Shown here one piece after another: positions 1-64,000 of a stretch of DNA of 64,000 nucleotides (position 1 is its first letter; each line of letters begins with the position of its first letter). This DNA comes from Mesorhizobium sp. WSM2240. GTDB lineage: Bacteria > Pseudomonadota > Alphaproteobacteria > Rhizobiales > Rhizobiaceae. The DNA lies in assembly GCF_040438645.1 (NCBI RefSeq), contig NZ_CP159253.1, positions 2,542,001-2,606,000 on the forward strand, written 5' to 3'. The notes under the pieces are model-generated. The model saw only the letters and a program-made list of their open reading frames with translations. It had not been told where the DNA came from and ran no database searches. A program made the position numbers and the translations under genes.

Positions 1-114
1 TGCCGGAAAAGCCGCGTATGAAGCCGCATGCGCGGTTGCAAAGCGGGCTCCAGCGACTATATTCCGGCCAACTTTGGCGGGACCGTTTGCGGCCTTTATA
101 TTTCAGGAGTTTTC
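1..114 (+). promoter_or_regulatory. 5' leader of yajC with ribosome binding site
   Basis: The window opens in sequence that I cannot assign to a gene. Just ahead of the yajC ATG at 115 lies CAGGAG (103-108), a well-placed Shine-Dalgarno sequence. The stretch TATATTT slightly upstream could belong to a promoter, but no convincing -35/-10 pair is visible. The end of any upstream gene lies outside the window. Confidence 0.4.
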
Positions 115-450
115 ATGTTCGTGACACCGGCATACGCCCAGGGCGTCGGCGCAACCCCGGATGTGTTCATCAGCATCCTGCCCTTCGTTCTGATCTTCGT
201 GATCATGTATTTCCTGATCATCCGGCCGCAGCGGCAGCAACTGAAGAAGCGCGGCGAGATGCTGGCGGCGATCCGGCGAGGCGACACCGTCGTTACCGGC
301 GGCGGCCTCGTCGGCAAGGTCACCAAGGTGATCGATGATAGCGAACTCGAGGTCGATCTCGGCGGCATGAAGGTGACCGCGCTGCGGGCCACCATTGCCG
401 ATGTGCGTGTCAAGGGCGAGCCTGTGGCCAATCAGAACGCCAAGAAATAA
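115..450 (+). CDS. yajC: Sec translocon accessory subunit YajC
   Basis: YajC is a small single-pass inner-membrane protein that joins SecDF to the SecYEG translocon. The 111-residue product begins MFVTPAYAQG and has one hydrophobic segment (about residues 18-36). A basic cytoplasmic stretch RPQRQQLKKR follows, then the family-typical core RRGDTVVTGGGLVGKVTKV. The reading frame is open further upstream, but the ATG at 115 is chosen because CAGGAG precedes it and because YajC proteins are normally about 110 residues. It lies 54 bp upstream of secDF on the same strand, the standard bacterial order, so co-transcription is expected. Confidence 0.95.
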   Translation: MFVTPAYAQGVGATPDVFISILPFVLIFVIMYFLIIRPQRQQLKKRGEMLAAIRRGDTVVTGGGLVGKVTKVIDDSELEVDLGGMKVTALRATIADVRVKGEPVANQNAKK

Positions 451-504
451 CCGTATTAAATGCGGAAACAATGCGTGACTGAACGCCTGAACTGACGAGG
501 CACA

Positions 505-3060
505 ATGCTCTATTTTTCGCGCTGGAAGACTGTTTCGATCTGGGCGGTCGTCCTCCTTGGACTGATCTTCGCTGCGCCGAACCTGTTCTCGCAATCAACG
601 CTCGATGCGCTTCCCGACTGGATGCCCAAGCGCTCCATGACGCTCGGCCTCGACCTGCAGGGCGGTTCGCACATCCTTCTCGCCATCGACCGGCAGGATC
701 TCATCAACGAGCGCCTGCAGTCGGCGCGCGACGACATCCGCACCATGCTGCGCGACGCCAGGATCGGTTACACCGGACTTTCCGGTTCCGGCAGGACGAT
801 CCAGGTGCGCATTCGCGAGGCGAACGAGGTCGACAAGGCTAAGGAAGCGCTGAATAGCCTCATTCAACCCGTTGCCGCCAATCTGTTCGGTACCGGTTCA
901 GTCACCGAAATGTCGCTGGACGAGCCGGAACCCGGTCTTCTGCGCTATACGCTGACCGACGAGGGCATCAATTACCGGGTCGGGACGGCGGTCACCCAGT
1001 CCATCGAGGTCGTCGGCCGCCGCGTAAACGAGCTCGGCACGACTGAGCCGATCATCCAGCGCCAGGGCGTCGATCGCATTCTCGTCCAGGTTCCGGGCCT
1101 GCAGGATCCAGAACGGCTCAAGGATATTCTCGGCCAGACGGCCAAGCTGACCTTCCAGATGGTCGACCAGACCATGCCTGTGCAGGAGGCGATAGAAGGC
1201 CGGCCGCCGGCGGGGTCGTCGGTGCTTTATTCGCAGGACGATCCGCCGGTCCCGTACCTGATCGAAAACCGCGTCATCGTTTCGGGCGAGAACCTCGTCG
1301 ACGCCCAGGCCACCTTCGACCAGCGCACCAACGAACCCGTCGTTTCCTTCCGTTTCGACTCCAAGGGCGCCTCGCGTTTCGGCCAGGCGACCCAGCAGAA
1401 TGTCGGCAAGCTCTTCGCCATCATTCTCGACAACCAGGTCATTTCGGCGCCGCAGATCCGCGAGCCCATCCTCGGCGGAACCGGCCAGATTTCCGGCAAT
1501 TTCACCGTCCAAAGCGCCAATGACCTGGCCGTGCTGTTGCGCGCCGGCGCGCTTCCGGCCGATCTGACCATCGTCGAGGAACGCACCGTCGGCCCGAGCC
1601 TGGGTGCCGATTCTATCGCGGCGGGCGAGATCGCCGCCATGATCGGCGGCACGCTCGTACTTATCTTCATGGTCGTCGCCTATGGCAGCCTCGGGATAAT
1701 CGCCAATCTGGCGCTTGTAGCCAATGTCGCGATGATCATCGCAATCCTGTCCGTGCTCGGCGCTACGCTGACCATGCCGGGCATTGCCGGCATCATTCTC
1801 ACCATGGGTATGGCGGTCGATTCGAACGTCATCATCTATGAGCGCGTCAAGGAGGAGAGACGGGCGGGACGGTCGCTTGTGCAGGCGCTCGACGCCGGTT
1901 TCACGCGCGCTCTGGCGACCGTCGTCGACGCCAACGTCACCACCTTCATCGCGGCCGTAATCCTCTTTTATCTCGGGTCGGGCCCGGTTCGCGGCTTTGC
2001 CGTGACGCTCGCCATCGGCATCGTCACCACCGTGTTCACCGCCTACACCTTCACCCGCTGGATGATCGCCCTCTGGCTGCGCCGCGCGCGGCCGACGCAG
2101 ATTCCGGAAGGGGTGATCAAACTGGTGCCGGACAACACCAGCATTCCGTTCATGTCGATGCGCAAATTTGCGTTCACGCTGTCTGCCATTCTGTCGATCG
2201 GCACAGCCGTGCTGTTCGTAACCAAGGACATGAATTACGGCGTCGACTTCCTCGGCGGTTCGCTGATCGAGGTGCAGGCAAAGGCCCCGACCGCCGATGC
2301 GGGCGACGTGCGTTCGCGGCTTGGCGAACTCAATCTCGGCGATGTTCAGGTCCAGGAATTCGGCTCGCCGCGAGAATTGCTCATAAAGATCGAATCGCAG
2401 GGCGGCGGCGACAATGCCGAGCAATCAGCTTTACAGAAAGCGCGGCTTGTACTTGAAGACGACTACGATATCCGCCGTGTCGAAGTGGTCGGACCGACGG
2501 TCTCCAGCGAACTCGCCTGGGCCGGCACCATGGGCGTGCTCGCCTCGCTTGTCGCCATGCTGATCTATATCTGGATACGCTTCGAATGGCAGTTCGGCCT
2601 CGGCGCCGTGATCGCGACGGTGCATGACGTCATCGCCATGGTAGGCCTCTTTGTCGTGGCCGGGATCGAGTTCAACCTGACCAGCATCGCGGCCATCCTT
2701 ACCATTGTCGGTTATTCGATCAACGATACCGTCGTGGTCTATGACCGCGTCCGTGAGAACCTTCGCAAATACAAGAAGATGCCGATCCCGGAACTGCTTG
2801 ATTTGTCGATGAACCAGACACTGTCGCGAACGGTGCTGACGGGCTTGACGACGCTGCTGGCGCTGTTTGCGCTTTACATATTCGGCGGCGAGGTCATCGC
2901 ATCCTTCACCTTCGCCATGATGTTCGGCATCCTGTTCGGCACCTATTCGTCGGTGTTCGTCGCCGGTCCGCTGCTGATCCTGTTCAAGCTGCGTCCCGGC
3001 ATGATGGATACGGAAAGCAAGTCCCCGGTTCCGACGACGGCGCAGCCGTCCAAGTCCTGA
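505..3060 (+). CDS. secDF: Fused protein translocase subunit SecDF
   Basis: This encodes both SecD and SecF in one 851-residue chain. The complex uses the proton motive force to pull secreted proteins across the inner membrane after SecA/SecYEG. The SecD part has an N-terminal membrane helix (residues 9-26), DLQGGSH near residue 50, a large periplasmic domain, and the membrane block with GMAVDSNVIIYER near 435. The SecF half starts near residue 549 and shows DFLGGSLIEV near 583 and GYSINDTVVVYDRVRENL near 735, the proton-conducting helix motif. The fusion occurs in many Rhizobiales, whereas E. coli has two genes. GACGAGG precedes the ATG. NDUFAF3- and NDUFAF6-like genes follow with 6 bp and 1 bp gaps, suggesting one operon. 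Confidence 0.97.
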   Translation: MLYFSRWKTVSIWAVVLLGLIFAAPNLFSQSTLDALPDWMPKRSMTLGLDLQGGSHILLAIDRQDLINERLQSARDDIRTMLRDARIGYTGLSGSGRTIQVRIREANEVDKAKEALNSLIQPVAANLFGTGSVTEMSLDEPEPGLLRYTLTDEGINYRVGTAVTQSIEVVGRRVNELGTTEPIIQRQGVDRILVQVPGLQDPERLKDILGQTAKLTFQMVDQTMPVQEAIEGRPPAGSSVLYSQDDPPVPYLIENRVIVSGENLVDAQATFDQRTNEPVVSFRFDSKGASRFGQATQQNVGKLFAIILDNQVISAPQIREPILGGTGQISGNFTVQSANDLAVLLRAGALPADLTIVEERTVGPSLGADSIAAGEIAAMIGGTLVLIFMVVAYGSLGIIANLALVANVAMIIAILSVLGATLTMPGIAGIILTMGMAVDSNVIIYERVKEERRAGRSLVQALDAGFTRALATVVDANVTTFIAAVILFYLGSGPVRGFAVTLAIGIVTTVFTAYTFTRWMIALWLRRARPTQIPEGVIKLVPDNTSIPFMSMRKFAFTLSAILSIGTAVLFVTKDMNYGVDFLGGSLIEVQAKAPTADAGDVRSRLGELNLGDVQVQEFGSPRELLIKIESQGGGDNAEQSALQKARLVLEDDYDIRRVEVVGPTVSSELAWAGTMGVLASLVAMLIYIWIRFEWQFGLGAVIATVHDVIAMVGLFVVAGIEFNLTSIAAILTIVGYSINDTVVVYDRVRENLRKYKKMPIPELLDLSMNQTLSRTVLTGLTTLLALFALYIFGGEVIASFTFAMMFGILFGTYSSVFVAGPLLILFKLRPGMMDTESKSPVPTTAQPSKS

Positions 3061-3066
3061 CCGGTC

Positions 3067-3456
3067 ATGGCTGCGGGCATCGTTGTTCGCGAGGCGCATT
3101 TTCCGGGGCGCGCGCCGGTGGAAGCCTATGGCAATGGCGGCTTCCGCTTTGCTGACATGTCGCATCGCGGCTCGATCCTCTGCCTGCCGTCCGGTGTCTA
3201 TGCCTGGGAGCCGGCTGACCCGCTGGATCTGAAACCGTCGGACTTCGCCCGGCTTCTCGCCGAGGCGGAGGCGGTCGAGATCCTGCTGATCGGCACCGGC
3301 AAGGATATCAGGCGTCTGCCCGCGCCGCTCAGGGATGCTCTCAAGGAGAACAATATCTCGGCTGACGCGATGTCCACCGGGGCGGCGGTCAGAACCTACA
3401 ATGTGCTTCTGGCCGAAGATCGCGCCGTCGCGGCGGCCCTGATCGCTGTCGACTGA
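3067..3456 (+). CDS. Mth938-domain protein, NDUFAF3-like
   Basis: The 129-residue protein matches the Mth938/DUF498 fold: an N-terminal strand region (EAHFPGRAPVEAYGNGGFRF), a central YAWEPADPLDL segment, then LLIGTGKDIRRLPAPLRDAL and MSTGAAVRTYNVLLAEDRAVAAALI. The human homologue is NDUFAF3, a complex I assembly factor, and bacterial homologues are known to lie beside secD/secF. It starts 6 bp after secDF and is followed after one base by a phytoene-synthase-like gene. A role in respiratory complex I assembly is inferred from the mitochondrial homologue; the sequence shows no catalytic motif. Confidence 0.85.
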   Translation: MAAGIVVREAHFPGRAPVEAYGNGGFRFADMSHRGSILCLPSGVYAWEPADPLDLKPSDFARLLAEAEAVEILLIGTGKDIRRLPAPLRDALKENNISADAMSTGAAVRTYNVLLAEDRAVAAALIAVD

Positions 3457-3457
3457 A

Positions 3458-4315
3458 ATGGCCGGCAATGCCGAGATCGTCATGCAGGCTGTGCGCGCGG
3501 CCGACCGCGACCGCTATCTTTCCGCGCTTTACGCGCCGGCCGACAAGCGCGACGCGCTTCTGTCGCTCTACGCCTTCAACGCCGAGATTGCTGGAATACG
3601 CGACCGCATCCATGAAGCGCTCCCCGGCGAGATAAGGCTGCAATGGTGGCGCGATGTGATCGCCGCCGGCAGTTCCGCGACGGGACATCCGCTGGCGGAT
3701 GCGCTGGTTGAAACGATCGCGAAGCACGCATTGCCGCTGGCCGCATTCGAGAACTATCTCGATGCGCGGATTTTTGACCTCTATAACGACCCGATGCCGT
3801 CGCGCACCGATCTTGAAGGCTATTGCGGCGAGACCGCTGGCGCGATCATCCAGCTTTCGGCCATGATCCTCGATCCGCAAGCCGCGCCGCAATGCGCCCA
3901 ACTGGCGGGCAGGGCAGGCTGCGCGCAGGCCATTGCCGGTCTCCTCCTGCTGCTGCCGATCCACCGCGCACGCGGCCAGTGCTTCGTGCCGCGCGATATT
4001 CTTTCCGCCGCCGGCTCATCTCCGGAAGAATTCATTGCCGGTGACGGTGACCAGGGCGCGCGGAGTGCCGTCGCTGCCATGATCGCGCTCGCAAACGAGC
4101 ATCTCAGCGCCTTCGAGAATGAAGCATCCAAACTGCCGCAGCCATTGCGGCCGGCCTTCCTGCCGCTTGCGCTGACCGGCGCATATCTCGGACTTCTGAA
4201 CCGGGCGGGCTTCGATCCGCTTCGGCAGGTGGCCGAACTTTCCGCATGGCGCAGGCAATCGCTGCTGCTCCGCCGCGCCTGGCGCGGATGGCCGGCGCGC
4301 TCCTCCTTGACGTAA
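3458..4315 (+). CDS. Squalene/phytoene synthase-like protein, NDUFAF6-type
   Basis: The 285-residue product has the trans-isoprenyl synthase (squalene/phytoene synthase) fold: ALYAPADKRDALLSLYAFNAEI near the N-terminus, RLQWWRDVI, and FDLYNDPMPSRTDLEGYCGETAGAI near the middle. The first aspartate-rich motif of true phytoene synthases is not preserved (NAEIAGIRDRI at that place), and no other carotenoid gene lies nearby. It therefore fits the non-catalytic branch related to mitochondrial NDUFAF6, a complex I assembly factor. It follows the NDUFAF3-like gene by one base, consistent with joint function. A residual lipid-synthase role cannot be excluded. Confidence 0.75.
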   Translation: MAGNAEIVMQAVRAADRDRYLSALYAPADKRDALLSLYAFNAEIAGIRDRIHEALPGEIRLQWWRDVIAAGSSATGHPLADALVETIAKHALPLAAFENYLDARIFDLYNDPMPSRTDLEGYCGETAGAIIQLSAMILDPQAAPQCAQLAGRAGCAQAIAGLLLLLPIHRARGQCFVPRDILSAAGSSPEEFIAGDGDQGARSAVAAMIALANEHLSAFENEASKLPQPLRPAFLPLALTGAYLGLLNRAGFDPLRQVAELSAWRRQSLLLRRAWRGWPARSSLT

Positions 4316-4387
4316 ACGTCAATCGTGCTACGCCTTATCTGGCCCGGACGCCGAAGAATGTGTTCCGGCGGGAGGAGAATGCGGCCG

Positions 4388-4816
4388 ATGAGCCTGCCCG
4401 TACTCGTCGCGATCGTCGCCGTCGGGATAATCTTGGCGGTCGCAGCCGTGCATTTTTCCGGCGGCAGCAGGCAGGCAAGCATTTCCAGTGAAGACGAGGC
4501 GCTGCAGCGCTTCCTGCTCGATTTTCCGGCGGAAAAGGCCGATGCGGTGCGGGTGACGTCCGACGGAAAGGCGGCGTTCATCTCGCTCCACGGATCGGGA
4601 ATCGGCATAGTCGGCGTGATCGGCGACAAGTTCCTGACGCGGGTCGTCTCCGCGCGAGACATCAAAAGCCTGACGCTGGCCGGCAATGCGGTCTCGATCC
4701 GCTTCCGCGACTTCACCTGGCCGGGCGGCGACTTTGTCTTCGCTGAGCCTGCGGCCGCTCAAGAGATTGCCGAGGCGCTCGATCCGTCCCTCACTTCCGC
4801 AACCGGCAGGGCTTGA
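4388..4816 (+). CDS. Small membrane-anchored hypothetical protein
   Basis: The 142-residue protein begins MSLPVLVAIVAVGIILAVAAVHF, a single N-terminal membrane helix. A soluble domain rich in short beta-like segments follows (VRVTSDGKAAFISLHGSGIGIVGVIGDKFLTRVVS). The ATG at 4388 is chosen because GGAGGAG (4371-4377) lies 10 bases upstream; the nearer ATG at 4379 is too close to it. The gene ends three bases before the hydroxylase gene and is probably co-transcribed with it. I recognise no characterised family. The predicted topology places the C-terminal domain in the periplasm. Confidence 0.7.
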   Translation: MSLPVLVAIVAVGIILAVAAVHFSGGSRQASISSEDEALQRFLLDFPAEKADAVRVTSDGKAAFISLHGSGIGIVGVIGDKFLTRVVSARDIKSLTLAGNAVSIRFRDFTWPGGDFVFAEPAAAQEIAEALDPSLTSATGRA

Positions 4817-4819
4817 GCC

Positions 4820-5788
4820 ATGGACGCCAACGATTTCCCCAAAGTCACCGAACTTGCGATCCCGTTCTTCGTCGCGGCCATACTCATCGAACTATGGCTG
4901 GTGCGAACCGGCCGCGCCAAAGGGGCTTTCGAAACCCGCGACACGCTGACCAGCCTGATGATGGGAACCGGCAATGTCGTGGCCGGGCTGCTGCTCGGCG
5001 TGGTGTCCTATGCCGCGCTGGTCTGGGTGTGGCAGTTCCGGTTTTTCGATCTCGGTCTGTCGTTCTGGGTATTCCTGGCTGCCTTCCTGCTCGACGATCT
5101 GCGCTATTATTTTTACCACCGCATAGCGCATCGTGTGCGCTGGGTCTGGGCCGAGCACGTCAACCATCATTCCAGCCAGCATTACAATCTGTCGACGGCG
5201 CTGCGTCAGAGCTGGACGGGCCTGTTCACCGGCATGTTCGTGCTGCAGGCGCCTCTGGTCCTGCTCGGCTTCCATCCTGCCGTCATCGCCTTCGTCTTCG
5301 GCTTCAACCTGGTCTGGCAGTTCTGGATTCACACCGAGACGATCGGCAAGATGTGGGGCTGGTTCGAGTTCATCTTCAACACGCCCTCGCACCACCGCGT
5401 CCACCACGCCACCAATCCACGCTATCTCGACGCCAATTATGCCGGCACGCTGATAATCTGGGACCGCATGTTCGGCACCTTCGTCGAGGAGCTGGAAGAG
5501 GACCGGCCGCGCTACGGCATCGTCAAGAACCTCGGCACTTTCAACCCATTGAAGGTCGCCTTCCACGAGTGGATTGGCATGTTCAGGGATGCATTCTCGC
5601 CCGGCCTGACGATGCGCCAGCGGCTCGGCTACTTGTTCGCGCCGCCCGGCTGGAGCCATGACGGCTCGCGCGCGACTTCCGAGAGCCTGAAGGCGGATTT
5701 CGTGCGCAGGAATCCCGGCGAGGCGGGTAAGCCGGGACTCCCGAGTGCGATGACCGCGGCAAACACGAAAGTGCAGCCTGCGGAGTGA
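4820..5788 (+). CDS. Sterol desaturase / fatty acid hydroxylase family protein
   Basis: This is an integral-membrane di-iron oxygenase of the fatty acid hydroxylase superfamily (322 residues). Four or so membrane helices surround the clustered histidine motifs: HRIAHR near residue 100, HVNHH near 113, and HHRVHH near 193 followed by NPRYLDANYAGTL. These ligate the two irons that hydroxylate or desaturate a lipid chain. The substrate (sterol, hopanoid, ornithine lipid or fatty acid) cannot be read from the sequence. It follows the small membrane protein by three bases and abuts the convergent toxin gene with no gap. Confidence 0.88.
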   Translation: MDANDFPKVTELAIPFFVAAILIELWLVRTGRAKGAFETRDTLTSLMMGTGNVVAGLLLGVVSYAALVWVWQFRFFDLGLSFWVFLAAFLLDDLRYYFYHRIAHRVRWVWAEHVNHHSSQHYNLSTALRQSWTGLFTGMFVLQAPLVLLGFHPAVIAFVFGFNLVWQFWIHTETIGKMWGWFEFIFNTPSHHRVHHATNPRYLDANYAGTLIIWDRMFGTFVEELEEDRPRYGIVKNLGTFNPLKVAFHEWIGMFRDAFSPGLTMRQRLGYLFAPPGWSHDGSRATSESLKADFVRRNPGEAGKPGLPSAMTAANTKVQPAE

Positions 5789-6115
5789 TCATTCAGTATG
5801 ATTGTTCGCGTCACGCAAGATCGCCTCGAAATCGCGGCCGCCATAAAAAACATTTGTTATGCGGACTTTGTTGTCCTCGATGACGTAGGCGATAACGGCA
5901 GATTGTTCGAAGGGAACAGTGCGCAATCCCGGCATCAGATCGTCACGTGGGCGGCCACCTCGCGGTGCGTCGCCGATCTTCTCGCAACGGGCCTGAATCC
6001 GGTCGACGTAACGAAGAGCGACCAAAGCTGAACCGGATGATATTGCGATGTAATCGACAAGCGCGCTCACATCTGCTCGCGCAGTGCTACTCCAGCGGAT
6101 CGGAAGGCGCTTCAT
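5789..6115 (-). CDS. parE: ParE/RelE-family toxin
   Basis: The 108-residue product has the ParE/RelE fold signature: an N-terminal IRWSSTARADVSALVDYIA helix pair, a central YVDRIQARCEKIGDAPRGGRP segment, and the C-terminal strands RTVPFEQSAVIAYVIEDNKVRITNVFYGGRDFEAIL. ParE toxins poison DNA gyrase and RelE toxins cleave mRNA; the ParD-type partner favours ParE, but the activity is inferred. Its ATG lies inside the 3' end of the antitoxin gene (29-bp overlap), so translation is probably coupled with the antitoxin made first. It ends directly against the convergent hydroxylase gene. Confidence 0.85.
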   Translation of the reverse strand: MKRLPIRWSSTARADVSALVDYIAISSGSALVALRYVDRIQARCEKIGDAPRGGRPRDDLMPGLRTVPFEQSAVIAYVIEDNKVRITNVFYGGRDFEAILRDANNHTE

Positions 6116-6392
6116 GAAATCCCCCGGCCGCCTTTGATTCGTAACGTCTTCGCAGTTCTGCGAAGACTTCTTCGGTCGAATAAGTCGGGCCGGTGTCTTC
6201 GACCGACGCCCTTATCCTCGCCCTTATCGACGCCATACGCTCGGCGTGTTCTTCTTCATCGCGTTGGAAAGCACGCAAGGCCGCGCGGATCACTTCGCTG
6301 GCCGATCCATAGGAGCCGTCTTCGACCCTCTGGCGAATAAGACGCGCCATTGCCGGCGTCACTGTGACGGATAGCTTTTCGGCGGGTTCCAT
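6087..6392 (-). CDS. parD: ParD-type antitoxin
   Basis: The 101-residue protein starts MEPAEKLSVTVTPAMARLIRQRVEDGSYGSASEVIRAALRAF, the ribbon-helix-helix DNA-binding domain typical of ParD antitoxins. A charged C-terminal half that would wrap the toxin follows (DEEEHAERMASIRARIRASVED and EVFAELRRRYESK). The ATG at 6392 is chosen because the RHH strand begins right after it; the reading frame is open further upstream but runs across the palindromic operator. It overlaps the toxin gene by 29 bp. The protein should repress its own promoter through the palindrome at 6418-6438. Confidence 0.85.
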   Translation of the reverse strand: MEPAEKLSVTVTPAMARLIRQRVEDGSYGSASEVIRAALRAFQRDEEEHAERMASIRARIRASVEDTGPTYSTEEVFAELRRRYESKAAGGFHEAPSDPLE

Positions 6393-6417
6393 AGTTGCGC
6401 TCCAGATCACTCTTGCA

Positions 6418-6438
6418 GAGTAGGATAGTATCCTACTC
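6418..6438. promoter_or_regulatory. Perfect palindrome, likely ParD operator
   Basis: Arms GAGTAGGATA and TATCCTACTC are exact reverse complements separated by a single G. The element ends 26 bp upstream of the antitoxin start, where an RHH autorepressor would bind. It contains TAGGATA and TATCCTA half sites suited to a dimeric ribbon-helix-helix protein. Confidence 0.7.
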
Positions 6439-6472
6439 GACGGTCGAATCCAACGGTGGTTCTGTCGGGCGT

Positions 6473-7882
6473 TTATTCCGCTGCCTGTGCGCTCTGCTCC
6501 AGCCCAAGCCATTCGCGGCAATCGGCCAGCGCACGCGAGGTCACCGCCCGGCGCTTGGCGACGATCTTGTCCTTGCCACGCAGGCGCTTGCCTTCGGATT
6601 TCGGCGCCTCGACCGGTGGGAACAGGCCGAAATTGATGTTCATCGGCTGGAAGGAGCGTTTTCCCGGCTCGTCCTCGGAAACGATATGCCCGCCGGTGAT
6701 GTGGTTGAGCAGCGCGCCGAATGCGGTGGTGATCGGCGGTATGGAAGGCGACTGGCCCTGCAGTTCGGCCGCGGCGAAGCGGCCGGCAAGCAGGCCGACC
6801 GCCGCCGATTCCACATAGCCTTCACAACCGGTGATCTGGCCGGCGAAGCGCAGGCCTTCGCGACCCTTGAGCTGGAGCGACGGGTCGAGCAGCACCGGCG
6901 AATTGATGTAGGTGTTACGATGCAGGCCGCCGAGGCGTGCGAATTCGGCATTTTCCAGCCCCGGTATCATGCGGAAGATGCGGACCTGCTCGGCATGCTT
7001 CAGCTTAGTCTGGAACCCGACCATGTTGTAGAGCGTGCCAAGCGCATTATCCTGGCGCAGTTGCACGACTGCATAGGCCTTGACCTGCGGATTGTGCGCA
7101 TTGGTCAGGCCCATCGGCTTCATCGGTCCGTGGCGCGCCGTTTCCGCGCCGCGCTCGGCCATGACCTCGATCGGCAGGCAGCCGTCGAAATAGGGCGTTC
7201 CTTCCCATTCCTTGAAATCGGTCTTGCCGCCATCGAGCAGCGCCTGGATGAACGCTTCGTATTGCGGCTTGTCCATCGGGCAGTTGATGTAGTCCTTGCC
7301 GGTTCCGCCGGGTCCGACTTTGTCGTAGCGAGACTGGAACCAGCAGACATCCATGTCGATCGTGTCGAAATGGATGATGGGCGCAATAGCGTCGAAGAAT
7401 GCAAGCGCATCGGCGCCGGTCATCTCGGCGATCGCCTGCGCCAGCGACGGCGCCGTCAGCGGGCCGGTGGCGATGATCGACTGCGCCCAATCGCGCGGCG
7501 GCAGGCCAGCGATCTCCTCGCGCGCGATCGTGATCAGCGGATGCGCCTCGAGCTCGGCGGTTACTGCGGCCGAGAAACCGTCGCGGTCGACGGCCAGCGC
7601 GCCGCCCGCCGGCACCTGGTGCGCGTCGGCCGCGCGCATGATCAGCGAACCGGCAAGCCGCATCTCGGCATGCAGCAGGCCGACGGCGTTCGCCGTGGCG
7701 TCGTCGGAACGGAACGAATTAGAACAGACCAGCTCGGCCAGGCTGTCGGTCTTGTGCGCCTCGGTGCCGCGCACCGGGCGCATTTCGTGCAGGATGACCG
7801 GCACGCCGGCCTGCGCCGCCTGCCAGGCCGCTTCCGAGCCGGCGAGCCCGCCGCCGATGATGTGAAGTGGTTTCGTTGTCAT
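6473..7882 (-). CDS. trmFO: Folate/FAD-dependent tRNA (uracil-54) methyltransferase TrmFO
   Basis: TrmFO makes 5-methyluridine at tRNA position 54 using methylenetetrahydrofolate and FADH2. The 469-residue protein begins [20 protein letters not shown], a classic FAD dinucleotide-binding motif. It then shows [33 protein letters not shown], a family hallmark, followed by [24 protein letters not shown] and the C-terminal [29 protein letters not shown]. The start is set at 7882 because the FAD motif lies at the normal distance; upstream codons in the open frame have no family resemblance. It is divergent from the secreted protein at 7997. Confidence 0.96.
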
Positions 7883-7996
7883 CGCAGCGCAATAGTAGCC
7901 AGGGCCCGGAAATGCAAGAATCAAGGCCGCGTCCATGGCAAATGAACCTTCGCCGGTGGCATTGCTGCAGGGGCGGAGCGCGGCTAAATTGCTGTA

Positions 7997-8608
7997 GTGC
8001 CACATCGCTTACTAGCTGGCGCCGCTATGGTCGCCGCACTCACTTGGCTTCCCGCAGGGGGAGCCTCGGTCGCGGGCGAAAACACCGCGAAAATCAACGA
8101 TGCCGGCTCGACGCGCATCGAGATTTGCCATGGATTCGGCTGTCATTTCAGATCGGGGCTGGAGCTTGGGGCCAACGACGGAAGGCGCTTGTCCAGGATC
8201 ATGGCCGCTGGCGCATCTTCTCCGAAGGCCGAACGTGCCGCGGTATCAAAAGCGGTTCAATATTACGAGAGACGCGCCGCGGGAGTGATCGGCATCCGCG
8301 ACCAGCCTAAGTCGGATGCCAGTCAGTACGCCAAGCGCGGCCAGATGGATTGCATCGACGAGTCGACCAATACCCGCTCGCTTCTGCTCTATCTCGAGCG
8401 GCGCCGGCTTCTGAGGCATCACACCGTGCAACGCAACGTCACTCGGGGTTTCCTTCTGGACGGGCGCTACCCGCATTCTACGGCGGTGTTGCGGGAGAAA
8501 TCCGGAAAAGAATGGACGGTCGACAGCTGGTATGAGCCGGCAGGCGGTCCGCCGGACGTTCTGCCGCTGTCGGAATGGATGAAGCGCGGCGTCATGGGTG
8601 CACGCTGA
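7997..8608 (+). CDS. Secreted protein with transglutaminase-like C-H-D pattern
   Basis: The 203-residue product has a signal peptide ([27 protein letters not shown]) and a mature domain of a kind I cannot name with certainty. The order and spacing of [12 protein letters not shown] (Cys119), RYPHSTAVL (His160) and EWTVDSWY (Asp176) resembles the Cys-His-Asp triad of bacterial transglutaminase-like cysteine peptidases. The region between the Cys and His is mostly helix ([13 protein letters not shown]). The GTG at 7997 is preferred because it gives a complete signal sequence; an ATG at 8027 would shorten it. It is divergent from trmFO and convergent with the small-RNA array. The enzymatic role is inferred. 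Confidence 0.7.
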
Positions 8609-8641
8609 GCGCCGAATATCCGGCAGGTTGTGTTGAGGGCG

Positions 8642-8759
8642 CCAAAACGACAACACCCGCCGGGGGAGGAGGTCCGGCGGGTGTCGTTTTGGTGGCCAGC
8701 AATCGGGAGGAGGTGAATGCCGGCCGTATTCGCCAGTTCCTGGGAGGAGGTAGGTCCTG
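8642..8759 (-). ncRNA. Cuckoo-type small RNA module, distal copy (three hairpins)
   Basis: Read on the minus strand, three stem-loops each carry ACCTCCTCCC in or next to the loop. Plus-strand loop positions are 8742-8751, 8705-8714 and 8664-8673. Stems are 8734-8741/8752-8759 (two mismatches), 8694-8701/8718-8725 (one G-U pair only on the minus strand) and 8642-8663/8674-8692 (19 bp with a 3-nt bulge). The last ends in a TTTT tract on either strand, so it could also terminate transcription from both directions. The loop copies the 16S rRNA anti-Shine-Dalgarno sequence, as in the alphaproteobacterial cuckoo/CcsR family. Confidence 0.75.
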
Positions 8760-8804
8760 ACGAAATTCTTGTCGCTTGTTAAGGGAAGCTGGGCCCTTCT
8801 GGGA

Positions 8805-8918
8805 GACAACACCCGCCGGGGGAGGAGGTCCGGCGGGTGTCGTTTTGTGCCGGCCAGCGATCGGGAGGAGGTGAACGCTGACCGTATCCGTCAGGGTCGG
8901 GGAGGAGGTCGACCCTGG
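8805..8918 (-). ncRNA. Cuckoo-type small RNA module, DUF1127-proximal copy (three hairpins)
   Basis: This begins 10 bp after the stop of the DUF1127 gene at 8928. It has the same three-hairpin order as the distal copy, offset by 156-158 bp. Plus-strand loops GGGAGGAGGT lie at 8900-8909, 8863-8872 and 8820-8829. Stems are 8892-8899/8910-8917 (8 perfect pairs), 8852-8859/8876-8883 (one position pairs only as G-U on the minus strand) and 8809-8819/8830-8840 (11 perfect pairs). The RNA is probably cut from the DUF1127 mRNA. Confidence 0.78.
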
Positions 8919-8927
8919 CGAAATTCG

Positions 8928-9068
8928 TTAGACCGACTTCCTCGCGACGCGATAGATGTCGCCGCGGCTGATGCCGAGGTCGGTAAGTTCACGGTTCGAC
9001 AGGCGGCTCAGCTCGGAAACGGTTTCCCGGTAGCGGCGCCAGTTGCGGTAATTGCGGATCAGGTTCAT
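8928..9068 (-). CDS. DUF1127 small basic protein, second copy
   Basis: This 46-residue protein begins MNLIRNYRNWRRYRETVSEL and ends DIYRVARKSV. It has the DUF1127 pattern of arginine-rich helix, SRLSNRELTDLGISR turn and short basic tail. It is nearly a duplicate of the gene at 9118-9258; the first 29 residues are identical. Alphaproteobacterial DUF1127 proteins are small, often stress-induced, and at least one (CcaF1 of Rhodobacter) is an RNA-binding factor acting on the cuckoo RNAs co-transcribed with it. Here the cuckoo-type hairpins begin 10 bp downstream. GAGA lies about 9 bases upstream of the start as a weak ribosome site. Confidence 0.85.
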   Translation of the reverse strand: MNLIRNYRNWRRYRETVSELSRLSNRELTDLGISRGDIYRVARKSV

Positions 9069-9117
9069 TTCAGTTCTCTTTTTCTTGCTTGCGGACGGGG
9101 CCGCAATGGCCCGGACG

Positions 9118-9258
9118 TCAGACCGACTTGCGCGCGACGAAAGGAATGTCGCTGCGGCCGATGCCGAGGTCTGAAAGTTCGCGGTTCGACAGGCGGCTCA
9201 GCTCGGAAACGGTTTCCCGGTAGCGGCGCCAGTTGCGATAGTTGCGGATCAGGTTCAT
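9118..9258 (-). CDS. DUF1127 small basic protein, first copy
   Basis: The 46-residue product MNLIRNYRNWRRYRETVSEL...SRLSNRELSDLGIGRSDIPFVARKSV is a canonical DUF1127 domain occupying the whole protein. The ATG at 9258 is preferred over longer upstream extensions because its twin at 9068 starts at exactly the same point. The two genes are 49 bp apart, on the same strand, and differ mainly in the last third (GRSDIPFV against SRGDIYRV), so they arose by tandem duplication. The upstream region holds a probable promoter with a direct repeat at 9363-9385. A role as RNA-binding regulator is inferred from CcaF1 and the linked small RNAs. Confidence 0.87.
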   Translation of the reverse strand: MNLIRNYRNWRRYRETVSELSRLSNRELSDLGIGRSDIPFVARKSV

Positions 9259-9336
9259 GGTATTTCTCGTTTTCGTCTTTGGTTCGTTTTTCTTCTGTCT
9301 CTTGGTACGAAGCCTAAATAGGCCCGCCGGATTCGG

Positions 9337-9385
9337 ATTAAAAGTGCTGTTGGTGCATGGCAGCAATGCAAATTGTGCAATGCAA
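9337..9385 (-). promoter_or_regulatory. Predicted promoter and direct-repeat operator of the DUF1127/sRNA locus
   Basis: On the minus strand TTGCTG (9366-9361) and TTTAAT (9342-9337) are spaced by 18 bp and resemble a sigma-70 -35/-10 pair, placing the transcript start near 9330. TTGCATTGC occurs twice exactly (9385-9377 and 9371-9363), 14 bp apart, with the second copy overlapping the -35. This is a geometry used by LysR-type activators. The regulator's identity is a guess. Confidence 0.45.
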
Positions 9386-9496
9386 CATCAATCGGTTTTA
9401 GGGGTTGGAGCGAAAATTCGGCGAGTCGCAAAAATGCCGCTGCGTCAGCATCTTAGGCTAAAGGCGTAAAGTTGACGCTTGGGTAAGGGGAAACAG

Positions 9497-10609
9497 ATGG
9501 CGGGTTACGGGTCGCGTGTGCGGCGGGACATCCTTCGCTGGACGGAATTGGGCCTCATCGACAAGGCGGCAGCGGACGCGCTGCGCCGCGACGTGGACGC
9601 CAATGAGCGCAAGTCGCTGAGCTTCGGGTCCGTCCTCGCGATCATGGCGGCGCTGCTGTTCGGCGCGGCCATTCTCCTGGTCATCGCTGCCAATTGGGAG
9701 GCATTTCCGCGCCTGCTGCGCGTAGGCGCGCTGTTTGCCGTCATCTTCGCGGCCTATGTCGGCGGCGCGCTTTTCAAATTGCGCGGGAACAGCGCGATAG
9801 CCGAAGGCGTCTGGCTGGTCGGCGCGGCGGCGTTCGGCGGGTCGATCGCACTGATCGGACAAATGTATCATCTGTCCGGCGACGAGGCGGACGCGGTCCT
9901 GACCTGGTGCGCCGGCACCACGTTGGCCGCTGCCGCGCTGCGCTCCGGCCCGCTCACCGTCGCCGCCGTCGGCCTTGCCGCCTCCTGGCTGTTCCTGGAG
10001 GGCGTCGCATTGTGGAACGAGACCCGCGTACCCCTTTCCTTCATTCTGGTCGCGGCCGGCCTCTGGCTCCTGTCCTATTGGACGGCGAGCCGCGCGTCGC
10101 GAAACCTGCTGCTGCTCTCGCTGATCTTCTACGCCACGCTCTCAGCCGTGCATCACGACATGCTGGTCATCCCGGCCGTGCTGGCGCTCGTTTCGGCCGC
10201 GTTGTTTGCCGCTGCAGTCTACGCTCCCGACGCTGTCGAGAGAATTGCCCGCATGGACGGAAACATGCCCGCCCATGCGCTTATCGGCTTTCTGACGGGC
10301 ATGACCATCCTTCAGTTCGACCTTGTCGACGAGGGCGCGGCTCTGGTGACCGCCGCACTTGTGGGTTTCGCCGGCATCGCCGCCGCAGTCGTGCTAGGCG
10401 GCCGCGAAAGCCGCGGCTTGCGCTGGATCGCCTATCTCGGCTTCAGCTGCCAAATGGCGTTCGTCTATATCGTCACCGTCGGAACCATGCTCGGGACGGC
10501 CGGATTGTTCCTGGCGTCGGGCCTCGCGCTCGGGCTCGTTGCCCTCGTCATCATCAGGGTCGAGAGGCGGATGAACGATATGGCGCTGACACAGGGGGGA
10601 GCAGCCTGA
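9497..10609 (+). CDS. DUF2157 multi-pass membrane protein
   Basis: The 370-residue protein opens with a short cytoplasmic helix (RVRRDILRWTELGLIDKAAADALRRDV), the conserved DUF2157 head. About ten membrane helices follow, the first being FGSVLAIMAALLFGAAILLVIAANW. AAGGGG at 9485-9490 supports the ATG at 9497. It overlaps the next gene by ATGA, so the two are translated together. DUF2157 proteins commonly sit beside GDYXXLXY proteins, as here, but the pair has no established biochemical role. No catalytic residues are evident. Confidence 0.85.
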   Translation: MAGYGSRVRRDILRWTELGLIDKAAADALRRDVDANERKSLSFGSVLAIMAALLFGAAILLVIAANWEAFPRLLRVGALFAVIFAAYVGGALFKLRGNSAIAEGVWLVGAAAFGGSIALIGQMYHLSGDEADAVLTWCAGTTLAAAALRSGPLTVAAVGLAASWLFLEGVALWNETRVPLSFILVAAGLWLLSYWTASRASRNLLLLSLIFYATLSAVHHDMLVIPAVLALVSAALFAAAVYAPDAVERIARMDGNMPAHALIGFLTGMTILQFDLVDEGAALVTAALVGFAGIAAAVVLGGRESRGLRWIAYLGFSCQMAFVYIVTVGTMLGTAGLFLASGLALGLVALVIIRVERRMNDMALTQGGAA

Positions 10610-11190
10610 TGAAAAAGCACCGCCTGCTGATTTCCGCAGTTGTCCTGGCGCTCGTCCAGATCGGCTTCCTGTCCTTTATCATAGCCGGCCGCGCGGCCGT
10701 CCTGCGCGACGGGCAGGAGGTGCTTCTGAAAGTCGAGCCCGTCGATCCTCGCGACCTCTTGCGCGGTGATTATGTCCGGCTTGGCTACGAGATTTCGAAC
10801 GTTCCGGTGACAATGATCGGCAATGTGCCTTCCGGCGCGCAACGGACCGAGGCGGGGCCGGTCTTCGTGCGCGTGAAGAAGGATGGTGACGGAATCTGGC
10901 ATATGGTCTCGGCCTCGCTCTACGAACGTTCGTCTACGTCGCCTGGAGACGGCGAGATCGACATTCGCGGCATGGTCGATAGCGGCCGTAGCCTCGGCCA
11001 GATCGATACGCTCAATGTCGAATACGGGATCGAACGTTTTTATCTCCCGGAAGGCGAGGGGCTGGCGATCGAGCGCGACATGCGCGTGCGCAGTTTCAAC
11101 ATCGTGGCCGCCGTCGCCGAGGACGGTTCGGCGCAGATCAAGGCGCTGATGGACGGCGACACCATGCTTTTCCGCGAGCCTCTCTACTAA
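10609..11190 (+). CDS. GDYXXLXY domain membrane-anchored protein
   Basis: The 193-residue product has an N-terminal membrane anchor (LLISAVVLALVQIGFLSFIIAGRAA). A periplasmic domain follows that contains the diagnostic RDLLRGDYVRLGYEIS (GDYxxLxY) at about residues 47-62. It then shows FVRVKKDGDGIWHMVSASL and YGIERFYLPEGEGLAIE, also typical of the family. Its ATG overlaps the DUF2157 stop (ATGA), which indicates coupled translation and a probable complex. The domain family is of unknown function. The gene ends 34 bp before the convergent BA14K gene. Confidence 0.88.
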   Translation: MKKHRLLISAVVLALVQIGFLSFIIAGRAAVLRDGQEVLLKVEPVDPRDLLRGDYVRLGYEISNVPVTMIGNVPSGAQRTEAGPVFVRVKKDGDGIWHMVSASLYERSSTSPGDGEIDIRGMVDSGRSLGQIDTLNVEYGIERFYLPEGEGLAIERDMRVRSFNIVAAVAEDGSAQIKALMDGDTMLFREPLY

Positions 11191-11224
11191 TCGGCGGCGC
11201 TCCCGACGAAGGCGACATCAGGTT

Positions 11225-11650
11225 TCAGTCCAGGCGGACGTAAGGCGAGATGCACCGCCTGCGCGCGCCGTAGTAGGGCTGAAACGTGTCGTTGCGGCGG
11301 TTATAGGAGCGGTAGCGATCCGCGCACCAGGTGCGGTGAGCCTGGATAATCCCTTGGCGGGTAGCGAGCCGGCCTCGTCCAAGCGGTTGCTCGGCGGGAC
11401 GCATGGTCGGAACCCTCACGTCGTACTCGATGCGCGGCTGGCGGTATCTGTTGACCTCGTATCTGGGCTCCTGCCGCCCCATCTCCGGCTCCTGCCAATC
11501 GCAAGGCCGGTCGCGCCCGCAGCCGGTGATGCCGGGGCGGAAGACGTCGGGCAGCGGACGGTTCAGATCCTCGAAACCCTGGGCGTTAGCCGGCGTGAGC
11601 CAGACAAGGTACAGCGCTAGACAGGCGAAAATCGAAAGTCTTGGTCTCAT
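11225..11650 (-). CDS. BA14K-like secreted protein
   Basis: The 141-residue protein starts MRPRLSIFACLALYLVWLTPANAQG, a signal peptide ending at ANA-Q. It carries the C-terminal BA14K signature HRTWCADRYRSYNRRNDTFQPYYGARRRC. BA14K of Brucella is an immunoreactive protein with lectin-like behaviour; homologues are frequent in Rhizobiales envelopes. The middle is rich in arginine and proline and contains two further cysteines (ITGCGRDRPC). The start at 11650 is set by the signal peptide; the open frame upstream would run into the tRNA-Leu gene. It is convergent with the GDYXXLXY gene. Confidence 0.8.
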   Translation of the reverse strand: MRPRLSIFACLALYLVWLTPANAQGFEDLNRPLPDVFRPGITGCGRDRPCDWQEPEMGRQEPRYEVNRYRQPRIEYDVRVPTMRPAEQPLGRGRLATRQGIIQAHRTWCADRYRSYNRRNDTFQPYYGARRRCISPYVRLD

Positions 11651-11752
11651 CCGCTCTCGGCGCCTCCCGCCGCGACCGACCAGGTACGGAATGCGGGGCA
11701 TTTGGGTTTCGGGCGAGCGGCAGGTCGGCCGCTCGTTGTCGGCCAAGAAGGC

Positions 11753-11837
11753 TGGTGCGGATGAAGGGACTCGAACCCCCACGCCTTTCGGCACTGGAAC
11801 CTAAATCCAGGGCGTCTACCAGTTCCGCCACATCCGC
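11753..11837 (-). tRNA. tRNA-Leu(UAG)
   Basis: The minus strand reads as a complete class II tRNA of 85 nt including an encoded CCA. The acceptor GCGGATG pairs with CATCCGC. The anticodon arm CTGGA-TTTAGGT-TCCAG presents UAG, and GTTCGAGTC forms the T loop. The variable arm TGCCGAAAGGCGT is long enough for leucine. Confidence 0.95.
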
Positions 11838-12186
11838 ATGCCTGGCCCCATCTCATGTGGCCATTATTCTGTCAATGTCGAGGCCGAAATGACGTTTAAT
11901 GTAGGAAACGCGAAGAGAGTTGAAAAACAACGCCTCCTGTGACAAAAGGCGTGTCAAATGTGACGGGATATGACGGTCCGCTTCGGACGAATGTAGTAAG
12001 AAGCAGGAAAAACAAAGACTTACTCGCATTCTTGGAGCGTAATCAGAGCATTTCGTTCGCCGCTGGGAGCAACGGCGCTCAGATTCTCAACCCGCACCAA
12101 AAGCCACACCCGGCACGAGACTTCCGGCAGGCTGAACGGCATGGCGTCGTTGGCGCTGCGGCATTCGTGAAAACAAAGGTTTGATG
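11838..12186 (+). other. Non-coding stretch upstream of tig
   Basis: This 349-bp stretch between tRNA-Leu and trigger factor contains no credible gene. It presumably holds the promoters of both. Small hairpins are visible, such as GTCCGCTTCGGAC and GCCGCTGGGAGCAACGGC. AAAGG at 12175-12179 serves tig. The AT content is clearly higher than in the genes around it. No specific promoter can be assigned with confidence. Confidence 0.4.
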
Positions 12187-13662
12187 ATGCAGGTTACCGA
12201 AACACTGAACTCCGGTCTGAAACGCGAAATCAAGGTCACCGTGCCTGCCGGAGACATGGAAGCCAAGCTGGTTGCGCGGCTTTCCGAAGCCAAAAACAAG
12301 GTCCGCATCAACGGCTTCCGCCCCGGCAAGGTGCCTCTGCAGCACCTGCGCAAGGTCTACGGCAAGTCCTTCATGGCCGAGGTGGTGAACGAGATCCTCT
12401 CCAATTCCACCCGCACCATCATCGCGGAGCGTGGCGAAAAGGCTGCCATGCAGCCCGAGGTCACCATGACCGAGGACGAGAAGGAAGCGGAAAAAATCCT
12501 GGCAGGCGGCGCCGATTTCGAGTTCCAGCTCGCCTATGAAGTCATTCCGCCTATCGAGATCCAGGATTTCTCAAAAATCTCGGTCACACGCCCGGTGGTG
12601 GACGTTGCGGAAGCGGAAGTGGACGAGCAGGTCAACCGCATCGCCGAATCCGCCCGCTCCTACGAGCCGAAGAAGGACAAGGCGGAAGATGGCGACCGCG
12701 TCACCATCGACTATGTCGGCAAGATCGGCGGCGAGGCTTTTGCCGGCGGCTCCGGCACCGACCAGCCGCTGGTGCTCGGCTCCAAGGAGTTCATTCCGGG
12801 CTTCGAAGACCAGCTGATCGGCGCCAAGGCCGGCGACGAGAAGCTCGTCACCGTGACCTTCCCGGAAAATTACAACGCCGCCAATCTGGCCGGCAAGGAA
12901 GCGACCTTCGACGTCACCGTCAAGGAAGTGTCGAAGCCGGGCAAGCTCGAAGTCACCGACGAGACCGCCAAGAATCTTGGGCTGGAATCGCTTGAGCGCC
13001 TGCGCGAGATCGTGCGCGGCCAGATCGAGAGCCAGTTCGGCCAGATGACGCGCCAGAAGGTCAAGCGCCAGCTGCTCGACCAGCTCGACGCTTCCTATTC
13101 CTTCGAGGCCCCGTCCAAGCTGGTCGAAGCCGAGTTCACCAACATCTGGAACCAGGTGAACCGCGATCTCGAGGCTGCCGGCCGCACTTTTGCCGACGAA
13201 GAGACTACGGAAGAGGAAGCGCGCGCCGAGTACCAGCGCCTGGCCGAGCGCCGCGTGCGCCTCGGCCTGCTGCTTGCCGAGATTGGCGAGAAGGCTGGCG
13301 TGCAGGTTTCGGATGAGGAGTTGCAGCGCGCTCTGTTCGAGTTCGTGCGCCGTTACCCCGCCGACCAGCAGCAGGAAGTCTTCGACTTCTACCGCAACAA
13401 TCAGAACGCGCTGACGACGCTGCGCGCGCCGCTCTTCGAGGAGAAGGTCGTCGATCATCTGATGACGCAGATCTCCGTCACCGACAAGAAGGTGAGCAAG
13501 GAAGAGCTGATGGCCGACGATGAGCAGGCGGAAGGCGCCGCCAAACCGGCCAAGGCCGCGAAGAAGGCGGCCAAGAAGGCTGACGACGCCTCGGCCGAAG
13601 AGCCGAAGAAGAAGGCTGCCCCGAAGAAGAAGGCTGCAGCCAAGGACGCCGACGCCGAATAG
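12187..13662 (+). CDS. tig: Trigger factor chaperone
   Basis: Trigger factor binds ribosomal protein L23 at the exit tunnel and shelters nascent chains. The 491-residue product starts [17 protein letters not shown] and contains the ribosome-docking signature NGFRPGKVP (about residues 43-51). An FKBP-like domain follows ([16 protein letters not shown] through [20 protein letters not shown]), then the helical C-terminal arms. The tail is unusually lysine/alanine-rich ([16 protein letters not shown]), a low-complexity extension seen in some rhizobial homologues. Two adjacent ATGs occur; the second (12187) matches the family N-terminus and has AAAGG seven bases upstream. A terminator follows at 13691. 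Confidence 0.97.
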
Positions 13663-13690
13663 TGCGACACCACAAGGTGGACGATGCAGA

Positions 13691-13714
13691 GGCCGCTGGA
13701 AACAGCGGCCTTTT
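13691..13714 (+). terminator. Rho-independent terminator of tig
   Basis: GGCCGCTG and CAGCGGCC form an 8-bp perfect stem closed by a GAAA tetraloop and followed by TTTT. It lies 28 bp after the tig stop codon. Confidence 0.85.
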
Positions 13715-13788
13715 GCTTTGCCTGCCTCGGTGACAAATGGCGGCGCGCCATGCAATATCCCGCGCACGCATGCGGCCCGGGACAGCAC

Positions 13789-14325
13789 ATGACGACACGC
13801 GCCTTCGCAATCCTCTCACATGCCGCGCTTGCGGCCGCGATCTGCCTTTTCAGCGCGGCCCAGGCAAGCGGGCAGGGACGCCACACATGGCGCCTGGGCA
13901 ACGGGCCTGACGGGCAGGTCACGGCTTCGATCTTCTCCCTCAACACGCTGAGCGTCGGTTCGTCGCGCGTCATCGATTATCACCCAGTCCTGACCATTGC
14001 CTGTCACCGGGGCGGAGCGCCGCGCTGGAGCCAGTCGCTCCAGCTCAAGGATCCGGTCTCAGCGAGCGGTGCGATCAATGTATCGGTGCGACTCGACAAT
14101 GGTCCCGCGCAGGCCGAACAGTGGACACCCGGCTTCCAGGGCCGCAGCTTCTCCAAGGAGGGAAGTGCCGGCATTGCCCGCCTTCTCCAGGCAAAGCGGC
14201 TGCGGCTATCCTGGCGGTTCGGCTTCCTGGCCGGGCGCGGTGAGGCGGTTTTCAATCTTTCGGGTGTCAAAGAGGCGGTTGCCGGCCTTGCCGGCGCGTG
14301 CGGCGTCGAGATGCCGCTGTCCTGA
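13789..14325 (+). CDS. Secreted protein resembling the VasI/TagO family
   Basis: The 178-residue product has a signal peptide (MTTRAFAILSHAALAAAICLFSAAQASGQ) and a beta-rich mature domain. The pattern HPVLTIACHRGGAPRWSQSLQL, then VSVRLDNGPAQAEQWTP and the closing AVFNLSGVKEAVAGLAGACG recalls the VasI/TagO family of small periplasmic proteins. That family has a Cys pair, a R-x-D central strand and a final helix. No type VI secretion gene lies nearby, so the label describes similarity only. The ATG at 13789 is chosen for the signal peptide. It stands alone after the tig terminator. Confidence 0.6.
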   Translation: MTTRAFAILSHAALAAAICLFSAAQASGQGRHTWRLGNGPDGQVTASIFSLNTLSVGSSRVIDYHPVLTIACHRGGAPRWSQSLQLKDPVSASGAINVSVRLDNGPAQAEQWTPGFQGRSFSKEGSAGIARLLQAKRLRLSWRFGFLAGRGEAVFNLSGVKEAVAGLAGACGVEMPLS

Positions 14326-14433
14326 CACTCGCACTGCAATCGACTTAAGCGCTTATTCCCGGTTGCAATTTGAGGCTGCGATGGTTGACGCGAAGACACG
14401 CTGCCTTAGCTGACGCTTCGGAGGTGCGGTCCC

Positions 14434-14952
14434 ATGGTTCGGTTCGTGGAAATCGTTGCAGTCGTTCTGGTCGCCATCACGATGGCGCTCACGCTCGCGC
14501 ACGCGCTCGAATTGCCTGGAAAGCTGCGGCTCGACAGGGAACAGTATTTCGCGGTCCAGACGATCTATTATCCCGGGTTCACCATCGGCGGCGGAGCCGA
14601 GATACTCGGCATTCTCGTGCTTGCCTTGCTCTTGTACCTGACGCCGTTCGGCGGTGCGCGCTTCCTGTGGACGCTTTCGGCGCTCGCGCTGCTTGTGGCG
14701 GTGCACGGCATCTACTGGGTCTTCACCCATCCGGTGAACAATTTCTGGGTGAGGGATGTCGAACTCTCGGGTTTGGGTTCGACCTTCTTTTCGGCTTTCG
14801 CGCCGAAGACCGAACCCGGTGACTGGAAGAGCCTGCGCGACGTCTGGGAATATTCCCATGTCGCGCGCGCGGCGCTCGCAATGCTCAGTCTGATCGCGAT
14901 CACCATCGCGGTCACATCCGCGCATGCGCCGGGCGAGCCGGGGAGTGGCTAG
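14434..14952 (+). CDS. Four-helix membrane protein of unknown function
   Basis: The 172-residue protein has four hydrophobic segments: residues 5-25, about 52-71, about 76-94 ([20 protein letters not shown]) and near the C-terminus ([17 protein letters not shown]). The motif FTHPVNNFW between helices three and four, near residue 98, resembles DUF1772 (anthrone-oxygenase-like) membrane proteins, where a conserved HP-N motif occupies a similar place. I am not sure of that assignment. It overlaps the convergent radC by 4 bp, so the two messages are antisense at their ends. Confidence 0.7.
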
Positions 14953-15704
14953 ATCAGCAGCAGGCCCTTCATGCTGGCGTGGCCCTTCTTGCCTATGATG
15001 ATATGATCATGCACGGCGATGCCGAGCGGCCTCGCCGTCTCGATGATTGTTTTCGTCATGTCGATATCGGCGCGGGAAGGCGTCGGATCGCCGGACGGGT
15101 GGTTGTGCACCAGAATAAGCGCGGTGGCCGACAGTTCGAGCGCGCGCCGCACCACTTCGCGGGGATAGACCGGGGTGTGGTCGACGGTGCCGGTCTGCTG
15201 CAGTTCGTCGGCGATCAGCGCATTCTTCTTGTCGAGGAACAGGATGCGGAACTGCTCGCGCTCCTCGAAAGCCATCGCTGCGCGGCAATAGTCGATCACC
15301 TGGTTCCAGGATGACAGCACCTCGCGGCCGGCGATCTCGCTGCGCGCCATGCGGAGTGCCGCGGCCGCGACTATCTTCAGATCGAGCGCCGCGCTCTCGC
15401 CGATATCGTCCACCTCGCGCAGCAACCGTTCCGGCGCGCCGAGCACTTCGGCCAGCGAGCCGAAGCGTTTCAGCAGCATTTTTGCGCGTTCCTTGGTGTC
15501 GGCGCGCGGAATGGAACGGAATAGCAGCAGCTCGAGGATTTCATAGTCGGAGAGCGCCGCCGCGCCTGCGGTGCGAAACCGTTCGCGAAGACGCTGGCGA
15601 TGGCCCAGATGGTGAGGCTTTTCCTGCGCCGCCGCCTTGCGCAAGGGCGCGGACGCCTGCTCGGCCAGGAAGAAGCCGCGTTCGTCTTCGTGATCTGTCC
15701 CCAT
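14949..15704 (-). CDS. radC: RadC family JAMM-domain protein
   Basis: The 251-residue product shows the RadC architecture. An N-terminal helix-hairpin-helix-like part ([29 protein letters not shown]) leads to a C-terminal JAMM metalloprotease-like domain. That domain has the zinc signature [19 protein letters not shown]. The DNA-repair role originally given to RadC is doubtful; JAMM activity is suggested by intact metal ligands. The start at 15704 (MGTDHED) precedes the first conserved part and removes an arginine-rich run that looks untranslated. A RIME-like repeat lies upstream. Confidence 0.9.
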
Positions 15705-15744
15705 ATGCCCGCGCCCCGCACGCCAAAGCCGCCTCACGCGATAC

Positions 15745-15792
15745 TAGAGCATGATCCCGAAAAGTTGCAGAGTTTTCGAACCGGTTTCGTCG
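15745..15792. repeat. RIME-like rhizobial intergenic repeat (partial)
   Basis: AGAGCATGATCCCGAAAAG matches the well-known left half of rhizobial intergenic mosaic elements. CGAAAA (15758-15763) pairs with TTTTCG (15773-15778). The usual closing half GATCATGC is missing, so this is a degenerate copy. It sits between map and radC, both on the minus strand. Confidence 0.6.
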
Positions 15793-15802
15793 GAATAGAT
15801 GC

Positions 15803-16627
15803 TTAGGCCAGTCCGGGACGGTCGAGACCCTTGGGCGAGAGTGTGAAGATCTCGCAGCCGGTCTCCGTCACACCGATCGTGTGCTCATATTGCGCCGACA
15901 GCGAACGGTCGCGCGTCACAGCCGTCCAGCCATCGGACAGCACCTTCACATGGGGTCGGCCGAGATTGATCATCGGCTCGACCGTGAAGATCATGCCGGG
16001 CCGCATCTCTACACCCTCATTAGCGCTGCCATAGTGCAAAATGTTGGGTGCGTCGTGGAAAAGCTGGCCGACGCCGTGGCCGCAAAAATCGCGCACCACG
16101 GAACAGCGCTCGCTCTCGGCATAGCTCTGGATGGCCGCGCCGATCGCTCCGGTGCGGGCGCCGGGGCGGATCGCGGCGATGCCGCGCATCAGGCACTCAT
16201 GCGTCACTTCCAGCAGGCGCTCGGCGGCGCGCTTGATCGTGCCTACCGGATACATGCGGCTCGAATCGCCGTGCCAGCCATCGAGAATGTAGGTCACGTC
16301 GATATTGACGATATCGCCGTCCTTAAGCGGCTTGGCGTCCGGAATGCCGTGGCAGACGACATGATTGATCGAGGTGCAGGAGGATTTGGTGTAGCCGCGA
16401 TAGTTCAGCGTAGCCGGCAGCGCGCCCTGATCCATGCCGAACTCGAAAACAAACCGGTCGATTGCTTCGGTGGTCACGCCGGGCGCGACAATGTCGGCGA
16501 GTTCGTCCAGGCAGCGAGCCGTCAGGTCGCAGGCCTTACGCATGCCGGCGAACGCTTCTTCGCCGTAGAGCCGGATCTGGCCGGTGTTTCGGGTGGGCGC
16601 CGTTGCGGCGTCGAGATAGGTGACCAT
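15803..16627 (-). CDS. map: Methionine aminopeptidase, type I
   Basis: This enzyme removes the initiator methionine from new proteins. The 274-residue product shows the type I pattern: RGYTKSSCTSINHVVCHGIPDAKPLKDGDIVNIDVTY with metal ligands in NIDVTYI and GDSSRMYPVG. It continues with the histidine motif FCGHGVGQLFHDAPNI and the C-terminal FTVEPMINLG ending in the metal glutamate near QYEHTIGVTE. The start at 16627 (MVTYLDAATAP) fits the family; an additional upstream 47 codons lack similarity. It precedes radC in the same direction. Confidence 0.95.
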   Translation of the reverse strand: MVTYLDAATAPTRNTGQIRLYGEEAFAGMRKACDLTARCLDELADIVAPGVTTEAIDRFVFEFGMDQGALPATLNYRGYTKSSCTSINHVVCHGIPDAKPLKDGDIVNIDVTYILDGWHGDSSRMYPVGTIKRAAERLLEVTHECLMRGIAAIRPGARTGAIGAAIQSYAESERCSVVRDFCGHGVGQLFHDAPNILHYGSANEGVEMRPGMIFTVEPMINLGRPHVKVLSDGWTAVTRDRSLSAQYEHTIGVTETGCEIFTLSPKGLDRPGLA

Positions 16628-16802
16628 GAGTTGCAGTCCGGAATTGGCGGGCAGGCATCGGGTGTTTGCGCCAGCGCCCTTGATTTGGCACCGGACGGCC
16701 CAAGCATCAAGTCCAAACCGGGCCGATTTGCGACTTGTGACACAGGCTGACCCCGAATCGGTAGCCATCCCGGCGAGGATCGCAGCGCCGCCGGCCGCTG
16801 CG

Positions 16803-18506
16803 TCAGCTTCCCGGGCGGGGATGATCCATGACGTCGAGAAGGCCAGAATCGACCCTTCGCCTCAAATGCCGGTCAACCCGAGCGCGATCCGGGCATGATT
16901 GAAACCGTCCACGGCAGCGGTCGCGCAACTCGACGGCCTCGATCATCAGCGGTGAAACCGGAAGACCGGCCGCGTCCGCGAAGCTTGCGCCGAGAAAGGC
17001 GATATCCAGCCGGTCGAAATCGGGCAGCTTTTTCGCAAGTCCATGGCCGAAGGCGTGGGCGGTGAAATGGGTGACATAGGCGAGAGAGTCGGGGTTGGCG
17101 AGCGCACCTGGTCCTTCGAGCGCCTCGACCAGCGGCAGCGTGACGGACGCCTGGTGATCGCCGAATTCAAGCACGACCGTGCCTCGCGGCGAGGGATCGG
17201 CGCGCCGGTCGGACAGGAACGACCGGAAATCCTGGCGCGCAATGTGCACGCGTCGCAGATATTCGGCCATTTCGGCGTCGGCGTTGAGCGGTTCGCCGGG
17301 CACCTTCGTGTGCGGATCAAGCCGGGTGTTATGCGGCGAATGGGGGAACATGGTTTCAATCAGGAGAAAGAGAGGCCGCCCGTCGGTGCGGCGATGCTCC
17401 GCAAGCAGGCGCTCCGCGCTCTCGTAGATGAAACTGTCGCGCTGGCGCTCGGCGGTCATGCCGATATCGTCCGCGTCGAACACCGTCTGAAAGCCGATCG
17501 ACCGGAAAAAGCGTCCTTCATTGACGAAGGAATCGTCGACCGGCGTGATGACCGCGGTGCGATAGCCGCACTTTGCCATCACTTCCGGCAGCGCGCCCTT
17601 GACCCTGTTCTCCAGCGCCACCGTCACATAAGGCCGCTGCCAGCCGAATTCGCCCGCCGGCAATCCGGTCATGACGGCGAAGGCCGACATCCAGGTACCG
17701 CCACCGACGGTTTCGACGCGCAACGCCCGCGCCTTGCCGTCGTCGGAAACGAAACCATCGGCGAAATCGCGAGGCATGGCCAATTGCGGGAAATTGAACG
17801 GCGGAGACTGCGTCTCGCTCAGGACAATGAAGACATCCGGCAGCCGCTCCGCGGGCGGACAGGACAGCGCATCGGGGTAGGGCTCCTGCATGGGAACAGC
17901 CGCAAGCCGCACCTTGAGGTCGGATTCTCCGAGCATGCTTGCAATGTCGAGCATCGACACGAAGAAGGCCGACGCGTGGTGCCCACCCACGAAATATTCG
18001 AAGCGGTGGGCTGTCGCGGAGGCAGGAATCGTAGCCGGCAGGAGGCCGCAAAGCGCCGCCGGAACCAGAAGCCGCCATTTCAGCGGCGCCCGGCTCGCGG
18101 GTTCGTTGTACGCGATCGCGCCGAGGCCGATTATTGCGACAGCGGCCGCGGTGGCGACGGGCAGGACCAGATGCAGGTAATTTTCGACGAGGAATGCTTT
18201 GAGCGACGAATCTCCCCCGAGGAATACGAGATCATAGGCGTGCAGGTCGAAACCCTGCTCGCGGAACTTGATCATCGACACCAGCGTGATCGATCCTATG
18301 ACTGCCCAGGCGGCGTAGATAGAAAAAGCGATCCGGTTCGAAAGCAGGAAGAAGATTGCCGCCAGAAGGAGAAGCACGCTGATGCTGAAAGGCATCGTGA
18401 ACCATTCGTTCTCGACCTCGTGCAGCGCCACGACGCCCAGCGCTGAGGTCAGGACGACGGCCCAGCCGCCTACGATTATCCGGATCGTTCTTAGAATCAT
18501 TTCCAT
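16803..18506 (-). CDS. Sulfatase-fold membrane enzyme (LTA synthase / phosphoethanolamine transferase-like)
   Basis: The 567-residue protein has about five N-terminal membrane helices (first 190 residues) and a periplasmic alkaline-phosphatase-like domain. Visible motifs are DVFIVLSETQSPP (metal-binding strand), VETVGGGTWMSAFAVMTGLP (the threonine nucleophile region), ETMFPHSPHNTR and VVLEFGDHQ (histidine metal ligand). Such enzymes transfer phospho-head groups from lipids to glycans or lipids, for example phosphoglycerol to cyclic glucans in rhizobia. The acceptor cannot be determined here. ATGs occur at 18506 and 18500; the first is taken. No obvious operon partner is present. Confidence 0.8.
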   Translation of the reverse strand: MEMILRTIRIIVGGWAVVLTSALGVVALHEVENEWFTMPFSISVLLLLAAIFFLLSNRIAFSIYAAWAVIGSITLVSMIKFREQGFDLHAYDLVFLGGDSSLKAFLVENYLHLVLPVATAAAVAIIGLGAIAYNEPASRAPLKWRLLVPAALCGLLPATIPASATAHRFEYFVGGHHASAFFVSMLDIASMLGESDLKVRLAAVPMQEPYPDALSCPPAERLPDVFIVLSETQSPPFNFPQLAMPRDFADGFVSDDGKARALRVETVGGGTWMSAFAVMTGLPAGEFGWQRPYVTVALENRVKGALPEVMAKCGYRTAVITPVDDSFVNEGRFFRSIGFQTVFDADDIGMTAERQRDSFIYESAERLLAEHRRTDGRPLFLLIETMFPHSPHNTRLDPHTKVPGEPLNADAEMAEYLRRVHIARQDFRSFLSDRRADPSPRGTVVLEFGDHQASVTLPLVEALEGPGALANPDSLAYVTHFTAHAFGHGLAKKLPDFDRLDIAFLGASFADAAGLPVSPLMIEAVELRDRCRGRFQSCPDRARVDRHLRRRVDSGLLDVMDHPRPGS

Positions 18507-18790
18507 CGGTCCAAGCCTTGAACCCGGCCCGTGCCATCCCGCGTTTCGAAAGGCCTTGGGCGTTAAGGAAATGTTAAGCACATTTCCTTGCCGGCTGCGG
18601 AAGGAGTTGGATTTATGGATAATCGCTAAAATGCGCTGAAATTTTTATGAGCGAGATGGATAGCCTGAGGCCTGCCGCGGTTCGCTCCGTGGGCTTTTCG
18701 AGTCCGCAGCCTCCGTTCAACTTTGGGACGTTCGCCGGCGCTGAAAGATTTTTTGCATCGCTGCCGGATTTGAGCGGCTGCTCGACAAGC

Positions 18791-19090
18791 TCAGCCGCCG
18801 AAGCGACGCAACTCGATGCATTTGCTGACGCGACACTCGCCGCTATCCGCAACCGCTATTCTTTCGACTGTGATGATGGAGAGCGCCCCGCAAAAGGACC
18901 CGTCCTTCACAAACTGGTCGTAGAGCGAAACTCCCGATGCGCCTTGCCGGTAAAGGACGGCGACGCCGTCGCGATCGAGGGCCTCCTGCACCTCGGCACA
19001 GGTCATGCCTTGTACCATATAGCGGACAATTGCCGAGGCCTCGAAGGGGATCATCGAGAAAATTGCAATCAATCCGAGCCTGGTCATCAT
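18791..19090 (-). CDS. Small secreted cysteine-containing protein
   Basis: The 99-residue product begins MMTRLGLIAIFSMIPFEASAI, a short signal peptide. It continues VRYMVQGMTCAEVQEALDRDGVAVLYRQ...GVSLYDQFVKDGSFC and ends with ECRVSKCIELRRFG. Four cysteines suggest two disulfides in the periplasm. The YMVQGMTCAEVQ phrase reads like a conserved rhizobial domain, but I cannot name a characterised family. Two adjacent ATGs (19090 and 19087) both fit. A GC-rich inverted repeat (GCGGCTG/CAGCCGC, 18774-18799) spans the stop codon and may serve as terminator. Confidence 0.65.
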   Translation of the reverse strand: MMTRLGLIAIFSMIPFEASAIVRYMVQGMTCAEVQEALDRDGVAVLYRQGASGVSLYDQFVKDGSFCGALSIITVERIAVADSGECRVSKCIELRRFGG

Positions 19091-19365
19091 CGCCACGACT
19101 CTTGGCATCGAGCACGCATCGCAGTCGAACAAGGCCTGCCTCCAAATTCTACGGCCCGGCAGAGTGCGCAACATTGAGCTGTTCCGCAAGAGCCGGCCAT
19201 CGGAGCTAAAACCGGCTTCGCGAGTCACATCAGCTCAAGCCACGAGGGAATATGAACGGCAGCCCTACCGACGGGGACGACAGCTGAACACTTTTTCAGG
19301 AAAGTGCAACGCCCGCTACCGGTCCACCCTGGCGGACTATTTCGGGACCTTACCGGCCGCCCAAT

Positions 19366-19509
19366 TCAGCGGGCGGAACACGATGAACCTACCATGGCGC
19401 AATTGGCTGGCCTGTAGGAGCCGGATGTCGATGTCGCTTGACAGCCCATCAGCGCGCATATCGCAGTACCAGCAACAAGTGCCATTATCCTTCGGCGAAT
19501 TCGAAGCAT
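19366..19509 (-). CDS. Small putative lipoprotein (47 residues)
   Basis: The ATG at 19509 is preceded by GAGGAGG (19522-19516) at 6-base spacing, one of the best ribosome sites in the window. The 47-residue product has a basic start (MLRIRRRIM), a hydrophobic stretch and a lipobox (ICALMGC), then the short tail ATSTSGSYRPANCAMVGSSC with two further cysteines. Such tiny lipoproteins are often missed by gene callers. There is no recognisable family, so the evidence is the RBS plus the lipoprotein signal. It lies between the small secreted protein and tRNA-Glu. Confidence 0.55.
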   Translation of the reverse strand: MLRIRRRIMALVAGTAICALMGCQATSTSGSYRPANCAMVGSSCSAR

Positions 19510-19665
19510 TCCGGACCTCCTCGATCTCCCTCCGCCTGCGACCAACAGCAATTCAATAACAACCCTCTGCACCAGAGGGAATCAAATGACGCTTCACGTT
19601 TCAGGGAAAATTCGCCAGGGCATATTCGCCGGATCGGCGAGAGTTGGCTAAGTGCTTGAAAATGT

Positions 19666-19740
19666 TGGTACGCCCAAGGGGAATCGAACCCCTGTTACCG
19701 CCGTGAAAGGGCGGTGTCCTAACCGCTAGACGATGGGCGC
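19666..19740 (-). tRNA. tRNA-Glu(UUC)
   Basis: The minus strand forms a 75-nt cloverleaf with encoded CCA. The anticodon arm CCGCC-CTTTCAC-GGCGG shows anticodon UUC, the T arm is CAGGGGTTCGATTCCCCTTG, and the D arm includes TCGTCTAGCGGTTAGGA. The first acceptor pair reads as G-U in this copy. Confidence 0.95.
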
Positions 19741-19818
19741 GGAACACAACGAACCGGCTTATAGCCAGCTTGCGTGCGGCGAGCAACCCCCCAGAAAGCA
19801 GGCTGCTACAAAAGATTT

Positions 19819-21264
19819 TCAGCCTTTGCGGCGGCGGCAGCGCCAGTTCCAGTCGCGCTCGGGGCCAACGTCGATATGAACCGATTCGGTGTGGCAATAG
19901 GTTCCGACGCCGCCGCGGCCTGGCATGGAGCGCACGAATTCGGCGAGTTCCCACTTGCTGACGCCGGGGATCTGCACGTCGACGGCGGCGCAATACATGT
20001 GCAGCGAATTCTTGGCGCCGCGCGCGCGCCGGTTATGCGCAGGGCTGCGATAGCCCGACGTGATGACCATCTTCTTGCCGTAGTGGCGCTCGACGGTTTT
20101 CAGCGCCCGGACCAGCGACGGCTTCAGGCACGCCACGTCGACGCGGTCGGTCTGCTTCAGGAGCCCGTTGGGGGCGAGCCGCGCCAGGCCGGCGGCGGAA
20201 GCCAGAACCGGCCCGCCATCCTCATCCTCGTGCAGGTCGACGTCACTGTCGTCGTCTATGCCGGATTTGCGTTTGATTTCGAACAGAGCGGTCTGGCGGA
20301 CGCCGGGCAGAGCGTTGTCGTTGCCGAGGGAGGCCATCCTTACCGGCTTCTCGGCCGCTTTCGCCGACGCGAGCGTGACGATCGGCTTCGTCTCGCCTGA
20401 TTCGGTCTCGACGATCGGCTTCGACTCTTGCCTCTGCTTGATAGGCGAGGGCGCAGCAGACGCCGGAGAGGTGCCGAAGAAGGCCGACAGGAAGCTCTTT
20501 TTCTTGGGAGCGATCGGCTGCGGGGCGGGCATTTCGCCTGCCGTCACATAGACGGCATTCTCAGCAGCCGGTTTTTCGGCAGTCGGGGCGGCAGAAGCCT
20601 CCGCCGGCTTTGCTTCGTCAGCGGCCTGGGCCGGCTTCGGAGTTGGTAGCGCTGCTGAAGCCGTTGCCGGCGCCGCGGCTGAATCATCGGCGGCGGCGGC
20701 TTCGGCTTGCTCCGGCTTGGCAGTCTCGGCCGCCGCCGCAGGCTGGGCTGCGGGAGCAGGCGAGAAGAGGGCCGACAGCAGGCCCTTTTTCCTAGGGGGC
20801 TGTGCCGCCGGCATTGCGCTCTCAGTCGCATTTCTTTCGGCAGCTTCACCTGAAGCGGCGACTTCTGCCGGCTTCGCATCGGCCTCGGCGGCCGCTTCGG
20901 CTTGCGGGGGCTTCGCGGTTTCAGCCACCGTGGCCGGCACGGCTGCCGGCGTGGCGCCAGCTTCCGCAGTTGCCGTGGCGGCGGTTTCGCCGGCGGACTT
21001 CAACGCCGGAACGGAACCAACCTGCGTGGGCAATGGGGTATCGCTTTCGGCGTTCATCACCGGCTGCGGCGCGACGTCGACGCCGGCAGACTGCAGGTCG
21101 CCCGATGAAACGCCGCCTGCCGTATCGGTCGCATTGTAGCCGGGCATGCCGATTTCGAGATTGGGATCGGTGGACGAAGTGCAGGACGCCAGCAGGACGG
21201 ATGTCAGCACGGCCGCAATGGCGCGGCCATTCCGTTTCGCCAAGCGCGAGCACGCCGCTCTCAA
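19819..21264 (-). CDS. Lipoprotein with long low-complexity linker and peptidase M15-like domain
   Basis: The C-terminal 130 residues match the M15A/DUF882 zinc peptidase fold: KKMVITSGYRSPAHNRRARG, SLHMYCAAVDVQIPGV and GGVGTYCHTESVHIDVGP, where HMYCAAVD and SVHID supply metal ligands. The N-terminus is a lipoprotein signal (VLTSVLLASC). Between them lie about 300 residues dominated by alanine, proline, glutamate and lysine, probably a flexible spacer across the periplasm. No ATG precedes the signal. The TTG at 21264 has GGGAGGG seven bases upstream and gives a compact signal peptide, so it is preferred over the more distant TTG at 21315. Its likely target is peptidoglycan. Confidence 0.8.
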   Translation of the reverse strand: MRAACSRLAKRNGRAIAAVLTSVLLASCTSSTDPNLEIGMPGYNATDTAGGVSSGDLQSAGVDVAPQPVMNAESDTPLPTQVGSVPALKSAGETAATATAEAGATPAAVPATVAETAKPPQAEAAAEADAKPAEVAASGEAAERNATESAMPAAQPPRKKGLLSALFSPAPAAQPAAAAETAKPEQAEAAAADDSAAAPATASAALPTPKPAQAADEAKPAEASAAPTAEKPAAENAVYVTAGEMPAPQPIAPKKKSFLSAFFGTSPASAAPSPIKQRQESKPIVETESGETKPIVTLASAKAAEKPVRMASLGNDNALPGVRQTALFEIKRKSGIDDDSDVDLHEDEDGGPVLASAAGLARLAPNGLLKQTDRVDVACLKPSLVRALKTVERHYGKKMVITSGYRSPAHNRRARGAKNSLHMYCAAVDVQIPGVSKWELAEFVRSMPGRGGVGTYCHTESVHIDVGPERDWNWRCRRRKG

Positions 21265-21464
21265 ACCGGATTCCCTCCCCAAATATTCGCGCCGATACGT
21301 TTTGTTGTCCGGCAATCAAAAATCAAAAAACGCAACCATGTAACGAATCTGTAAAGCAGTTCGCTATTGTCCGGCTACGGCCCGAATAAGGCAACACCAA
21401 GGTTGCAGGAACACCATTTCGCCCGCTTTTACGCGTGCGTCAACTCACAGGTGGTTTCGGCGGT

Positions 21465-23294
21465 TCATACACGTACCTTGACGTATGTTCCCGGTGCGTC
21501 CCCGAGCACCTTGGTCCGCTCTCCCGGAATTCTTGCGGCGACGCGCGTTGCGTCCTTTTCCTCGATCCATTTCTGCCAGTGCGTCCACCAGGAACCCGGG
21601 TTTTCCTTGGCTTTGGCGATCCAATCCTCGAAATCCCCGACTGGCTTTCCGCCAGTCCAGTGCTGGTATTTGCCCGCCGCGGGCGGGTTGACGACGCCGG
21701 CAATATGGCCGGAACCCGCCATCACATATTCCACGTCGCCGCCGAAATACTTGCAACCCAGAAAGACAGAGCGCGCCGGCGCGATATGGTCCTCGCGCGA
21801 GGCTAGGTTGTAGACCGGGATCTTGATGTCGCCGAGCGACAGGCGGTGGCCGGCCAGTTCCATCTTCCCCTGCACCAGATTGTTGTCGAGATAGCAGTTG
21901 CGCAGATAGAAGGAGTGATTCGCGGCCGCCATGCGGGTCGAATCCGCATTCCAGTAGAGCAGGTCGAACGGCATCGGATCCTTGCCGCGCATGTAATTGT
22001 TGACGACATAGGGCCAGATCAGGTCGCCCGAGCGCAGCATGTTGAATGCCGTCGCCATCTTGGTGCCTTCGAGATAGCCTTTCTCGCCCATCGCCCGCTC
22101 GACGGCCGCGACCTGGTCTTCGTCGACGAATACCTTCAGATCGCCGGCATAGGTGAAATCGACCTGCGTGGTGAAGAAGGTTGCCGATTTGATACGGTGG
22201 TCGCCTTCCTGGGCGAGCAGCGACAGAGCCGCCGCCAGAAGCGTGCCGCCGACGCAATAGCCGACAGCATTGACTTCCCTTTCGCCGGTCGCTCGCTCGA
22301 TCGTGTCGAGGCCGTATTGCAGGCCCTCGCGAATATAGGCTTCCCAGCCCTTCATGCCGTGGCGCTCGTCCGGATTGATCCAGGAAATGACGAACACGGT
22401 GTGGCCCTGCTCGACAGCCCAGCGGATGAAGGATTTCTGCGGGTTCAAATCGAGAATGTAGTATTTGTTGATCCATGGCGGGCAGATCAGCAGCGGCCGC
22501 TTCAGCACCTTCTTGGTCGAGGCGGCGTACTGGATGATCTCGGCGACGTCGCTGCGCCCCACAACCTTGCCCGGCGTCACCGCCAAATTCTTGCCGATCT
22601 CGAAGGGCGAATAGTCGGCCTGCCTGAGCTTCAGATCGCCCTTGCCGGCCGCGATGTCCTCGGCCAGCATCTTCATGCCGCGCACCAGGTTCTCGCCATT
22701 GCTGGCGACCGTCTCGCGAAACAGCTCCGGGTTCGTCAGGATGAAGTTCGAGGGCGAGATCGCGTTGGAAACCTGCTTCACATAGAAGCTAGCCTTGTGG
22801 CGCGTGTGCTCGTCCAGCCCGTCCGCATGCTCGACCAGGTCGCCGGCCCAGCGCGAGGTCACCAGATAGGCCTGCTTTAGAAAATCGAAGAAGGCGTTGC
22901 GGCCCCATTCCGGATCCTGGAAGCGCTTGTCGCCGCGTTCAAGCTTCACTTTATCTTCAACCTGCTCGCCGGCGACCCGCTGGATGGCATTCGACCAGAC
23001 GTCCAGATAGCCCGAAAACAACCGCGTCTGCGCCTCAAGGGCCCGTGACGGATCGGAGAGCCAGTATTCGGTGAGCTTGGAGAATGTCTTGACCATGTCG
23101 GCCATCGGCTCGGCGACGCTGTCGCGCACCTGGCCCTTTTCGCGTGGCTCCGCCCAGGCGGCGGCAGCCTTGCCGGCCTGCTCGATCATGCGAGCAATGT
23201 TCAGCGCGAAGCGTTCCGGGTCCTTGACCAGGTATTGCTCGACCGACGAAGCACCGTCGGCGTCTGTCTTGCCCGAATCGGGTGTATTCGACAT
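21465..23294 (-). CDS. phaC: Class I poly(3-hydroxyalkanoate) synthase
   Basis: PhaC polymerises (R)-3-hydroxyacyl-CoA into PHA storage granules. The 609-residue protein is of normal class I length and has the lipase-like box GYCVGG at 345-350 with the catalytic cysteine at 347. Also present are the conserved LLICPPWINKYYILDL, VFVISWINPDERHG and the C-terminal SGHIAGVVNPP with the catalytic histidine. No phaA, phaB, phaP or phaR gene lies next to it, so substrate supply is encoded elsewhere. It is divergent from the lipoprotein gene at 23402; the 107-bp gap must hold both promoters. Confidence 0.97.
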   Translation of the reverse strand: MSNTPDSGKTDADGASSVEQYLVKDPERFALNIARMIEQAGKAAAAWAEPREKGQVRDSVAEPMADMVKTFSKLTEYWLSDPSRALEAQTRLFSGYLDVWSNAIQRVAGEQVEDKVKLERGDKRFQDPEWGRNAFFDFLKQAYLVTSRWAGDLVEHADGLDEHTRHKASFYVKQVSNAISPSNFILTNPELFRETVASNGENLVRGMKMLAEDIAAGKGDLKLRQADYSPFEIGKNLAVTPGKVVGRSDVAEIIQYAASTKKVLKRPLLICPPWINKYYILDLNPQKSFIRWAVEQGHTVFVISWINPDERHGMKGWEAYIREGLQYGLDTIERATGEREVNAVGYCVGGTLLAAALSLLAQEGDHRIKSATFFTTQVDFTYAGDLKVFVDEDQVAAVERAMGEKGYLEGTKMATAFNMLRSGDLIWPYVVNNYMRGKDPMPFDLLYWNADSTRMAAANHSFYLRNCYLDNNLVQGKMELAGHRLSLGDIKIPVYNLASREDHIAPARSVFLGCKYFGGDVEYVMAGSGHIAGVVNPPAAGKYQHWTGGKPVGDFEDWIAKAKENPGSWWTHWQKWIEEKDATRVAARIPGERTKVLGDAPGTYVKVRV

Positions 23295-23401
23295 GGTTCG
23301 CGCTGTTCTCCCAAGCGTGTTATTGACACAATATCATGACACGGCGAATAGGGTCTAAATAGCGACTGCCGTGGTTTATTGGAGCCCGCCAGGGGAAAAA
23401 T

Positions 23402-23830
23402 ATGACGCAGCGGAAGAACTTTTTGGATTTACGGTGGCGCCTCGCGGCCGCCATTGCGGCCATCTGCCTCGCACCGGGCTGCGCCACGTCGACTACCGGG
23501 GACGCTGCGCCTACGGCGGCCATGCCGGCCGCGCAGGCACCCGCGATCGCTGCCGCCGAAACAACGCCGTCCGTTGTCTCGGAGGTTCAGTTGTCGTCGG
23601 GCGCGCCGAGGAACACCGGCACCTTCCCCAATCTCAACATCCCGCCGCAAGCGGCGGCCAAGCAGATCAGCGCGCAGCAAAAAGCCGCGAGACTGGCGGA
23701 ACTCAGGGCCGCGCGGACGGGCCAGACAGCGCCTCCCGGCAGCGCCGGCACCAGCGCCTCGAAGGCCAGATTGAAGAAGCTCGCTTCCTCCCACGCCACC
23801 GAGGCGCTCAAGGAAATCGAGAACAACTGA
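23402..23830 (+). CDS. Hypothetical lipoprotein
   Basis: The 142-residue product carries a lipoprotein signal (LAAAIAAICLAPGC, cysteine at residue 27). An alanine/proline-rich stretch, the phrase GTFPNLNIPPQAAAKQISAQQK, and a charged helix (AARLAELRAART) follow. The remainder is low complexity. The NLNIPP segment suggests a conserved small rhizobial envelope lipoprotein, but no function is known to me. It is divergent from phaC and 70 bp ahead of the aminotransferase gene. Confidence 0.7.
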   Translation: MTQRKNFLDLRWRLAAAIAAICLAPGCATSTTGDAAPTAAMPAAQAPAIAAAETTPSVVSEVQLSSGAPRNTGTFPNLNIPPQAAAKQISAQQKAARLAELRAARTGQTAPPGSAGTSASKARLKKLASSHATEALKEIENN

Positions 23831-23900
23831 CGCACTCGACCGTCAATTCGATTGGGTATATATCGCGGCGCGACAAAGCCCTCCTGTTCCTGGGACTGAC

Positions 23901-25118
23901 ATGGAAGAATTTCACAAGGTTCGCCGGCTTCCGCCTTACGTCTTCGAACAGGTCAACAGGCTGAAGGCCAGCGCCCGCTCGCGCGGCGCCGACATCATCG
24001 ACCTCGGCATGGGCAATCCCGATCTACCGACGCCGAAATCCATCGTCGACAAGCTCTGCGAAGTGGTGCGCGATCCGCGCACCCACCGCTATTCGTCGTC
24101 GCGCGGCATTCCCGGCCTGCGCCGGGCGCAGGCCAACTACTACGCCCGTCGTTTCGGTGTGAAGCTCGATCCGGAAACGCAGGTCGTCGCTACTTTGGGC
24201 TCCAAGGAAGGCTTCGCCAATATGGCGCAGGCCATCACCGCGCCCGGCGACGTCATCTTGTGCCCGAACCCGACCTATCCAATCCACGCCTTCGGCTTCA
24301 TCATGTCGGGCGGCGTCATCCGCTCGCTGCAGGCCGAGCCCGACGCAGGCTTCATCCCGGCGCTGGAGCGCGGGGTGCGCCATTCGATCCCCAAGCCGCT
24401 GGCGCTGATCCTCAACTATCCGTCCAATCCGACGGCGCATGTCGCGACGCTCGACTTCTACAAGGACGTGGTCGCCTACGCGAAGAAGAACGACATCATC
24501 ATCCTGTCCGATCTCGCCTATTCCGAGATATATTTCGACGGCGATCCGCCCCCGTCGGTGCTGCAGGTTCCAGGCGCGATCGACATCACGGTGGAATTCA
24601 CCTCGATGTCGAAGACCTTTTCCATGCCCGGCTGGCGCATGGGTTTCGCGGTCGGCAACGAGCGCCTGATCGCGGCGCTGACGCGGGTCAAATCCTACCT
24701 CGATTACGGCGCCTTTACGCCCATACAGGTTGCGGCGACCGCCGCGCTCAACGGCGACGGCGCCGACATCGCCGAAGTGCGCGACATCTATCACAGGCGC
24801 CGCGATGTGATGGTCGATTCCTTCGGGCGGGCCGGCTGGGCAATACCGGCGCCGGCCGCTTCCATGTTCGCATGGGCGCCGATACCCGAGCCGTTCAGGC
24901 ATTTGGGCTCGCTCGAATTCTCAAAACTCCTGATCGAGCATGCCGATGTCGCGGTAGCGCCCGGCGTCGGCTTTGGAGAGCACGGCGACGACTATGTTCG
25001 CATCGCGCTGGTGGAAAACGAGCATCGCATTCGCCAGGCGGCCCGCAACATAAAGCGCTTTTTCACGTCGTCGGCCAAGCAACCCAACAATGTGGTTCCG
25101 CTCGCCGCTCGCCGTTGA
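23901..25118 (+). CDS. Class I/II aminotransferase (AlaC/LL-DAP-aminotransferase-like)
   Basis: This 405-residue PLP enzyme belongs to fold type I. It shows IIDLGMGNPDLPTPKSIVDKL at the N-terminus, GSKEGFANMAQAI, the ILNYPSNPTAHVA loop, DLAYSEIYFDG, and SMSKTFSMPGWRMGFAVGN with the PLP lysine at about residue 238. Alphaproteobacterial proteins of this type are usually glutamate-pyruvate transaminases (AlaC-like), though they are often labelled LL-diaminopimelate aminotransferase. Its position 38 bp upstream of homoserine dehydrogenase on the same strand suggests an amino-acid biosynthetic operon. Confidence 0.9.
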   Translation: MEEFHKVRRLPPYVFEQVNRLKASARSRGADIIDLGMGNPDLPTPKSIVDKLCEVVRDPRTHRYSSSRGIPGLRRAQANYYARRFGVKLDPETQVVATLGSKEGFANMAQAITAPGDVILCPNPTYPIHAFGFIMSGGVIRSLQAEPDAGFIPALERGVRHSIPKPLALILNYPSNPTAHVATLDFYKDVVAYAKKNDIIILSDLAYSEIYFDGDPPPSVLQVPGAIDITVEFTSMSKTFSMPGWRMGFAVGNERLIAALTRVKSYLDYGAFTPIQVAATAALNGDGADIAEVRDIYHRRRDVMVDSFGRAGWAIPAPAASMFAWAPIPEPFRHLGSLEFSKLLIEHADVAVAPGVGFGEHGDDYVRIALVENEHRIRQAARNIKRFFTSSAKQPNNVVPLAARR

Positions 25119-25156
25119 GCAATCAATTTTCAGAAGTCTGAGGGACATTGCCGCAC

Positions 25157-26470
25157 ATGGCCGAAGCTTTGCGTATTGGAATTGCCGGCCTCGGCACGGT
25201 CGGCGCGTCGGTGGCGCGTGTGCTCTCGGAAAAGGCCGCCGAGCTGACCCGGCAATGCGGCCGTGAAATCGTGGTGGCCGCTGTCTCGGCGCGCGACAGG
25301 ACCCGCGACCGCGGCGTGGATCTCGGCAGTGCGAAATGGTTCGATGATCCAGCCGAGCTGGCAAGAAACGCCGACATTGACGTATTTGTCGAACTGATCG
25401 GCGGCGAAGACGGAGCTGCCCGCGCCTGCGTGAAGGCCGCGCTCGAAGCTGGCCGCCATGTCGTCACCGCCAACAAGGCGCTGCTTGCCAAGCACGGCGT
25501 CTCGCTCGCCGAAATCGCCGAGAAGAGGGGCGTCCTCCTCAACTACGAGGCTGCGGTCGCCGGCGGCATACCGGTCATCAAGACCATGCGCGAGGCCATG
25601 GCCGGCAACAGCGTTTCGCGCGTGTTCGGCATTCTCAACGGCACCTGCAACTACATCCTCACCCGCATGGAGGCGGAAGGGCTGTCCTTCGACGAGTGCC
25701 TCAAAGACGCGCAGCGCCTCGGCTACGCCGAAGCCGACCCGACCTTCGACATTGAGGGCCACGACACCGCGCACAAGCTGGCGATCCTGACCAGCCTGGC
25801 CTTCGGCTGCAAAATCTCCGCCGACGACATCTATATGGAAGGCATTTCCAACATCAGTCAGGCCGACATCCGCGCGGCCGGCGAGCTCGGCTATCGCATA
25901 AAACTGCTGGGCGTCGCCCAAGCCACCGAGAGCGGCATCGAACAGCGCGTCCACCCGACCATGGTTCCGACAGCCAGCGTCATCGCGCAGGTGCACGGCG
26001 TCACCAACGCCGTCGCCATCGAGACCGATATTTTGGGCGAACTCCTGCTTTCGGGACCGGGGGCAGGGGGCAACGCGACGGCGTCGGCCGTCGTCGGCGA
26101 CATCGCCGATATCGCCAAGAGCCGCCCCGGCTTTCAGCACGGGCCGGTTTTCGGCCGGCCGGCCAGGGAACTGATGCCGTACAAGCGCGCGCGCATGCGG
26201 TCGCATGAGGGCGGCTATTTCATCCGGCTCACCGTGCACGACCGGGTCGGGGTCTTCGCTGCCGTGGCCAAGCGCATGGCAGATAACGAGATCTCGCTGG
26301 AATCGATCGTCCAGCATGCCGCCGAGTCCGAGGCAGAAACAACAAAGACCGTCATCCTCGTCACGCACGAGACCACCGAGGCCGCGGTGCGCAAGGCGGT
26401 GGACGGCATCACCAAGGACGGCCATCTGACCGACAAGCCCCAGGTCATCCGCATCGAGCGCGCCGGCTGA
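25157..26470 (+). CDS. hom: Homoserine dehydrogenase
   Basis: The enzyme reduces aspartate semialdehyde to homoserine, the branch leading to threonine and methionine. The 437-residue protein begins MAEALRIGIAGLGTVGASVARVL (NADP-binding Rossmann motif). It contains VTANKALLAKHG, GGIPVIKTMREAMAGNSVSRVFGILNGTCNYILT and the catalytic ADPTFDIEGHDTAHKLAIL region. It ends in an ACT domain (TVHDRVGVFAAVAKRMADNEISLESIVQHA) suited to threonine feedback. The ATG at 25157 is taken; a TTG nine bases upstream is possible because GAGGG lies before it. Confidence 0.96.
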   Translation: MAEALRIGIAGLGTVGASVARVLSEKAAELTRQCGREIVVAAVSARDRTRDRGVDLGSAKWFDDPAELARNADIDVFVELIGGEDGAARACVKAALEAGRHVVTANKALLAKHGVSLAEIAEKRGVLLNYEAAVAGGIPVIKTMREAMAGNSVSRVFGILNGTCNYILTRMEAEGLSFDECLKDAQRLGYAEADPTFDIEGHDTAHKLAILTSLAFGCKISADDIYMEGISNISQADIRAAGELGYRIKLLGVAQATESGIEQRVHPTMVPTASVIAQVHGVTNAVAIETDILGELLLSGPGAGGNATASAVVGDIADIAKSRPGFQHGPVFGRPARELMPYKRARMRSHEGGYFIRLTVHDRVGVFAAVAKRMADNEISLESIVQHAAESEAETTKTVILVTHETTEAAVRKAVDGITKDGHLTDKPQVIRIERAG

Positions 26471-26609
26471 ACGGCCGCGGCAGTTCTTCAATCGATTGAT
26501 GTCTGGTCGCGGCCGAATTACCCGTCCGACGGGTCTTGCTGTTGTCACAGCGCTTTGACAAGAAGGGCGCGCCCGGTTCCGGGCCGTTCAATTCCACAGG
26601 GACATTCAC

Positions 26610-27590
26610 ATGGCGAAAAATAGCGTCGTCGCCGGCCTTGACCGGATCCTCACCATGGAACTCGTTCGCGTTACCGAGCGGGCGGCTGTCGCCGCCGCCA
26701 GGCTGCGCGGCCGCGGCGACGAGAAGGCGGCCGATCAGGTAGCGGTCGATGCGATGCGCGCCGAACTGAACCGCCTCGACATCAAGGGAACCGTGGTGAT
26801 CGGCGAGGGTGAGCGCGACGAGGCGCCGATGCTCTATATCGGCGAGGAGGTCGGCTCCGGCGACGGCCCCGAGGTCGATATCGCGCTCGACCCGCTGGAA
26901 GGTACGACGATCTGCGCCAAGAACCTGCCCAACGCGCTGGCCGTCATCGCCATCGCCGAGAAGGGCAGCCTGCTTTTCGCGCCCGACGTCTATATGGAAA
27001 AGATCGCCATCGGCCCCGGCTATCCGGACGGCGTCATCAACATCGACGCTTCGCCCTTCGAGAATATCCGCAACCTCGCCGACGCCAAGCGCGTGCCGAT
27101 TTCGGAGATCACCGCCTGCATCCTCGACCGGCCACGCCACGCCAAGCTGATCGAGGCGGTGCGCAACACCGGCGCGGCGATCCGTCTCATCGGCGACGGC
27201 GATGTCGCAGGCGTCATCCACACGACCGATCCGGACGAAACCGGCATCGACATCTATCTCGGCACCGGCGGCGCGCCTGAAGGCGTGCTGGCCGCGGCTG
27301 CACTGCGCTGCACCGGCGGCCAGATGCAGGGCAGGCTGCTGCTCGACGCGCCTGACAAGGTGGCGCGCGCGGCAAAGATGGGCATCACCGATCCGAACAA
27401 GGTCTATCGCATCGAGGAAATGGCGCGCGGCGACGTGCTGTTCGCCGCGACCGGCGTCACCGACGGCAACATGCTTGCCGGCGTGAAGTTCGGCCGCAAT
27501 TCCATTACTACCGACACGATCGTGCTGCGCTCCTCGTCGCGGACCGTGCGGGAAATCAAGGCAAGACACCAGGATCTGGAAAAATTCTGA
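26610..27590 (+). CDS. glpX: Fructose-1,6-bisphosphatase class II
   Basis: GlpX hydrolyses fructose 1,6-bisphosphate in gluconeogenesis. The 326-residue protein shows GTVVIGEGERDEAPMLYIGEEVG and DIALDPLEGTTICAKN, the lithium-sensitive phosphatase metal motifs with aspartates and glutamates in place. Further class II landmarks are LDRPRHAKLI, IRLIGDGDVAGVI and GTGGAPEGVLAAAALRC. ACAGGGACATTCAC directly precedes the ATG and provides a modest ribosome site. It is followed 51 bp later by recJ on the same strand. Confidence 0.95.
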   Translation: MAKNSVVAGLDRILTMELVRVTERAAVAAARLRGRGDEKAADQVAVDAMRAELNRLDIKGTVVIGEGERDEAPMLYIGEEVGSGDGPEVDIALDPLEGTTICAKNLPNALAVIAIAEKGSLLFAPDVYMEKIAIGPGYPDGVINIDASPFENIRNLADAKRVPISEITACILDRPRHAKLIEAVRNTGAAIRLIGDGDVAGVIHTTDPDETGIDIYLGTGGAPEGVLAAAALRCTGGQMQGRLLLDAPDKVARAAKMGITDPNKVYRIEEMARGDVLFAATGVTDGNMLAGVKFGRNSITTDTIVLRSSSRTVREIKARHQDLEKF

Positions 27591-27641
27591 GCCGGGTCGG
27601 TTCTCCCACGCCCGCGCGGCGCTGCTGCGCTTTCGAGGCGG

Positions 27642-29468
27642 ATGGCTTATCCTGCGCCAATGGATAATTCTCCGAATCGAGGGCTAGCTATTGAGAAACG
27701 CCATTTTCTGGGCGTCAGGCGGTCCGTCACCGGGCTTGCCTGGGAGCACCGCCTGAACGAGCGCCAGGAGATGGCGGCGCTCGCCATGGCGCAGGGACAT
27801 GGCGTGCCGGACATCGTCGCCCGTGTTCTTGCCGGGCGGGGCGTCGGCGTCGACGAGGTGGCGACCTTCCTCGATCCGACCATCAAGCAATTGCTGCCCG
27901 ATCCGGCCAAGCTGACCGACATGGATGCCGCGGCGGGCCGCATCGCCGACGCCGTGCTGCGTCGCGAGAAGGTGGCGATCTTCGGCGACTACGATGTCGA
28001 CGGGGCCGCGTCTTCCGCGCTTCTGAAGCGGTTTCTGACACATTATGGCGTCGAAGCCGAAATCTATATTCCCGACAGGATTTTCGAAGGTTACGGCCCC
28101 AATCCTGAAGCGATGCGCGAACTCGTTTCGCGCGGCGCCAGGCTGATCGTCACCGTCGATTGCGGCACCAACAGCGCGGCCTCGATCGACGCGGCGCGGC
28201 AGGCGGGAGCCGATGTCGTGGTGCTGGATCACCATCAGGTTGGCGGACCGCTGCCCGCTGGCGTTCCGGTGGTCAATCCCAATCGCGAGGACGATCTTTC
28301 GGGGCAGGGCCATCTTTGCGCCGCAGGCGTGGTCTTCCTGACGCTGGTCCAGACGGCGAGGGTGCTTCGCGCAGCGCTGCCGGATGCGCCGCAGCCGGAT
28401 CTCCTGTCGCTTCTGGATTTGGTCGCGCTCGGGACGGTTTGCGACGTGGTGCCGCTGACCGGCGTCAACAGGGCCTTCGTGGTCAAGGGGCTGCTCGCCG
28501 TCCGCCAGCAGAAGAATGCCGGGATTTCGGCGCTGGCGCGCGTCTCGCGCATCGGCGAGCCGATCAACACGTTCCATCTCGCCTTCCTGATCGGGCCGCG
28601 CATCAATGCCGGCGGGCGCATCGGCGACGCCGCACTCGGTAGCCGGCTGCTCGCCACTGACGATCCGGTCGAGGCCGGCAAGATCGCCGAAACGCTCGAC
28701 CGCCTGAATCAGGAGCGCCAGGCGATGGAGCAGGACATGCTGGCGGAGGCGCGCGCCGAGGCCGACGCCGAACTCGCTGGCGGGGCAGGGCCGGCGGTCA
28801 TCGTCACCGCCAGCCAGAAGTCGCATCCCGGCATAGTCGGCCTCATTGCCTCTCGGCTGAAGGAACACGCGCGCCGTCCCGCCTTCGCCATCGCTTTCAA
28901 CGCGAACGGCGTCGGAACCGGCTCCGGCCGGTCGGTTTCCGGCTTCGACCTCGGCAAACTGGTGCGCGAGGCGGCAGAACGCGGCCTGATCGTCAAGGGC
29001 GGCGGCCACGCAATGGCGGCCGGCATCACCGTTCAGCGCGAAAAACTGGGGGAATTGCGGGCGTTTTTCGAAGCGCGCGCTTCGGCCGACGTATTCCGCC
29101 TGCAGGATGAAGAAAGCCTCGGCATCGACGCCGCGCTTGCCGCGGATGGCGCGACGCCCTCGCTGCTCGAGGCGCTGGAGCGCGCGGGGCCGTTCGGAGC
29201 AGGGCACCTGCCGCCGGTTTTCGTGCTGCCGCGCCACCGCGTCGCCGATGTGCGCTTCGTCGGCGCCAATCACATCCGCGCAGATTTGCAGTCGGATGCC
29301 GGCGGACGTGTCCAGGCGATCGCGTTCCGCGCGGTGGATACGCCGCTCGGCGACTTCCTGATCAAGAGCAGGGGGGCGTACATCCATGTCGCCGGTTCGC
29401 TGTCGGCGAATTACTGGAACGGCAACAAGACCGTCCAGTTTCGCCTGATAGATGCGGCGGTAGCTTAA
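27642..29468 (+). CDS. recJ: Single-strand-specific 5'-3' exonuclease RecJ
   Basis: RecJ degrades single-stranded DNA in recombination and repair. The 608-residue protein carries the DHH phosphoesterase motifs in order: IFGDYDVDGAASSALL near residue 115, LIVTVDCGTNSAA, VVVLDHHQVGGPLP and ALGTVCDVVPLTG. The DHHA1 motif GRSVSGFDLGKLVREAAERGLIVKGGGHAMAAGI and an OB-like C-terminus follow. GAGGCGG sits just before the ATG at 27642; a second in-frame ATG at 27660 is also possible. The stop codon overlaps the stop of the convergent patatin gene by 4 bp. Confidence 0.95.
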   Translation: MAYPAPMDNSPNRGLAIEKRHFLGVRRSVTGLAWEHRLNERQEMAALAMAQGHGVPDIVARVLAGRGVGVDEVATFLDPTIKQLLPDPAKLTDMDAAAGRIADAVLRREKVAIFGDYDVDGAASSALLKRFLTHYGVEAEIYIPDRIFEGYGPNPEAMRELVSRGARLIVTVDCGTNSAASIDAARQAGADVVVLDHHQVGGPLPAGVPVVNPNREDDLSGQGHLCAAGVVFLTLVQTARVLRAALPDAPQPDLLSLLDLVALGTVCDVVPLTGVNRAFVVKGLLAVRQQKNAGISALARVSRIGEPINTFHLAFLIGPRINAGGRIGDAALGSRLLATDDPVEAGKIAETLDRLNQERQAMEQDMLAEARAEADAELAGGAGPAVIVTASQKSHPGIVGLIASRLKEHARRPAFAIAFNANGVGTGSGRSVSGFDLGKLVREAAERGLIVKGGGHAMAAGITVQREKLGELRAFFEARASADVFRLQDEESLGIDAALAADGATPSLLEALERAGPFGAGHLPPVFVLPRHRVADVRFVGANHIRADLQSDAGGRVQAIAFRAVDTPLGDFLIKSRGAYIHVAGSLSANYWNGNKTVQFRLIDAAVA

Positions 29469-30427
29469 GCCAATACCGTCTGCAGGCGGGTCAGATCGGC
29501 CATCTGCCCCATGGTCGCCTCGTAGCCGAGCCGTATCGCTTCGTCGGCGCGATGGAATTCGGTGAGGCCGATATGGCCGAGCTTCGGCTGCACCGAAAGA
29601 TCCGGCGGATCGCCGGCGAGCCGCGCCCGCGAAATGCGGTCCTGAATGATGTTGAAAGCTTCGACCATGACGCCGGTGATGCCGATGCGAGCCTCGCGCG
29701 TGTCGGCATTGTACCGCCCGGGGGCCGGCGCGTCCTGTTCCACGGTCAGTTCGCCGGCGCTATGCTTGATGACGGCGGCGCGGCCGAACAGATCGTAATG
29801 CAGGTTCACGGCCACGACCAGCCGCTGCTCGTAGGCGCGGCAGACGGACACGGGCACGGGGTTGACCAGCGCGCCATCGACCAGCACGCGCTTGTTCACC
29901 AGGACCGGCTCGAATACGCCGGGCAGGGCGTAGGAAGCGCGCATCGCCGTGATCAGCGAGCCGTCCGACAGCCAGATTTCATGGCCGGTGCGGATTTCGG
30001 CGGCGACGCAGACGAACGGCTTCGCCAGATCGGCGAAGGTCGTGCCGTTCATGTGTTCTTGCATGCGGGCGTTGAGCTTCATGCCGCCGAACAGACCGCT
30101 GCCGCCAATATGCAGGTCGAGCAGCCCGAACAGCCGGCGCTTGGTCAGGCTGCGGGCAAATTCTTCCAGTTCGTCGAGCTTGCCGGCCAGATAGCAGCCG
30201 CCGACAAGCGCGCCGATCGAGGTGCCGGCGATCATGTCGATCTGGATGCCGGCTTCGTCGAGCGCGCGCAGCACGCCGATATGGGCCCAACCGCGCGCCG
30301 CGCCGCCGCCAAGCGCCAAAGAAATTCCCGATCTTGGAAGCTGCGTTTCGATTGCGCCGCCGGATGATGAGGGGCCGTTCGCTTCCCGCACGTCAGCCCT
30401 GTTACGCAAGGACGCCCATTCGAGCAT
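29465..30427 (-). CDS. Patatin-like phospholipase family protein
   Basis: The 320-residue protein has the three patatin/RssA hallmarks. These are the oxyanion loop ALGGGAARGWAHIGVLRAL, the nucleophile elbow IAGTSIGALVGG (Ser-Asp dyad serine) and the aspartate motif LVDGALVNPVPV. Such enzymes cleave acyl chains from phospholipids; there is no signal peptide, so a cytoplasmic or membrane-peripheral site is likely. The ATG at 30427 has AAGGAG seven bases upstream, a strong ribosome site. A GC palindrome (CCCCGG/CCGGGG, 30443-30464) lies in its leader. It is downstream of hisI and folE on the same strand. Confidence 0.88.
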   Translation of the reverse strand: MLEWASLRNRADVREANGPSSSGGAIETQLPRSGISLALGGGAARGWAHIGVLRALDEAGIQIDMIAGTSIGALVGGCYLAGKLDELEEFARSLTKRRLFGLLDLHIGGSGLFGGMKLNARMQEHMNGTTFADLAKPFVCVAAEIRTGHEIWLSDGSLITAMRASYALPGVFEPVLVNKRVLVDGALVNPVPVSVCRAYEQRLVVAVNLHYDLFGRAAVIKHSAGELTVEQDAPAPGRYNADTREARIGITGVMVEAFNIIQDRISRARLAGDPPDLSVQPKLGHIGLTEFHRADEAIRLGYEATMGQMADLTRLQTVLA

Positions 30428-30511
30428 CAAATATCTCCTTGTCCCCGGTCAATTCTACCCGGGGTCAGTATCGAAAGAATGAATCTGTGTGACTTTCAAG
30501 ACCGAAACGGT

Positions 30512-30970
30512 TCACTCTGCATTACGATATGTTTTCTTCGCGTCGAACAATGGCTTGCTGCCGTCGTCGCGAAGCACCGCGATGCCGTCCTCAAGTCCCA
30601 CCGTCCGATAAAAGCAAGAACGCCGGCCAGTGTGACAGGTTGCGTCGTGGCCCAACACATTTACGCGTAGCCATACTGCATCCTGATCGCAATCGGTGCG
30701 CAGTTCAGTGACGTACTGCACATTCCCGGATGTTTCGCCTTTTTTCCAGATTTTGCCGCGCGAGCGCGACCAGTAATGCGCGATTCCGGTTTCGAGAGTC
30801 AGCGCCAACGCCTCGGCGTTCATGTGCGCGACCATCAAAAGCATGCCGTCGCGCGCGTCCGTGACGACGGCGGTCACCAGACCGCCGGCGTCGAAGCGCG
30901 GCGCAAAAGCCCCGCCTTCCTCGAGCGTCTTCTTGTCCGTCGGGGGATCTGGAAATTCGACTGCCGACAC
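30512..30970 (-). CDS. hisI: Phosphoribosyl-AMP cyclohydrolase
   Basis: HisI performs the third step of histidine biosynthesis, opening the purine ring of PR-AMP. The 152-residue product shows [40 protein letters not shown], the magnesium-binding [14 protein letters not shown] and the zinc cysteines [11 protein letters not shown]. It lacks the HisE domain, as usual in alphaproteobacteria. The start is a GTG at 30970 with AAGGAG five bases upstream; a longer frame would overlap folE. It lies 20 bp downstream of folE in the same direction. Confidence 0.95.
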
Positions 30971-30990
30971 CGGGGCTCCTTGCGAGCGGC

Positions 30991-31629
30991 TCAAGCCGAG
31001 AGGCCGTTCCGCAACATCGTCACGAAACGAACCTGCTCTTCGGGGCTGTCCTTGAAGACGCCGGTGAAGGTTGAGGTCAGCGTGGTCGATCCTTGCTTGC
31101 GAATGCCGCGCATGGCCATGCACATATGCTCGGCCTCGATCATGACGGCTACGCCGCGCGGGTTGAGCACATCCTGGATGACCGCGGCGATCTGCGCTGT
31201 CATCGCCTCCTGCGTCTGCAGGCGATGCGCGAATATATCGACGACGCGGGCGATCTTGGAGAGGCCGACGACCTTGTTGTCAGGCAGATAACCGACATGC
31301 GCGCGGCCGATGATCGGCACCATGTGGTGCTCGCAGTGCGAGTGGAAGTTTATGTCCTTGACGATGACCATGTCGTCATAGCCGGCAACCTCCTCGAAGG
31401 TCCGGCCGAGTTCTTCGGCCGGACACATGTCGTAGCCGTTGAACATTTCGCGAAACGCCTTGGCGACCCGCTTTGGGGTGTCCTTGAGGCCCTCGCGGTC
31501 CGGGTTATCACCGGTCCAGCGCAGCAGCGTCAGCACTGCGGCCTCGGCTTCGGCCTGGGTCGGCCGGTGCGTGACCGGCTTTTCCATATATTCCGAGCGA
31601 GGCATGATTTTCTTGATTACGGCGTCCAT
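30991..31629 (-). CDS. folE: GTP cyclohydrolase I
   Basis: FolE converts GTP to dihydroneopterin triphosphate, the entry to tetrahydrofolate. The 212-residue protein contains the zinc/catalytic signature [25 protein letters not shown] and [20 protein letters not shown]. It also has [26 protein letters not shown] with the second zinc cysteine. Length and motifs are standard for the type IA enzyme. It is the first gene of a folE-hisI unit and is divergent from the IscU-like gene. The 230-bp gap between them should contain both promoters. Confidence 0.97.
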
Positions 31630-31859
31630 GAAAGGCGTCTCCCGTAGTTCCCCTCTCAGGAGGAACGAGTTGAACGGACCACTTCCTTTCGCGGGCCGCT
31701 CAAGGCCCGAAAGCGGGGTGGAATGCGCCGGCAGGCTTAGTCGCCAAGTGGCTGCCTTGCTGTCGCCGGGGCACGAGCATTATATAAGGGCTTGCGCCGG
31801 GATTGAAAGACGCGGACGCGCTACGGGCTGTTCTCGAAACGGCGACGGATTGGAACAAA

Positions 31860-32306
31860 ATGATCGACGACGTCTATAATGCGAAAATTCTGGCTTTTGC
31901 CGGAAATATCGCGCGGATCGGCCGGCTCGACCGTCCCGACGCCAGCGCGACGGCGCATTCCAAGCTCTGCGGCTCGACCGTCACCGTCGATATCAACATG
32001 CGGGACGGCGTCGTCACCGATTTCGCACACGACGTGAAGGCCTGCGCGCTGGGCCAGGCTTCATCCTCGATCATGGCCGCGAACGTCATAGGCGCGACGA
32101 CCGAGGAACTGCGCGCGGTGCGCGAAATCATGCGGAAAATGCTCAAGGAAAATGGCAGCCCGCCCGCAGGCCGCTTTGCCGACCTGAAATATCTCGAGCC
32201 GGTGCGCGACTACAAGGCCCGCCACGCCTCCACCATGCTGACATTCGACGCCGTGGTCGACGCAATCGGGCAGGTCGAACGCAAGCTGGCCGAGGCGGCG
32301 GCCTGA
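31860..32306 (+). CDS. IscU/NifU-like iron-sulfur scaffold protein
   Basis: The 148-residue protein has the IscU-like fold: MIDDVYNAKILAFAGNI, SKLCGSTVTVDINMRDG with the first cysteine, and VKACALGQASSSIMAANVIGATTEEL with the second. The third cysteine expected near ARHASTMLTFDAV is replaced by alanine; the adjacent histidine is kept. This alphaproteobacterial variant may act in Fe-S cluster handling or may have lost scaffold function. A TTG at 31803 would lengthen it by 19 codons without family support. The MntA/HepT pair follows 12 bp later. Confidence 0.82.
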   Translation: MIDDVYNAKILAFAGNIARIGRLDRPDASATAHSKLCGSTVTVDINMRDGVVTDFAHDVKACALGQASSSIMAANVIGATTEELRAVREIMRKMLKENGSPPAGRFADLKYLEPVRDYKARHASTMLTFDAVVDAIGQVERKLAEAAA

Positions 32307-32318
32307 ACGGAGGAAGAC

Positions 32319-32612
32319 GTGCGTCCTTCGGAAGCACTGGCCAAACACCGCGATGAGGTCCTGCGGATCATTGCACGCTACCCGGTGAGCAATCCGCGCG
32401 TCTTCGGCTCGACGGCGAGGGGCGAGGACACCGAGGATAGCGATCTGGATCTTTTGGTGGATCCGGAATTCGGCGTGACGACTTTCATTGACCTCGCCAA
32501 TCTGGAAATCAAGCTCGAAGCGTTGCTCGGCATCCCGGTCGATGTGCGCACACCCGGCGAATTCAGTGTCCGCGCCTCGGCGCGGCTGGCTGCAGATGTA
32601 CGGAGCATCTGA
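32319..32612 (+). CDS. mntA: MntA-type nucleotidyltransferase antitoxin
   Basis: This 97-residue protein is a minimal nucleotidyltransferase. It shows NPRVFGSTARGEDTEDSDLDLLVD, the GSxARG...SDLDL active-site motif with both metal aspartates. It ends with IPVDVRTPGEFSVRASARLAADV. Characterised MntA antitoxins AMPylate a tyrosine near the catalytic histidine of their HEPN partner and so silence it. GGAGGA (32309-32314) precedes the GTG start by four bases. The last base of the stop codon is the first base of the HepT ATG, so translation is coupled. Confidence 0.88.
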   Translation: MRPSEALAKHRDEVLRIIARYPVSNPRVFGSTARGEDTEDSDLDLLVDPEFGVTTFIDLANLEIKLEALLGIPVDVRTPGEFSVRASARLAADVRSI

Positions 32613-32980
32613 TGGCGGGAAGGGCCGGAAGGTCGGTTGACGACTTGCTTTGGCACATCGTCGAGTGGGGGGAGCGGCTTGAAAAGGTAGTCGGCAAGAT
32701 TTCCTGGCTGGAGTTTTCCGAAAGCGAATTGCACCGTCTAGCGGCCTCGAAATGCATTGAGGCAATCGGGGAAGCCGCGGGCAACTTGCGCAAGCTCCAC
32801 CCTGACTTTGCCTCCAAGCACCCGGAATTGGCTTTCGAACAAGCTTATCGAACGCGCAATCGCCTTTCCCATGGATATGACACTATAGACTGGACCGTGG
32901 TCTGGACGACCGCCAGGCGCTATGTTCCCGAGTTGGTGGGCCACGCGCGCGGTCTGATTGCACAAAACGATGGCGAATAG
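32612..32980 (+). CDS. hepT: HepT-type HEPN-domain toxin (DUF86)
   Basis: The 122-residue helical protein carries YRTRNRLSHGYDTIDW near its C-terminus. RNRLSH is the R-x4-H ribonuclease motif of HEPN domains, and the tyrosine two places after the histidine is the residue AMPylated by MntA in studied systems. The head DDLLWHIVEWGERLEKVV and SKCIEAIGEAAGNL are DUF86-typical. It forms a type VII toxin-antitoxin pair with the preceding gene. Its 3' end overlaps the yidD start by 11 bp, an unusual intrusion into a housekeeping transcription unit. Confidence 0.88.
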   Translation: MAGRAGRSVDDLLWHIVEWGERLEKVVGKISWLEFSESELHRLAASKCIEAIGEAAGNLRKLHPDFASKHPELAFEQAYRTRNRLSHGYDTIDWTVVWTTARRYVPELVGHARGLIAQNDGE

Positions 32981-33299
32981 CACCCGCAACTGGCCCGGCC
33001 CGTGGCGAAAAACGCCAGGCCGCGTTCTCGGCACGTCGCTTGTCCGGCTGTACCAGCTGACGCTTTCCGGCTTTGTCGGCAATTCGTGCCGCCATCTTCC
33101 GACCTGCTCGGAATATGCGCATGAGGCGATTGCCCGTCATGGCCTATGGGCCGGCGGCTGGATGGGTCTGTTCCGCGTCGTCCGCTGCGGGCCGGGCGGC
33201 ACGCACGGCATCGACCGCGTGCCGGAAAGCTTGGCCGATCGCTATCGCTGGTTTGCGCCGTGGCGCTACTGGCGCATCGGTAAACCGCACCGCCATTGA
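32970..33299 (+). CDS. yidD: Membrane protein insertion efficiency factor YidD
   Basis: YidD is a small amphipathic protein that assists YidC-mediated membrane insertion. The 109-residue product has LVRLYQLTLSGFVGNSCRHLPTCSEYAHEAIARHG and VVRCGPGGTHGIDRVP, which include the three conserved cysteines and the H-x-PTCSxYA signature. The ATG at 32970 lies within the end of hepT. In many bacteria yidD sits with rnpA and yidC; here it is near thrS, an arrangement common in Rhizobiales. The C-terminal RWFAPWRYWRIGK is rich in aromatics. Confidence 0.93.
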   Translation: MANSTRNWPGPWRKTPGRVLGTSLVRLYQLTLSGFVGNSCRHLPTCSEYAHEAIARHGLWAGGWMGLFRVVRCGPGGTHGIDRVPESLADRYRWFAPWRYWRIGKPHRH

Positions 33300-33419
33300 G
33301 CTTTCTCGGCGCTGCAATCTTTACGCCGAAAAAAACTCCCACTAGAACACCGCTCGCCGGTCGGATCCGGCAATCACCACCCGCGCTCGTTTGCGGGACT
33401 GGATAGATGGAGAACTGCC

Positions 33420-35390
33420 TTGCCGAATTCCGTTTCCCTGACATTTCCCGATGGCTCCGTTCGCGAATACGACGCGGCGATGACCGGGGCTGCCCTTGCC
33501 GAATCCATTTCCAAGTCGCTGGCGAAGAAAGCGGTCGCCTATGCCGTCGACGGCGTGATCCGCGATCTGTCCGACCCGCTGGAGCGTTCCGGCAAAATCG
33601 AGATCGTCACCCGCGACGACCCGCGCGCCCTGGAATTGATCCGCCATGACACAGCGCACGTGCTGGCCGAAGCCGTACAGGAATTGTGGCCGGGTACGCA
33701 GGTGACGATCGGCCCGGTGATCGAGAACGGATTCTACTACGATTTCGCTCGCAATGAGCCGTTCACGCCGGAGGATTTTCCCGCCATCGAAAAGAAGATG
33801 CGCGAGATTATCGGCCGCAACAGGCCTTTCACCAAGGAAGTCTGGCCGCGCGAAAAGGCGAGACAGATCTTTCGTGATAAGGGCGAGGCCTACAAGGTGG
33901 AGCTGATCGACGCGATCCCTGAGGACCAGGATCTCAAAATCTACTTCCAGGGCGACTGGTTCGACCTCTGCCGCGGTCCGCACATGGCCTCGACCGGCCA
34001 GATCGGCAACGCCTTCAAGCTGATGAAGGTCGCCGGCGCCTACTGGCGCGGCGATTCCAACAACCCGATGCTGACGCGCATCTACGGCACGGCATGGGCC
34101 GACCAGGCGCAGCTCGACACCTACCTGACCATGCTGGAGGAGGCGGAAAAGCGCGACCACCGCAAGCTCGGCCGCGAGATGGACCTGTTCCATTTCCAGG
34201 AGGAGGGGCCGGGCGTCGTCTTCTGGCATTCCAAGGGCTGGAAGATGTTCCAGAACCTCGTCTCCTATATGCGCCGCCGGCTTGCCGACGACTATGAGGA
34301 GGTGAACGCGCCGCAGGTGCTCGATCATTCCCTCTGGGAGACTTCCGGCCACTGGGGCTGGTATAAGGAAAACATGTTCGCCGTGCGCACGGCCGACGAG
34401 GAGGCCGAGGACCAGCGCGTCTTCGCGCTGAAGCCGATGAACTGCCCCGGCCACGTCCAGATCTTCAAGCACGGCCTGAAGTCATATCGCGAACTGCCGA
34501 TCCGGCTTGCCGAATTCGGCGCGGTGCATCGCTATGAGCCGTCCGGCGCGCTGCATGGGCTGATGCGGGTGCGCGGCTTCACCCAGGACGACGCTCACAT
34601 CTTCTGCACTGAAGAGCAGCTCGCGGCCGAGTGCCTGAAGATCAACGATCTCATTCTCTCGACCTATGCGGATTTCGGTTTCAACGAGATAACCGTCCGC
34701 TTCGCCACGCGGCCTGAAAAGAAGGTCGGCTCGGACGCGCTTTGGGACCATGCCGAAGGGATAATGAGCGGCGTTCTGAAGGAGATCCAGCAGTCCGACA
34801 GTCGCATCCGGACGGAGATAAATCCGGGCGACGGCGCCTTTTACGGCCCGAAGTTCGACTACTCGCTGAAGGACGCGATCGGCCGCGAATGGCAGTGCGG
34901 CACCACGCAGGTCGACTTCAACCTGCCGGCGCGCTTCGGGGCGTTCTATATCGGCAGCGATTCGGAAAAGAAGCAGCCTGTCATGGTCCACCGCGCCATA
35001 TGCGGTTCCATGGAGCGTTTTCTCGGCATCCTGATCGAGAATTATGCCGGGCATTTCCCGCTCTGGTTTGCGCCGCTGCAGGTGGTCGTGGCGACGATCA
35101 CCTCAGACGCCGACGACTACGCCACCTCCGTCGTGAAGCGCCTGAAGCAAGCCGGGCTTTCGGCCGAGGCCGACCTGCGCAACGAGAAGATCAACTACAA
35201 GGTCCGGGAGCACTCGCTGGCCAAGGTTCCGGTCATTCTCGTCTGCGGCAAGCGCGAGGCTGAGGAAAACACCGTCAACATCCGACGGCTCGGCTCACGC
35301 GACCAGCAGTCGCTGTCGCTTGACGAGGCCGTTGCGAGCCTCGCCGAGGAAGCCGTCCCGCCCGACCTCAGGCGCAAGGAGCTTGCCTGA
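33420..35390 (+). CDS. thrS: Threonyl-tRNA synthetase
   Basis: ThrRS charges tRNA-Thr and edits mis-charged serine. The 656-residue protein has an N-terminal TGS domain ([16 protein letters not shown]), the editing domain with [12 protein letters not shown] and the class II core. Core motifs are [25 protein letters not shown] (zinc cysteine), [19 protein letters not shown] and [21 protein letters not shown]. The anticodon-binding domain closes the chain. The start is a TTG at 33420 with GGAG seven bases upstream; a later ATG would cut into the TGS domain. A long inverted repeat after the stop likely terminates transcription. Confidence 0.96.
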
Positions 35391-35420
35391 TCAGGCCACA
35401 AGCAGTTGATTTCATGAGAT

Positions 35421-35459
35421 GAAGGCGAGGGCAGGCGGGTCGCCTGTCCCTCGGCCTTC
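35421..35459. terminator. Bidirectional hairpin between convergent thrS and 35458 gene
   Basis: GAAGGCGAGGGCAGGCG (35421-35437) pairs with the segment 35441-35459 (CGCCTGTCCCTCGGCCTTC) with small bulges, around a GGT loop. No T-tract follows, so the terminator function is inferred from position between converging genes. Confidence 0.5.
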
Positions 35460-36417
35460 AGTCGACGTCGTCGACTGCGGCCGCTTCGGTCGTTACGACC
35501 TCGACCTCCTGATTGCGCCCACCGACGACTGTGAAGTCGCGCTGGTAGATGCGGTCGCGGTTTTTGGCGACGATTGAATAATCGCCTTCGGCAAGCACCA
35601 TCGAGGCGTAGGCGCCGACGCTTTCGCGGACGGGATCGCCGGATTCGGTCAGGACCGACCAAGACGTGTCGGCGATGGCCTCGCCGCCCGGTTCGCGCAC
35701 GAGCTTCATCGTCAGTTCGGCCGCGCGGTGCTCGACCGTGGCTTCGGTCAGCTTGCCGGCTTCCACGCGGATATCGGACCGGATGACCGCGTTGACCGAG
35801 CCGTAGGTCGAAACCACGTGATAGACGCCGGAATTGAGGCGAATCACGGTGTTCGGGCTCACATTGGGAAGGATCAGCGCCCGGTCACCGTCGGCATCGG
35901 CCTCAGCATCGTAGATGGAGAAGCGCAGCTTTTCCGGCGGAATGCGCACGCCGCCTGAAAGCACCGCGTCGAGTTGCAGTCCGCCGGCGTCGAGGACGAA
36001 ATCCTCGCGTTTTGCCTCGCTTCCGACCGTGATCCGCTTCGTCGCGCCCGCCCGGCCGAAGGCTGCGTGCACGAGATAGCTGCCCGGACCCAGCTGGAAC
36101 GTTCCGGTGCCGCCCCGAGACGAGGCGACCAGCGGCAGCTTGCCGTCCTGTCCGGGCTCGGGCTTGAACACCCGCCAGACCAGCCCGCGCGTTATTTCGG
36201 CTCCGCCTTCGGTCATCTGCGCGGAGAGCGTGACCACGCCGCCGCTGCCCTGGGCCAGCGGCGCCTCGCTCTGCGGCGATGCAAAATTCGTGATGGCGGG
36301 AAGCTCGAGGGCCGGAAGCTGGTCGCCGAACTCCTGCGCGGAAACCACAGCCGGCGCCGCCGTCAGCACGACAGCGCTCGCGGCAAGCGCAAGAAACCGG
36401 AAAATCCCCTCGATCAT
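35458..36417 (-). CDS. Secreted protein with repeated beta-domains, function unknown
   Basis: The 319-residue protein has a signal peptide (MIEGIFRFLALAASAVVLTAAPAVVSAQ). Successive beta-sandwich-like units follow: GLVWRVFKPEPGQDGKLPL...GTFQLGPGSYLVHAAFGRA, LRFSIYDAEAD...NSGVYHVVSTYG, and TSWSVLTESGDPVRESVGAYASMVLAEGDYSIVAKN. Each repeats a pattern of value, then PGxYxV strand. This recalls carboxypeptidase-regulatory or PEGA-like domains, and three such units can be counted. The start at 36417 removes an upstream segment not resembling a signal. No functional partner is adjacent. Confidence 0.7.
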   Translation of the reverse strand: MIEGIFRFLALAASAVVLTAAPAVVSAQEFGDQLPALELPAITNFASPQSEAPLAQGSGGVVTLSAQMTEGGAEITRGLVWRVFKPEPGQDGKLPLVASSRGGTGTFQLGPGSYLVHAAFGRAGATKRITVGSEAKREDFVLDAGGLQLDAVLSGGVRIPPEKLRFSIYDAEADADGDRALILPNVSPNTVIRLNSGVYHVVSTYGSVNAVIRSDIRVEAGKLTEATVEHRAAELTMKLVREPGGEAIADTSWSVLTESGDPVRESVGAYASMVLAEGDYSIVAKNRDRIYQRDFTVVGGRNQEVEVVTTEAAAVDDVD

Positions 36418-36569
36418 GATGGCGTTTAGAACCCAGACGCGCGGCAAATTCAAGGCCGGTTGTTGCGCGCCCGATGGAGTTGCGCAACCTGACTTGCCGC
36501 TGCAATCCGAAAGTGCCTGGCTGCGCTCTGGGCGCGCGAAACCGAAGCAAATGCGGCGGTCTGCCTAAC

Positions 36570-36605
36570 GAGAAAGTTCCATAATATATCTTATGCGACT
36601 TTCTC
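36570..36605. repeat. Inverted repeat in the intergenic gap
   Basis: GAGAAAGT (36570-36577) and ACTTTCTC (36598-36605) are exact inverted copies around a 20-bp AT-rich core. It sits 43 bp beyond the stop of the regulator gene (minus strand) and upstream of the secreted protein. It may be an operator or terminator; the sequence alone does not decide. Confidence 0.35.
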
Positions 36606-36647
36606 TTGTAGCGCCTGCGCGGTCCGTTTGCGATGTCGCGCTGGCCG

Positions 36648-38168
36648 TCACTCCGGAAGACCGGCCTTGCGAAAACCATCGACGAAATGCTCAAGCGTCG
36701 CTGCGTCGCGGAATGGCTCCGTCGCGGCCCAGTGGCGAATTGTGAAATGCGGGTTGCCGACGAGGAACAGTTCGACCTCCGCGCGGGCCTCGTCGAGCCG
36801 GCCGAGTTGCGCAAGGCTTGCCGCCAGGAAGCGGCGTGAGCTTGTCCGATACGTCTCGTCCCTGCGCAGTGTCTCGACCGCGGCTTCGTAGTCGCCGGCC
36901 GCATATTGCGCCTGACCCAGCGTCAGATAGTACCAACTTGCCGGAAACGGGTTCAGCCGGAACGCCTTGCGAATGTGCTCAAGGCCCTCCCCGACCCGTC
37001 CGGCCAAAACTGCGATGTCCGACAATGCCGCCCAGGCGTCGGCCTCGTTCGAATCGAGCTCGATCGCCTTGGCGAATTCCGCATCCGCCTCGGCGAAGCT
37101 GCGCTCATATGCAAGCAGGTAAGCCAGGACCCAGCGGCAGCCGGCATCGTTGGGATCGATCGCCACGGCTTTGCGCGCCAGCTCCAAGGCAGCGCTACGG
37201 CTAGCTTCAGTTGGTCCGCCCGAATGCACCCATCCCATCCAGTGGTTCATGGCAAGCCAGCGATAAGCCTCGGCGTATCCCGGATCGAGCGCAACCGCGC
37301 GCGTGAGCATCAGATGCGCTTCCCGCGCCGTTTGCGGCGAATCATCCATCAGCCTGCGCGCCCGCACGCAGAGATCGTACGCCTCGAGATTTTTGGGCCG
37401 ATTGCGCGGCGGCGGCGCGCGCAGCCGGCCGAGCAGCGCCTCCACGATCTTGCCGGTGACCTCGTCCTGAACGGCAAAGATATCCTCCAGGCTGCGGTCA
37501 AAGCGTTCCGCCCATAGATGGTCGCCACTCACCGCGTCGACCAGCTGTGCGTTGATGCGCACGCGTCCCGCGGCGCGTCTTGCGCTGCCCTCCAGCAGGT
37601 AGCGCACACCAAGATCCCCTGCGATCCCGCGCACGTCCATCGCCCTTCCTTTGTAGGCCAAGGCAGAGTTGCGTGCGATGACGAACAGGCCGGAGATACT
37701 GGACAGGTCGGTGATCAGGTCTTCGGTCAACCCATCCACGAAGGCGCCCTGCTCCGGATCGTTGCTGAGATTGACGAAGGGCAGCACGGCTATCGATGGT
37801 TTGCCGGGCAGCGGCAAAGGTTTTCGCTCAGCGCTACCGAGCTGTTCGACGGCGGCCGTGAAGCGGTAGCCGACGCGCGGAACCGTGGCGATCCATTCGC
37901 CGCCCCCATTTCCGGTCTTGTCGGCCGGACCAAGCAGCTTCCTGAGCTGCGCGATCTGGACGGTGAGATTGCCTTCCTCGACCGCCCTGCCCGGCCACGC
38001 AGCGTCCATCAACTCGGCCTTGCCCAGGATTTCGCCGGGCCGTCCGACGAGCGCCGCAAGCAGTTTCAGCCCGCGATAGCCGACGGCAACGGGGACATCG
38101 TTCCGAAGCAGCGTTCCCGCCTCCGGATCAAGCACAAACGGACCAAAGGCAAAGGGCGATCCCTGCAT
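36648..38168 (-). CDS. CadC-type transcription regulator with winged helix and TPR repeats
   Basis: The 506-residue protein starts with an OmpR/CadC winged-helix domain (FGPFVLDPEAGTLLRNDVPVAVGYRGLKLLAALV through WIATVPRVGYRFTA, residues 8-107). A section SIAVLPFVNLSNDPEQGAFVDGLTEDLITDLSSI follows, typical of FlgO-like/adenylate-cyclase-associated proteins. At least four TPR-like helices come next (ALDPGYAEAYRWLAMNHWM; ELDSNEADAWAALSDIAVLAG). There is no membrane helix, so sensing is cytoplasmic. ATGs at 38177 and 38168 are close; the second has AAGGA at better spacing. The target is unknown; the next gene downstream is secreted-protein gene 35458, and the ureohydrolase lies upstream. Confidence 0.82.
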   Translation of the reverse strand: MQGSPFAFGPFVLDPEAGTLLRNDVPVAVGYRGLKLLAALVGRPGEILGKAELMDAAWPGRAVEEGNLTVQIAQLRKLLGPADKTGNGGGEWIATVPRVGYRFTAAVEQLGSAERKPLPLPGKPSIAVLPFVNLSNDPEQGAFVDGLTEDLITDLSSISGLFVIARNSALAYKGRAMDVRGIAGDLGVRYLLEGSARRAAGRVRINAQLVDAVSGDHLWAERFDRSLEDIFAVQDEVTGKIVEALLGRLRAPPPRNRPKNLEAYDLCVRARRLMDDSPQTAREAHLMLTRAVALDPGYAEAYRWLAMNHWMGWVHSGGPTEASRSAALELARKAVAIDPNDAGCRWVLAYLLAYERSFAEADAEFAKAIELDSNEADAWAALSDIAVLAGRVGEGLEHIRKAFRLNPFPASWYYLTLGQAQYAAGDYEAAVETLRRDETYRTSSRRFLAASLAQLGRLDEARAEVELFLVGNPHFTIRHWAATEPFRDAATLEHFVDGFRKAGLPE

Positions 38169-38231
38169 GCGGCGCATCCTTAGAGCGTTTCAAGCTTAGA
38201 TGGAACCGTTCTGCCGGAGGGAAGCCGGGTT

Positions 38232-39143
38232 TCAAACCTGCCGAACGATGGTGCCGATCACATTGACGAGAAGGCGCGCGGCGGTCAGGGCCGACAGGCC
38301 GTCAATGTCGGCGGGAGGATAGAGTTCGACAAGGTCGAATCCTGCGATCCTGGCCCGCCTGCCGACGCCCGCGATCAGGTCGATCACCTGCGTGTAGGTG
38401 AGGCCGCCGGGCGTACGCGCCGCCACGCCCGGCATGATGCCGGGATCGAGGCCGTCGCAGTCGAGGGTGACGACAACCCGCGCTCCTTCCGGAATATGCC
38501 GGAGAGCGGCTTCGACGCCCTGAGCATGAACCTCACGGGCGGTCACGAGGCGGCTGCCATAGTGCCGCGCCGCTTCGATTTCGGTGAGGCGTGCGCTGCC
38601 GACGCTACGGATGCCGACCTGCACGATGCCGGCGACATGCGGCATCTCGCTCGCCCGGCGCATCGGGTTCGAATAGCCATAGCGTTCGCCATGCAACTCG
38701 TCACGCCAGTCGATATGGGCGTCGATCTGCAGGATCCAAACCAGCCCGTGATCCGCAAAGCCGGCGAGGAAGGGAATGGGCACGGAATCGTCACCGCCGA
38801 GCAGGATCGGTACGGCCGGCAATGCCAAAACCTCACGCGTCTTCGCCTCGATCAGAGCCCGATTGCCGGCATTGTCATGCATGGTGGTCGGGATGTCGCC
38901 GGCGTCGATGCAGCAGACCGGGTGGTCGTCGAACAGCGGGCCGCCGAGATCGAAATCCCAGTGCTCGACGAGCGCGGCATCGCCCTGGCTCGCAGCGCGG
39001 ATGGCGTCGGCGGCCAAGGCATAGCCGCTGCTGTCCTTGCCGGGATATGTGCTGCCGTGACCGGCTCCGAAGATCACCGCACGGGGCATGCGGCCATCGG
39101 TGAGGCGATCGGGAAAGCCGAGGAAGGCAGGTGAGACTGTCAT
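38232..39143 (-). CDS. Ureohydrolase (agmatinase/arginase family) with modified metal motif
   Basis: The 303-residue protein has the ureohydrolase fold: ILLGGDDSVPIPFLAGF, LQIDAHIDWRDELHGERYGYSNPMRRASEM and VVVTLDCDGLDPGIMPGVAARTPGGLTY. DAHID and DCDGLDP supply four manganese aspartates. The first motif is GGDDSV rather than GGDHS, so the usual manganese histidine is replaced by aspartate. The substrate could be agmatine, guanidinobutyrate or another guanidino compound. The ATG at 39143 begins MTVSPAFLGFPDRL, where the family homology begins. Confidence 0.85.
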   Translation of the reverse strand: MTVSPAFLGFPDRLTDGRMPRAVIFGAGHGSTYPGKDSSGYALAADAIRAASQGDAALVEHWDFDLGGPLFDDHPVCCIDAGDIPTTMHDNAGNRALIEAKTREVLALPAVPILLGGDDSVPIPFLAGFADHGLVWILQIDAHIDWRDELHGERYGYSNPMRRASEMPHVAGIVQVGIRSVGSARLTEIEAARHYGSRLVTAREVHAQGVEAALRHIPEGARVVVTLDCDGLDPGIMPGVAARTPGGLTYTQVIDLIAGVGRRARIAGFDLVELYPPADIDGLSALTAARLLVNVIGTIVRQV

Positions 39144-39186
39144 TTCTTGATGGTTTTGATGACGGTATCGCAAGATTAGCCCGTTT

Positions 39187-39208
39187 GGAAGTTTTTGGAA
39201 CTATTTGG
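39187..39208. repeat. Left copy of a direct repeat flanking the ArsR-SRPBCC pair
   Basis: A 22-bp sequence starting GGAAGTTTTTGGAAC and ending TATTTGG is identical to 40845-40866. Weaker similarity extends on both sides (GCCC-TT before, GCTTAATT, CGCCG and CTGCAGAA after), so the related segments span about 60-70 bp. Confidence 0.7.
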
Positions 39209-39377
39209 GAGAGCTTAATTTCGACGCCGTTCGCGTTTCTGCAGAAGCGATCCTCCGCCGCACGCCCAGTTCGACTGCAATCGCCAACATTGCGCTCGTG
39301 ATCCGGGAAGCGGAAAACTTAGCAGACTGACGAAGTTTTCTCTTGCGCCTCGCAGCGATGAAGTGATAGTTAGCTGT

Positions 39378-39719
39378 ATGGCTAAGCATGATCCTGATCT
39401 CTCACTGTTGTTCCATGCCCTGGCAGACCCGACCCGACGGTCGATCCTCACCCGGCTGGCCGAACGGTCCGCCCGGGTGACGGATTTGGCTGGGCCTACG
39501 GGACTGCGTCTGCCCACGGTAATGCGGCACCTTTCCGTACTGGAGCAGGCGGGGCTGATCGCCACGTCCAAGGACGGGCGGATACGCACCTGCGCCATCG
39601 TACCCGAGGCTATGGAGCCGGTGCGGACATGGCTCGATGAACAGCGGGCCATTTGGGAAGCCCGGCTCCACCGGTTGGATGCATTTGTGATGAATGTGAT
39701 GAAGGAACGCGGAAAATGA
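39378..39719 (+). CDS. ArsR-family transcriptional repressor
   Basis: The 113-residue protein is a compact winged helix: LFHALADPTRRSILTRLAERSARVTDLAGPTGLRLPTVMRHLSVLEQAGLIATSKDGRIRTCAI. There is no CxC metal site of the ArsR/SmtB metal sensors. Such metal-free members usually regulate an adjacent SRPBCC gene, and here the partner overlaps by ATGA. It therefore probably represses its own operon in response to a small molecule or another signal. The ATG at 39378 is chosen over a GTG 15 bases upstream because the family begins there. Confidence 0.9.
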   Translation: MAKHDPDLSLLFHALADPTRRSILTRLAERSARVTDLAGPTGLRLPTVMRHLSVLEQAGLIATSKDGRIRTCAIVPEAMEPVRTWLDEQRAIWEARLHRLDAFVMNVMKERGK

Positions 39720-40642
39720 CATCGAACTTGAAGCCGAGCAGCAAGCCCCGTACGGCGCCTGATGATAGGAGGGATCGTTTTGCGACGCTGACCTTCGAGC
39801 GGGAGGTGGCCGCGCCGTTGTCGGTGCTGTGGCAGGCTTGGACGGCCCCGGCCGCGCGGGCGGTCTGGGCTGCCCCATCGCCCTTGGTCATTGTGGAATT
39901 CTTGGAGGCCGACACAAGGGTGGGTGGACGCGAGGTCTCGCTCTGCAAGGTGGAGGGCCAGCCCGACATCCGCTGCGAGTGCGGCTGGCTGGAGTTGCAG
40001 CCGGCGGTGTGCAGTGTGAACTACGAGGTGATCTCGTCTGGGGGCGTGACGCAATCGGTGGCGCTGGTGACGGCGGAGGTCTCAGGCACGGGCGAGCGCA
40101 GCCGGCTGGTCGTGACGGTGCAGCTTTCCTCGCTGGCCGAGGATATGGAGGCGGGCTACCGACAAGGTTTTGGGGCGGGACTGGACAATCTCGCCGGCGT
40201 GGCCGAGCGGACCATGCTGCTGCAGCGCGTGATACGTGCGCCGCGAGCGGTGATCTGGGGCGCGTGGATGAACAACGAGACTCTGCCGCAATGGTGGGGA
40301 CCGGACGGGTTCTCCTGTCGGACGAAGAGGATAGACCTGCGGACAGGCGGCGAATGGGTCTTCGACATGATTGGGCCGGATGGCACGGTCTTCCCGAACC
40401 ACCATCGCTACGGCGAGGTCCGCGCCGAGGAAAGGATGGGCTACACGCTTCTCTGGGGCGAGAATGGGCCGAAACATGCCGATGCCTGGGCCTCGTTCGA
40501 GGATCACGACGAGGGCACGAAGGTGACGCTGGGCATGATCCTCAGCACGGCTGCCGAGTTCCAAGAGGCGAAGGGCTTCGGGGCTGAAGAACTGGGACTG
40601 CAAACTCTGGGCAAACTAGAGCGCTTCGTCACATCCCGGTGA
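39716..40642 (+). CDS. Tandem SRPBCC (AHSA1-like) protein
   Basis: The 308-residue protein consists of two AHSA1/SRPBCC ligand-binding domains. The first runs about 20-155 (FEREVAAPLSVLWQAWTAPAARAVWAAP) and the second about 160-305 (LLQRVIRAPRAVIWGAWMNNETLPQWWGPDGFSCRTKRIDLRTGGEW). The second is the more canonical; the first has lost the W-W-GP motif. Its ATG overlaps the arsR stop (ATGA), so the two are translated as a unit. Function in small-molecule binding is inferred. The pair lies between two direct repeats, suggestive of an inserted cassette. Confidence 0.85.
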   Translation: MTSNLKPSSKPRTAPDDRRDRFATLTFEREVAAPLSVLWQAWTAPAARAVWAAPSPLVIVEFLEADTRVGGREVSLCKVEGQPDIRCECGWLELQPAVCSVNYEVISSGGVTQSVALVTAEVSGTGERSRLVVTVQLSSLAEDMEAGYRQGFGAGLDNLAGVAERTMLLQRVIRAPRAVIWGAWMNNETLPQWWGPDGFSCRTKRIDLRTGGEWVFDMIGPDGTVFPNHHRYGEVRAEERMGYTLLWGENGPKHADAWASFEDHDEGTKVTLGMILSTAAEFQEAKGFGAEELGLQTLGKLERFVTSR

Positions 40643-40957
40643 AAAGCTACCGCTTCCCATCGCTACAGAACGGGTTTGCCGAAATGGGCGGGCCACTTTC
40701 TCGAGGCAAGCACTAGCGGCGGGTTTGGGGAGCGGCTCGCTCCGGACGAACGGCGGGCAAGGGGGCCCAGAGCTGCCGTTCACACATTTGACGTGTGGAC
40801 GTCACCAAGGGGTCCAATTCCAGCCGCTTGCATATCGCCCATTAGGAAGTTTTTGGAACTATTTGGACGCGCTTAATTACGCCGCTGTTTCCATCCTGCA
40901 GAATCCAACCTCTTCAGGTCGATGGGCTTCCGGCCCTCAACCCGTATGGAGTTTGCC
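40643..40957. other. Non-coding stretch downstream of the SRPBCC gene
   Basis: This 315-bp stretch has no credible gene. It holds the right copy of the direct repeat (40845-40866) and the leader of the DUF1127 gene, whose GGAG (40948-40951) is six bases from its ATG. The remainder, 40650-40840, is GC-rich sequence with no recognised motif and might be gene debris. Confidence 0.4.
40845..40866. repeat. Right copy of the direct repeat flanking the ArsR-SRPBCC pair
   Basis: This is identical over 22 bp to 39187-39208, in the same orientation, 1,658 bp apart. It lies 91 bp upstream of the DUF1127 start at 40958, so it may be part of that gene's promoter region. Confidence 0.7.
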
Positions 40958-41350
40958 ATGAACAATACTCTCCCCGGGAGGCCAGGACGACCGCATATGA
41001 CGTTGGTCACCCCCTCCGGCCCTTCGGGCCAACTCCCCCGTCGAGGCGGAGGGCGTGGAACTTGGCACCTCTCCCTCCCCTCGATGGGGAGGGAGCTGAG
41101 CGTAGCGAGGCGGGTGGGATGCAACGCCTTGTCATATGCAATTGCCCTACCCACAGGACCGTCAAGCGTGTCGCGCCGGCGCTACAGCCTGGCTACCCTG
41201 CGAAGCATCATCGCGGCTTGGAGCGAGCGGATGCGCTTTCGCTGGGAACTTGAGCAAAAGGCGAAGGACAGTCCCCACTTGATCGACGATATCGGTCTGA
41301 CAAGACGGCAGGTCGACGCGGAGATCGCCAAGCACATCTGGCAAGCATAA
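40958..41350 (+). CDS. DUF1127 protein with an anomalous N-terminal extension
   Basis: The last 50 or so residues are a clear DUF1127 domain: TLRSIIAAWSERMRFRWELEQKAKDSPHLIDDIGLTRRQVDAEIAKHIWQA. The ATG at 40958, with GGAG six bases upstream, gives MNNTLPGRPGRPHM. Roughly 40 codons follow that translate a palindromic repeat (41008-41115) before the normal arginine-serine linker SSVSRRRYSLATL. Typical members are 45-80 residues, so 130 is unusual. The reading frame stays open through the repeat. Alternatively translation might begin inside or after the repeat at a GTG or TTG. A small RNA-binding or regulatory role is inferred. Confidence 0.65.
   Translation: MNNTLPGRPGRPHMTLVTPSGPSGQLPRRGGGRGTWHLSLPSMGRELSVARRVGCNALSYAIALPTGPSSVSRRRYSLATLRSIIAAWSERMRFRWELEQKAKDSPHLIDDIGLTRRQVDAEIAKHIWQA
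41008..41100. repeat. Rhizobial palindromic repeat inside the DUF1127 reading frame
   Basis: GGCCC/GGGCC (41018-41030) forms one small hairpin. CTCCCTCCCC (41071-41080) with GGGGAGGGAG (41086-41095) forms a perfect 10-bp stem around TCGAT. CACCCCCTCC...CTCCCCC is a composition typical of dispersed intergenic palindromes in alphaproteobacteria. Confidence 0.6.
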
Positions 41351-41921
41351 GGCGAATGTTGCAATGAAACGGGATCGCCAACGTCCGCGCGCCGCAGGGG
41401 TCCAGGGCAATCGCTTGAAGAGATTTCCCCCGCCCCGCGTCGCGGCTGCCGTCGTCAGCATTCATCAGGGTGTGAATATTTTCCTGCCATCCGGAATATT
41501 CTTGAAGGATCTTTTCCGGCGATTTCAATCTCTTAGCCGTTTGCCGCAAAAAAGTTCGCTCCTATTTTGTCCATCTCTGAAAAACCTCCCCGACAATAGC
41601 GCCATCTCCCGCACGGGAACTCGGGTCATGAACCGAATGAGCGAGGCGGGAGACGGTGTCCGGATCGGTCGCGCAACGGTAGCGCGGCTGGGCGATGAGC
41701 CCCCAGGTCCGGGCCTGACGGAAGGGTCAGCGTGCGCGAATGCATCCACTCTTCCAGGGCAAGAACACCGGGCAGCGGCCGCGAGGTCGCATTATCGGGC
41801 GGCTTACCACCGCCCAGTCAGCGACCGGACGGCCGCTGCCTTCCCACCTTCGGGGAATGCCGGAGGGAGAATATCCAGGCCGGTGAAATTCCGGAGCGTG
41901 GAAACAGGGAAACTCAGACCG
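41351..41921 (+). ncRNA. Hairpin-rich leader region upstream of the MFS gene
   Basis: Some 570 bp without a credible long gene. Between 41670 and 41894 at least seven small stems can be drawn: 41670-41686 (CGCGC/GCGCG), 41688-41706, 41715-41730 (CTGAC/GTCAG), 41797-41815 (GGGCGG/CCGCCC), 41819-41838 (CAGCG/CGCTG), 41841-41857 and 41880-41894 (CCGG/CCGG). This density suggests a structured RNA leader, although GC-rich DNA yields many chance stems. It matches no riboswitch class that I recognise. Confidence 0.3.
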
Positions 41922-42044
41922 ATGGAGACCGCGATGAATGCCGGGCCTGGAATTCCTCGCCCCGGCCAGCCCGAAGCCAAAGCGCCTGCAAGTCTGCGCG
42001 GAACTCGCCGGACCTTGTCGGAATCTGCTGGGAAGTCCGCATGA
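41922..42044 (+). CDS. Possible leader peptide of the MFS gene
   Basis: A 40-codon reading frame (METAMNAGPGIPRPGQPEAK...) ends with a TGA that overlaps the MFS ATG (ATGA). The inner ATG at 41934 has GGAG (41924-41927) six bases upstream. The peptide is proline- and arginine-rich with no family resemblance. Coupling at the MFS start, the upstream RBS and the structured leader suggest a leader peptide controlling the transporter. It could equally be a chance frame. Confidence 0.35.
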   Translation: METAMNAGPGIPRPGQPEAKAPASLRGTRRTLSESAGKSA

Positions 42045-43207
42045 CTGCCGAAAGCACGACATCACCGCGCGAGGATCGGATCCTGTGGGCTGCGATGGCG
42101 GGCATCATCGCGACCGTCACCGTGTTCGCCTTGGCGCAGGGGCTGACCTATCCGCTGCTCAGCTTCATCCTGGAGCGGCAGGGGATGACGCCCGGCCTGA
42201 TCGGCTTGTCGGCGGCGATGACGCCGCTGGGTTTCATTGTATCCGCGCCCTTCATTCCGGCGCTGGTGCGGCGCTTGGGCGGGGCGCGGCTTGCGATCCT
42301 GTGTTCGATCCTGGCCGCCCTCACCCTGATCGCGATTGCCTGGACGCAGGATGTCTGGGCCTGGATGCCTCTGCGCTTCCTGCTCGGCTTTTTCGCCAAT
42401 CCCCTTTACGTGATCAGCGAAACCTGGCTGATCACGATCACGCCTGCGCCGCGCCGCGGCCGCATCATGGGCTTGTATTCATCGATCGTTTCGGGTGGCT
42501 TCGCCCTCGGCCCGCTGTCACTCGGCCTGGTCGGCACTGAGGGTTGGCCGCCTTTCATGATCGGCATCGTGGCCTTCCCGCTCTGCGGCCTGATCGTGCT
42601 CGCGGTCGTGCCGCGCCTGCCGAAGATGCCGCGTGAAGGCGAGGCCATATCGGTTGGCGGCTTCTTCGCACTGGCGCCGCTCCTGTTGTTCGCGGTTTTC
42701 ACTGCTGCCGCCTTCGAGCAGGTCGTGGTTTCCTTGTTCGCGGTCTATGGCGCTGCGCTTGGCAGCGCCGAGGCGCGCATCACTGTGCTCATCGCCGGCT
42801 TCACCGCAGGCAATGCCGTGCTGCAGATTTTGCTCGGGCGCGTGGCCGAACAGTTCGGCTCGACGCGGACCATGTTATTTTGCGTTCTGGCTTGCCTGGC
42901 CGGCTGCTTGCTGCTGCCGTTGACCTTCAATTGGTGGGTCAGCTGGCCGCTCGTTTTCGTCTGGGGCGGGGTCTCCTTCGGGATCTACACCATGTCGCTG
43001 ATCCAACTCGGCGAGCGTTTCACCGGTCAGGCCTTGATCGCCGGTAACGCGGCCTTCGCGTTCGTATGGGGCGCCGGCGGCATCGTGGGCTCGCCCGCGA
43101 CGGGCCTCGCGATGCAATTGGTCGGACATCAGGGGCTGCCATTGTCCCTTGGTCTGCTGAGCTGTGTATTGGCGGCGCTTCTGATGGCGGAAAGACGGCG
43201 GGTTTGA
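42041..43207 (+). CDS. Major facilitator superfamily transporter
   Basis: The 388-residue protein has twelve predicted membrane helices. It includes an N-terminal half with PLGFIVSAPFIPALVRRLGGARLAIL (the inter-helix 2-3 loop, R-x-GG-R) and RFLLGFFANPLYVISETWLI. Its loop APRRGRIMGLYSSIVSGGFALGPLSLGLVG is the motif-C-like helix seen in drug exporters. It resembles YcaD/UMF-type efflux carriers, but the substrate is unknown. The ATG at 42041 overlaps the small upstream frame, and GGAAG (42031-42035) lies five bases upstream. Confidence 0.88.
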   Translation: MTAESTTSPREDRILWAAMAGIIATVTVFALAQGLTYPLLSFILERQGMTPGLIGLSAAMTPLGFIVSAPFIPALVRRLGGARLAILCSILAALTLIAIAWTQDVWAWMPLRFLLGFFANPLYVISETWLITITPAPRRGRIMGLYSSIVSGGFALGPLSLGLVGTEGWPPFMIGIVAFPLCGLIVLAVVPRLPKMPREGEAISVGGFFALAPLLLFAVFTAAAFEQVVVSLFAVYGAALGSAEARITVLIAGFTAGNAVLQILLGRVAEQFGSTRTMLFCVLACLAGCLLLPLTFNWWVSWPLVFVWGGVSFGIYTMSLIQLGERFTGQALIAGNAAFAFVWGAGGIVGSPATGLAMQLVGHQGLPLSLGLLSCVLAALLMAERRRV

Positions 43208-43295
43208 TGAGGCAGCTGGGCAAGCTATGTGGAAAAACCGCCTCGGCCGAGCAACATCATTGTGCCCCCGCCCCGCATCGGGCTAGCGTCACGCG

Positions 43296-44120
43296 ATGAA
43301 GCCCTCCCGAGATATTTCGCGCCTGATCGAAATCATGGCGGCGCTGCGCGCGCCGGTGACCGGCTGTCCCTGGGACATTGAACAGTCCTTCGAAACCATC
43401 GCGCCATATACGATCGAGGAAGCTTACGAGGTTGCCGACGCCATCCAGCGCGGCGACATGGACGACCTTCGCGACGAGCTCGGCGATCTCCTGCTGCAGG
43501 TCGTCTATCACGCGCAGATGGCCGAGGAAGCCGGCGCCTTCTCATTCGGCGATGTGGTGAACGCCGTCACGACCAAGATGATACGGCGGCACCCGCATGT
43601 GTTCGGCGACGAGGACGCGCGCGGCGCCGGAATGGCCAAGGGTGTTTGGGAAAAGATCAAGGCCGAGGAAAAGGCCGGCAAGCGCGCTGAGCGGCTGGCG
43701 CGCGGGCTCGACGCCGAGGATCACGGTCAGGGCTTTCTCGACAGCGTTCCAGTGGCGTTCCCGGCACTGACCCGGGCGCTGAAACTCCAGGAGAAAGCCG
43801 CCCGCGTCGGCTTCGACTGGAGCGAGGCACGGTCGATCCTCGACAAGATCGAAGAGGAAATCGGCGAGTTGCGCGAGGCGATGGAGAATGCCGACGAAGC
43901 CGAGATCAAGGACGAATTCGGCGACGTCCTGTTCGCGCTGGTCAATTTCGGCCGGCATCTGAAGATTGATTCGGAGGCTGCGCTCACAGGCACCAACGAG
44001 AAATTCCGGGCGCGCTTCCACCATGTCGAGCGCGCCCTGAAAGCTTCAGGCCGTACCCTGGAGCAAGCTACTCTCGACGAGATGGAAGCGCTCTGGCAGC
44101 AGGCAAAAACCGCGAAGTAA
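43296..44120 (+). CDS. mazG: Nucleoside triphosphate pyrophosphohydrolase MazG
   Basis: MazG hydrolyses nucleoside triphosphates to monophosphates and lowers ppGpp-linked stress. The 274-residue protein contains two MazG domains. The first has CPWDIEQSFETIAPYTIEEAYEVADAIQRGDMDDLRDELGDLLLQVVYHAQMAEE (EExxE...ELGD metal site). The second has EEEIGELREAMENADEAEIKDEFGDVLFALVNFGRHLKID. Both catalytic acidic sets are present. It is convergent with hflX (6-bp gap). mazG near hflX and hfq is normal for Rhizobiales. Confidence 0.95.
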   Translation: MKPSRDISRLIEIMAALRAPVTGCPWDIEQSFETIAPYTIEEAYEVADAIQRGDMDDLRDELGDLLLQVVYHAQMAEEAGAFSFGDVVNAVTTKMIRRHPHVFGDEDARGAGMAKGVWEKIKAEEKAGKRAERLARGLDAEDHGQGFLDSVPVAFPALTRALKLQEKAARVGFDWSEARSILDKIEEEIGELREAMENADEAEIKDEFGDVLFALVNFGRHLKIDSEAALTGTNEKFRARFHHVERALKASGRTLEQATLDEMEALWQQAKTAK

Positions 44121-44126
44121 GGCGCC

Positions 44127-45518
44127 CTACCCTTTGTTATTGCGCCTTAATCTGCTTTCGATCTCTTCGCGCGCCGCAGCCGTGGCTTTCAATGAGATCG
44201 AGACGCTGCCGTCTTCGTTGTCGGTCCTGCCGATCACGTCGCCGTTTCGGTAGAGCCAATCCGTCAGACCGAGTTGGTCCGCCTGAAGCGTCACCGTCAC
44301 CGGCTTGAGCTCGCCCGAAAGCCGCTCTTCGACGATCGCCGCGAGCGCGTCGATGCCCTCACCCGTGATCGCCGAAATCGGAACCGGCGGCGAAGCCTTC
44401 CCGCCGGCGCCGTCTGCAAGCAGCCGCTCGCGGGTACCCTCGTCGAGGAGATCAATCTTGTTCCAGACCTCGATGATCCGCTCTGTGTCGGCGACATCGA
44501 CGCCGAGATCCGCCAGGATGCGCTCGACATCCTCTGCCTGCGCGGCAGTATCCGGGTCCGAAATATCGCGCAGATGGATGATCAGGTTGGCTTCGACCAC
44601 TTCCTCCAGCGTCGCGCGGAATGCCGCAATCAGATGCGTTGGCAGGTCGGAGATGAAGCCGACCGTGTCCGACAGGATTACCGGCGTGCCATGCGGCAGC
44701 CGAACCCGGCGCAGCGTCGGGTCGAGCGTGGCGAACAGCATGTCCTCGGCAAGCACCCCTGCTCCGGTCAGCCGGTTGAACAGCGTCGATTTTCCGGCAT
44801 TGGTGTAGCCGACGATGGCGACGACCGGGAACGGCACCTTCTCGCGCTTGGCGCGGTGCAGGTCGCGGGTGCGCCGCACCGTCTCCAGCTCGCGCTTCAG
44901 CTTGGTGATCTTTTCCTGAAGTGCCCGTCGATCGGATTCGATCTGGGTTTCGCCGGGACCGCCAAGAAAGCCGGCGCCGCCGCGCTGGCGCTCGAGGTGG
45001 GTCCAGCTTCGCACCAGGCGGCCCTTCTGGTAATTCAGATGCGCCAGGTCGACCTGCAGCGTGCCTTCCTTGGTCCGCGCGCGCCGGCCGAAAATCTCGA
45101 GGATCAGCCCGGTGCGATCCAGCACCTTGGCGTCTGTCGCTTTCTCCAGATTGCGCTGCTGCACCGGCGTCAGCGGATGGTCCACGATCACCAGCTCGGC
45201 TCGGCTCTCCTTCACGATCTCCGCCAATTCGTCCACCTTGCCGCTACCGAGCAATGTCGATGGACGCGGGTCATTGACGGTGACAATGGCGGTATGGATC
45301 GGATTGAGATCGATCGCCTCGGCGAGACCCACGGCCTCGTCGAGGCGCGCCTCTGCCGACCGGTTCAGGCGCGGACGGTTGGAATCGTCGTCGGAACGCT
45401 GGTTGCGAGGAAGCACCGGCGCGATGACGACGGCGCGCGTAAGCTCGTCGCGGCCGGCGTTAGACGTGCCGCCCCTGCCCTTGCGTGCCCCGTCGCCCAC
45501 GCGTCCATCTTGAGCCAA
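44127..45518 (-). CDS. hflX: Ribosome-associated GTPase HflX
   Basis: HflX is a GTPase that splits stalled ribosomes. The 463-residue product has an HflX N-terminal domain (TVNDPRPSTLLGSGKVDELAEIV and VDHPLTPVQQRNLEKATDAKVLDRTGLILEIF). A helical linker with RGGAGFLGGPGETQIESDRR follows, then the G domain: VGYTNAGKSTLFNRLTGAG (Walker A), DTVGFISDLP and NKIDLLD. The start is taken as the TTG adjacent to the hfq stop (45518); downstream GTG codons are possible. It follows hfq directly, the usual hfq-hflX pair. Confidence 0.95.
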   Translation of the reverse strand: MAQDGRVGDGARKGRGGTSNAGRDELTRAVVIAPVLPRNQRSDDDSNRPRLNRSAEARLDEAVGLAEAIDLNPIHTAIVTVNDPRPSTLLGSGKVDELAEIVKESRAELVIVDHPLTPVQQRNLEKATDAKVLDRTGLILEIFGRRARTKEGTLQVDLAHLNYQKGRLVRSWTHLERQRGGAGFLGGPGETQIESDRRALQEKITKLKRELETVRRTRDLHRAKREKVPFPVVAIVGYTNAGKSTLFNRLTGAGVLAEDMLFATLDPTLRRVRLPHGTPVILSDTVGFISDLPTHLIAAFRATLEEVVEANLIIHLRDISDPDTAAQAEDVERILADLGVDVADTERIIEVWNKIDLLDEGTRERLLADGAGGKASPPVPISAITGEGIDALAAIVEERLSGELKPVTVTLQADQLGLTDWLYRNGDVIGRTDNEDGSVSISLKATAAAREEIESRLRRNNKG

Positions 45519-45767
45519 TCAGGCGCCCTGGCCGTTTTCCTCACCATCGAACATCTGAACCGGCTGGCTCGGCATGATGGTGGAAATCGCGTGCTTGTAG
45601 ACGAGCTGTGAATGACCGTCGCGGCGCAGCAACACGCAGAAATTGTCGAACGAAGTTACGACGCCGGTCAGTTTCACGCCGTTGATGAGAAAGATTGTAA
45701 GTGGGTTTTTGCTCTTGCGAACTGAATTCAGGAACAGGTCCTGAAGATTTTGCGTACGTTCCGCCAT
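45519..45767 (-). CDS. hfq: RNA chaperone Hfq
   Basis: Hfq is a hexameric Sm-like protein that pairs small RNAs with mRNAs. The 82-residue product shows [63 protein letters not shown]. This spans both Sm motifs including the YKHA distal-proximal signature. The start at 45767 ([10 protein letters not shown]) matches other alphaproteobacterial Hfq. It is directly relevant to the anti-SD small RNAs at 8.6-8.9 kb, since Rhizobiales small RNAs often depend on Hfq. Immediately followed by hflX. Confidence 0.98.
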
Positions 45768-45903
45768 TGTTTTTATCTTTCGCCGGTCCCCTCGATTGCG
45801 AACCAATGCGCCAAATTTATTGGCTCATGTCAAGCGCGCAAACCATGCCCTCGCCGCGAGATGCGACGAGCGGAACGGGATGTCTATTTCCATAATGCGG
45901 TTA

Positions 45904-46764
45904 TCAGGCCGGCCTTTTTTCCGCAATGTCAAAAAAAGCCCGCCTGAGCGAAAGCGCAACCGATCCGGGATGTCCGTTGGCGATCGGCTGGCCGTCGATC
46001 TCCACGACCGGCATGGCGATCGTAGTAGCGGAACTGATGAAAGCCTCGCGCGCCGCTTTGGCCTCGGCAACAGAGAAGCCGCGCTCTTCGATCTTCAAGC
46101 CCAGCTTGGCCGCCACGTCGAACAAAGTGGTCCGGGTAATGCCGCGCAGGATGCCGTACTCAGCAGGCCGCGTGACCAGAGAACCATCTTTGGTAACTAT
46201 CCAGGCATTCGATGATCCGCCTTCCTTGACGTTGCCCTCGACATCGACGAACCAGGCTTCCTGGGCGCCGGCTTCCTTGGCCTTCTGTTTCGCCAGCACG
46301 TTCGGGAGCAGGCCCACCGACTTGATGTCGACGCGGTCCCAGCGATTCTCGGGCACGGTGATGACTTTGATGCCGCCCTCGGCCCGCTTCTGGCCAGCCG
46401 CAGGGTCGACTTTCCTGGCAGTCACGACCAGCGAGGGCTTTGTATTCTGCGGGAAAAGGAAGTCGCGGCTGGCCACGCCGCGTGTAACCTGAAGGTAGAC
46501 CAGCCCGTCCTTGACCCGGTTGCGGCGCACCACTTCCGCCACCACGATCTCGAATGCGGCCCGCGTCATCGGCCAGTCGATCGACAGTTCGGTGAGTGAG
46601 CGGTTCAGGCGGTCGAGATGACGCTTCATCTCGACGATGTAGCCGCGGGCGACCTCGCAGACTTCATAAACGCCGTCGGCGAACTGGTAGCCGCGATCCT
46701 CGATGTGCACGCAGGCTTCGGAATGGGCGACGTAGCGTCCGTTGACATAGGCAATGCGCGACAT
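45904..46764 (-). CDS. dat: D-amino acid aminotransferase (class IV)
   Basis: The 286-residue PLP enzyme of fold type IV begins MSRIAYVNGRYVAHSEACVHIEDRGYQFADGVYEV. Conserved features are the RHLDRLNRS substrate-loop arginine, SVGLLPNVLAKQKAKEAGAQEAWFVD with the PLP lysine in LAKQKA, and the phosphate-binding GGSSNAWIV and GILRGITRTTLFDVA. The motif set fits D-alanine transaminase rather than branched-chain transaminase, though the two are close. It lies upstream of hfq in the same direction, a typical rhizobial order with trkA further upstream. Confidence 0.9.
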   Translation of the reverse strand: MSRIAYVNGRYVAHSEACVHIEDRGYQFADGVYEVCEVARGYIVEMKRHLDRLNRSLTELSIDWPMTRAAFEIVVAEVVRRNRVKDGLVYLQVTRGVASRDFLFPQNTKPSLVVTARKVDPAAGQKRAEGGIKVITVPENRWDRVDIKSVGLLPNVLAKQKAKEAGAQEAWFVDVEGNVKEGGSSNAWIVTKDGSLVTRPAEYGILRGITRTTLFDVAAKLGLKIEERGFSVAEAKAAREAFISSATTIAMPVVEIDGQPIANGHPGSVALSLRRAFFDIAEKRPA

Positions 46765-46803
46765 TTTTTCCTGTCCCCGATGTGTTTCCTGGTGGCGCGC
46801 CGC

Positions 46804-47565
46804 TTAGCGCCCGGCGGCCGGCAATGTAAGCAGCTCGCCGTCAGCCGGAACGAGCAAACGTTCGCGCGACAACCGACGCGACGTGGCATGAGCTCGCAGT
46901 TCGTCCCGGCTAACCGTGGCGTGGTCGAGCGCTTCCATGTGGGTGGCGATCACCGTGGCCCGCGGCGCGATCTCGGCCGTCTCGACCGTCTGCTCCGCAT
47001 CCATCACAATCAGCCTGTCGTCCCACCGCGCGCCGCAGGAGTGGGTTACGATCAAATCCGGGTCAAATGCCTTGATGGTTTCGAGCACCGGTGGGTAGAG
47101 CACCGTATCGCCGGCCCAGTAGACCGACGGCTCTCCCTCCGCCTCCAGCGTAAAACCCATCACCCGCCCCATCTTCTCAAGCACGGCTCCGGTGCCGTGA
47201 TTGCCCTCGCGCCGGGTGATCCTGATACCGCGCCAGGTGAGTTCGCTGGCGAGCGGCGTAACATTGGTGAAGCCGGCCTGTTGGATAGTAGCCTCGTCGC
47301 TGGGCTGGCAGACCAGAGGCCAGTGCTTGGGCAGGACTTCTTTCGCGACGGTATCGAAATGATCGGTGTGAAGATGCGAGACAATAACCAGCTCCACGCC
47401 GTCGAGGATCTCCTCGACCGTCACCGGCAGATCCACCATCGGATTTTGCGAGCGGCCGGTGAAGGATGGCAGGCTGTGTTTCGGCGCAAAATACGGATCG
47501 ACGAGGATAGTCGCCTCGCCATAGGCAAGCTTGAGCGTCGCATTGCGGATGAGCTGGAGCTGCAT
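46804..47565 (-). CDS. Metallo-beta-lactamase fold hydrolase
   Basis: The 253-residue protein has the MBL metal motif SHLHTDHFDT near residue 65. Supporting metal residues occur in ITRREGNHGTGAV, YWAGDTVLY and the final ATHMEALDH. It belongs to the UlaG/YddR-like branch of soluble MBL hydrolases with unknown substrate. The start at 47565 (MQLQLIRNATLKL) begins with the family's first strand. It lies 25 bp downstream of trkA, and 39 bp upstream of dat on the same strand, so it may belong to the same transcription unit. Confidence 0.88.
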   Translation of the reverse strand: MQLQLIRNATLKLAYGEATILVDPYFAPKHSLPSFTGRSQNPMVDLPVTVEEILDGVELVIVSHLHTDHFDTVAKEVLPKHWPLVCQPSDEATIQQAGFTNVTPLASELTWRGIRITRREGNHGTGAVLEKMGRVMGFTLEAEGEPSVYWAGDTVLYPPVLETIKAFDPDLIVTHSCGARWDDRLIVMDAEQTVETAEIAPRATVIATHMEALDHATVSRDELRAHATSRRLSRERLLVPADGELLTLPAAGR

Positions 47566-47590
47566 GGATGTCCTGATTTCCGAGGGACGG

Positions 47591-48967
47591 TCAAAAGAAT
47601 TCGAGGCTGACTCGGAACATCTGCTCGACCTGCTTGACGGCATGGGCGAGCGCGAAGATCACCACCCTGTCCTTGGGTTTGATGCGCAGCGACCCGCTCG
47701 GCTTGATAACCTCGCCGTCGCGATAGATCGCGCCGATGCGCATGCCGTCCGGCAGATCCAGTTCGCGCAGGAAAGGGCCGACCAGCGGTGATGTTTCCAG
47801 CGCCTCTGCCTCGATGATCTCGGCCACACCGCGCTGTATGGAGTGCACGGCACGGATGCGCCCTCGCCTCACATGCTGCAGGATGCGCGAGACGGTGACC
47901 GTGCCGGGATTGACCGTTGCGTCGATGCCGACGGATTTGGTCATGTCGAGATAGGCAGGATTGTTGATCAGCGCCAGGTTGGACTTGCAGCCGAGCCGCT
48001 TGGCCATGACGCTGGACAGGATGTTGACCTGGTCGTTGTTGGTCAGCGCGATCATCAGGTCGGCTTCCTGAATGTCGGCTTCAAGCAGCAGCTTCTGGTC
48101 GAGCGCGCTGCCGTTGAGCACCACAGTCCGGCGCAGCTCGTCGGCGATCGCCACGGCGCGTTCGCGACCGTGTTCTATCATCTTGACCTTGGTGCGGTTC
48201 TGGCGCTTCTCGATGGTCTTGGCCACGAACAGCCCGATATTGCCGCCGCCGGCGATCACGATACGCGTGGCTTCCTGCTCCTCATGGCCAAAAAGGCCAA
48301 GCGTTCGCCGCACCTGGTCCTTGGTGGTGACGACATAGGCGAGGTCGCCGGCGACCAGTTGGTCGGCCGAACGCGGGATGAACAGCTTGCCGTTGCGGGT
48401 GACGCCGACCACTGTGGCCGGGAGGTCCGGAAAAAGCTCGCTCAGCTGCGCCAGCGGCGTGTTTATGACCGGGCAGTCCTCGAGGCACTCGATCGCCACC
48501 ATGGCGACCTTGTTCTCGGCGAAGCGCACCACATCCGTCGCGCCGGGCAGCGCAATGCGGCGCAGCACCATCTCGCCCACTTCCAGTTCTGGCGAGATGA
48601 TCACGTCGATGGGCAAATGGTCGCGCGAGAACAAGTCCTGGTAGTGCGGCTGCAGGTATGACTGCGAGCGGATCCGGGCGACCTTCATCGGCACGTTGAA
48701 CAGAGCATGCGCAACTTCGCAGGCGACGATGTTGACCTCGTCGTAGAGCGTCACGGCGATGATCATGTCTGCCTGCTGCGCGCCGGCCTTTTCCAGGACT
48801 TCCGGATGCGAGCCGTGCCCGACGAAGCCGCGGACGTCGAGCGAATCGCGAACTGCCTGAATGAGCTCGGGCGAGGTGTCGATGATCGAGATGTCGTTCT
48901 TCTCGGCCGCCAGTCTTTCGGCAATGCCGTAGCCGACCTGCCCTGCACCGCAGATTATGATGCGCAT
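47591..48967 (-). CDS. trkA: Trk potassium uptake regulatory subunit TrkA
   Basis: TrkA is the cytoplasmic NAD-binding gating subunit of the Trk/Ktr potassium channel. The 458-residue protein has two RCK halves. The first begins MRIIICGAGQVGYGIAERLAAEKNDISIID, and the second starts at RIVIAGGGNIGLFVAKTIEKRQNRTKVKMIEHG. Both show G-x-G-x2-G Rossmann motifs, each followed by a TrkA_C domain. The membrane partner TrkH/G is not in the window. It lies 34 bp downstream of ntrX, conserved in Rhizobiales and suggestive of joint regulation. Confidence 0.96.
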   Translation of the reverse strand: MRIIICGAGQVGYGIAERLAAEKNDISIIDTSPELIQAVRDSLDVRGFVGHGSHPEVLEKAGAQQADMIIAVTLYDEVNIVACEVAHALFNVPMKVARIRSQSYLQPHYQDLFSRDHLPIDVIISPELEVGEMVLRRIALPGATDVVRFAENKVAMVAIECLEDCPVINTPLAQLSELFPDLPATVVGVTRNGKLFIPRSADQLVAGDLAYVVTTKDQVRRTLGLFGHEEQEATRIVIAGGGNIGLFVAKTIEKRQNRTKVKMIEHGRERAVAIADELRRTVVLNGSALDQKLLLEADIQEADLMIALTNNDQVNILSSVMAKRLGCKSNLALINNPAYLDMTKSVGIDATVNPGTVTVSRILQHVRRGRIRAVHSIQRGVAEIIEAEALETSPLVGPFLRELDLPDGMRIGAIYRDGEVIKPSGSLRIKPKDRVVIFALAHAVKQVEQMFRVSLEFF

Positions 48968-49001
48968 CTAAGGTTCGGCCGAATGCTGGAATTGGACACG
49001 A

Positions 49002-50363
49002 TCAGACTCCGAGGGATTTCAGTTTGCGGTGCAGCGCCGACCTCTCCATACCAATGAACTCGGCCGTACGCGAGATGTTGCCGCCAAACCTGTTGATCTG
49101 TGCGATCAGATATTCCTTCTCGAACATTTCGCGCGCCTCGCGCAGCGGCAGCGCCATGATGTGCTGGTCCGACTGGTTGGGCGCGCGCGGCATGACATCG
49201 CCGATCTCGGCGGGCAGCAGGTCGGCGGTGATCGGCGCCTCGACATCATTGCCGCGCACCAGGATCATCAGCCGCTCGATATTGTTGCGCAGCTGTCGCA
49301 CATTGCCCGGCCAGTTATGCGCCTGCAGCACCGCCATGGCGTCCTCGCCTATGCGGCGCGGCTTGATGCCTGCGTGCCTGGCGACCTGCTTGATGAAGCC
49401 GTCGACGAGGTAGGGAATGTCCTCGCGCCGCTCCGCGAGGCCAGGCACCATGACCGGCACCACCGCCAGGCGATGATAGAGATCCTCGCGGAAACGGCCC
49501 TCGGCGATCATCGCCTCCAGGTTCTGCGCAGTTGACGAGATGATTCGCACATCGACCTTGACCCGCTTGGTGCCCCCTACCCGCTCGAATTGCTGGTCGA
49601 CCAGCACGCGAAGGATCTTGCTCTGGGTCTCGCGCGGCATATCGGCGACCTCGTCGAGATAGAGGATACCGCGATGCGCCTCCTCAAGCGCGCCGACCTT
49701 GCGCTCGCCACCATTGGATTCGGTGCCGAAAAGCTCGATCTCCATGCGCTCGGGCGTGATCGTGGCGGCGTTGAGTGAAACGAACGGCCCGGTCTTGCGC
49801 GCCGACAGCGCGTGAATGGCGCGCGCGACCTGCTCCTTGCCGGAACCGGAGGGGCCGATGATCATGATCCGGCTGTTGGTCGGCGCCACGCGCTCTACCG
49901 TCTGGCGCAATTGCGTCATGGCCGACGACATGCCGATCAAATCGTAGGTCTCGCCGCTACGCATCTTCAGGTCCGAAACCTCGCGCTTGAGCTTGGAGGT
50001 TTCGAGTGCGCGCTCGGCGATCAGGATCAGGCGGTCCGCCTTGAACGGCTTCTCGATGAAATCATAGGCGCCGCGTCGGATTGCCGAAACCGCGGTTTCG
50101 ATGTTGCCGTGACCCGAGATCATCACGACCGGCAGGTGCGGATGCATGGTCTTGATCTCGTCGAGCAACGCCAGCCCGTCGAGGCGCGATCCTTGCAGCC
50201 ATATGTCCAGAAACACGAGCCGCGGCACGCGATCCGCGATCGCCGCAAGCGCGCTGTCGGCGCCATGCGCCGTACGGGTTTCGTGACCTTCGTCGCTCAG
50301 AATACCGGCGACGAGTTCGCGGATGTCTTCCTCGTCATCGACGATGAGAATATCAGACGCCAT
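49002..50363 (-). CDS. ntrX: Response regulator NtrX
   Basis: NtrX pairs with NtrY and controls nitrogen, redox and cell-envelope genes in alphaproteobacteria. The 453-residue protein has a receiver domain (ASDILIVDDEEDIRELVAG; phosphoacceptor in LVFLDIWLQGS near 52), an AAA+ domain with GPSGSGKEQVARAIH and GILYLDEVADMP, and a Fis-type HTH at the end (NISRTAEFIGMERSALHRKLKSLGV). The GAFTGA loop that contacts sigma-54 is absent; that position reads FGTESNGGERKVGALE. It therefore probably works with sigma-70 rather than sigma-54. Its start overlaps the ntrY end by 11 bp. Confidence 0.95.
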   Translation of the reverse strand: MASDILIVDDEEDIRELVAGILSDEGHETRTAHGADSALAAIADRVPRLVFLDIWLQGSRLDGLALLDEIKTMHPHLPVVMISGHGNIETAVSAIRRGAYDFIEKPFKADRLILIAERALETSKLKREVSDLKMRSGETYDLIGMSSAMTQLRQTVERVAPTNSRIMIIGPSGSGKEQVARAIHALSARKTGPFVSLNAATITPERMEIELFGTESNGGERKVGALEEAHRGILYLDEVADMPRETQSKILRVLVDQQFERVGGTKRVKVDVRIISSTAQNLEAMIAEGRFREDLYHRLAVVPVMVPGLAERREDIPYLVDGFIKQVARHAGIKPRRIGEDAMAVLQAHNWPGNVRQLRNNIERLMILVRGNDVEAPITADLLPAEIGDVMPRAPNQSDQHIMALPLREAREMFEKEYLIAQINRFGGNISRTAEFIGMERSALHRKLKSLGV

Positions 50364-52641
50364 TATCGACCTTTTCAGTTTCTCGTTCGGCCGCGCCGCT
50401 GTCCGGCGACAGCGCTGCGCTTTCAGGTGCGGTGGGCAAAAGCATGGTGATCATTGCGCCGCGTCCGTCATGGAAGTCTGGCGGCGCATCGTGCAGTTCC
50501 AGCCGGCCGCCATGGTCCTCCACTATCTTTTTGACGATGGCGAGGCCGAGCCCGGTCCCCTTTTCACGCGTCGTCATATAGGGCTCCAGCAGGCGCTGGC
50601 GATTTTCGCGCGGCAATCCCTTGCCGTTGTCGATGACATCGACGCGGATCATCCTGCCTTCTCGCCGGGCCTTGATCCTTATCGCGCCCGCCCGCCCGTT
50701 TTCGCGCTCGGCTGCCTCGATCGCCTCGGCCGCGTTCTTGATGACATTGCCGAAAGCCTGCGACATAAGCCGGCTGTCGAACTTGCCCTTGAGCGGCTCA
50801 TTGCCGAAATCGCGCTCGAAGGCGATGTCGGAGCGGCTGACCTCGATGAGGAACGACGCCTCTCGCAACGGCTCGCGCAGGTCCATGATCGTCATATCCG
50901 GCTTCGGCATGCGGGCGAAGGCCGAAAATTCATCGACCATGCGGCCGATGTCGCCGACCTGCCGGATGATGGTGTCGGTGCACTGGTCGAAAACCTCGCG
51001 GTCCTCGGTGATGACCTTGCCGTAGCGGCGCTTGATGCGCTCGGCCGAAAGCTGGATCGGGGTCAGCGGGTTCTTGATCTCGTGGGCAATGCGTCGCGCC
51101 ACATCCGCCCAAGCCGAGGTGCGCTGCGCCTGCACCAGGTCGGTGATGTCGTCGATCGTCACCACATAGGATTTTTCATCATCCGCGGTTTCGCCGGCCT
51201 CGACCGTAACCTGGACGTTGAAGGTTCGCTCGGCGCCGGCGCGGTAGAAGGTCACCTGTTCGCGATAGACCGGCCTGCCGGACTTGCGCCCGATCTCGAA
51301 GACGCGCCCGACCTGCGGCAGCAGCGTCGACAGGTTCTGGCCGACCGAAGTTTTCGCCGAAAGCGCCAGCATGGTTTCGGCCGAGCGGTTGACGATGGTG
51401 ACGATGCCGTAGGGATCGACACCGATGACGCCGGCGGTGACGCCGGCAAGCACGGCCTCGGAAAAGCGCCGGCGCTCGTCGACCAGGTCCTTGGCGGCGA
51501 GGATCTCGTTGCGCTGCGATTTCAACTGCAGCAGCATCTTGTTGAAGGTGTCGCCGAGCGAGGCGACATCGCCGTCCGAAGGCCGGACCGGTACGGCAAC
51601 GTCGAGATTGCCTGTCGCGACCTCGTCGGCCGCTCCGATGAGCTGGCGGATAGGCCTGACCAGCCGGTCGGCGACCGCGATGCCGGTCCATATCGCCGAT
51701 AGCACGATGACCAGCGTCAGCCCGAGATAAAGCAGCGCGAAAGCCACCTGCGTGGTGCGGCGGTTGGCTTCCAACCCCCGATAGGCGTCGGTATTGGCCG
51801 TAACGATCTGGCGGGCTCGGATCACTTCCGGGTCGACCAGCCGGATCGTGTAGAGATAGACGTCCGGGATTTCCCTCAGCTTCACGACAGCGCCGACAAT
51901 ATTGCGTGTCCGCGGCTCGATCAGCACTGGCCGCCCGTTCTGGGCATCCTGCACAGCACCCGCTGGCGGCTCCGGCATGGTGAAATCGGCTGCCGTCTCC
52001 GCACTCATGATGAATGATCCATCGTCGCGGATAAGCGCTGCGTGTGCGAGCGCCCGGCCTACCGCCTGCTGGCTCATGAAATTGCGGAAGCCGGTGCGGT
52101 CGAGATTGTAGAGGGTGCGGGCATTGTCCAGATCGTAGGCCATGGACAGCGTCGTCCCCTGCAGATTGCGGGCGTTCTCCTGCACATAGGCTTCGGCGAT
52201 CGACAGCGACGAATTGACGATCGTCTTGGTTCGGATCTCGAACCAGCGGTCGAGCCCGATATCGAGCGTAATCGACGCGATGACCGCAACCAGAATGGCC
52301 GGCAGCGCCGCCACAAGCGAGAACATGGCGACGATGCGCACATGCAGCCGCGATGCCGCCTTGCCGCGCCGGCGCGCCGCCAGAACACGGTGTACCTCGC
52401 GGCCGATCAACGCGATCAGGAAGAGGATGAAAGCGGCGTTGATGCCGATGATCAGCGCCAGCGTGGTGGCGTCGTCGGGTTCGATCGGCGTCGCGCCGAC
52501 CAGAATTGCGAACGAGATCGCGGCCGTGGCAAGCGAACCCACGACGGCCACGATTCCCGGCAGCGCCAGCAGACGGCGGCCGTCGAGCGACCCGGCTTGC
52601 GAAAAAAGCCGTGTGGTTGCAGGTGATGCCGGAATCGCCAT
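50353..52641 (-). CDS. ntrY: Sensor histidine kinase NtrY
   Basis: NtrY is the membrane sensor of the NtrYX system. The 762-residue protein has several N-terminal membrane helices (ALPGIVAVVGSLATAAISFAILVGA; TLALIIGINAAFILFLIALIG). A periplasmic sensor region, another helix (FALLYLGLTLVIVLSAIWTGI) and a HAMP linker follow. A PAS domain comes next (GVTAGVIGVDPYGIVTIVNRSAETMLALS), then a kinase core with [25 protein letters not shown] (phosphohistidine) and NKGKGLP-type ATP site (DVIDNGKGLPRENRQRL; EKGTGLGLAIVKKIVEDHGG). It overlaps ntrX by 11 bp. A RIME-like repeat lies in its upstream gap. Confidence 0.96.
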   Translation of the reverse strand: MAIPASPATTRLFSQAGSLDGRRLLALPGIVAVVGSLATAAISFAILVGATPIEPDDATTLALIIGINAAFILFLIALIGREVHRVLAARRRGKAASRLHVRIVAMFSLVAALPAILVAVIASITLDIGLDRWFEIRTKTIVNSSLSIAEAYVQENARNLQGTTLSMAYDLDNARTLYNLDRTGFRNFMSQQAVGRALAHAALIRDDGSFIMSAETAADFTMPEPPAGAVQDAQNGRPVLIEPRTRNIVGAVVKLREIPDVYLYTIRLVDPEVIRARQIVTANTDAYRGLEANRRTTQVAFALLYLGLTLVIVLSAIWTGIAVADRLVRPIRQLIGAADEVATGNLDVAVPVRPSDGDVASLGDTFNKMLLQLKSQRNEILAAKDLVDERRRFSEAVLAGVTAGVIGVDPYGIVTIVNRSAETMLALSAKTSVGQNLSTLLPQVGRVFEIGRKSGRPVYREQVTFYRAGAERTFNVQVTVEAGETADDEKSYVVTIDDITDLVQAQRTSAWADVARRIAHEIKNPLTPIQLSAERIKRRYGKVITEDREVFDQCTDTIIRQVGDIGRMVDEFSAFARMPKPDMTIMDLREPLREASFLIEVSRSDIAFERDFGNEPLKGKFDSRLMSQAFGNVIKNAAEAIEAAERENGRAGAIRIKARREGRMIRVDVIDNGKGLPRENRQRLLEPYMTTREKGTGLGLAIVKKIVEDHGGRLELHDAPPDFHDGRGAMITMLLPTAPESAALSPDSGAAERETEKVDNGV

Positions 52642-52741
52642 GTGTGCAGTGGAGCCTCGTTTGCGTTGGATGTATGCAACGCATTGTGGCGATTATGCAA
52701 CAAAATGGCCGTGAGCGGAAATGTTTGACGTTACGCCGGAG

Positions 52742-52786
52742 TGCATGATCCCGAACCGAAGGTCCGCGTAGCGTACAAGATCACGC
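52742..52786. repeat. Degenerate RIME-like repeat between ntrC and ntrY
   Basis: GTGCATGATCCCGAA at the left and CAAGATCACGC at the right resemble the two halves of a rhizobial intergenic mosaic element; the core is diverged. It lies in the 191-bp gap of an otherwise tightly packed ntrBC-ntrYX series. Confidence 0.55.
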
Positions 52787-52832
52787 AGCTAAACAAACTG
52801 GAGCCATCCTCGCCCATCGGATGGCGCGGAAC

Positions 52833-54286
<1,454 letters not shown>

Positions 54287-54287
<1 letters not shown>

Positions 54288-55426
54288 TACGAGGCTCCCT
54301 GGCTGTCGCCTTCATGCGGAATGGACATTTCCTTCCACGCCGGCATCAGGATGCGGAAGGTCGTGCCGCGCGATGTGGAATCGCATTCGATGATGCCGCC
54401 ATGCTCGCCAACGATCTTGGCGACCAGCGCCAGGCCAAGGCCGGAACCGTTCGGCTTGGTCGTGATGAACGGATCGAACAGGATCGGCAGTATGTCTTCC
54501 GGAACGCCGGGCCCGTTGTCGTGCACGCAAAATTCGAGCGGCAGCGAAACGCGATCCTGCGAACCCGGAGCCGAGACGCGGATGCCGGGCCGGAACGCGG
54601 TCGACAGCGAAATCTCGCTGGTCGGCTGGTTGCCGGCCGCCTCAGCGGCGTTCTTCACCAGGTTCAGGAACACCTGTACGAGCTGATCCCGGTTCGCGAA
54701 TACCGAAGGCAATGATGGATCATAATCCTCGAAGATCTTGATCCGGCTTGCAAAACCGTTCTTCGCGATCGCCTTCACATGGTCCAGCACCACGTGGATG
54801 TTGACGGGATAGCGGTCGATCGGCCTCTCGTCGGAAAACACTTCCATACGGTCGACAAGCGAAACGATGCGATCGGTTTCATCGGTGATCAGCCTCGTCA
54901 GAGCGCGATCTTCGTCCGGCACCACCGTCTCCAGAAGCTGGGCCGCGCCGCGAATGCCCGACAGCGGGTTCTTGATCTCGTGCGCCAGCATGGCCGCCAA
55001 CCCCGTCACGGAGCGCGCCGCGCCGCGATGCGTCATCTGGCGGTCGATCTTGTCGGCCATCGAGCGTTCCTGGAACATCACCACGACCGAACCAGGCAAT
55101 TCGGGAACCGGCGCGACATAGAGGTCGACGATCCGTTCGACGCCGAGACGAGGCGAGGATATGTCGACGCGGTACTCATTGACCGGCGCGCCGCGCTCGC
55201 GGACCTGCTCGACCAGGGCGAGGATCGGGCTGCCGAACGGCACGAAGCGCGCCAGCGTGTTGCGGGCAAGCATGGCCGCGCTCGACCGGAAAAAGTCCTC
55301 GGCGTCGGCATTGGCGTAGCTGATCAGGCCGTCGGCGTTGATCATGATGACCGGACGGCGGATCGTGTTCAGCACGATCTCCGCCGCCGAAGGCTCGTCC
55401 ACGACTGAGGCTGCTGGCAGGTTCAT
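54287..55426 (-). CDS. ntrB: Nitrogen sensor histidine kinase NtrB
   Basis: NtrB is the cytoplasmic kinase/phosphatase that, with PII protein, sets NtrC phosphorylation. The 379-residue protein has an N-terminal PAS domain ([26 protein letters not shown]) and the kinase core [25 protein letters not shown] with phosphohistidine. ATP-binding boxes are [29 protein letters not shown] and [20 protein letters not shown]. No membrane helices are present. The start at 55426 overlaps the dusB stop (TCATG on the plus strand), so the two are in one unit. This dusB-ntrB-ntrC order is typical of alphaproteobacteria. Confidence 0.96.
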
Positions 55427-56451
55427 GCGGCGCTCCTCGCGGCTTCGGTTTGCCACAGTGTGGTCAGGGCTTCCCTCAGCGCGGCAATGACCTGTGCCGG
55501 CTCGAAGGACGACAGAACGGTCCGCCGAAGCTCCGCCGGCACACCGTCCGCATGGCAGTCGAGATACCAGCCGAGATGTTTTCGCGCCTGGCGCAGCCCA
55601 CTCTCGACGCCGTACAGCGCCAGCATGTCTTCGTAATGGGCGACGGCATAGTCGGCGATGTCGCCGGCCGTCAGCGGCACGCCCGGCGCATCCGAACCTG
55701 CAGCACCGTGTGCGATCGAACCCGCCATCCAAGGCGCGCCATAGCTTGCCCGGCCGACCATCACCGCATCGGCGCCGGAGAGCTTCAGGATTTCCCTTGC
55801 ATCGGCCAGCGAGCCGACATCGCCATTGGCGACGACGGGTATCGAAACCGCCTCCTTGACGCGCGCTATCGCTCGCCAGTCGGCCTTACCCTGGTAAAAC
55901 TGGCAGCGCGTGCGGCCGTGCACCGTCACCATCCTGACGCCGGCCTGCTCCGCCCGCCGCGCGAGGAGCGGCGCGTTCAGCGCGCTTTCATCCCAGCCGA
56001 GCCGCATCTTGACCGTCACCGGCACTTCGACCGCGCCGAGCACCGCCTCGATCAGCCCCAGCGCGTGGTCGAGATCGCGCATCAGCGCCGATCCGGCATA
56101 GCCGCCCGTCACCTTCTTGGCCGGGCAGCCCATATTGATGTCGATGATGTCGGCGCCCTCGCCCGCCGAGATCCTTGCGCCTTCCGCCATATGCGCGGCT
56201 TCGCGGCCGGCAAGCTGGACCATGTGCACGGGCAGGCCGGAGTGGCGGACCCGCCGCGCGGATGCGGCATGGCCCTTGGCCAGTTCTCCGCTGGCGACCA
56301 TTTCCGAGACGACCAGCCCTGCGCCATGTGCATAGGCGCGCGTGCGGAACGCTTCGTCGGTGATGCCCGACATCGGCGCCAGAAACACCCGGTTGCGGAT
56401 GATTACGCCGCCGATTTCGAGCGGACTGGCCAGATTGCTCAATTCAGGCAT
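55423..56451 (-). CDS. dusB: tRNA-dihydrouridine synthase DusB (NifR3)
   Basis: DusB reduces uridines in the tRNA D-loop with FMN. The 342-residue protein shows [34 protein letters not shown] and [20 protein letters not shown]. The catalytic [23 protein letters not shown] has the active cysteine, and [21 protein letters not shown] follows. It was long called nifR3 in nitrogen-regulated operons. The ATG at 56451 starts [15 protein letters not shown]. It overlaps ntrB by 4 bp and is likely the first gene of the dusB-ntrB-ntrC operon. Confidence 0.95.
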
Positions 56452-56579
56452 GCACAAAAACAAAGCACCTTTTCACGCTGCTCAATCCCTAGACATTTTG
56501 AACGTCGCGCGCAACCGCCCGATGGGCCGAAATCGTCGCAGAACCGGGAAATTGCTGGTCATCGCCACGGCCTGCGACT

Positions 56580-57821
56580 ATGCGTCTCGTCATGGAGAAG
56601 AGTTCCGACAGCCCGGCCGAGCACATTGACGGCCCCGTCGCCGTGGTCATTGTGGCGGCGGGCCGGGGCGAGCGCGCCGGCCAGTCCGACGGCCCCAAAC
56701 AGTACCGGAGTATTGGCGGGCGCACCGTCATCGCACGCACGCTCGACGCCTTCCTCGCGCATCCCGATATCGGTCCGATCGTGGTGGCTGTCCATGCCGA
56801 CGACGAGGCGCTGTTTCGCGCAGCCGCCGGCGAAGCGGGCGAACGGGTCATGGTGGTGCATGGCGGCGCGACGCGGCAGGATTCGACGCGCCTCGGCCTG
56901 CTCGCCCTGCAGGAAAAATCGCCGGGCGCGGTGCTGATCCATGACGGCGCGCGGCCTTTCGTCGACACCGAGACCATCGACCGCGTCATCCTAGCCATCG
57001 ACGCCGGCCATGGCGCGGTGCCGGCTCTGCCGGTTTCCGACACGCTGAAGAAGGAAGCCCCGGACGGCACGGTGTCCGAAACCGTGCCGCGCGCCGGCCT
57101 TCATGCCGCGCAGACGCCGCAGGGCTTTCCCTTCGGCCCGATCTTCGCCGCCCACCAGAAGGCTTTTGAGGCGGGCGTCGCCGATTTCACCGACGATGCG
57201 GCGATCGCCGAATCGGCCGGCATTCCGGTTCGCATCGTTCCCGGTTCCCCCGACAATCTGAAGCTCACCTGGGCCAGGGACATTGCTATGGCCGATCAGC
57301 GCCTCACCGGATCCAGAAGCGTCTTTCCCGATGTCCGCACCGGCAACGGCTACGACGTGCATTCCTTCGAACCGGGAAACAGCGTGACGCTGTGCGGTAT
57401 CGCAATCCCGCATCACCAGAAGCTTTCGGGCCATTCCGACGCCGATGTCGGCCTGCACGCGCTGACAGACGCGCTTCTGGCCACTTGCGGCGCCGGCGAC
57501 ATAGGCACGCACTTTCCACCCTCCGATCCGCAATGGAAGGGCGCGGCCTCGCGAATCTTCGTCGAACACGCCGCAATGATCGTGCGCGCCAAGCGTGGGC
57601 GCATCGCCAATGCCGACATCACGCTGATTTGCGAGTCGCCCCGCATCGGCCCCCATCGGGAAGCCATGACGGAGGCGCTCGCGACAATGCTCGGCATCGA
57701 CCGGTCACGGATTTCGGTGAAGGCCACGACCAACGAGAAACTCGGCTTCATCGGCCGCGAGGAAGGTATTGCGGCGATCGCGACGGCGACCGTCGCCTAT
57801 CCTGGGGAACTGCCCGAATGA
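56580..57821 (+). CDS. ispDF: Bifunctional IspD/IspF isoprenoid enzyme
   Basis: This encodes two steps of the non-mevalonate isoprenoid pathway: MEP cytidylyltransferase (IspD) and MECDP synthase (IspF). The 413-residue protein begins with an IspD domain ([30 protein letters not shown], the CTP-binding loop). It continues to an IspF domain after about residue 245 with [12 protein letters not shown] and [40 protein letters not shown], which contain metal ligands. The fusion is common in alphaproteobacteria. No good ribosome site precedes either ATG (56580 or 56592); the first is reported. It overlaps the cinA-like gene by ATGA. Confidence 0.96.
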
Positions 57822-58315
57822 GCACTACGGAGCCCCTCGCCCGCGCCGTGCTCGACGCCTGCACGCAGCGCGGCATTATGCTCGCCACCGCCGAAAGCTG
57901 CACCGGCGGCATGATCGCCGCCGCGCTCACCGACATCGCCGGGTCGTCAGCGGTGGTCGACCGCGGCTTCGTCACCTATTCCAACGCCGCCAAGATGGAG
58001 ATGCTGGGCGTGTCCGTCGTCACCCTCGACGTCTACGGGGCTGTGTCCGCGGAAACGGCGCTCGAAATGGCCGTCGGCGCGATCGCAAGCTCGCGGGCGG
58101 GCATCGCCCTTTCGGTGACCGGCATTGCCGGGCCAGACGGCGGCTCGGCGGATAAACCCGTCGGGCTGGTATGGTTCGGGCTCGCGATGAAGGGCGCCGA
58201 GCCGAGAACCGCGCAGCGAACCTTCGAAAATCGCGGCCGCGATTTCATCCGGCGCGAATCTGTGCGGACAGCGTTGGAGATGGCGCTGAAGGCGCTTCAG
58301 AAAGCGCCTCGCTAG
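57818..58315 (+). CDS. CinA C-terminal family protein (NMN amidohydrolase-like)
   Basis: The 165-residue product is the stand-alone CinA C-terminal domain, equivalent to PncC. It shows [38 protein letters not shown] with the catalytic serine, [17 protein letters not shown] and [13 protein letters not shown]. PncC deamidates nicotinamide mononucleotide in NAD recycling. The ATG at 57818 overlaps the ispDF stop (ATGA), and translation is likely coupled. Its end overlaps the COQ10-like gene on the other strand by 4 bp. Confidence 0.92.
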
Positions 58316-58770
58316 GCTGCTGCATGCCCGTAAATCGCGTCGGCGCGCCGCTCGAAGGCCTCGGAGAACGTGTGGAACGCGCGATCGAACATCGCGCCCA
58401 TCATCGCGCCGAGTATCCGGCTCTTGAACTCGTAATCGATCGAGAAGACCACGTTGGAGTGGCCGCTGCCGGCCGGCTCGAAGCGCCAGATATTGGTGAG
58501 ATAGCGGAACGGCCCGTCGACATATTTCACTTCGATGACGTTATCGTCCGGCTTCAAATGCACCTGGCTGGTGAAAGTCTCGCGGATTGCCTTGTAGCCA
58601 ACCGTCATGTCGGCGAGCAGCATAGTGCGGCCGTCGCGCTCCCGGCGCGAGCGCACCGAAAGCGCTTCGCAGAGCGGCAGAAACTCCGGATATTTTTCCA
58701 CGTCGGCAACCAGCGCGAACATCTCGTCCGGAGTATGGTCCACCCGTCTGGTTGTTTCGAATTTCGGCAT
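58312..58770 (-). CDS. COQ10/RatA-type SRPBCC protein
   Basis: The 152-residue SRPBCC-fold protein has DEMFALVADVEKYPEFLPLCEALSV, FTSQVHLKPDDNVIEVKYVDGPFRYLTNIWRF and IDYEFKSRILGAMMGAMFDRAF. This pattern fits COQ10 (coenzyme Q-binding protein) and the bacterial RatA family. RatA was described as a ribosome-association toxin in E. coli, but the alphaproteobacterial homologues are generally considered ubiquinone-binding, so no toxin role is assumed. It is located 12 bp downstream of lipA. Confidence 0.9.
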   Translation of the reverse strand: MPKFETTRRVDHTPDEMFALVADVEKYPEFLPLCEALSVRSRRERDGRTMLLADMTVGYKAIRETFTSQVHLKPDDNVIEVKYVDGPFRYLTNIWRFEPAGSGHSNVVFSIDYEFKSRILGAMMGAMFDRAFHTFSEAFERRADAIYGHAAA

Positions 58771-58782
58771 GAATCTGGGTAG

Positions 58783-59748
58783 TTACGCGGATTTGCTCAG
58801 GAAAGCTTCGCGCGCGGCGCGAAGTTTTGCGAAGTCGTCCCCGGCATGGTGCGAGGAGCGGGTCAGCGGGCTCGATGCGACCAGCAGGAAGCCTTTCGAC
58901 TTGCCGATCGTCTCGTAGGATTTGAACTCTTCCGGCGTGACGAATTTCTTCACCGGATGGTGCTTTTTCGTCGGCTGGAGATATTGGCCGATCGTCATGA
59001 AGTCGACATCGGCCGAGCGGAGATCGTCCATCAACTGCAGGATTTCGTTCCGCTCTTCGCCAAGCCCCACCATGATGCCGGATTTGGTGAAGATCGACGG
59101 ATCAAGCTCCTTGACCCGTTGCAGCAGTCTGATCGAGTGAAAGTAGCGCGCGCCGGGCCGCACCGTCAGGTAGTTTGACGGCACCGTTTCGAGATTGTGG
59201 TTGAACACGTCCGGCTTGGCCGCCACGACGATCTCCAGTGCGCCATCCTTGCGCAAAAAGTCCGGCGTCAGGATCTCGATCGTCGTCTGCGGCGTCGCGG
59301 CGCGGATAGCGTGGATGACGTCGGCAAAATGCTGCGCGCCGCCATCGTCGAGATCGTCGCGGTCGACCGAGGTGATGACGACGTGGCTGAGGCCCATTTG
59401 CTTCACTGCCTTGGCGACGCTGTCCGGCTCGTTCAGGTCGAGCGCCGTCGGTCGCCCCGTTGAGACGTTGCAGAAGGCGCAGGCGCGGGTGCAGATCTCG
59501 CCCATGATCATGAAGGTGGCGTGCTTCTTTTCCCAGCACTCGCCGATATTCGGGCAGCCGGCCTCCTCGCAGACAGTCACCAGCTTGTGCGACTTCACGA
59601 TCTCGCGCGTTTCGGCATAGCCTTTGGAGGTCGGCGCCTTGACCCGGATCCAGTCCGGCTTGCGCAGCACCTCCTGGTCCGGCCGGTGCGCCTTTTCAGG
59701 GTGCCTCAGGCGCGGCGCGCTGGAAATCGTGTCGAGTACGGTGACCAT
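58783..59748 (-). CDS. lipA: Lipoyl synthase
   Basis: LipA inserts sulfur into octanoyl groups on PDH/OGDH subunits, making the lipoyl cofactor. The 321-residue radical-SAM enzyme shows the auxiliary cluster [13 protein letters not shown], the radical-SAM triad [10 protein letters not shown] and the C-terminal motif [12 protein letters not shown] with the RSSxxA serine. It is in the same direction as lpdA, pdhC and pdhB, all of which work on lipoylated PDH. A GlsB-type gene intervenes with a 4-bp gap. Confidence 0.97.
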
Positions 59749-59752
59749 TTCT

Positions 59753-60037
59753 TCAGTTCACTCCGCTCGCCTTTGCGCGCCCGAAAATCCACAGCAACAG
59801 AACCGCGCCGGCGACAGCCACGATCAGGTTTCCGAGGAAGCCCTGGTATTGGATGTTGAGCAGCCCTGCGAGCGTGCCTCCGACGAAGGAGCCGGCAATG
59901 CCGACCAGTATGTTGGTAAGCAGCCCGTGGTTGCGGCTCATCGCCTTTTCGGCGACGTAGCCGGCAAGAAAGCCGATCAGAAGCATGCCGAAAAAGCCGA
60001 CGCCCGGCATGCCCATTATACCGACGCTCTGTTCCAT
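59753..60037 (-). CDS. GlsB/YeaQ/YmgE-family membrane protein
   Basis: This 94-residue protein has three membrane helices and the transglycosylase-associated-protein pattern [44 protein letters not shown]...[22 protein letters not shown]. YeaQ/GlsB members are small stress-related inner-membrane proteins with no defined enzyme activity. Two tandem ATGs occur; the second (60037) has AGGAG six bases upstream and is chosen. It lies between lipA and lpdA on the same strand. Confidence 0.88.
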
Positions 60038-60093
60038 CATCCGCTCCTGTGCCGCTCAGCCAGAACCCGCATATATGTCAGATCGACCTGCCG

Positions 60094-60117
60094 AAACAGC
60101 CCTGCCGCCGGCAGGCT
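60094..60117 (-). terminator. Possible terminator after lpdA
   Basis: On the minus strand AGCCTGCC (60117-60110) pairs with GGCAGGGCT (60106-60098) with one bulge, followed by GTTTCGG. The stem begins 2 bp past the lpdA stop codon. The T-run is only three bases, so termination may be partial. Confidence 0.45.
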
Positions 60118-60118
60118 G

Positions 60119-61564
60119 TCATGCGTTCAGCGCGCGGCCGTAGGCGTCGAGCACGCTTTCCTTCATCATTTCCGACAGTGTCGGGTGCGGGAAGATCGAG
60201 TGCATCAGCTCTTCCTCGGTGGTTTCGAGGTTCATCGCCACGACGAAACCCTGGATGAGTTCGGTGACTTCGGCGCCCACCATATGCGCTCCCAGAAGCT
60301 GCCCCGTCTTCTTGTCGAATATGGTCTTCACCATGCCCTGGTCCTCGCCGAGCGCGATCGCTTTGCCGTTGGCGACGAAGGGAAAGCGGCCGACGCGAAT
60401 GTCGCGGCCCTCGGCCTTTGCCTTAGCTTCCGTCAAGCCGACCGATGCGACCTGAGGATTGCAGTAGGTGCAGCCCGGGATCTTCAGCTTGTCCATCGGG
60501 TGGACGTTCGGCAGGCCGGCGATCTTTTCGACGCAGATCACCGCCTCGTGCTCGGCCTTGTGGGCGAGCATGGGCGGACCGGCGACGTCGCCGATGGCGT
60601 AAAGTCCTGGCACATTGGTCTTGCAGTAGTCGTCGATGAGCACCGTGCCGCGGTCGATCTTGACGCCCAGCGCCTCCAGCCCGAGATTTTCGACATTGCC
60701 CTGCACGCCTACCGCTGAAATCAGCCGGTCGGCGGTGATTTTTTCCACCTTGCCATCCTTCATCTCGACATGGGCGGTGATCGAATTCGCCCCCTTCTCG
60801 ACCTTGGTGACCTTGGCCTCGAGGATGATCTTCATGCCCTGCTTTTCGAACTGCTTCTTGGCGAAAGCGGAGATTTCCGCGTCCTCGACCGGCATCACGG
60901 CCGGCAGCAGTTCGACAACCGTCACCTCCACGCCCATCGTGCGGTAGAAGGAGGCGAACTCGATGCCGATCGCGCCCGACCCCATCACCAGCAGCGATTT
61001 CGGCATTTCGGGCGGCACCATCGCCTCGAAATAGGTCCAGATCAGCTTGCCGTCCGGCTCAATGCCGGGCAGCGCGCGCGGCCTCGCGCCGGTCGCCAGG
61101 ATGATGTGCTTTGCAGTGTAGGTGCCCTCGCCCTTGGTGTTCTTGGGCAGCGGCGCCTGCGGCTCCATCGGCTTTTTCGACGATTTCCCCACGACGATCT
61201 CGTTGGGCTTGGTGAGTTTCGCCTCGCCCCAGATCACGTCGACCTTATTTTTCTTCATCAGGAAGCCGACGCCGCCATTCATGCGCTGCGCAATCCCGCG
61301 CGAGCGGTCGACGATCGCCTTCAGGTCCGGCGTAACCTTGCCCTCGATCTTGAGGCCGTAATTCTTCGCATGCTCGGCATAGTGGAAGATCTCGGCCGAG
61401 CGCAGCAGCGCCTTGGTCGGGATGCAGCCCCAGTTGGAGCATATGCCGGCCAGATGCTCGCGCTCGACGATCGCGGTCTTGAGGCCGAGTTGCGCCGCGC
61501 GGATTGCCGCTACATAGCCGCCGGGACCCGAACCGATGATGATGACGTCGTAGGTCTCGGCCAT
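60119..61564 (-). CDS. lpdA: Dihydrolipoyl dehydrogenase (E3)
   Basis: Lpd re-oxidises dihydrolipoyl groups of the PDH complex using FAD and NAD+. The 481-residue protein has MAETYDVIIIGSGPGGYVAAIRAAQLGL (FAD fold), GICSNWGCIPTKALLRSAE with the redox disulfide, LLVMGSGAIGIEFASFY (NAD fold), GLYAIGDVAGPPMLAHKAEHEA and a terminal EELMHSIFPHPTLSE catalytic histidine. The start at 61564 follows AGGAGAG. An SGNH hydrolase gene sits between it and pdhC. Confidence 0.97.
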   Translation of the reverse strand: MAETYDVIIIGSGPGGYVAAIRAAQLGLKTAIVEREHLAGICSNWGCIPTKALLRSAEIFHYAEHAKNYGLKIEGKVTPDLKAIVDRSRGIAQRMNGGVGFLMKKNKVDVIWGEAKLTKPNEIVVGKSSKKPMEPQAPLPKNTKGEGTYTAKHIILATGARPRALPGIEPDGKLIWTYFEAMVPPEMPKSLLVMGSGAIGIEFASFYRTMGVEVTVVELLPAVMPVEDAEISAFAKKQFEKQGMKIILEAKVTKVEKGANSITAHVEMKDGKVEKITADRLISAVGVQGNVENLGLEALGVKIDRGTVLIDDYCKTNVPGLYAIGDVAGPPMLAHKAEHEAVICVEKIAGLPNVHPMDKLKIPGCTYCNPQVASVGLTEAKAKAEGRDIRVGRFPFVANGKAIALGEDQGMVKTIFDKKTGQLLGAHMVGAEVTELIQGFVVAMNLETTEEELMHSIFPHPTLSEMMKESVLDAYGRALNA

Positions 61565-61581
61565 GGCTCTCTCCTGAAAAA

Positions 61582-62220
61582 TCAAATTGCGAGCATCACG
61601 CGCACCACGGGCGCGAGCGCTTCGCCAATCCTGCGCGTGTTCTCGGCGTCGAGATGCACGCCGTCGAGCGGCGTGGTTTCGGCGACGGAACCCGCATCGA
61701 AAAAGCCGCAGCCGACTTCGTCGGCCAATGCGGCATACATGCCGGCCAGTTCGCGGGAGGCGGCGTCGCCGCCGGCGAACATGCCGGAAAATTCGGCGTT
61801 GTCAGTGCGGCTGACCGGCGGCGGCGAAACGAGCAGGATCTCGGGCGCTTCCGCATCGAGCGGATAGGCGTGGCCGCGCACGATATTCACCAGCCTGCCC
61901 ATGCCCTGCTTGGCCGCCAGCGGATTGCCGTGGATCCAGGGCTTCATGTCGTTCGAACCGAGCATGATGATGATCACGTCGATCGGCGAATGCGTGCCGA
62001 GCAGTGTCGGCAGCGTCCGCGCGCCGTTGCGATCCTCTCCGGCGACATTGTCGTCGAAGGCAGTGGTGCGGCCGTTCAGCCCCTCGGCGATGACCTGCAC
62101 GCCCGCTCTGAGTTCCGCCTGCAGCACGCTCGGCCAGCGGTCTTCCAGCGGATGGCGGCCGGGACCGACCGCGTTGTAGCCCCATGTGAGCGAATCGCCG
62201 TAGCAGAGGACGGTTTTCAT
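61582..62220 (-). CDS. SGNH/GDSL-family hydrolase
   Basis: The 212-residue protein shows the four SGNH blocks: VLCYGDSLTWGYNAV (nucleophile serine), VIAEGLNGRTTAFDD, VIIIMLGSNDMKPWIHGN and the C-terminal PLDGVHLDAENTRRIG (Asp-x-x-His equivalent). Such proteins are esterases or acyl hydrolases; this one is close to arylesterase/lysophospholipase types. It has no signal peptide and lies between pdhC and lpdA, with a short palindrome between it and pdhC. A catalytic link to PDH is not implied. Confidence 0.88.
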   Translation of the reverse strand: MKTVLCYGDSLTWGYNAVGPGRHPLEDRWPSVLQAELRAGVQVIAEGLNGRTTAFDDNVAGEDRNGARTLPTLLGTHSPIDVIIIMLGSNDMKPWIHGNPLAAKQGMGRLVNIVRGHAYPLDAEAPEILLVSPPPVSRTDNAEFSGMFAGGDAASRELAGMYAALADEVGCGFFDAGSVAETTPLDGVHLDAENTRRIGEALAPVVRVMLAI

Positions 62221-62251
62221 GGATGCGCCTTTTCGACTTTCCCGTCGCGCC

Positions 62252-62280
62252 AACACCCTCCCCGCAAGGGGGAGGGTTTT
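62252..62280. repeat. Palindromic element between pdhC and the SGNH gene
   Basis: ACCCTCCCC (62255-62263) and GGGGAGGGT (62269-62277) are exact inverted copies around GCAAG, followed by TTT on the plus strand. On the minus strand the hairpin has an AAAA run before it and lacks a T-tract after it, so it is a weak terminator for pdhC. It resembles dispersed C-rich palindromes of rhizobia. Confidence 0.55.
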
Positions 62281-62293
62281 GCGCCGAGCGTGC

Positions 62294-63697
62294 TCAAACC
62301 AGCATTCCCATCGGGTTCTCGATGTGGCGCTTGAAGGCGCCGAGAAGTTCGGCCCCGAGCGCGCCGTCGACAGCGCGGTGGTCGGTCGACAGCGTCACAG
62401 ACATCATCGTCGCGATCTTGATCTCGCCGTTCCTGACCACCGCCCGCTCCTCGCCCGCGCCGACCGCCAGGATCGTCGCGTGCGGCGGGTTGATGACGGC
62501 GGCAAAATCCTTGATGCCGAACATGCCGAGATTGGAGACGGCCGTGGTGCCGCCCTGATATTCCTCCGGCTTCAGCTTTTTGTTGCGGGCCCTTGCCGCC
62601 ATGTCCTTCATCTCGTTGGAGATGACCGACAGCGTCTTTTCGTCGGCCTTGCGCACGATCGGCGTGATCAGGCCGCCGGGGATCGAGACGGCGACGCCGA
62701 CATCGGCATGTCTGTGCTGGACCATGGCGCTCTCCGTCCACGAGACGTTGGCGGTCGGCACGTCGCGCAGCGCCAGCGCCATCGCCTTGATGATCAGGTC
62801 GTTGACCGACAGCTTGTAGGCCGGGACCTCGCCCTTGTCGGTCTTCTTGACCGGGGCTGCGGCGTTCAGCTGCGACCGCAGCGCCAGGAGCGCGTCGAGT
62901 TCGCAGTCGAGCGTCAGATAAAAATGCGGGATGGTCGACTTCGCCTCGACCAGCCGGCGGGCGATGGTTTTGCGCATATTGTCGTGCGGGACGAGTTCGT
63001 AGGAGCCCTCGGCGAAGAGCTTCAGCACCTGCTCGTCGGACATGGCCTTTACTGCCGGAGCAGCAGCGGGCGCTGCGCCCGGAGCCGCCTTCTCCGCAGG
63101 CGCCCCCTTGGCCGCGCCGCCGGCGATCGCGGCTTCCACGTCGGCCTTCACCACACGGCCATGCGGACCGGAACCGGAGATGGCGGAAACGTCGATGCCC
63201 GCATCCCCCGCGATGCGCCGCGCGAGCGGCGACGCGAAGGTGCGGGAACCGTCGCCGGAAGGCGCTGTCTGCGCCGCCGGCTTGGATGCAGGCTCGGGCT
63301 GCGCAGCGCCATTACCGCCCTTCGCTTCGGGCTTCTTCGGGGCCTCCTCCTTAGGCGCAGCCTCTTCTTTTGGCGCTTCCCTGGTGGCTTCCGCCTTCGG
63401 CGTCTCTGCCTTGGGAGCATCACCGCCGCCCTTTGCCGCCACGCTCGCATCCTCGCCTTCCGCGGCCAGGATGGCGATCAGCGCATTCACCTTGACGCCT
63501 TCCGTTCCGGCCGGCACGACCAGCTTGGCGACAGTGCCCTCATCGACCGCCTCGACCTCCATCGTCGCCTTGTCGGTCTCGATCTCGGCTATCACGTCAC
63601 CCGGCGCGACCTTATCTCCCTCCTTGACCAGCCATTTGGCGAGATTGCCCTCTTCCATGGTGGGCGAGAGAGCCGGCATGGTGATGTTGATCGGCAT
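62294..63697 (-). CDS. pdhC: Dihydrolipoamide acetyltransferase (PDH E2)
   Basis: E2 carries acetyl groups on lipoyl lysine to CoA in the pyruvate dehydrogenase complex. The 467-residue protein has one lipoyl domain (residues 1-80) with EIETDKATMEVEAVDEGTV, a linker of alanine, proline, glutamate and lysine, and an E3-binding domain (ASPLARRIAGDAGIDVSAISGSGPHGRVVKADVE, about 143-175). A catalytic domain ends in STDHRAVDGALGAELL with the active histidine. One lipoyl domain is usual for alphaproteobacterial PDH. It is 13 bp downstream of pdhB. Confidence 0.97.
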   Translation of the reverse strand: MPINITMPALSPTMEEGNLAKWLVKEGDKVAPGDVIAEIETDKATMEVEAVDEGTVAKLVVPAGTEGVKVNALIAILAAEGEDASVAAKGGGDAPKAETPKAEATREAPKEEAAPKEEAPKKPEAKGGNGAAQPEPASKPAAQTAPSGDGSRTFASPLARRIAGDAGIDVSAISGSGPHGRVVKADVEAAIAGGAAKGAPAEKAAPGAAPAAAPAVKAMSDEQVLKLFAEGSYELVPHDNMRKTIARRLVEAKSTIPHFYLTLDCELDALLALRSQLNAAAPVKKTDKGEVPAYKLSVNDLIIKAMALALRDVPTANVSWTESAMVQHRHADVGVAVSIPGGLITPIVRKADEKTLSVISNEMKDMAARARNKKLKPEEYQGGTTAVSNLGMFGIKDFAAVINPPHATILAVGAGEERAVVRNGEIKIATMMSVTLSTDHRAVDGALGAELLGAFKRHIENPMGMLV

Positions 63698-63710
63698 GGC
63701 GCATCTCCCC

Positions 63711-64000
63711 CTAGGACCTGTACGTTACGGCTTTCACCGCCGCGACCACCTCACCGACATTCGGCAGTGCCAGCTTTTCGAGATTGGCGGCGTAAGGCAT
63801 CGGCACGTCCTTGCCGGCAATGGTGATGACCGGCGCGTCGAGATGGTCGAAGGCGCGCTGCGACACCTGGTTGGCGATGAAATCGCCGACCGAGGATTGC
63901 GGGAACCCTTCCTCCACCACCACGAGCCGGTTGGTCTTCTTGACCGAGGCAATGACGGCGTCGAGATCCATCGGCCTGATGGTCCGCAGATCGATGATTT
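63711..64000 (-). CDS. pdhB: Pyruvate dehydrogenase E1 beta subunit, C-terminal part
   Basis: This gene is cut by the window edge; only its 3' end is visible. The frame runs out at position 64000 and encodes the typical C-terminal sequence IIDLRTIRPMDLDAVIASVKKTNRLVVVEEGFPQSSVGDFIANQVSQRAFDHLDAPVITIAGKDVPMPYAANLE. This is the transketolase C-terminal domain of E1 beta. In rhizobia pdhB also has an N-terminal lipoyl domain, which would lie outside. An in-frame ATG at 63971 is internal. Confidence 0.93.
   Translation of the reverse strand, partial: IIDLRTIRPMDLDAVIASVKKTNRLVVVEEGFPQSSVGDFIANQVSQRAFDHLDAPVITIAGKDVPMPYAANLEKLALPNVGEVVAAVKAVTYRS

Follow-up and report, generated by a model that had tools for sequence, protein, structure and literature searches.

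Introduction

The CIN1 loci of the cuckoo RNA family are said to go back to Reinkensmeier and Giegerich in 2015. Such loci combine a short DUF1127 gene with hairpins that carry CCUCCUCCC loops on the same strand (PMC10253847; PMC3927594, section 2.7), and DUF1127-linked cuckoo RNAs have already been described under the name 'CIN1 locus' (PMC10253847). NfeR1 of S. meliloti, the founding member of the alpha-r14 family (RF02344), is activated by LsrB and silences ntrB by blocking its start region via anti-Shine-Dalgarno (anti-SD) loops, the three of which are redundant (PMC10746234). Short DUF1127-type genes in Brucella and Agrobacterium are activated by VtlR (PMC12595884); for one of these, atu1667, the literature available to us leaves open whether the protein or the RNA acts.

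Here we describe a locus within a 64-kb stretch of DNA (the window, by which we mean the whole of the stretch analysed). Read along the minus strand, 8644-9388 opens with a promoter block, continues with two DUF1127 genes (9258-9118, then 9068-8928) and closes with two RNA modules of three hairpins each, so that short DUF1127 genes and CCUCCUCCC-loop hairpins share one strand as they do in the CIN1/cuckoo loci. The first-pass annotation had placed the locus at 8642..9385, which holds except for its upper end, as the conserved promoter block reaches about 9388. We consider it quite probable that the locus is a DUF1127-alpha-r14 operon ('CIN1 locus') read as one LsrB/VtlR-activated transcript, the processed sRNAs of which would repress SD-containing mRNAs.

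The DUF1127 gene pair

The first gene (9118..9258, minus strand), encoding 46 aa, starts at an ATG within a longer frame listed with a TTG start, and the second (8928..9068, minus strand), also encoding 46 aa, is an open reading frame listed with its own ATG. Both proteins are rich in arginine; they match DUF1127 in Pfam (62.6 and 59.8 bits, cut-off 23.3) and thereby carry the domain that marks CcaF1-type proteins; a comparison with the NCBIfam profiles gave no family for either. The two copies are 89% identical in protein and 90% identical in DNA, which bears out the earlier description of two near-identical 46-codon DUF1127 genes on the strand of the hairpins. When compared with 16 relatives, copy 1 shows 173 changes at third, 72 at first and 41 at second codon positions, and copy 2 shows 272, 152 and 84, respectively. 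Because these changes fall mainly on the third position, both frames behave as expected for translated genes. Between the window's own two copies there is no third-position bias (6 third, 6 first and 2 second).

Copy 2 is 88-90% identical to copy 1 in DNA in the window's genus (3 genomes), and among the other 14 loci with two genes it is mostly a more distant paralogue (67-88%). We read the pair in the window's genus as a recent duplication or gene conversion. Five close kin (the window, L055, L056, L059 and L060) share one build, a DUF1127 pair with two or three modules. The downstream neighbour of the array is trmFO (6473-8005, minus strand; NCBIfam TIGR00137, 534.3 bits).

Two tandem alpha-r14 modules

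On both strands of the 64-kb window the 8-mer CCTCCTCC occurs nine times in total, and six of these occurrences lie inside the array, all on the minus strand and all within ACCTCCTCCC. Folding of the minus-strand sequence 8642-8927 gives six hairpins at -134.9 kcal/mol, the loops of which all read ACCTCCTCCC / ACCUCCUCCC; 200 shuffled sequences gave a mean of -92.8 (sd 5.2, z -8.1) and none was as good (0/200). Rfam finds two tandem copies of alpha-r14 (RF02344) here, with scores of 89.7 and 94.1 bits against a gathering cut-off of 58.8. Module 1 (8804..8926, minus strand; E 5.8e-15) has its three loops at 8900-8909, 8863-8872 and 8820-8829. Module 2 (8648..8769, minus strand; E 6.3e-16) has them at 8742-8751, 8705-8714 and 8664-8673, and a linker of 34 nt (8770..8803, minus strand) separates the two. 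Both modules show the alpha-r14 build, in which the stems vary and each of the three hairpins has CCUCCUCCC in its loop, and hairpin 3 together with its flank is a perfect 43-nt repeat between them. The six minus-strand stem-loops with uniform loops, arranged as two three-hairpin modules, had been noticed in the first-pass annotation, and the fold, the 8-mer scan and Rfam all agree with it. It had also given 10 bp from the last DUF1127 stop to the first stem; the two are indeed close, at about 5-8 nt rather than at that figure.

The stems of alpha-r14 covary and the loops stay fixed. In 32 modules, picked from 52 three-motif modules and related to one another so that the changes are not independent events, 19 of the 29 pairs are changed on both sides and 95.1% of cells are paired. 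The covariation score for these modules is 0.440, compared with 0.226 +/- 0.011 in shuffles and no more than 0.146 when slid. One of the five covariation measures, 'further pair types', did not rise above the shuffles (42 vs 40.9; 197/500).

A cuckoo/CcsR-type system had been proposed for the array at first, with a covariance-model search named as a check. The class, DUF1127 with anti-SD-loop RNAs, stands; the family is alpha-r14 by Rfam instead of CcsR. Whereas both modules exceed the alpha-r14 cut-off, they score only 34.8 and 30.3 bits with the CcsR1 model (RF02791), below its cut-off of 65.3 despite E-values of 1.6e-6 and 3.4e-5. The RNA modules are thus members of the alpha-r14/NfeR1 family, related to CcsR1 in motif and not members of it by cut-off. 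Elsewhere in the window a THF-II riboswitch (31639-31677, minus strand) scores above its Rfam cut-off.

Terminator pattern

Hairpin 3 of module 2 and the UUUU tail that follows it (8644-8647) form a probable transcript terminator (8644..8690, minus strand), as judged by sequence, fold and tail comparison; a strict terminator scan of the minus strand, which excludes loops over 8 nt, does not list 8644-8690. Hairpin 3 of module 1 is without a U-tract. In the window, module 1 is followed by GTCTCCC and module 2 by GTCGTTTTGG. The same difference is seen in other loci: a hairpin-3 tail with at least four T was found in 0 of 21 internal modules, whereas 8 of the 11 modules in last position in those loci have one; the window and two loci of its genus are among those counted. 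The mean longest T run is 0.67 for all internal modules and 3.7 for those last modules. Single-module loci have weaker tails, with at least four T in only 3 of 20, and the contrast is therefore one between internal and last modules.

On the simplest reading of this pattern, internal modules have shed their terminators because transcription has to continue past them, and cutting then sets them free. A single processed transcript fits these data because the internal modules lack the U-tract that the last ones carry. CcsR1-4 are cut from the ccaF1 3' UTR by RNase E (PMC10253847). An RNase E-like RNWUU sequence precedes hairpin 1 in 37 of 52 modules, a motif too degenerate for this count to be taken as evidence.

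Linkage of DUF1127 genes and anti-SD RNAs across genomes

In a survey of 120 genomes of the order, alpha-r14 matches at E up to 0.001 occurred in 39 genomes and matches above the cut-off in 18, giving 75 matches of which 44 were above the cut-off. At least 27 of these 44 copies lie within 1 kb downstream of a same-strand DUF1127 match, a linkage that is possibly understated as weak DUF1127 matches are missing from the set used. At least 14 of the 18 genomes with an above-cut-off copy have at least one that is linked in this way. Among the matches listed, one of the 44 copies has a DUF1127 match only downstream on the same strand, and 16 have no DUF1127 within 1 kb.

A complementary sample started from the protein and comprised the best 80 of 313 DUF1127 loci, confirmed and from named genomes, with several loci per genome and hence not 80 independent cases. 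One member, L147, carries the name Bacillus subtilis and is an apparent contaminant. In 60 of these 80 loci (best 80 of 313), at least two CCTCCTCC motifs lie on the same strand no further than about 700 nt downstream; the other 20 have fewer than two. Motifs upstream of DUF1127 were found on neither strand in any of the 80 loci (best 80 of 313).

These counts also bear on which strand is active. Read on the plus strand, the array would present six strong Shine-Dalgarno sequences in hairpins, since GGGAGGAGGT occurs there six times, accompanied by two terminator-like stems. However, the alpha-r14 model matches the minus strand, and the conserved box and promoter are oriented as the RNA is. Opposite-strand DUF1127 was found near none of the 44 above-cut-off alpha-r14 copies (among the matches listed), and opposite-strand downstream motifs occur in only two of the 80 DUF1127 loci (L110 and L135; best 80 of 313). 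We reject the plus-strand reading on this strand consistency and see hardly any chance that it is correct.

Plasmids were sampled through 6 of 310 DUF1127-bearing records. Three of the six have four motifs about 200 nt downstream, one has a single motif and two have none; an LsrB-type box was found in none of the six (5 or 6 mismatches). The three records with four motifs and no box (L184, L185 and L186) are plasmid DUF1127 genes of Pseudorhizobium, Rhizobium and Agrobacterium.

Copies of alpha-r14 are also found behind other genes. The third copy in the window's genome (L003; G000:C1:1278585-1278700, plus strand) lies 17 nt past the stop of a phasin-like gene, and copies follow phasin-like stops elsewhere (L043, L046, L168 and L170), at 17 nt in G120 and G121 and at 81 and 77 nt in G064 and G096. 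Pfam Phasin_2 was confirmed for the two of the five phasin-like proteins that were checked, and phasin genes, too, may carry alpha-r14 in their 3' UTRs. In two sister genomes, four alpha-r14 copies (L038, L040, L041 and L042) lie 73-80 nt downstream of MucR-like genes, one of which was tested and confirmed as Pfam ROS_MUCR.

What the linked proteins do is a matter on which the literature is divided. They might have no RNA role and instead modulate a sensor kinase in the membrane, for example PhoR, sharing only a promoter with the sRNAs, given that short DUF1127 proteins of Agrobacterium act via protein contacts with PhoR and that Salmonella YjiS shows no RNA binding (PMC12501420). The strand-consistent linkage of DUF1127 and RNA in many genomes nevertheless leaves an RNA role open, CcaF1 does bind RNA (PMC10253847, PMC12501420), and the two roles are not exclusive. 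We give this kinase explanation a serious chance, a little short of even.

A conserved promoter with an LsrB/VtlR-type box

Alignment of five promoters from close relatives reveals a conserved promoter block (9354..9388, minus strand), in which 33 of the 34 columns of 9355-9388 are identical in 5/5. It includes the LsrB/VtlR-type box CATTGCTGCCATGCA (9354-9368), which agrees at 13 of 15 positions (two mismatches) with the VtlR motif CAATGCAGCCATGCA from Brucella DUF1127 promoters (PMC12595884); by this sequence match, the promoter has the 15-bp VtlR box that characterises the LsrB/VtlR regulon. A putative core promoter of the alphaproteobacterial sigma-70-like type, CTTTTA-N17-CTATTT (9316..9344, minus strand), was picked out by eye, and CTTTT and CCTATTT occupy conserved places after the block in all five close promoters. 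The core promoter of NfeR1 homologues, for comparison, is CTTAGAC-N17-CTATAT (PMC10746234). One DUF1127 gene of S. meliloti is reported to have an attenuating upstream ORF (PMC12218461); here no ATG lies between the putative core promoter and the first DUF1127 ATG (only ATG starts, in this stretch).

The box was scored within 320 nt upstream of the DUF1127 match against two variants, one of them taken from the window itself, so that close kin are favoured. On this basis, sites with at most two mismatches precede 38 of the 80 DUF1127 loci (best 80 of 313) and 0 of 638 control windows, and sites with at most three precede 58 of the 80 (best 80 of 313) and 13 of 638. Six of the 38 box-bearing loci (best 80 of 313) are without two downstream motifs. 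In L110 and L135 the LsrB-type box is present although the anti-SD motifs are on the opposite strand. The window's genome has two other alpha-r14 copies, both unlinked to DUF1127, and neither has a box within 150 nt (5 and 6 mismatches), which speaks against box control as a rule that covers every alpha-r14 copy. A LysR gene adjoins trxB on the same strand in this genome, and vtlR/lsrB beside trxB is a reported arrangement (PMC7486931). As an LsrB/VtlR-type box precedes the DUF1127 gene, the DUF1127 proteins and the RNAs are probably both under the regulator that is known to act on NfeR1 and on the short DUF1127 genes, and we infer from the sequence that LsrB may drive the DUF1127-alpha-r14 operon.

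Alternatively, each module could be an sRNA gene in its own right, with its own promoter and no tie to DUF1127 other than its position, like the stand-alone NfeR1 of S. meliloti, an autonomous 123-nt transcript with its own promoter (PMC10746234). The 16 of 44 above-cut-off copies that are not DUF1127-linked (among the matches listed) accord with such autonomy, as do box-like sites with at most three mismatches just upstream of DUF1127-unlinked copies, although these were seen in only 6 of the 26 examined. At this locus, however, the first stem begins just a few bases after the DUF1127 stop, and the inter-module linker is only 34 nt. A scan of 8500-9600 for the E. coli-type sigma-70 consensus gave 0 sites, hence none directly before either module. 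Furthermore, the box precedes the DUF1127 pair in 5/5 close promoters and the terminator tail is missing from internal modules. We therefore regard independent sRNA genes as improbable here.

Loops and targets

The loops of the array have the polarity of the 16S rRNA 3' end, that is, of the anti-SD sequence. A search for the 16S 3'-end pattern in the window's genome assembly gave 0 exact matches and, with one mismatch, 3 inexact places; the assembly seems to lack or mask it. Loops of this polarity can pair with mRNA Shine-Dalgarno sequences and not with the ribosome's own anti-SD. The first-pass annotation had suggested that such RNAs may titrate ribosomes, which we reject on this sequence logic as the loops mimic the 16S 3' end itself; its other suggestion, that they may target SD regions, is a possibility that the loop polarity permits. 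The DUF1127 start regions of the window, CGAGAAATACCATG and AAGAGAACTGAAATG, match the loops poorly, and self-repression of the DUF1127 genes therefore looks unlikely. Exact GGGAGGAGG (9 nt) occurs 4-10 nt before an ATG at 9 places in the genome, compared with 4 for the reversed control pattern, and five of those 9 ATGs open long frames. Real alpha-r14 targets would need shorter seeds than an exact 9 nt.

Discussion

In the operon model that we favour, a single sigma-70-type promoter, activated by the LysR-type regulator LsrB/VtlR, would give one RNA that encodes the two short DUF1127 proteins. Two alpha-r14 sRNAs would then be cut from its 3' part, the last of them ending at the terminator. 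Each mature sRNA would present three identical ACCUCCUCCC loops able to pair with purine-rich Shine-Dalgarno regions, and the sRNAs would, like NfeR1, repress the translation of mRNAs for stress and nutrient uptake.

Arrangements of this kind have been described before in this bacterial class, and the locus is a well-conserved case. The present analysis adds the exact RNA family, the pattern of strands and terminators, and an LsrB-type box by which protein and RNAs would be joined in one regulon. The link between LsrB box, DUF1127 and RNA is not stated in those parts of the LsrB and DUF1127 literature that were available to us, and either the box or the terminator pattern may already appear in the original cuckoo and CcaF1 papers. 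A large family here physically joins a tiny protein of disputed function, credited with RNA binding in Rhodobacter and with kinase binding in Agrobacterium, to anti-Shine-Dalgarno sRNAs. The LsrB/VtlR box ties the literatures on NfeR1, on the VtlR-regulated small proteins and on CcaF1-CcsR into one testable unit.

By analogy with the action on CcsR of CcaF1, a protein credited with binding its linked RNAs and with furthering their maturation together with RNase E, the DUF1127 proteins might act on alpha-r14 RNAs. A bolder proposal, tentative and in our view rather unlikely, is that DUF1127 proteins are dedicated alpha-r14 partners in Rhizobiales. LsrB would then control, through one promoter, both the RNAs and a protein that matures or chaperones them, acting in cis here and in trans for NfeR1-like copies. 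If true, this would supply a helper for the Hfq-independent NfeR1, whose RNA chaperone, if any, its authors call an open question (PMC10746234), and the linked DUF1127 protein would be a concrete candidate for that chaperone.

Comparison with known systems

The VtlR/LsrB-activated genes of Brucella (BAB1_0914, BAB2_0512 and BAB2_0574) and Agrobacterium (atu1667) resemble the present locus in their short DUF1127-type proteins and a similar 15-bp box; the portions of PMC12595884 and PMC7486931 available to us make no mention of an sRNA array behind them.

The CcaF1-CcsR1-4 operon of Rhodobacter sphaeroides is alike in that a DUF1127 gene, several anti-SD-loop RNAs and a terminator follow one another on one strand. 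It differs in that the window has three hairpins per module and the CcsR1 model stays below its cut-off here. The window's proteins are of 46 aa and in duplicate, whereas CcaF1 is single and of 71 aa (PMC10253847); in size they are nearer to the short DUF1127 proteins of Agrobacterium, with 47-48 aa (PMC12501420). Furthermore, the promoter of the CcaF1 operon is of the RpoHI/RpoHII type (PMC10253847), in contrast to the conserved LsrB/VtlR-type site of the window.

With alpha-r14/NfeR1 the modules share three hairpins, CCUCCUCCC loops, a length of about 123 nt and an LsrB-type box ahead of the unit. In contrast to NfeR1, which the literature presents as transcribed on its own, the window holds two tandem copies directly behind DUF1127 genes.
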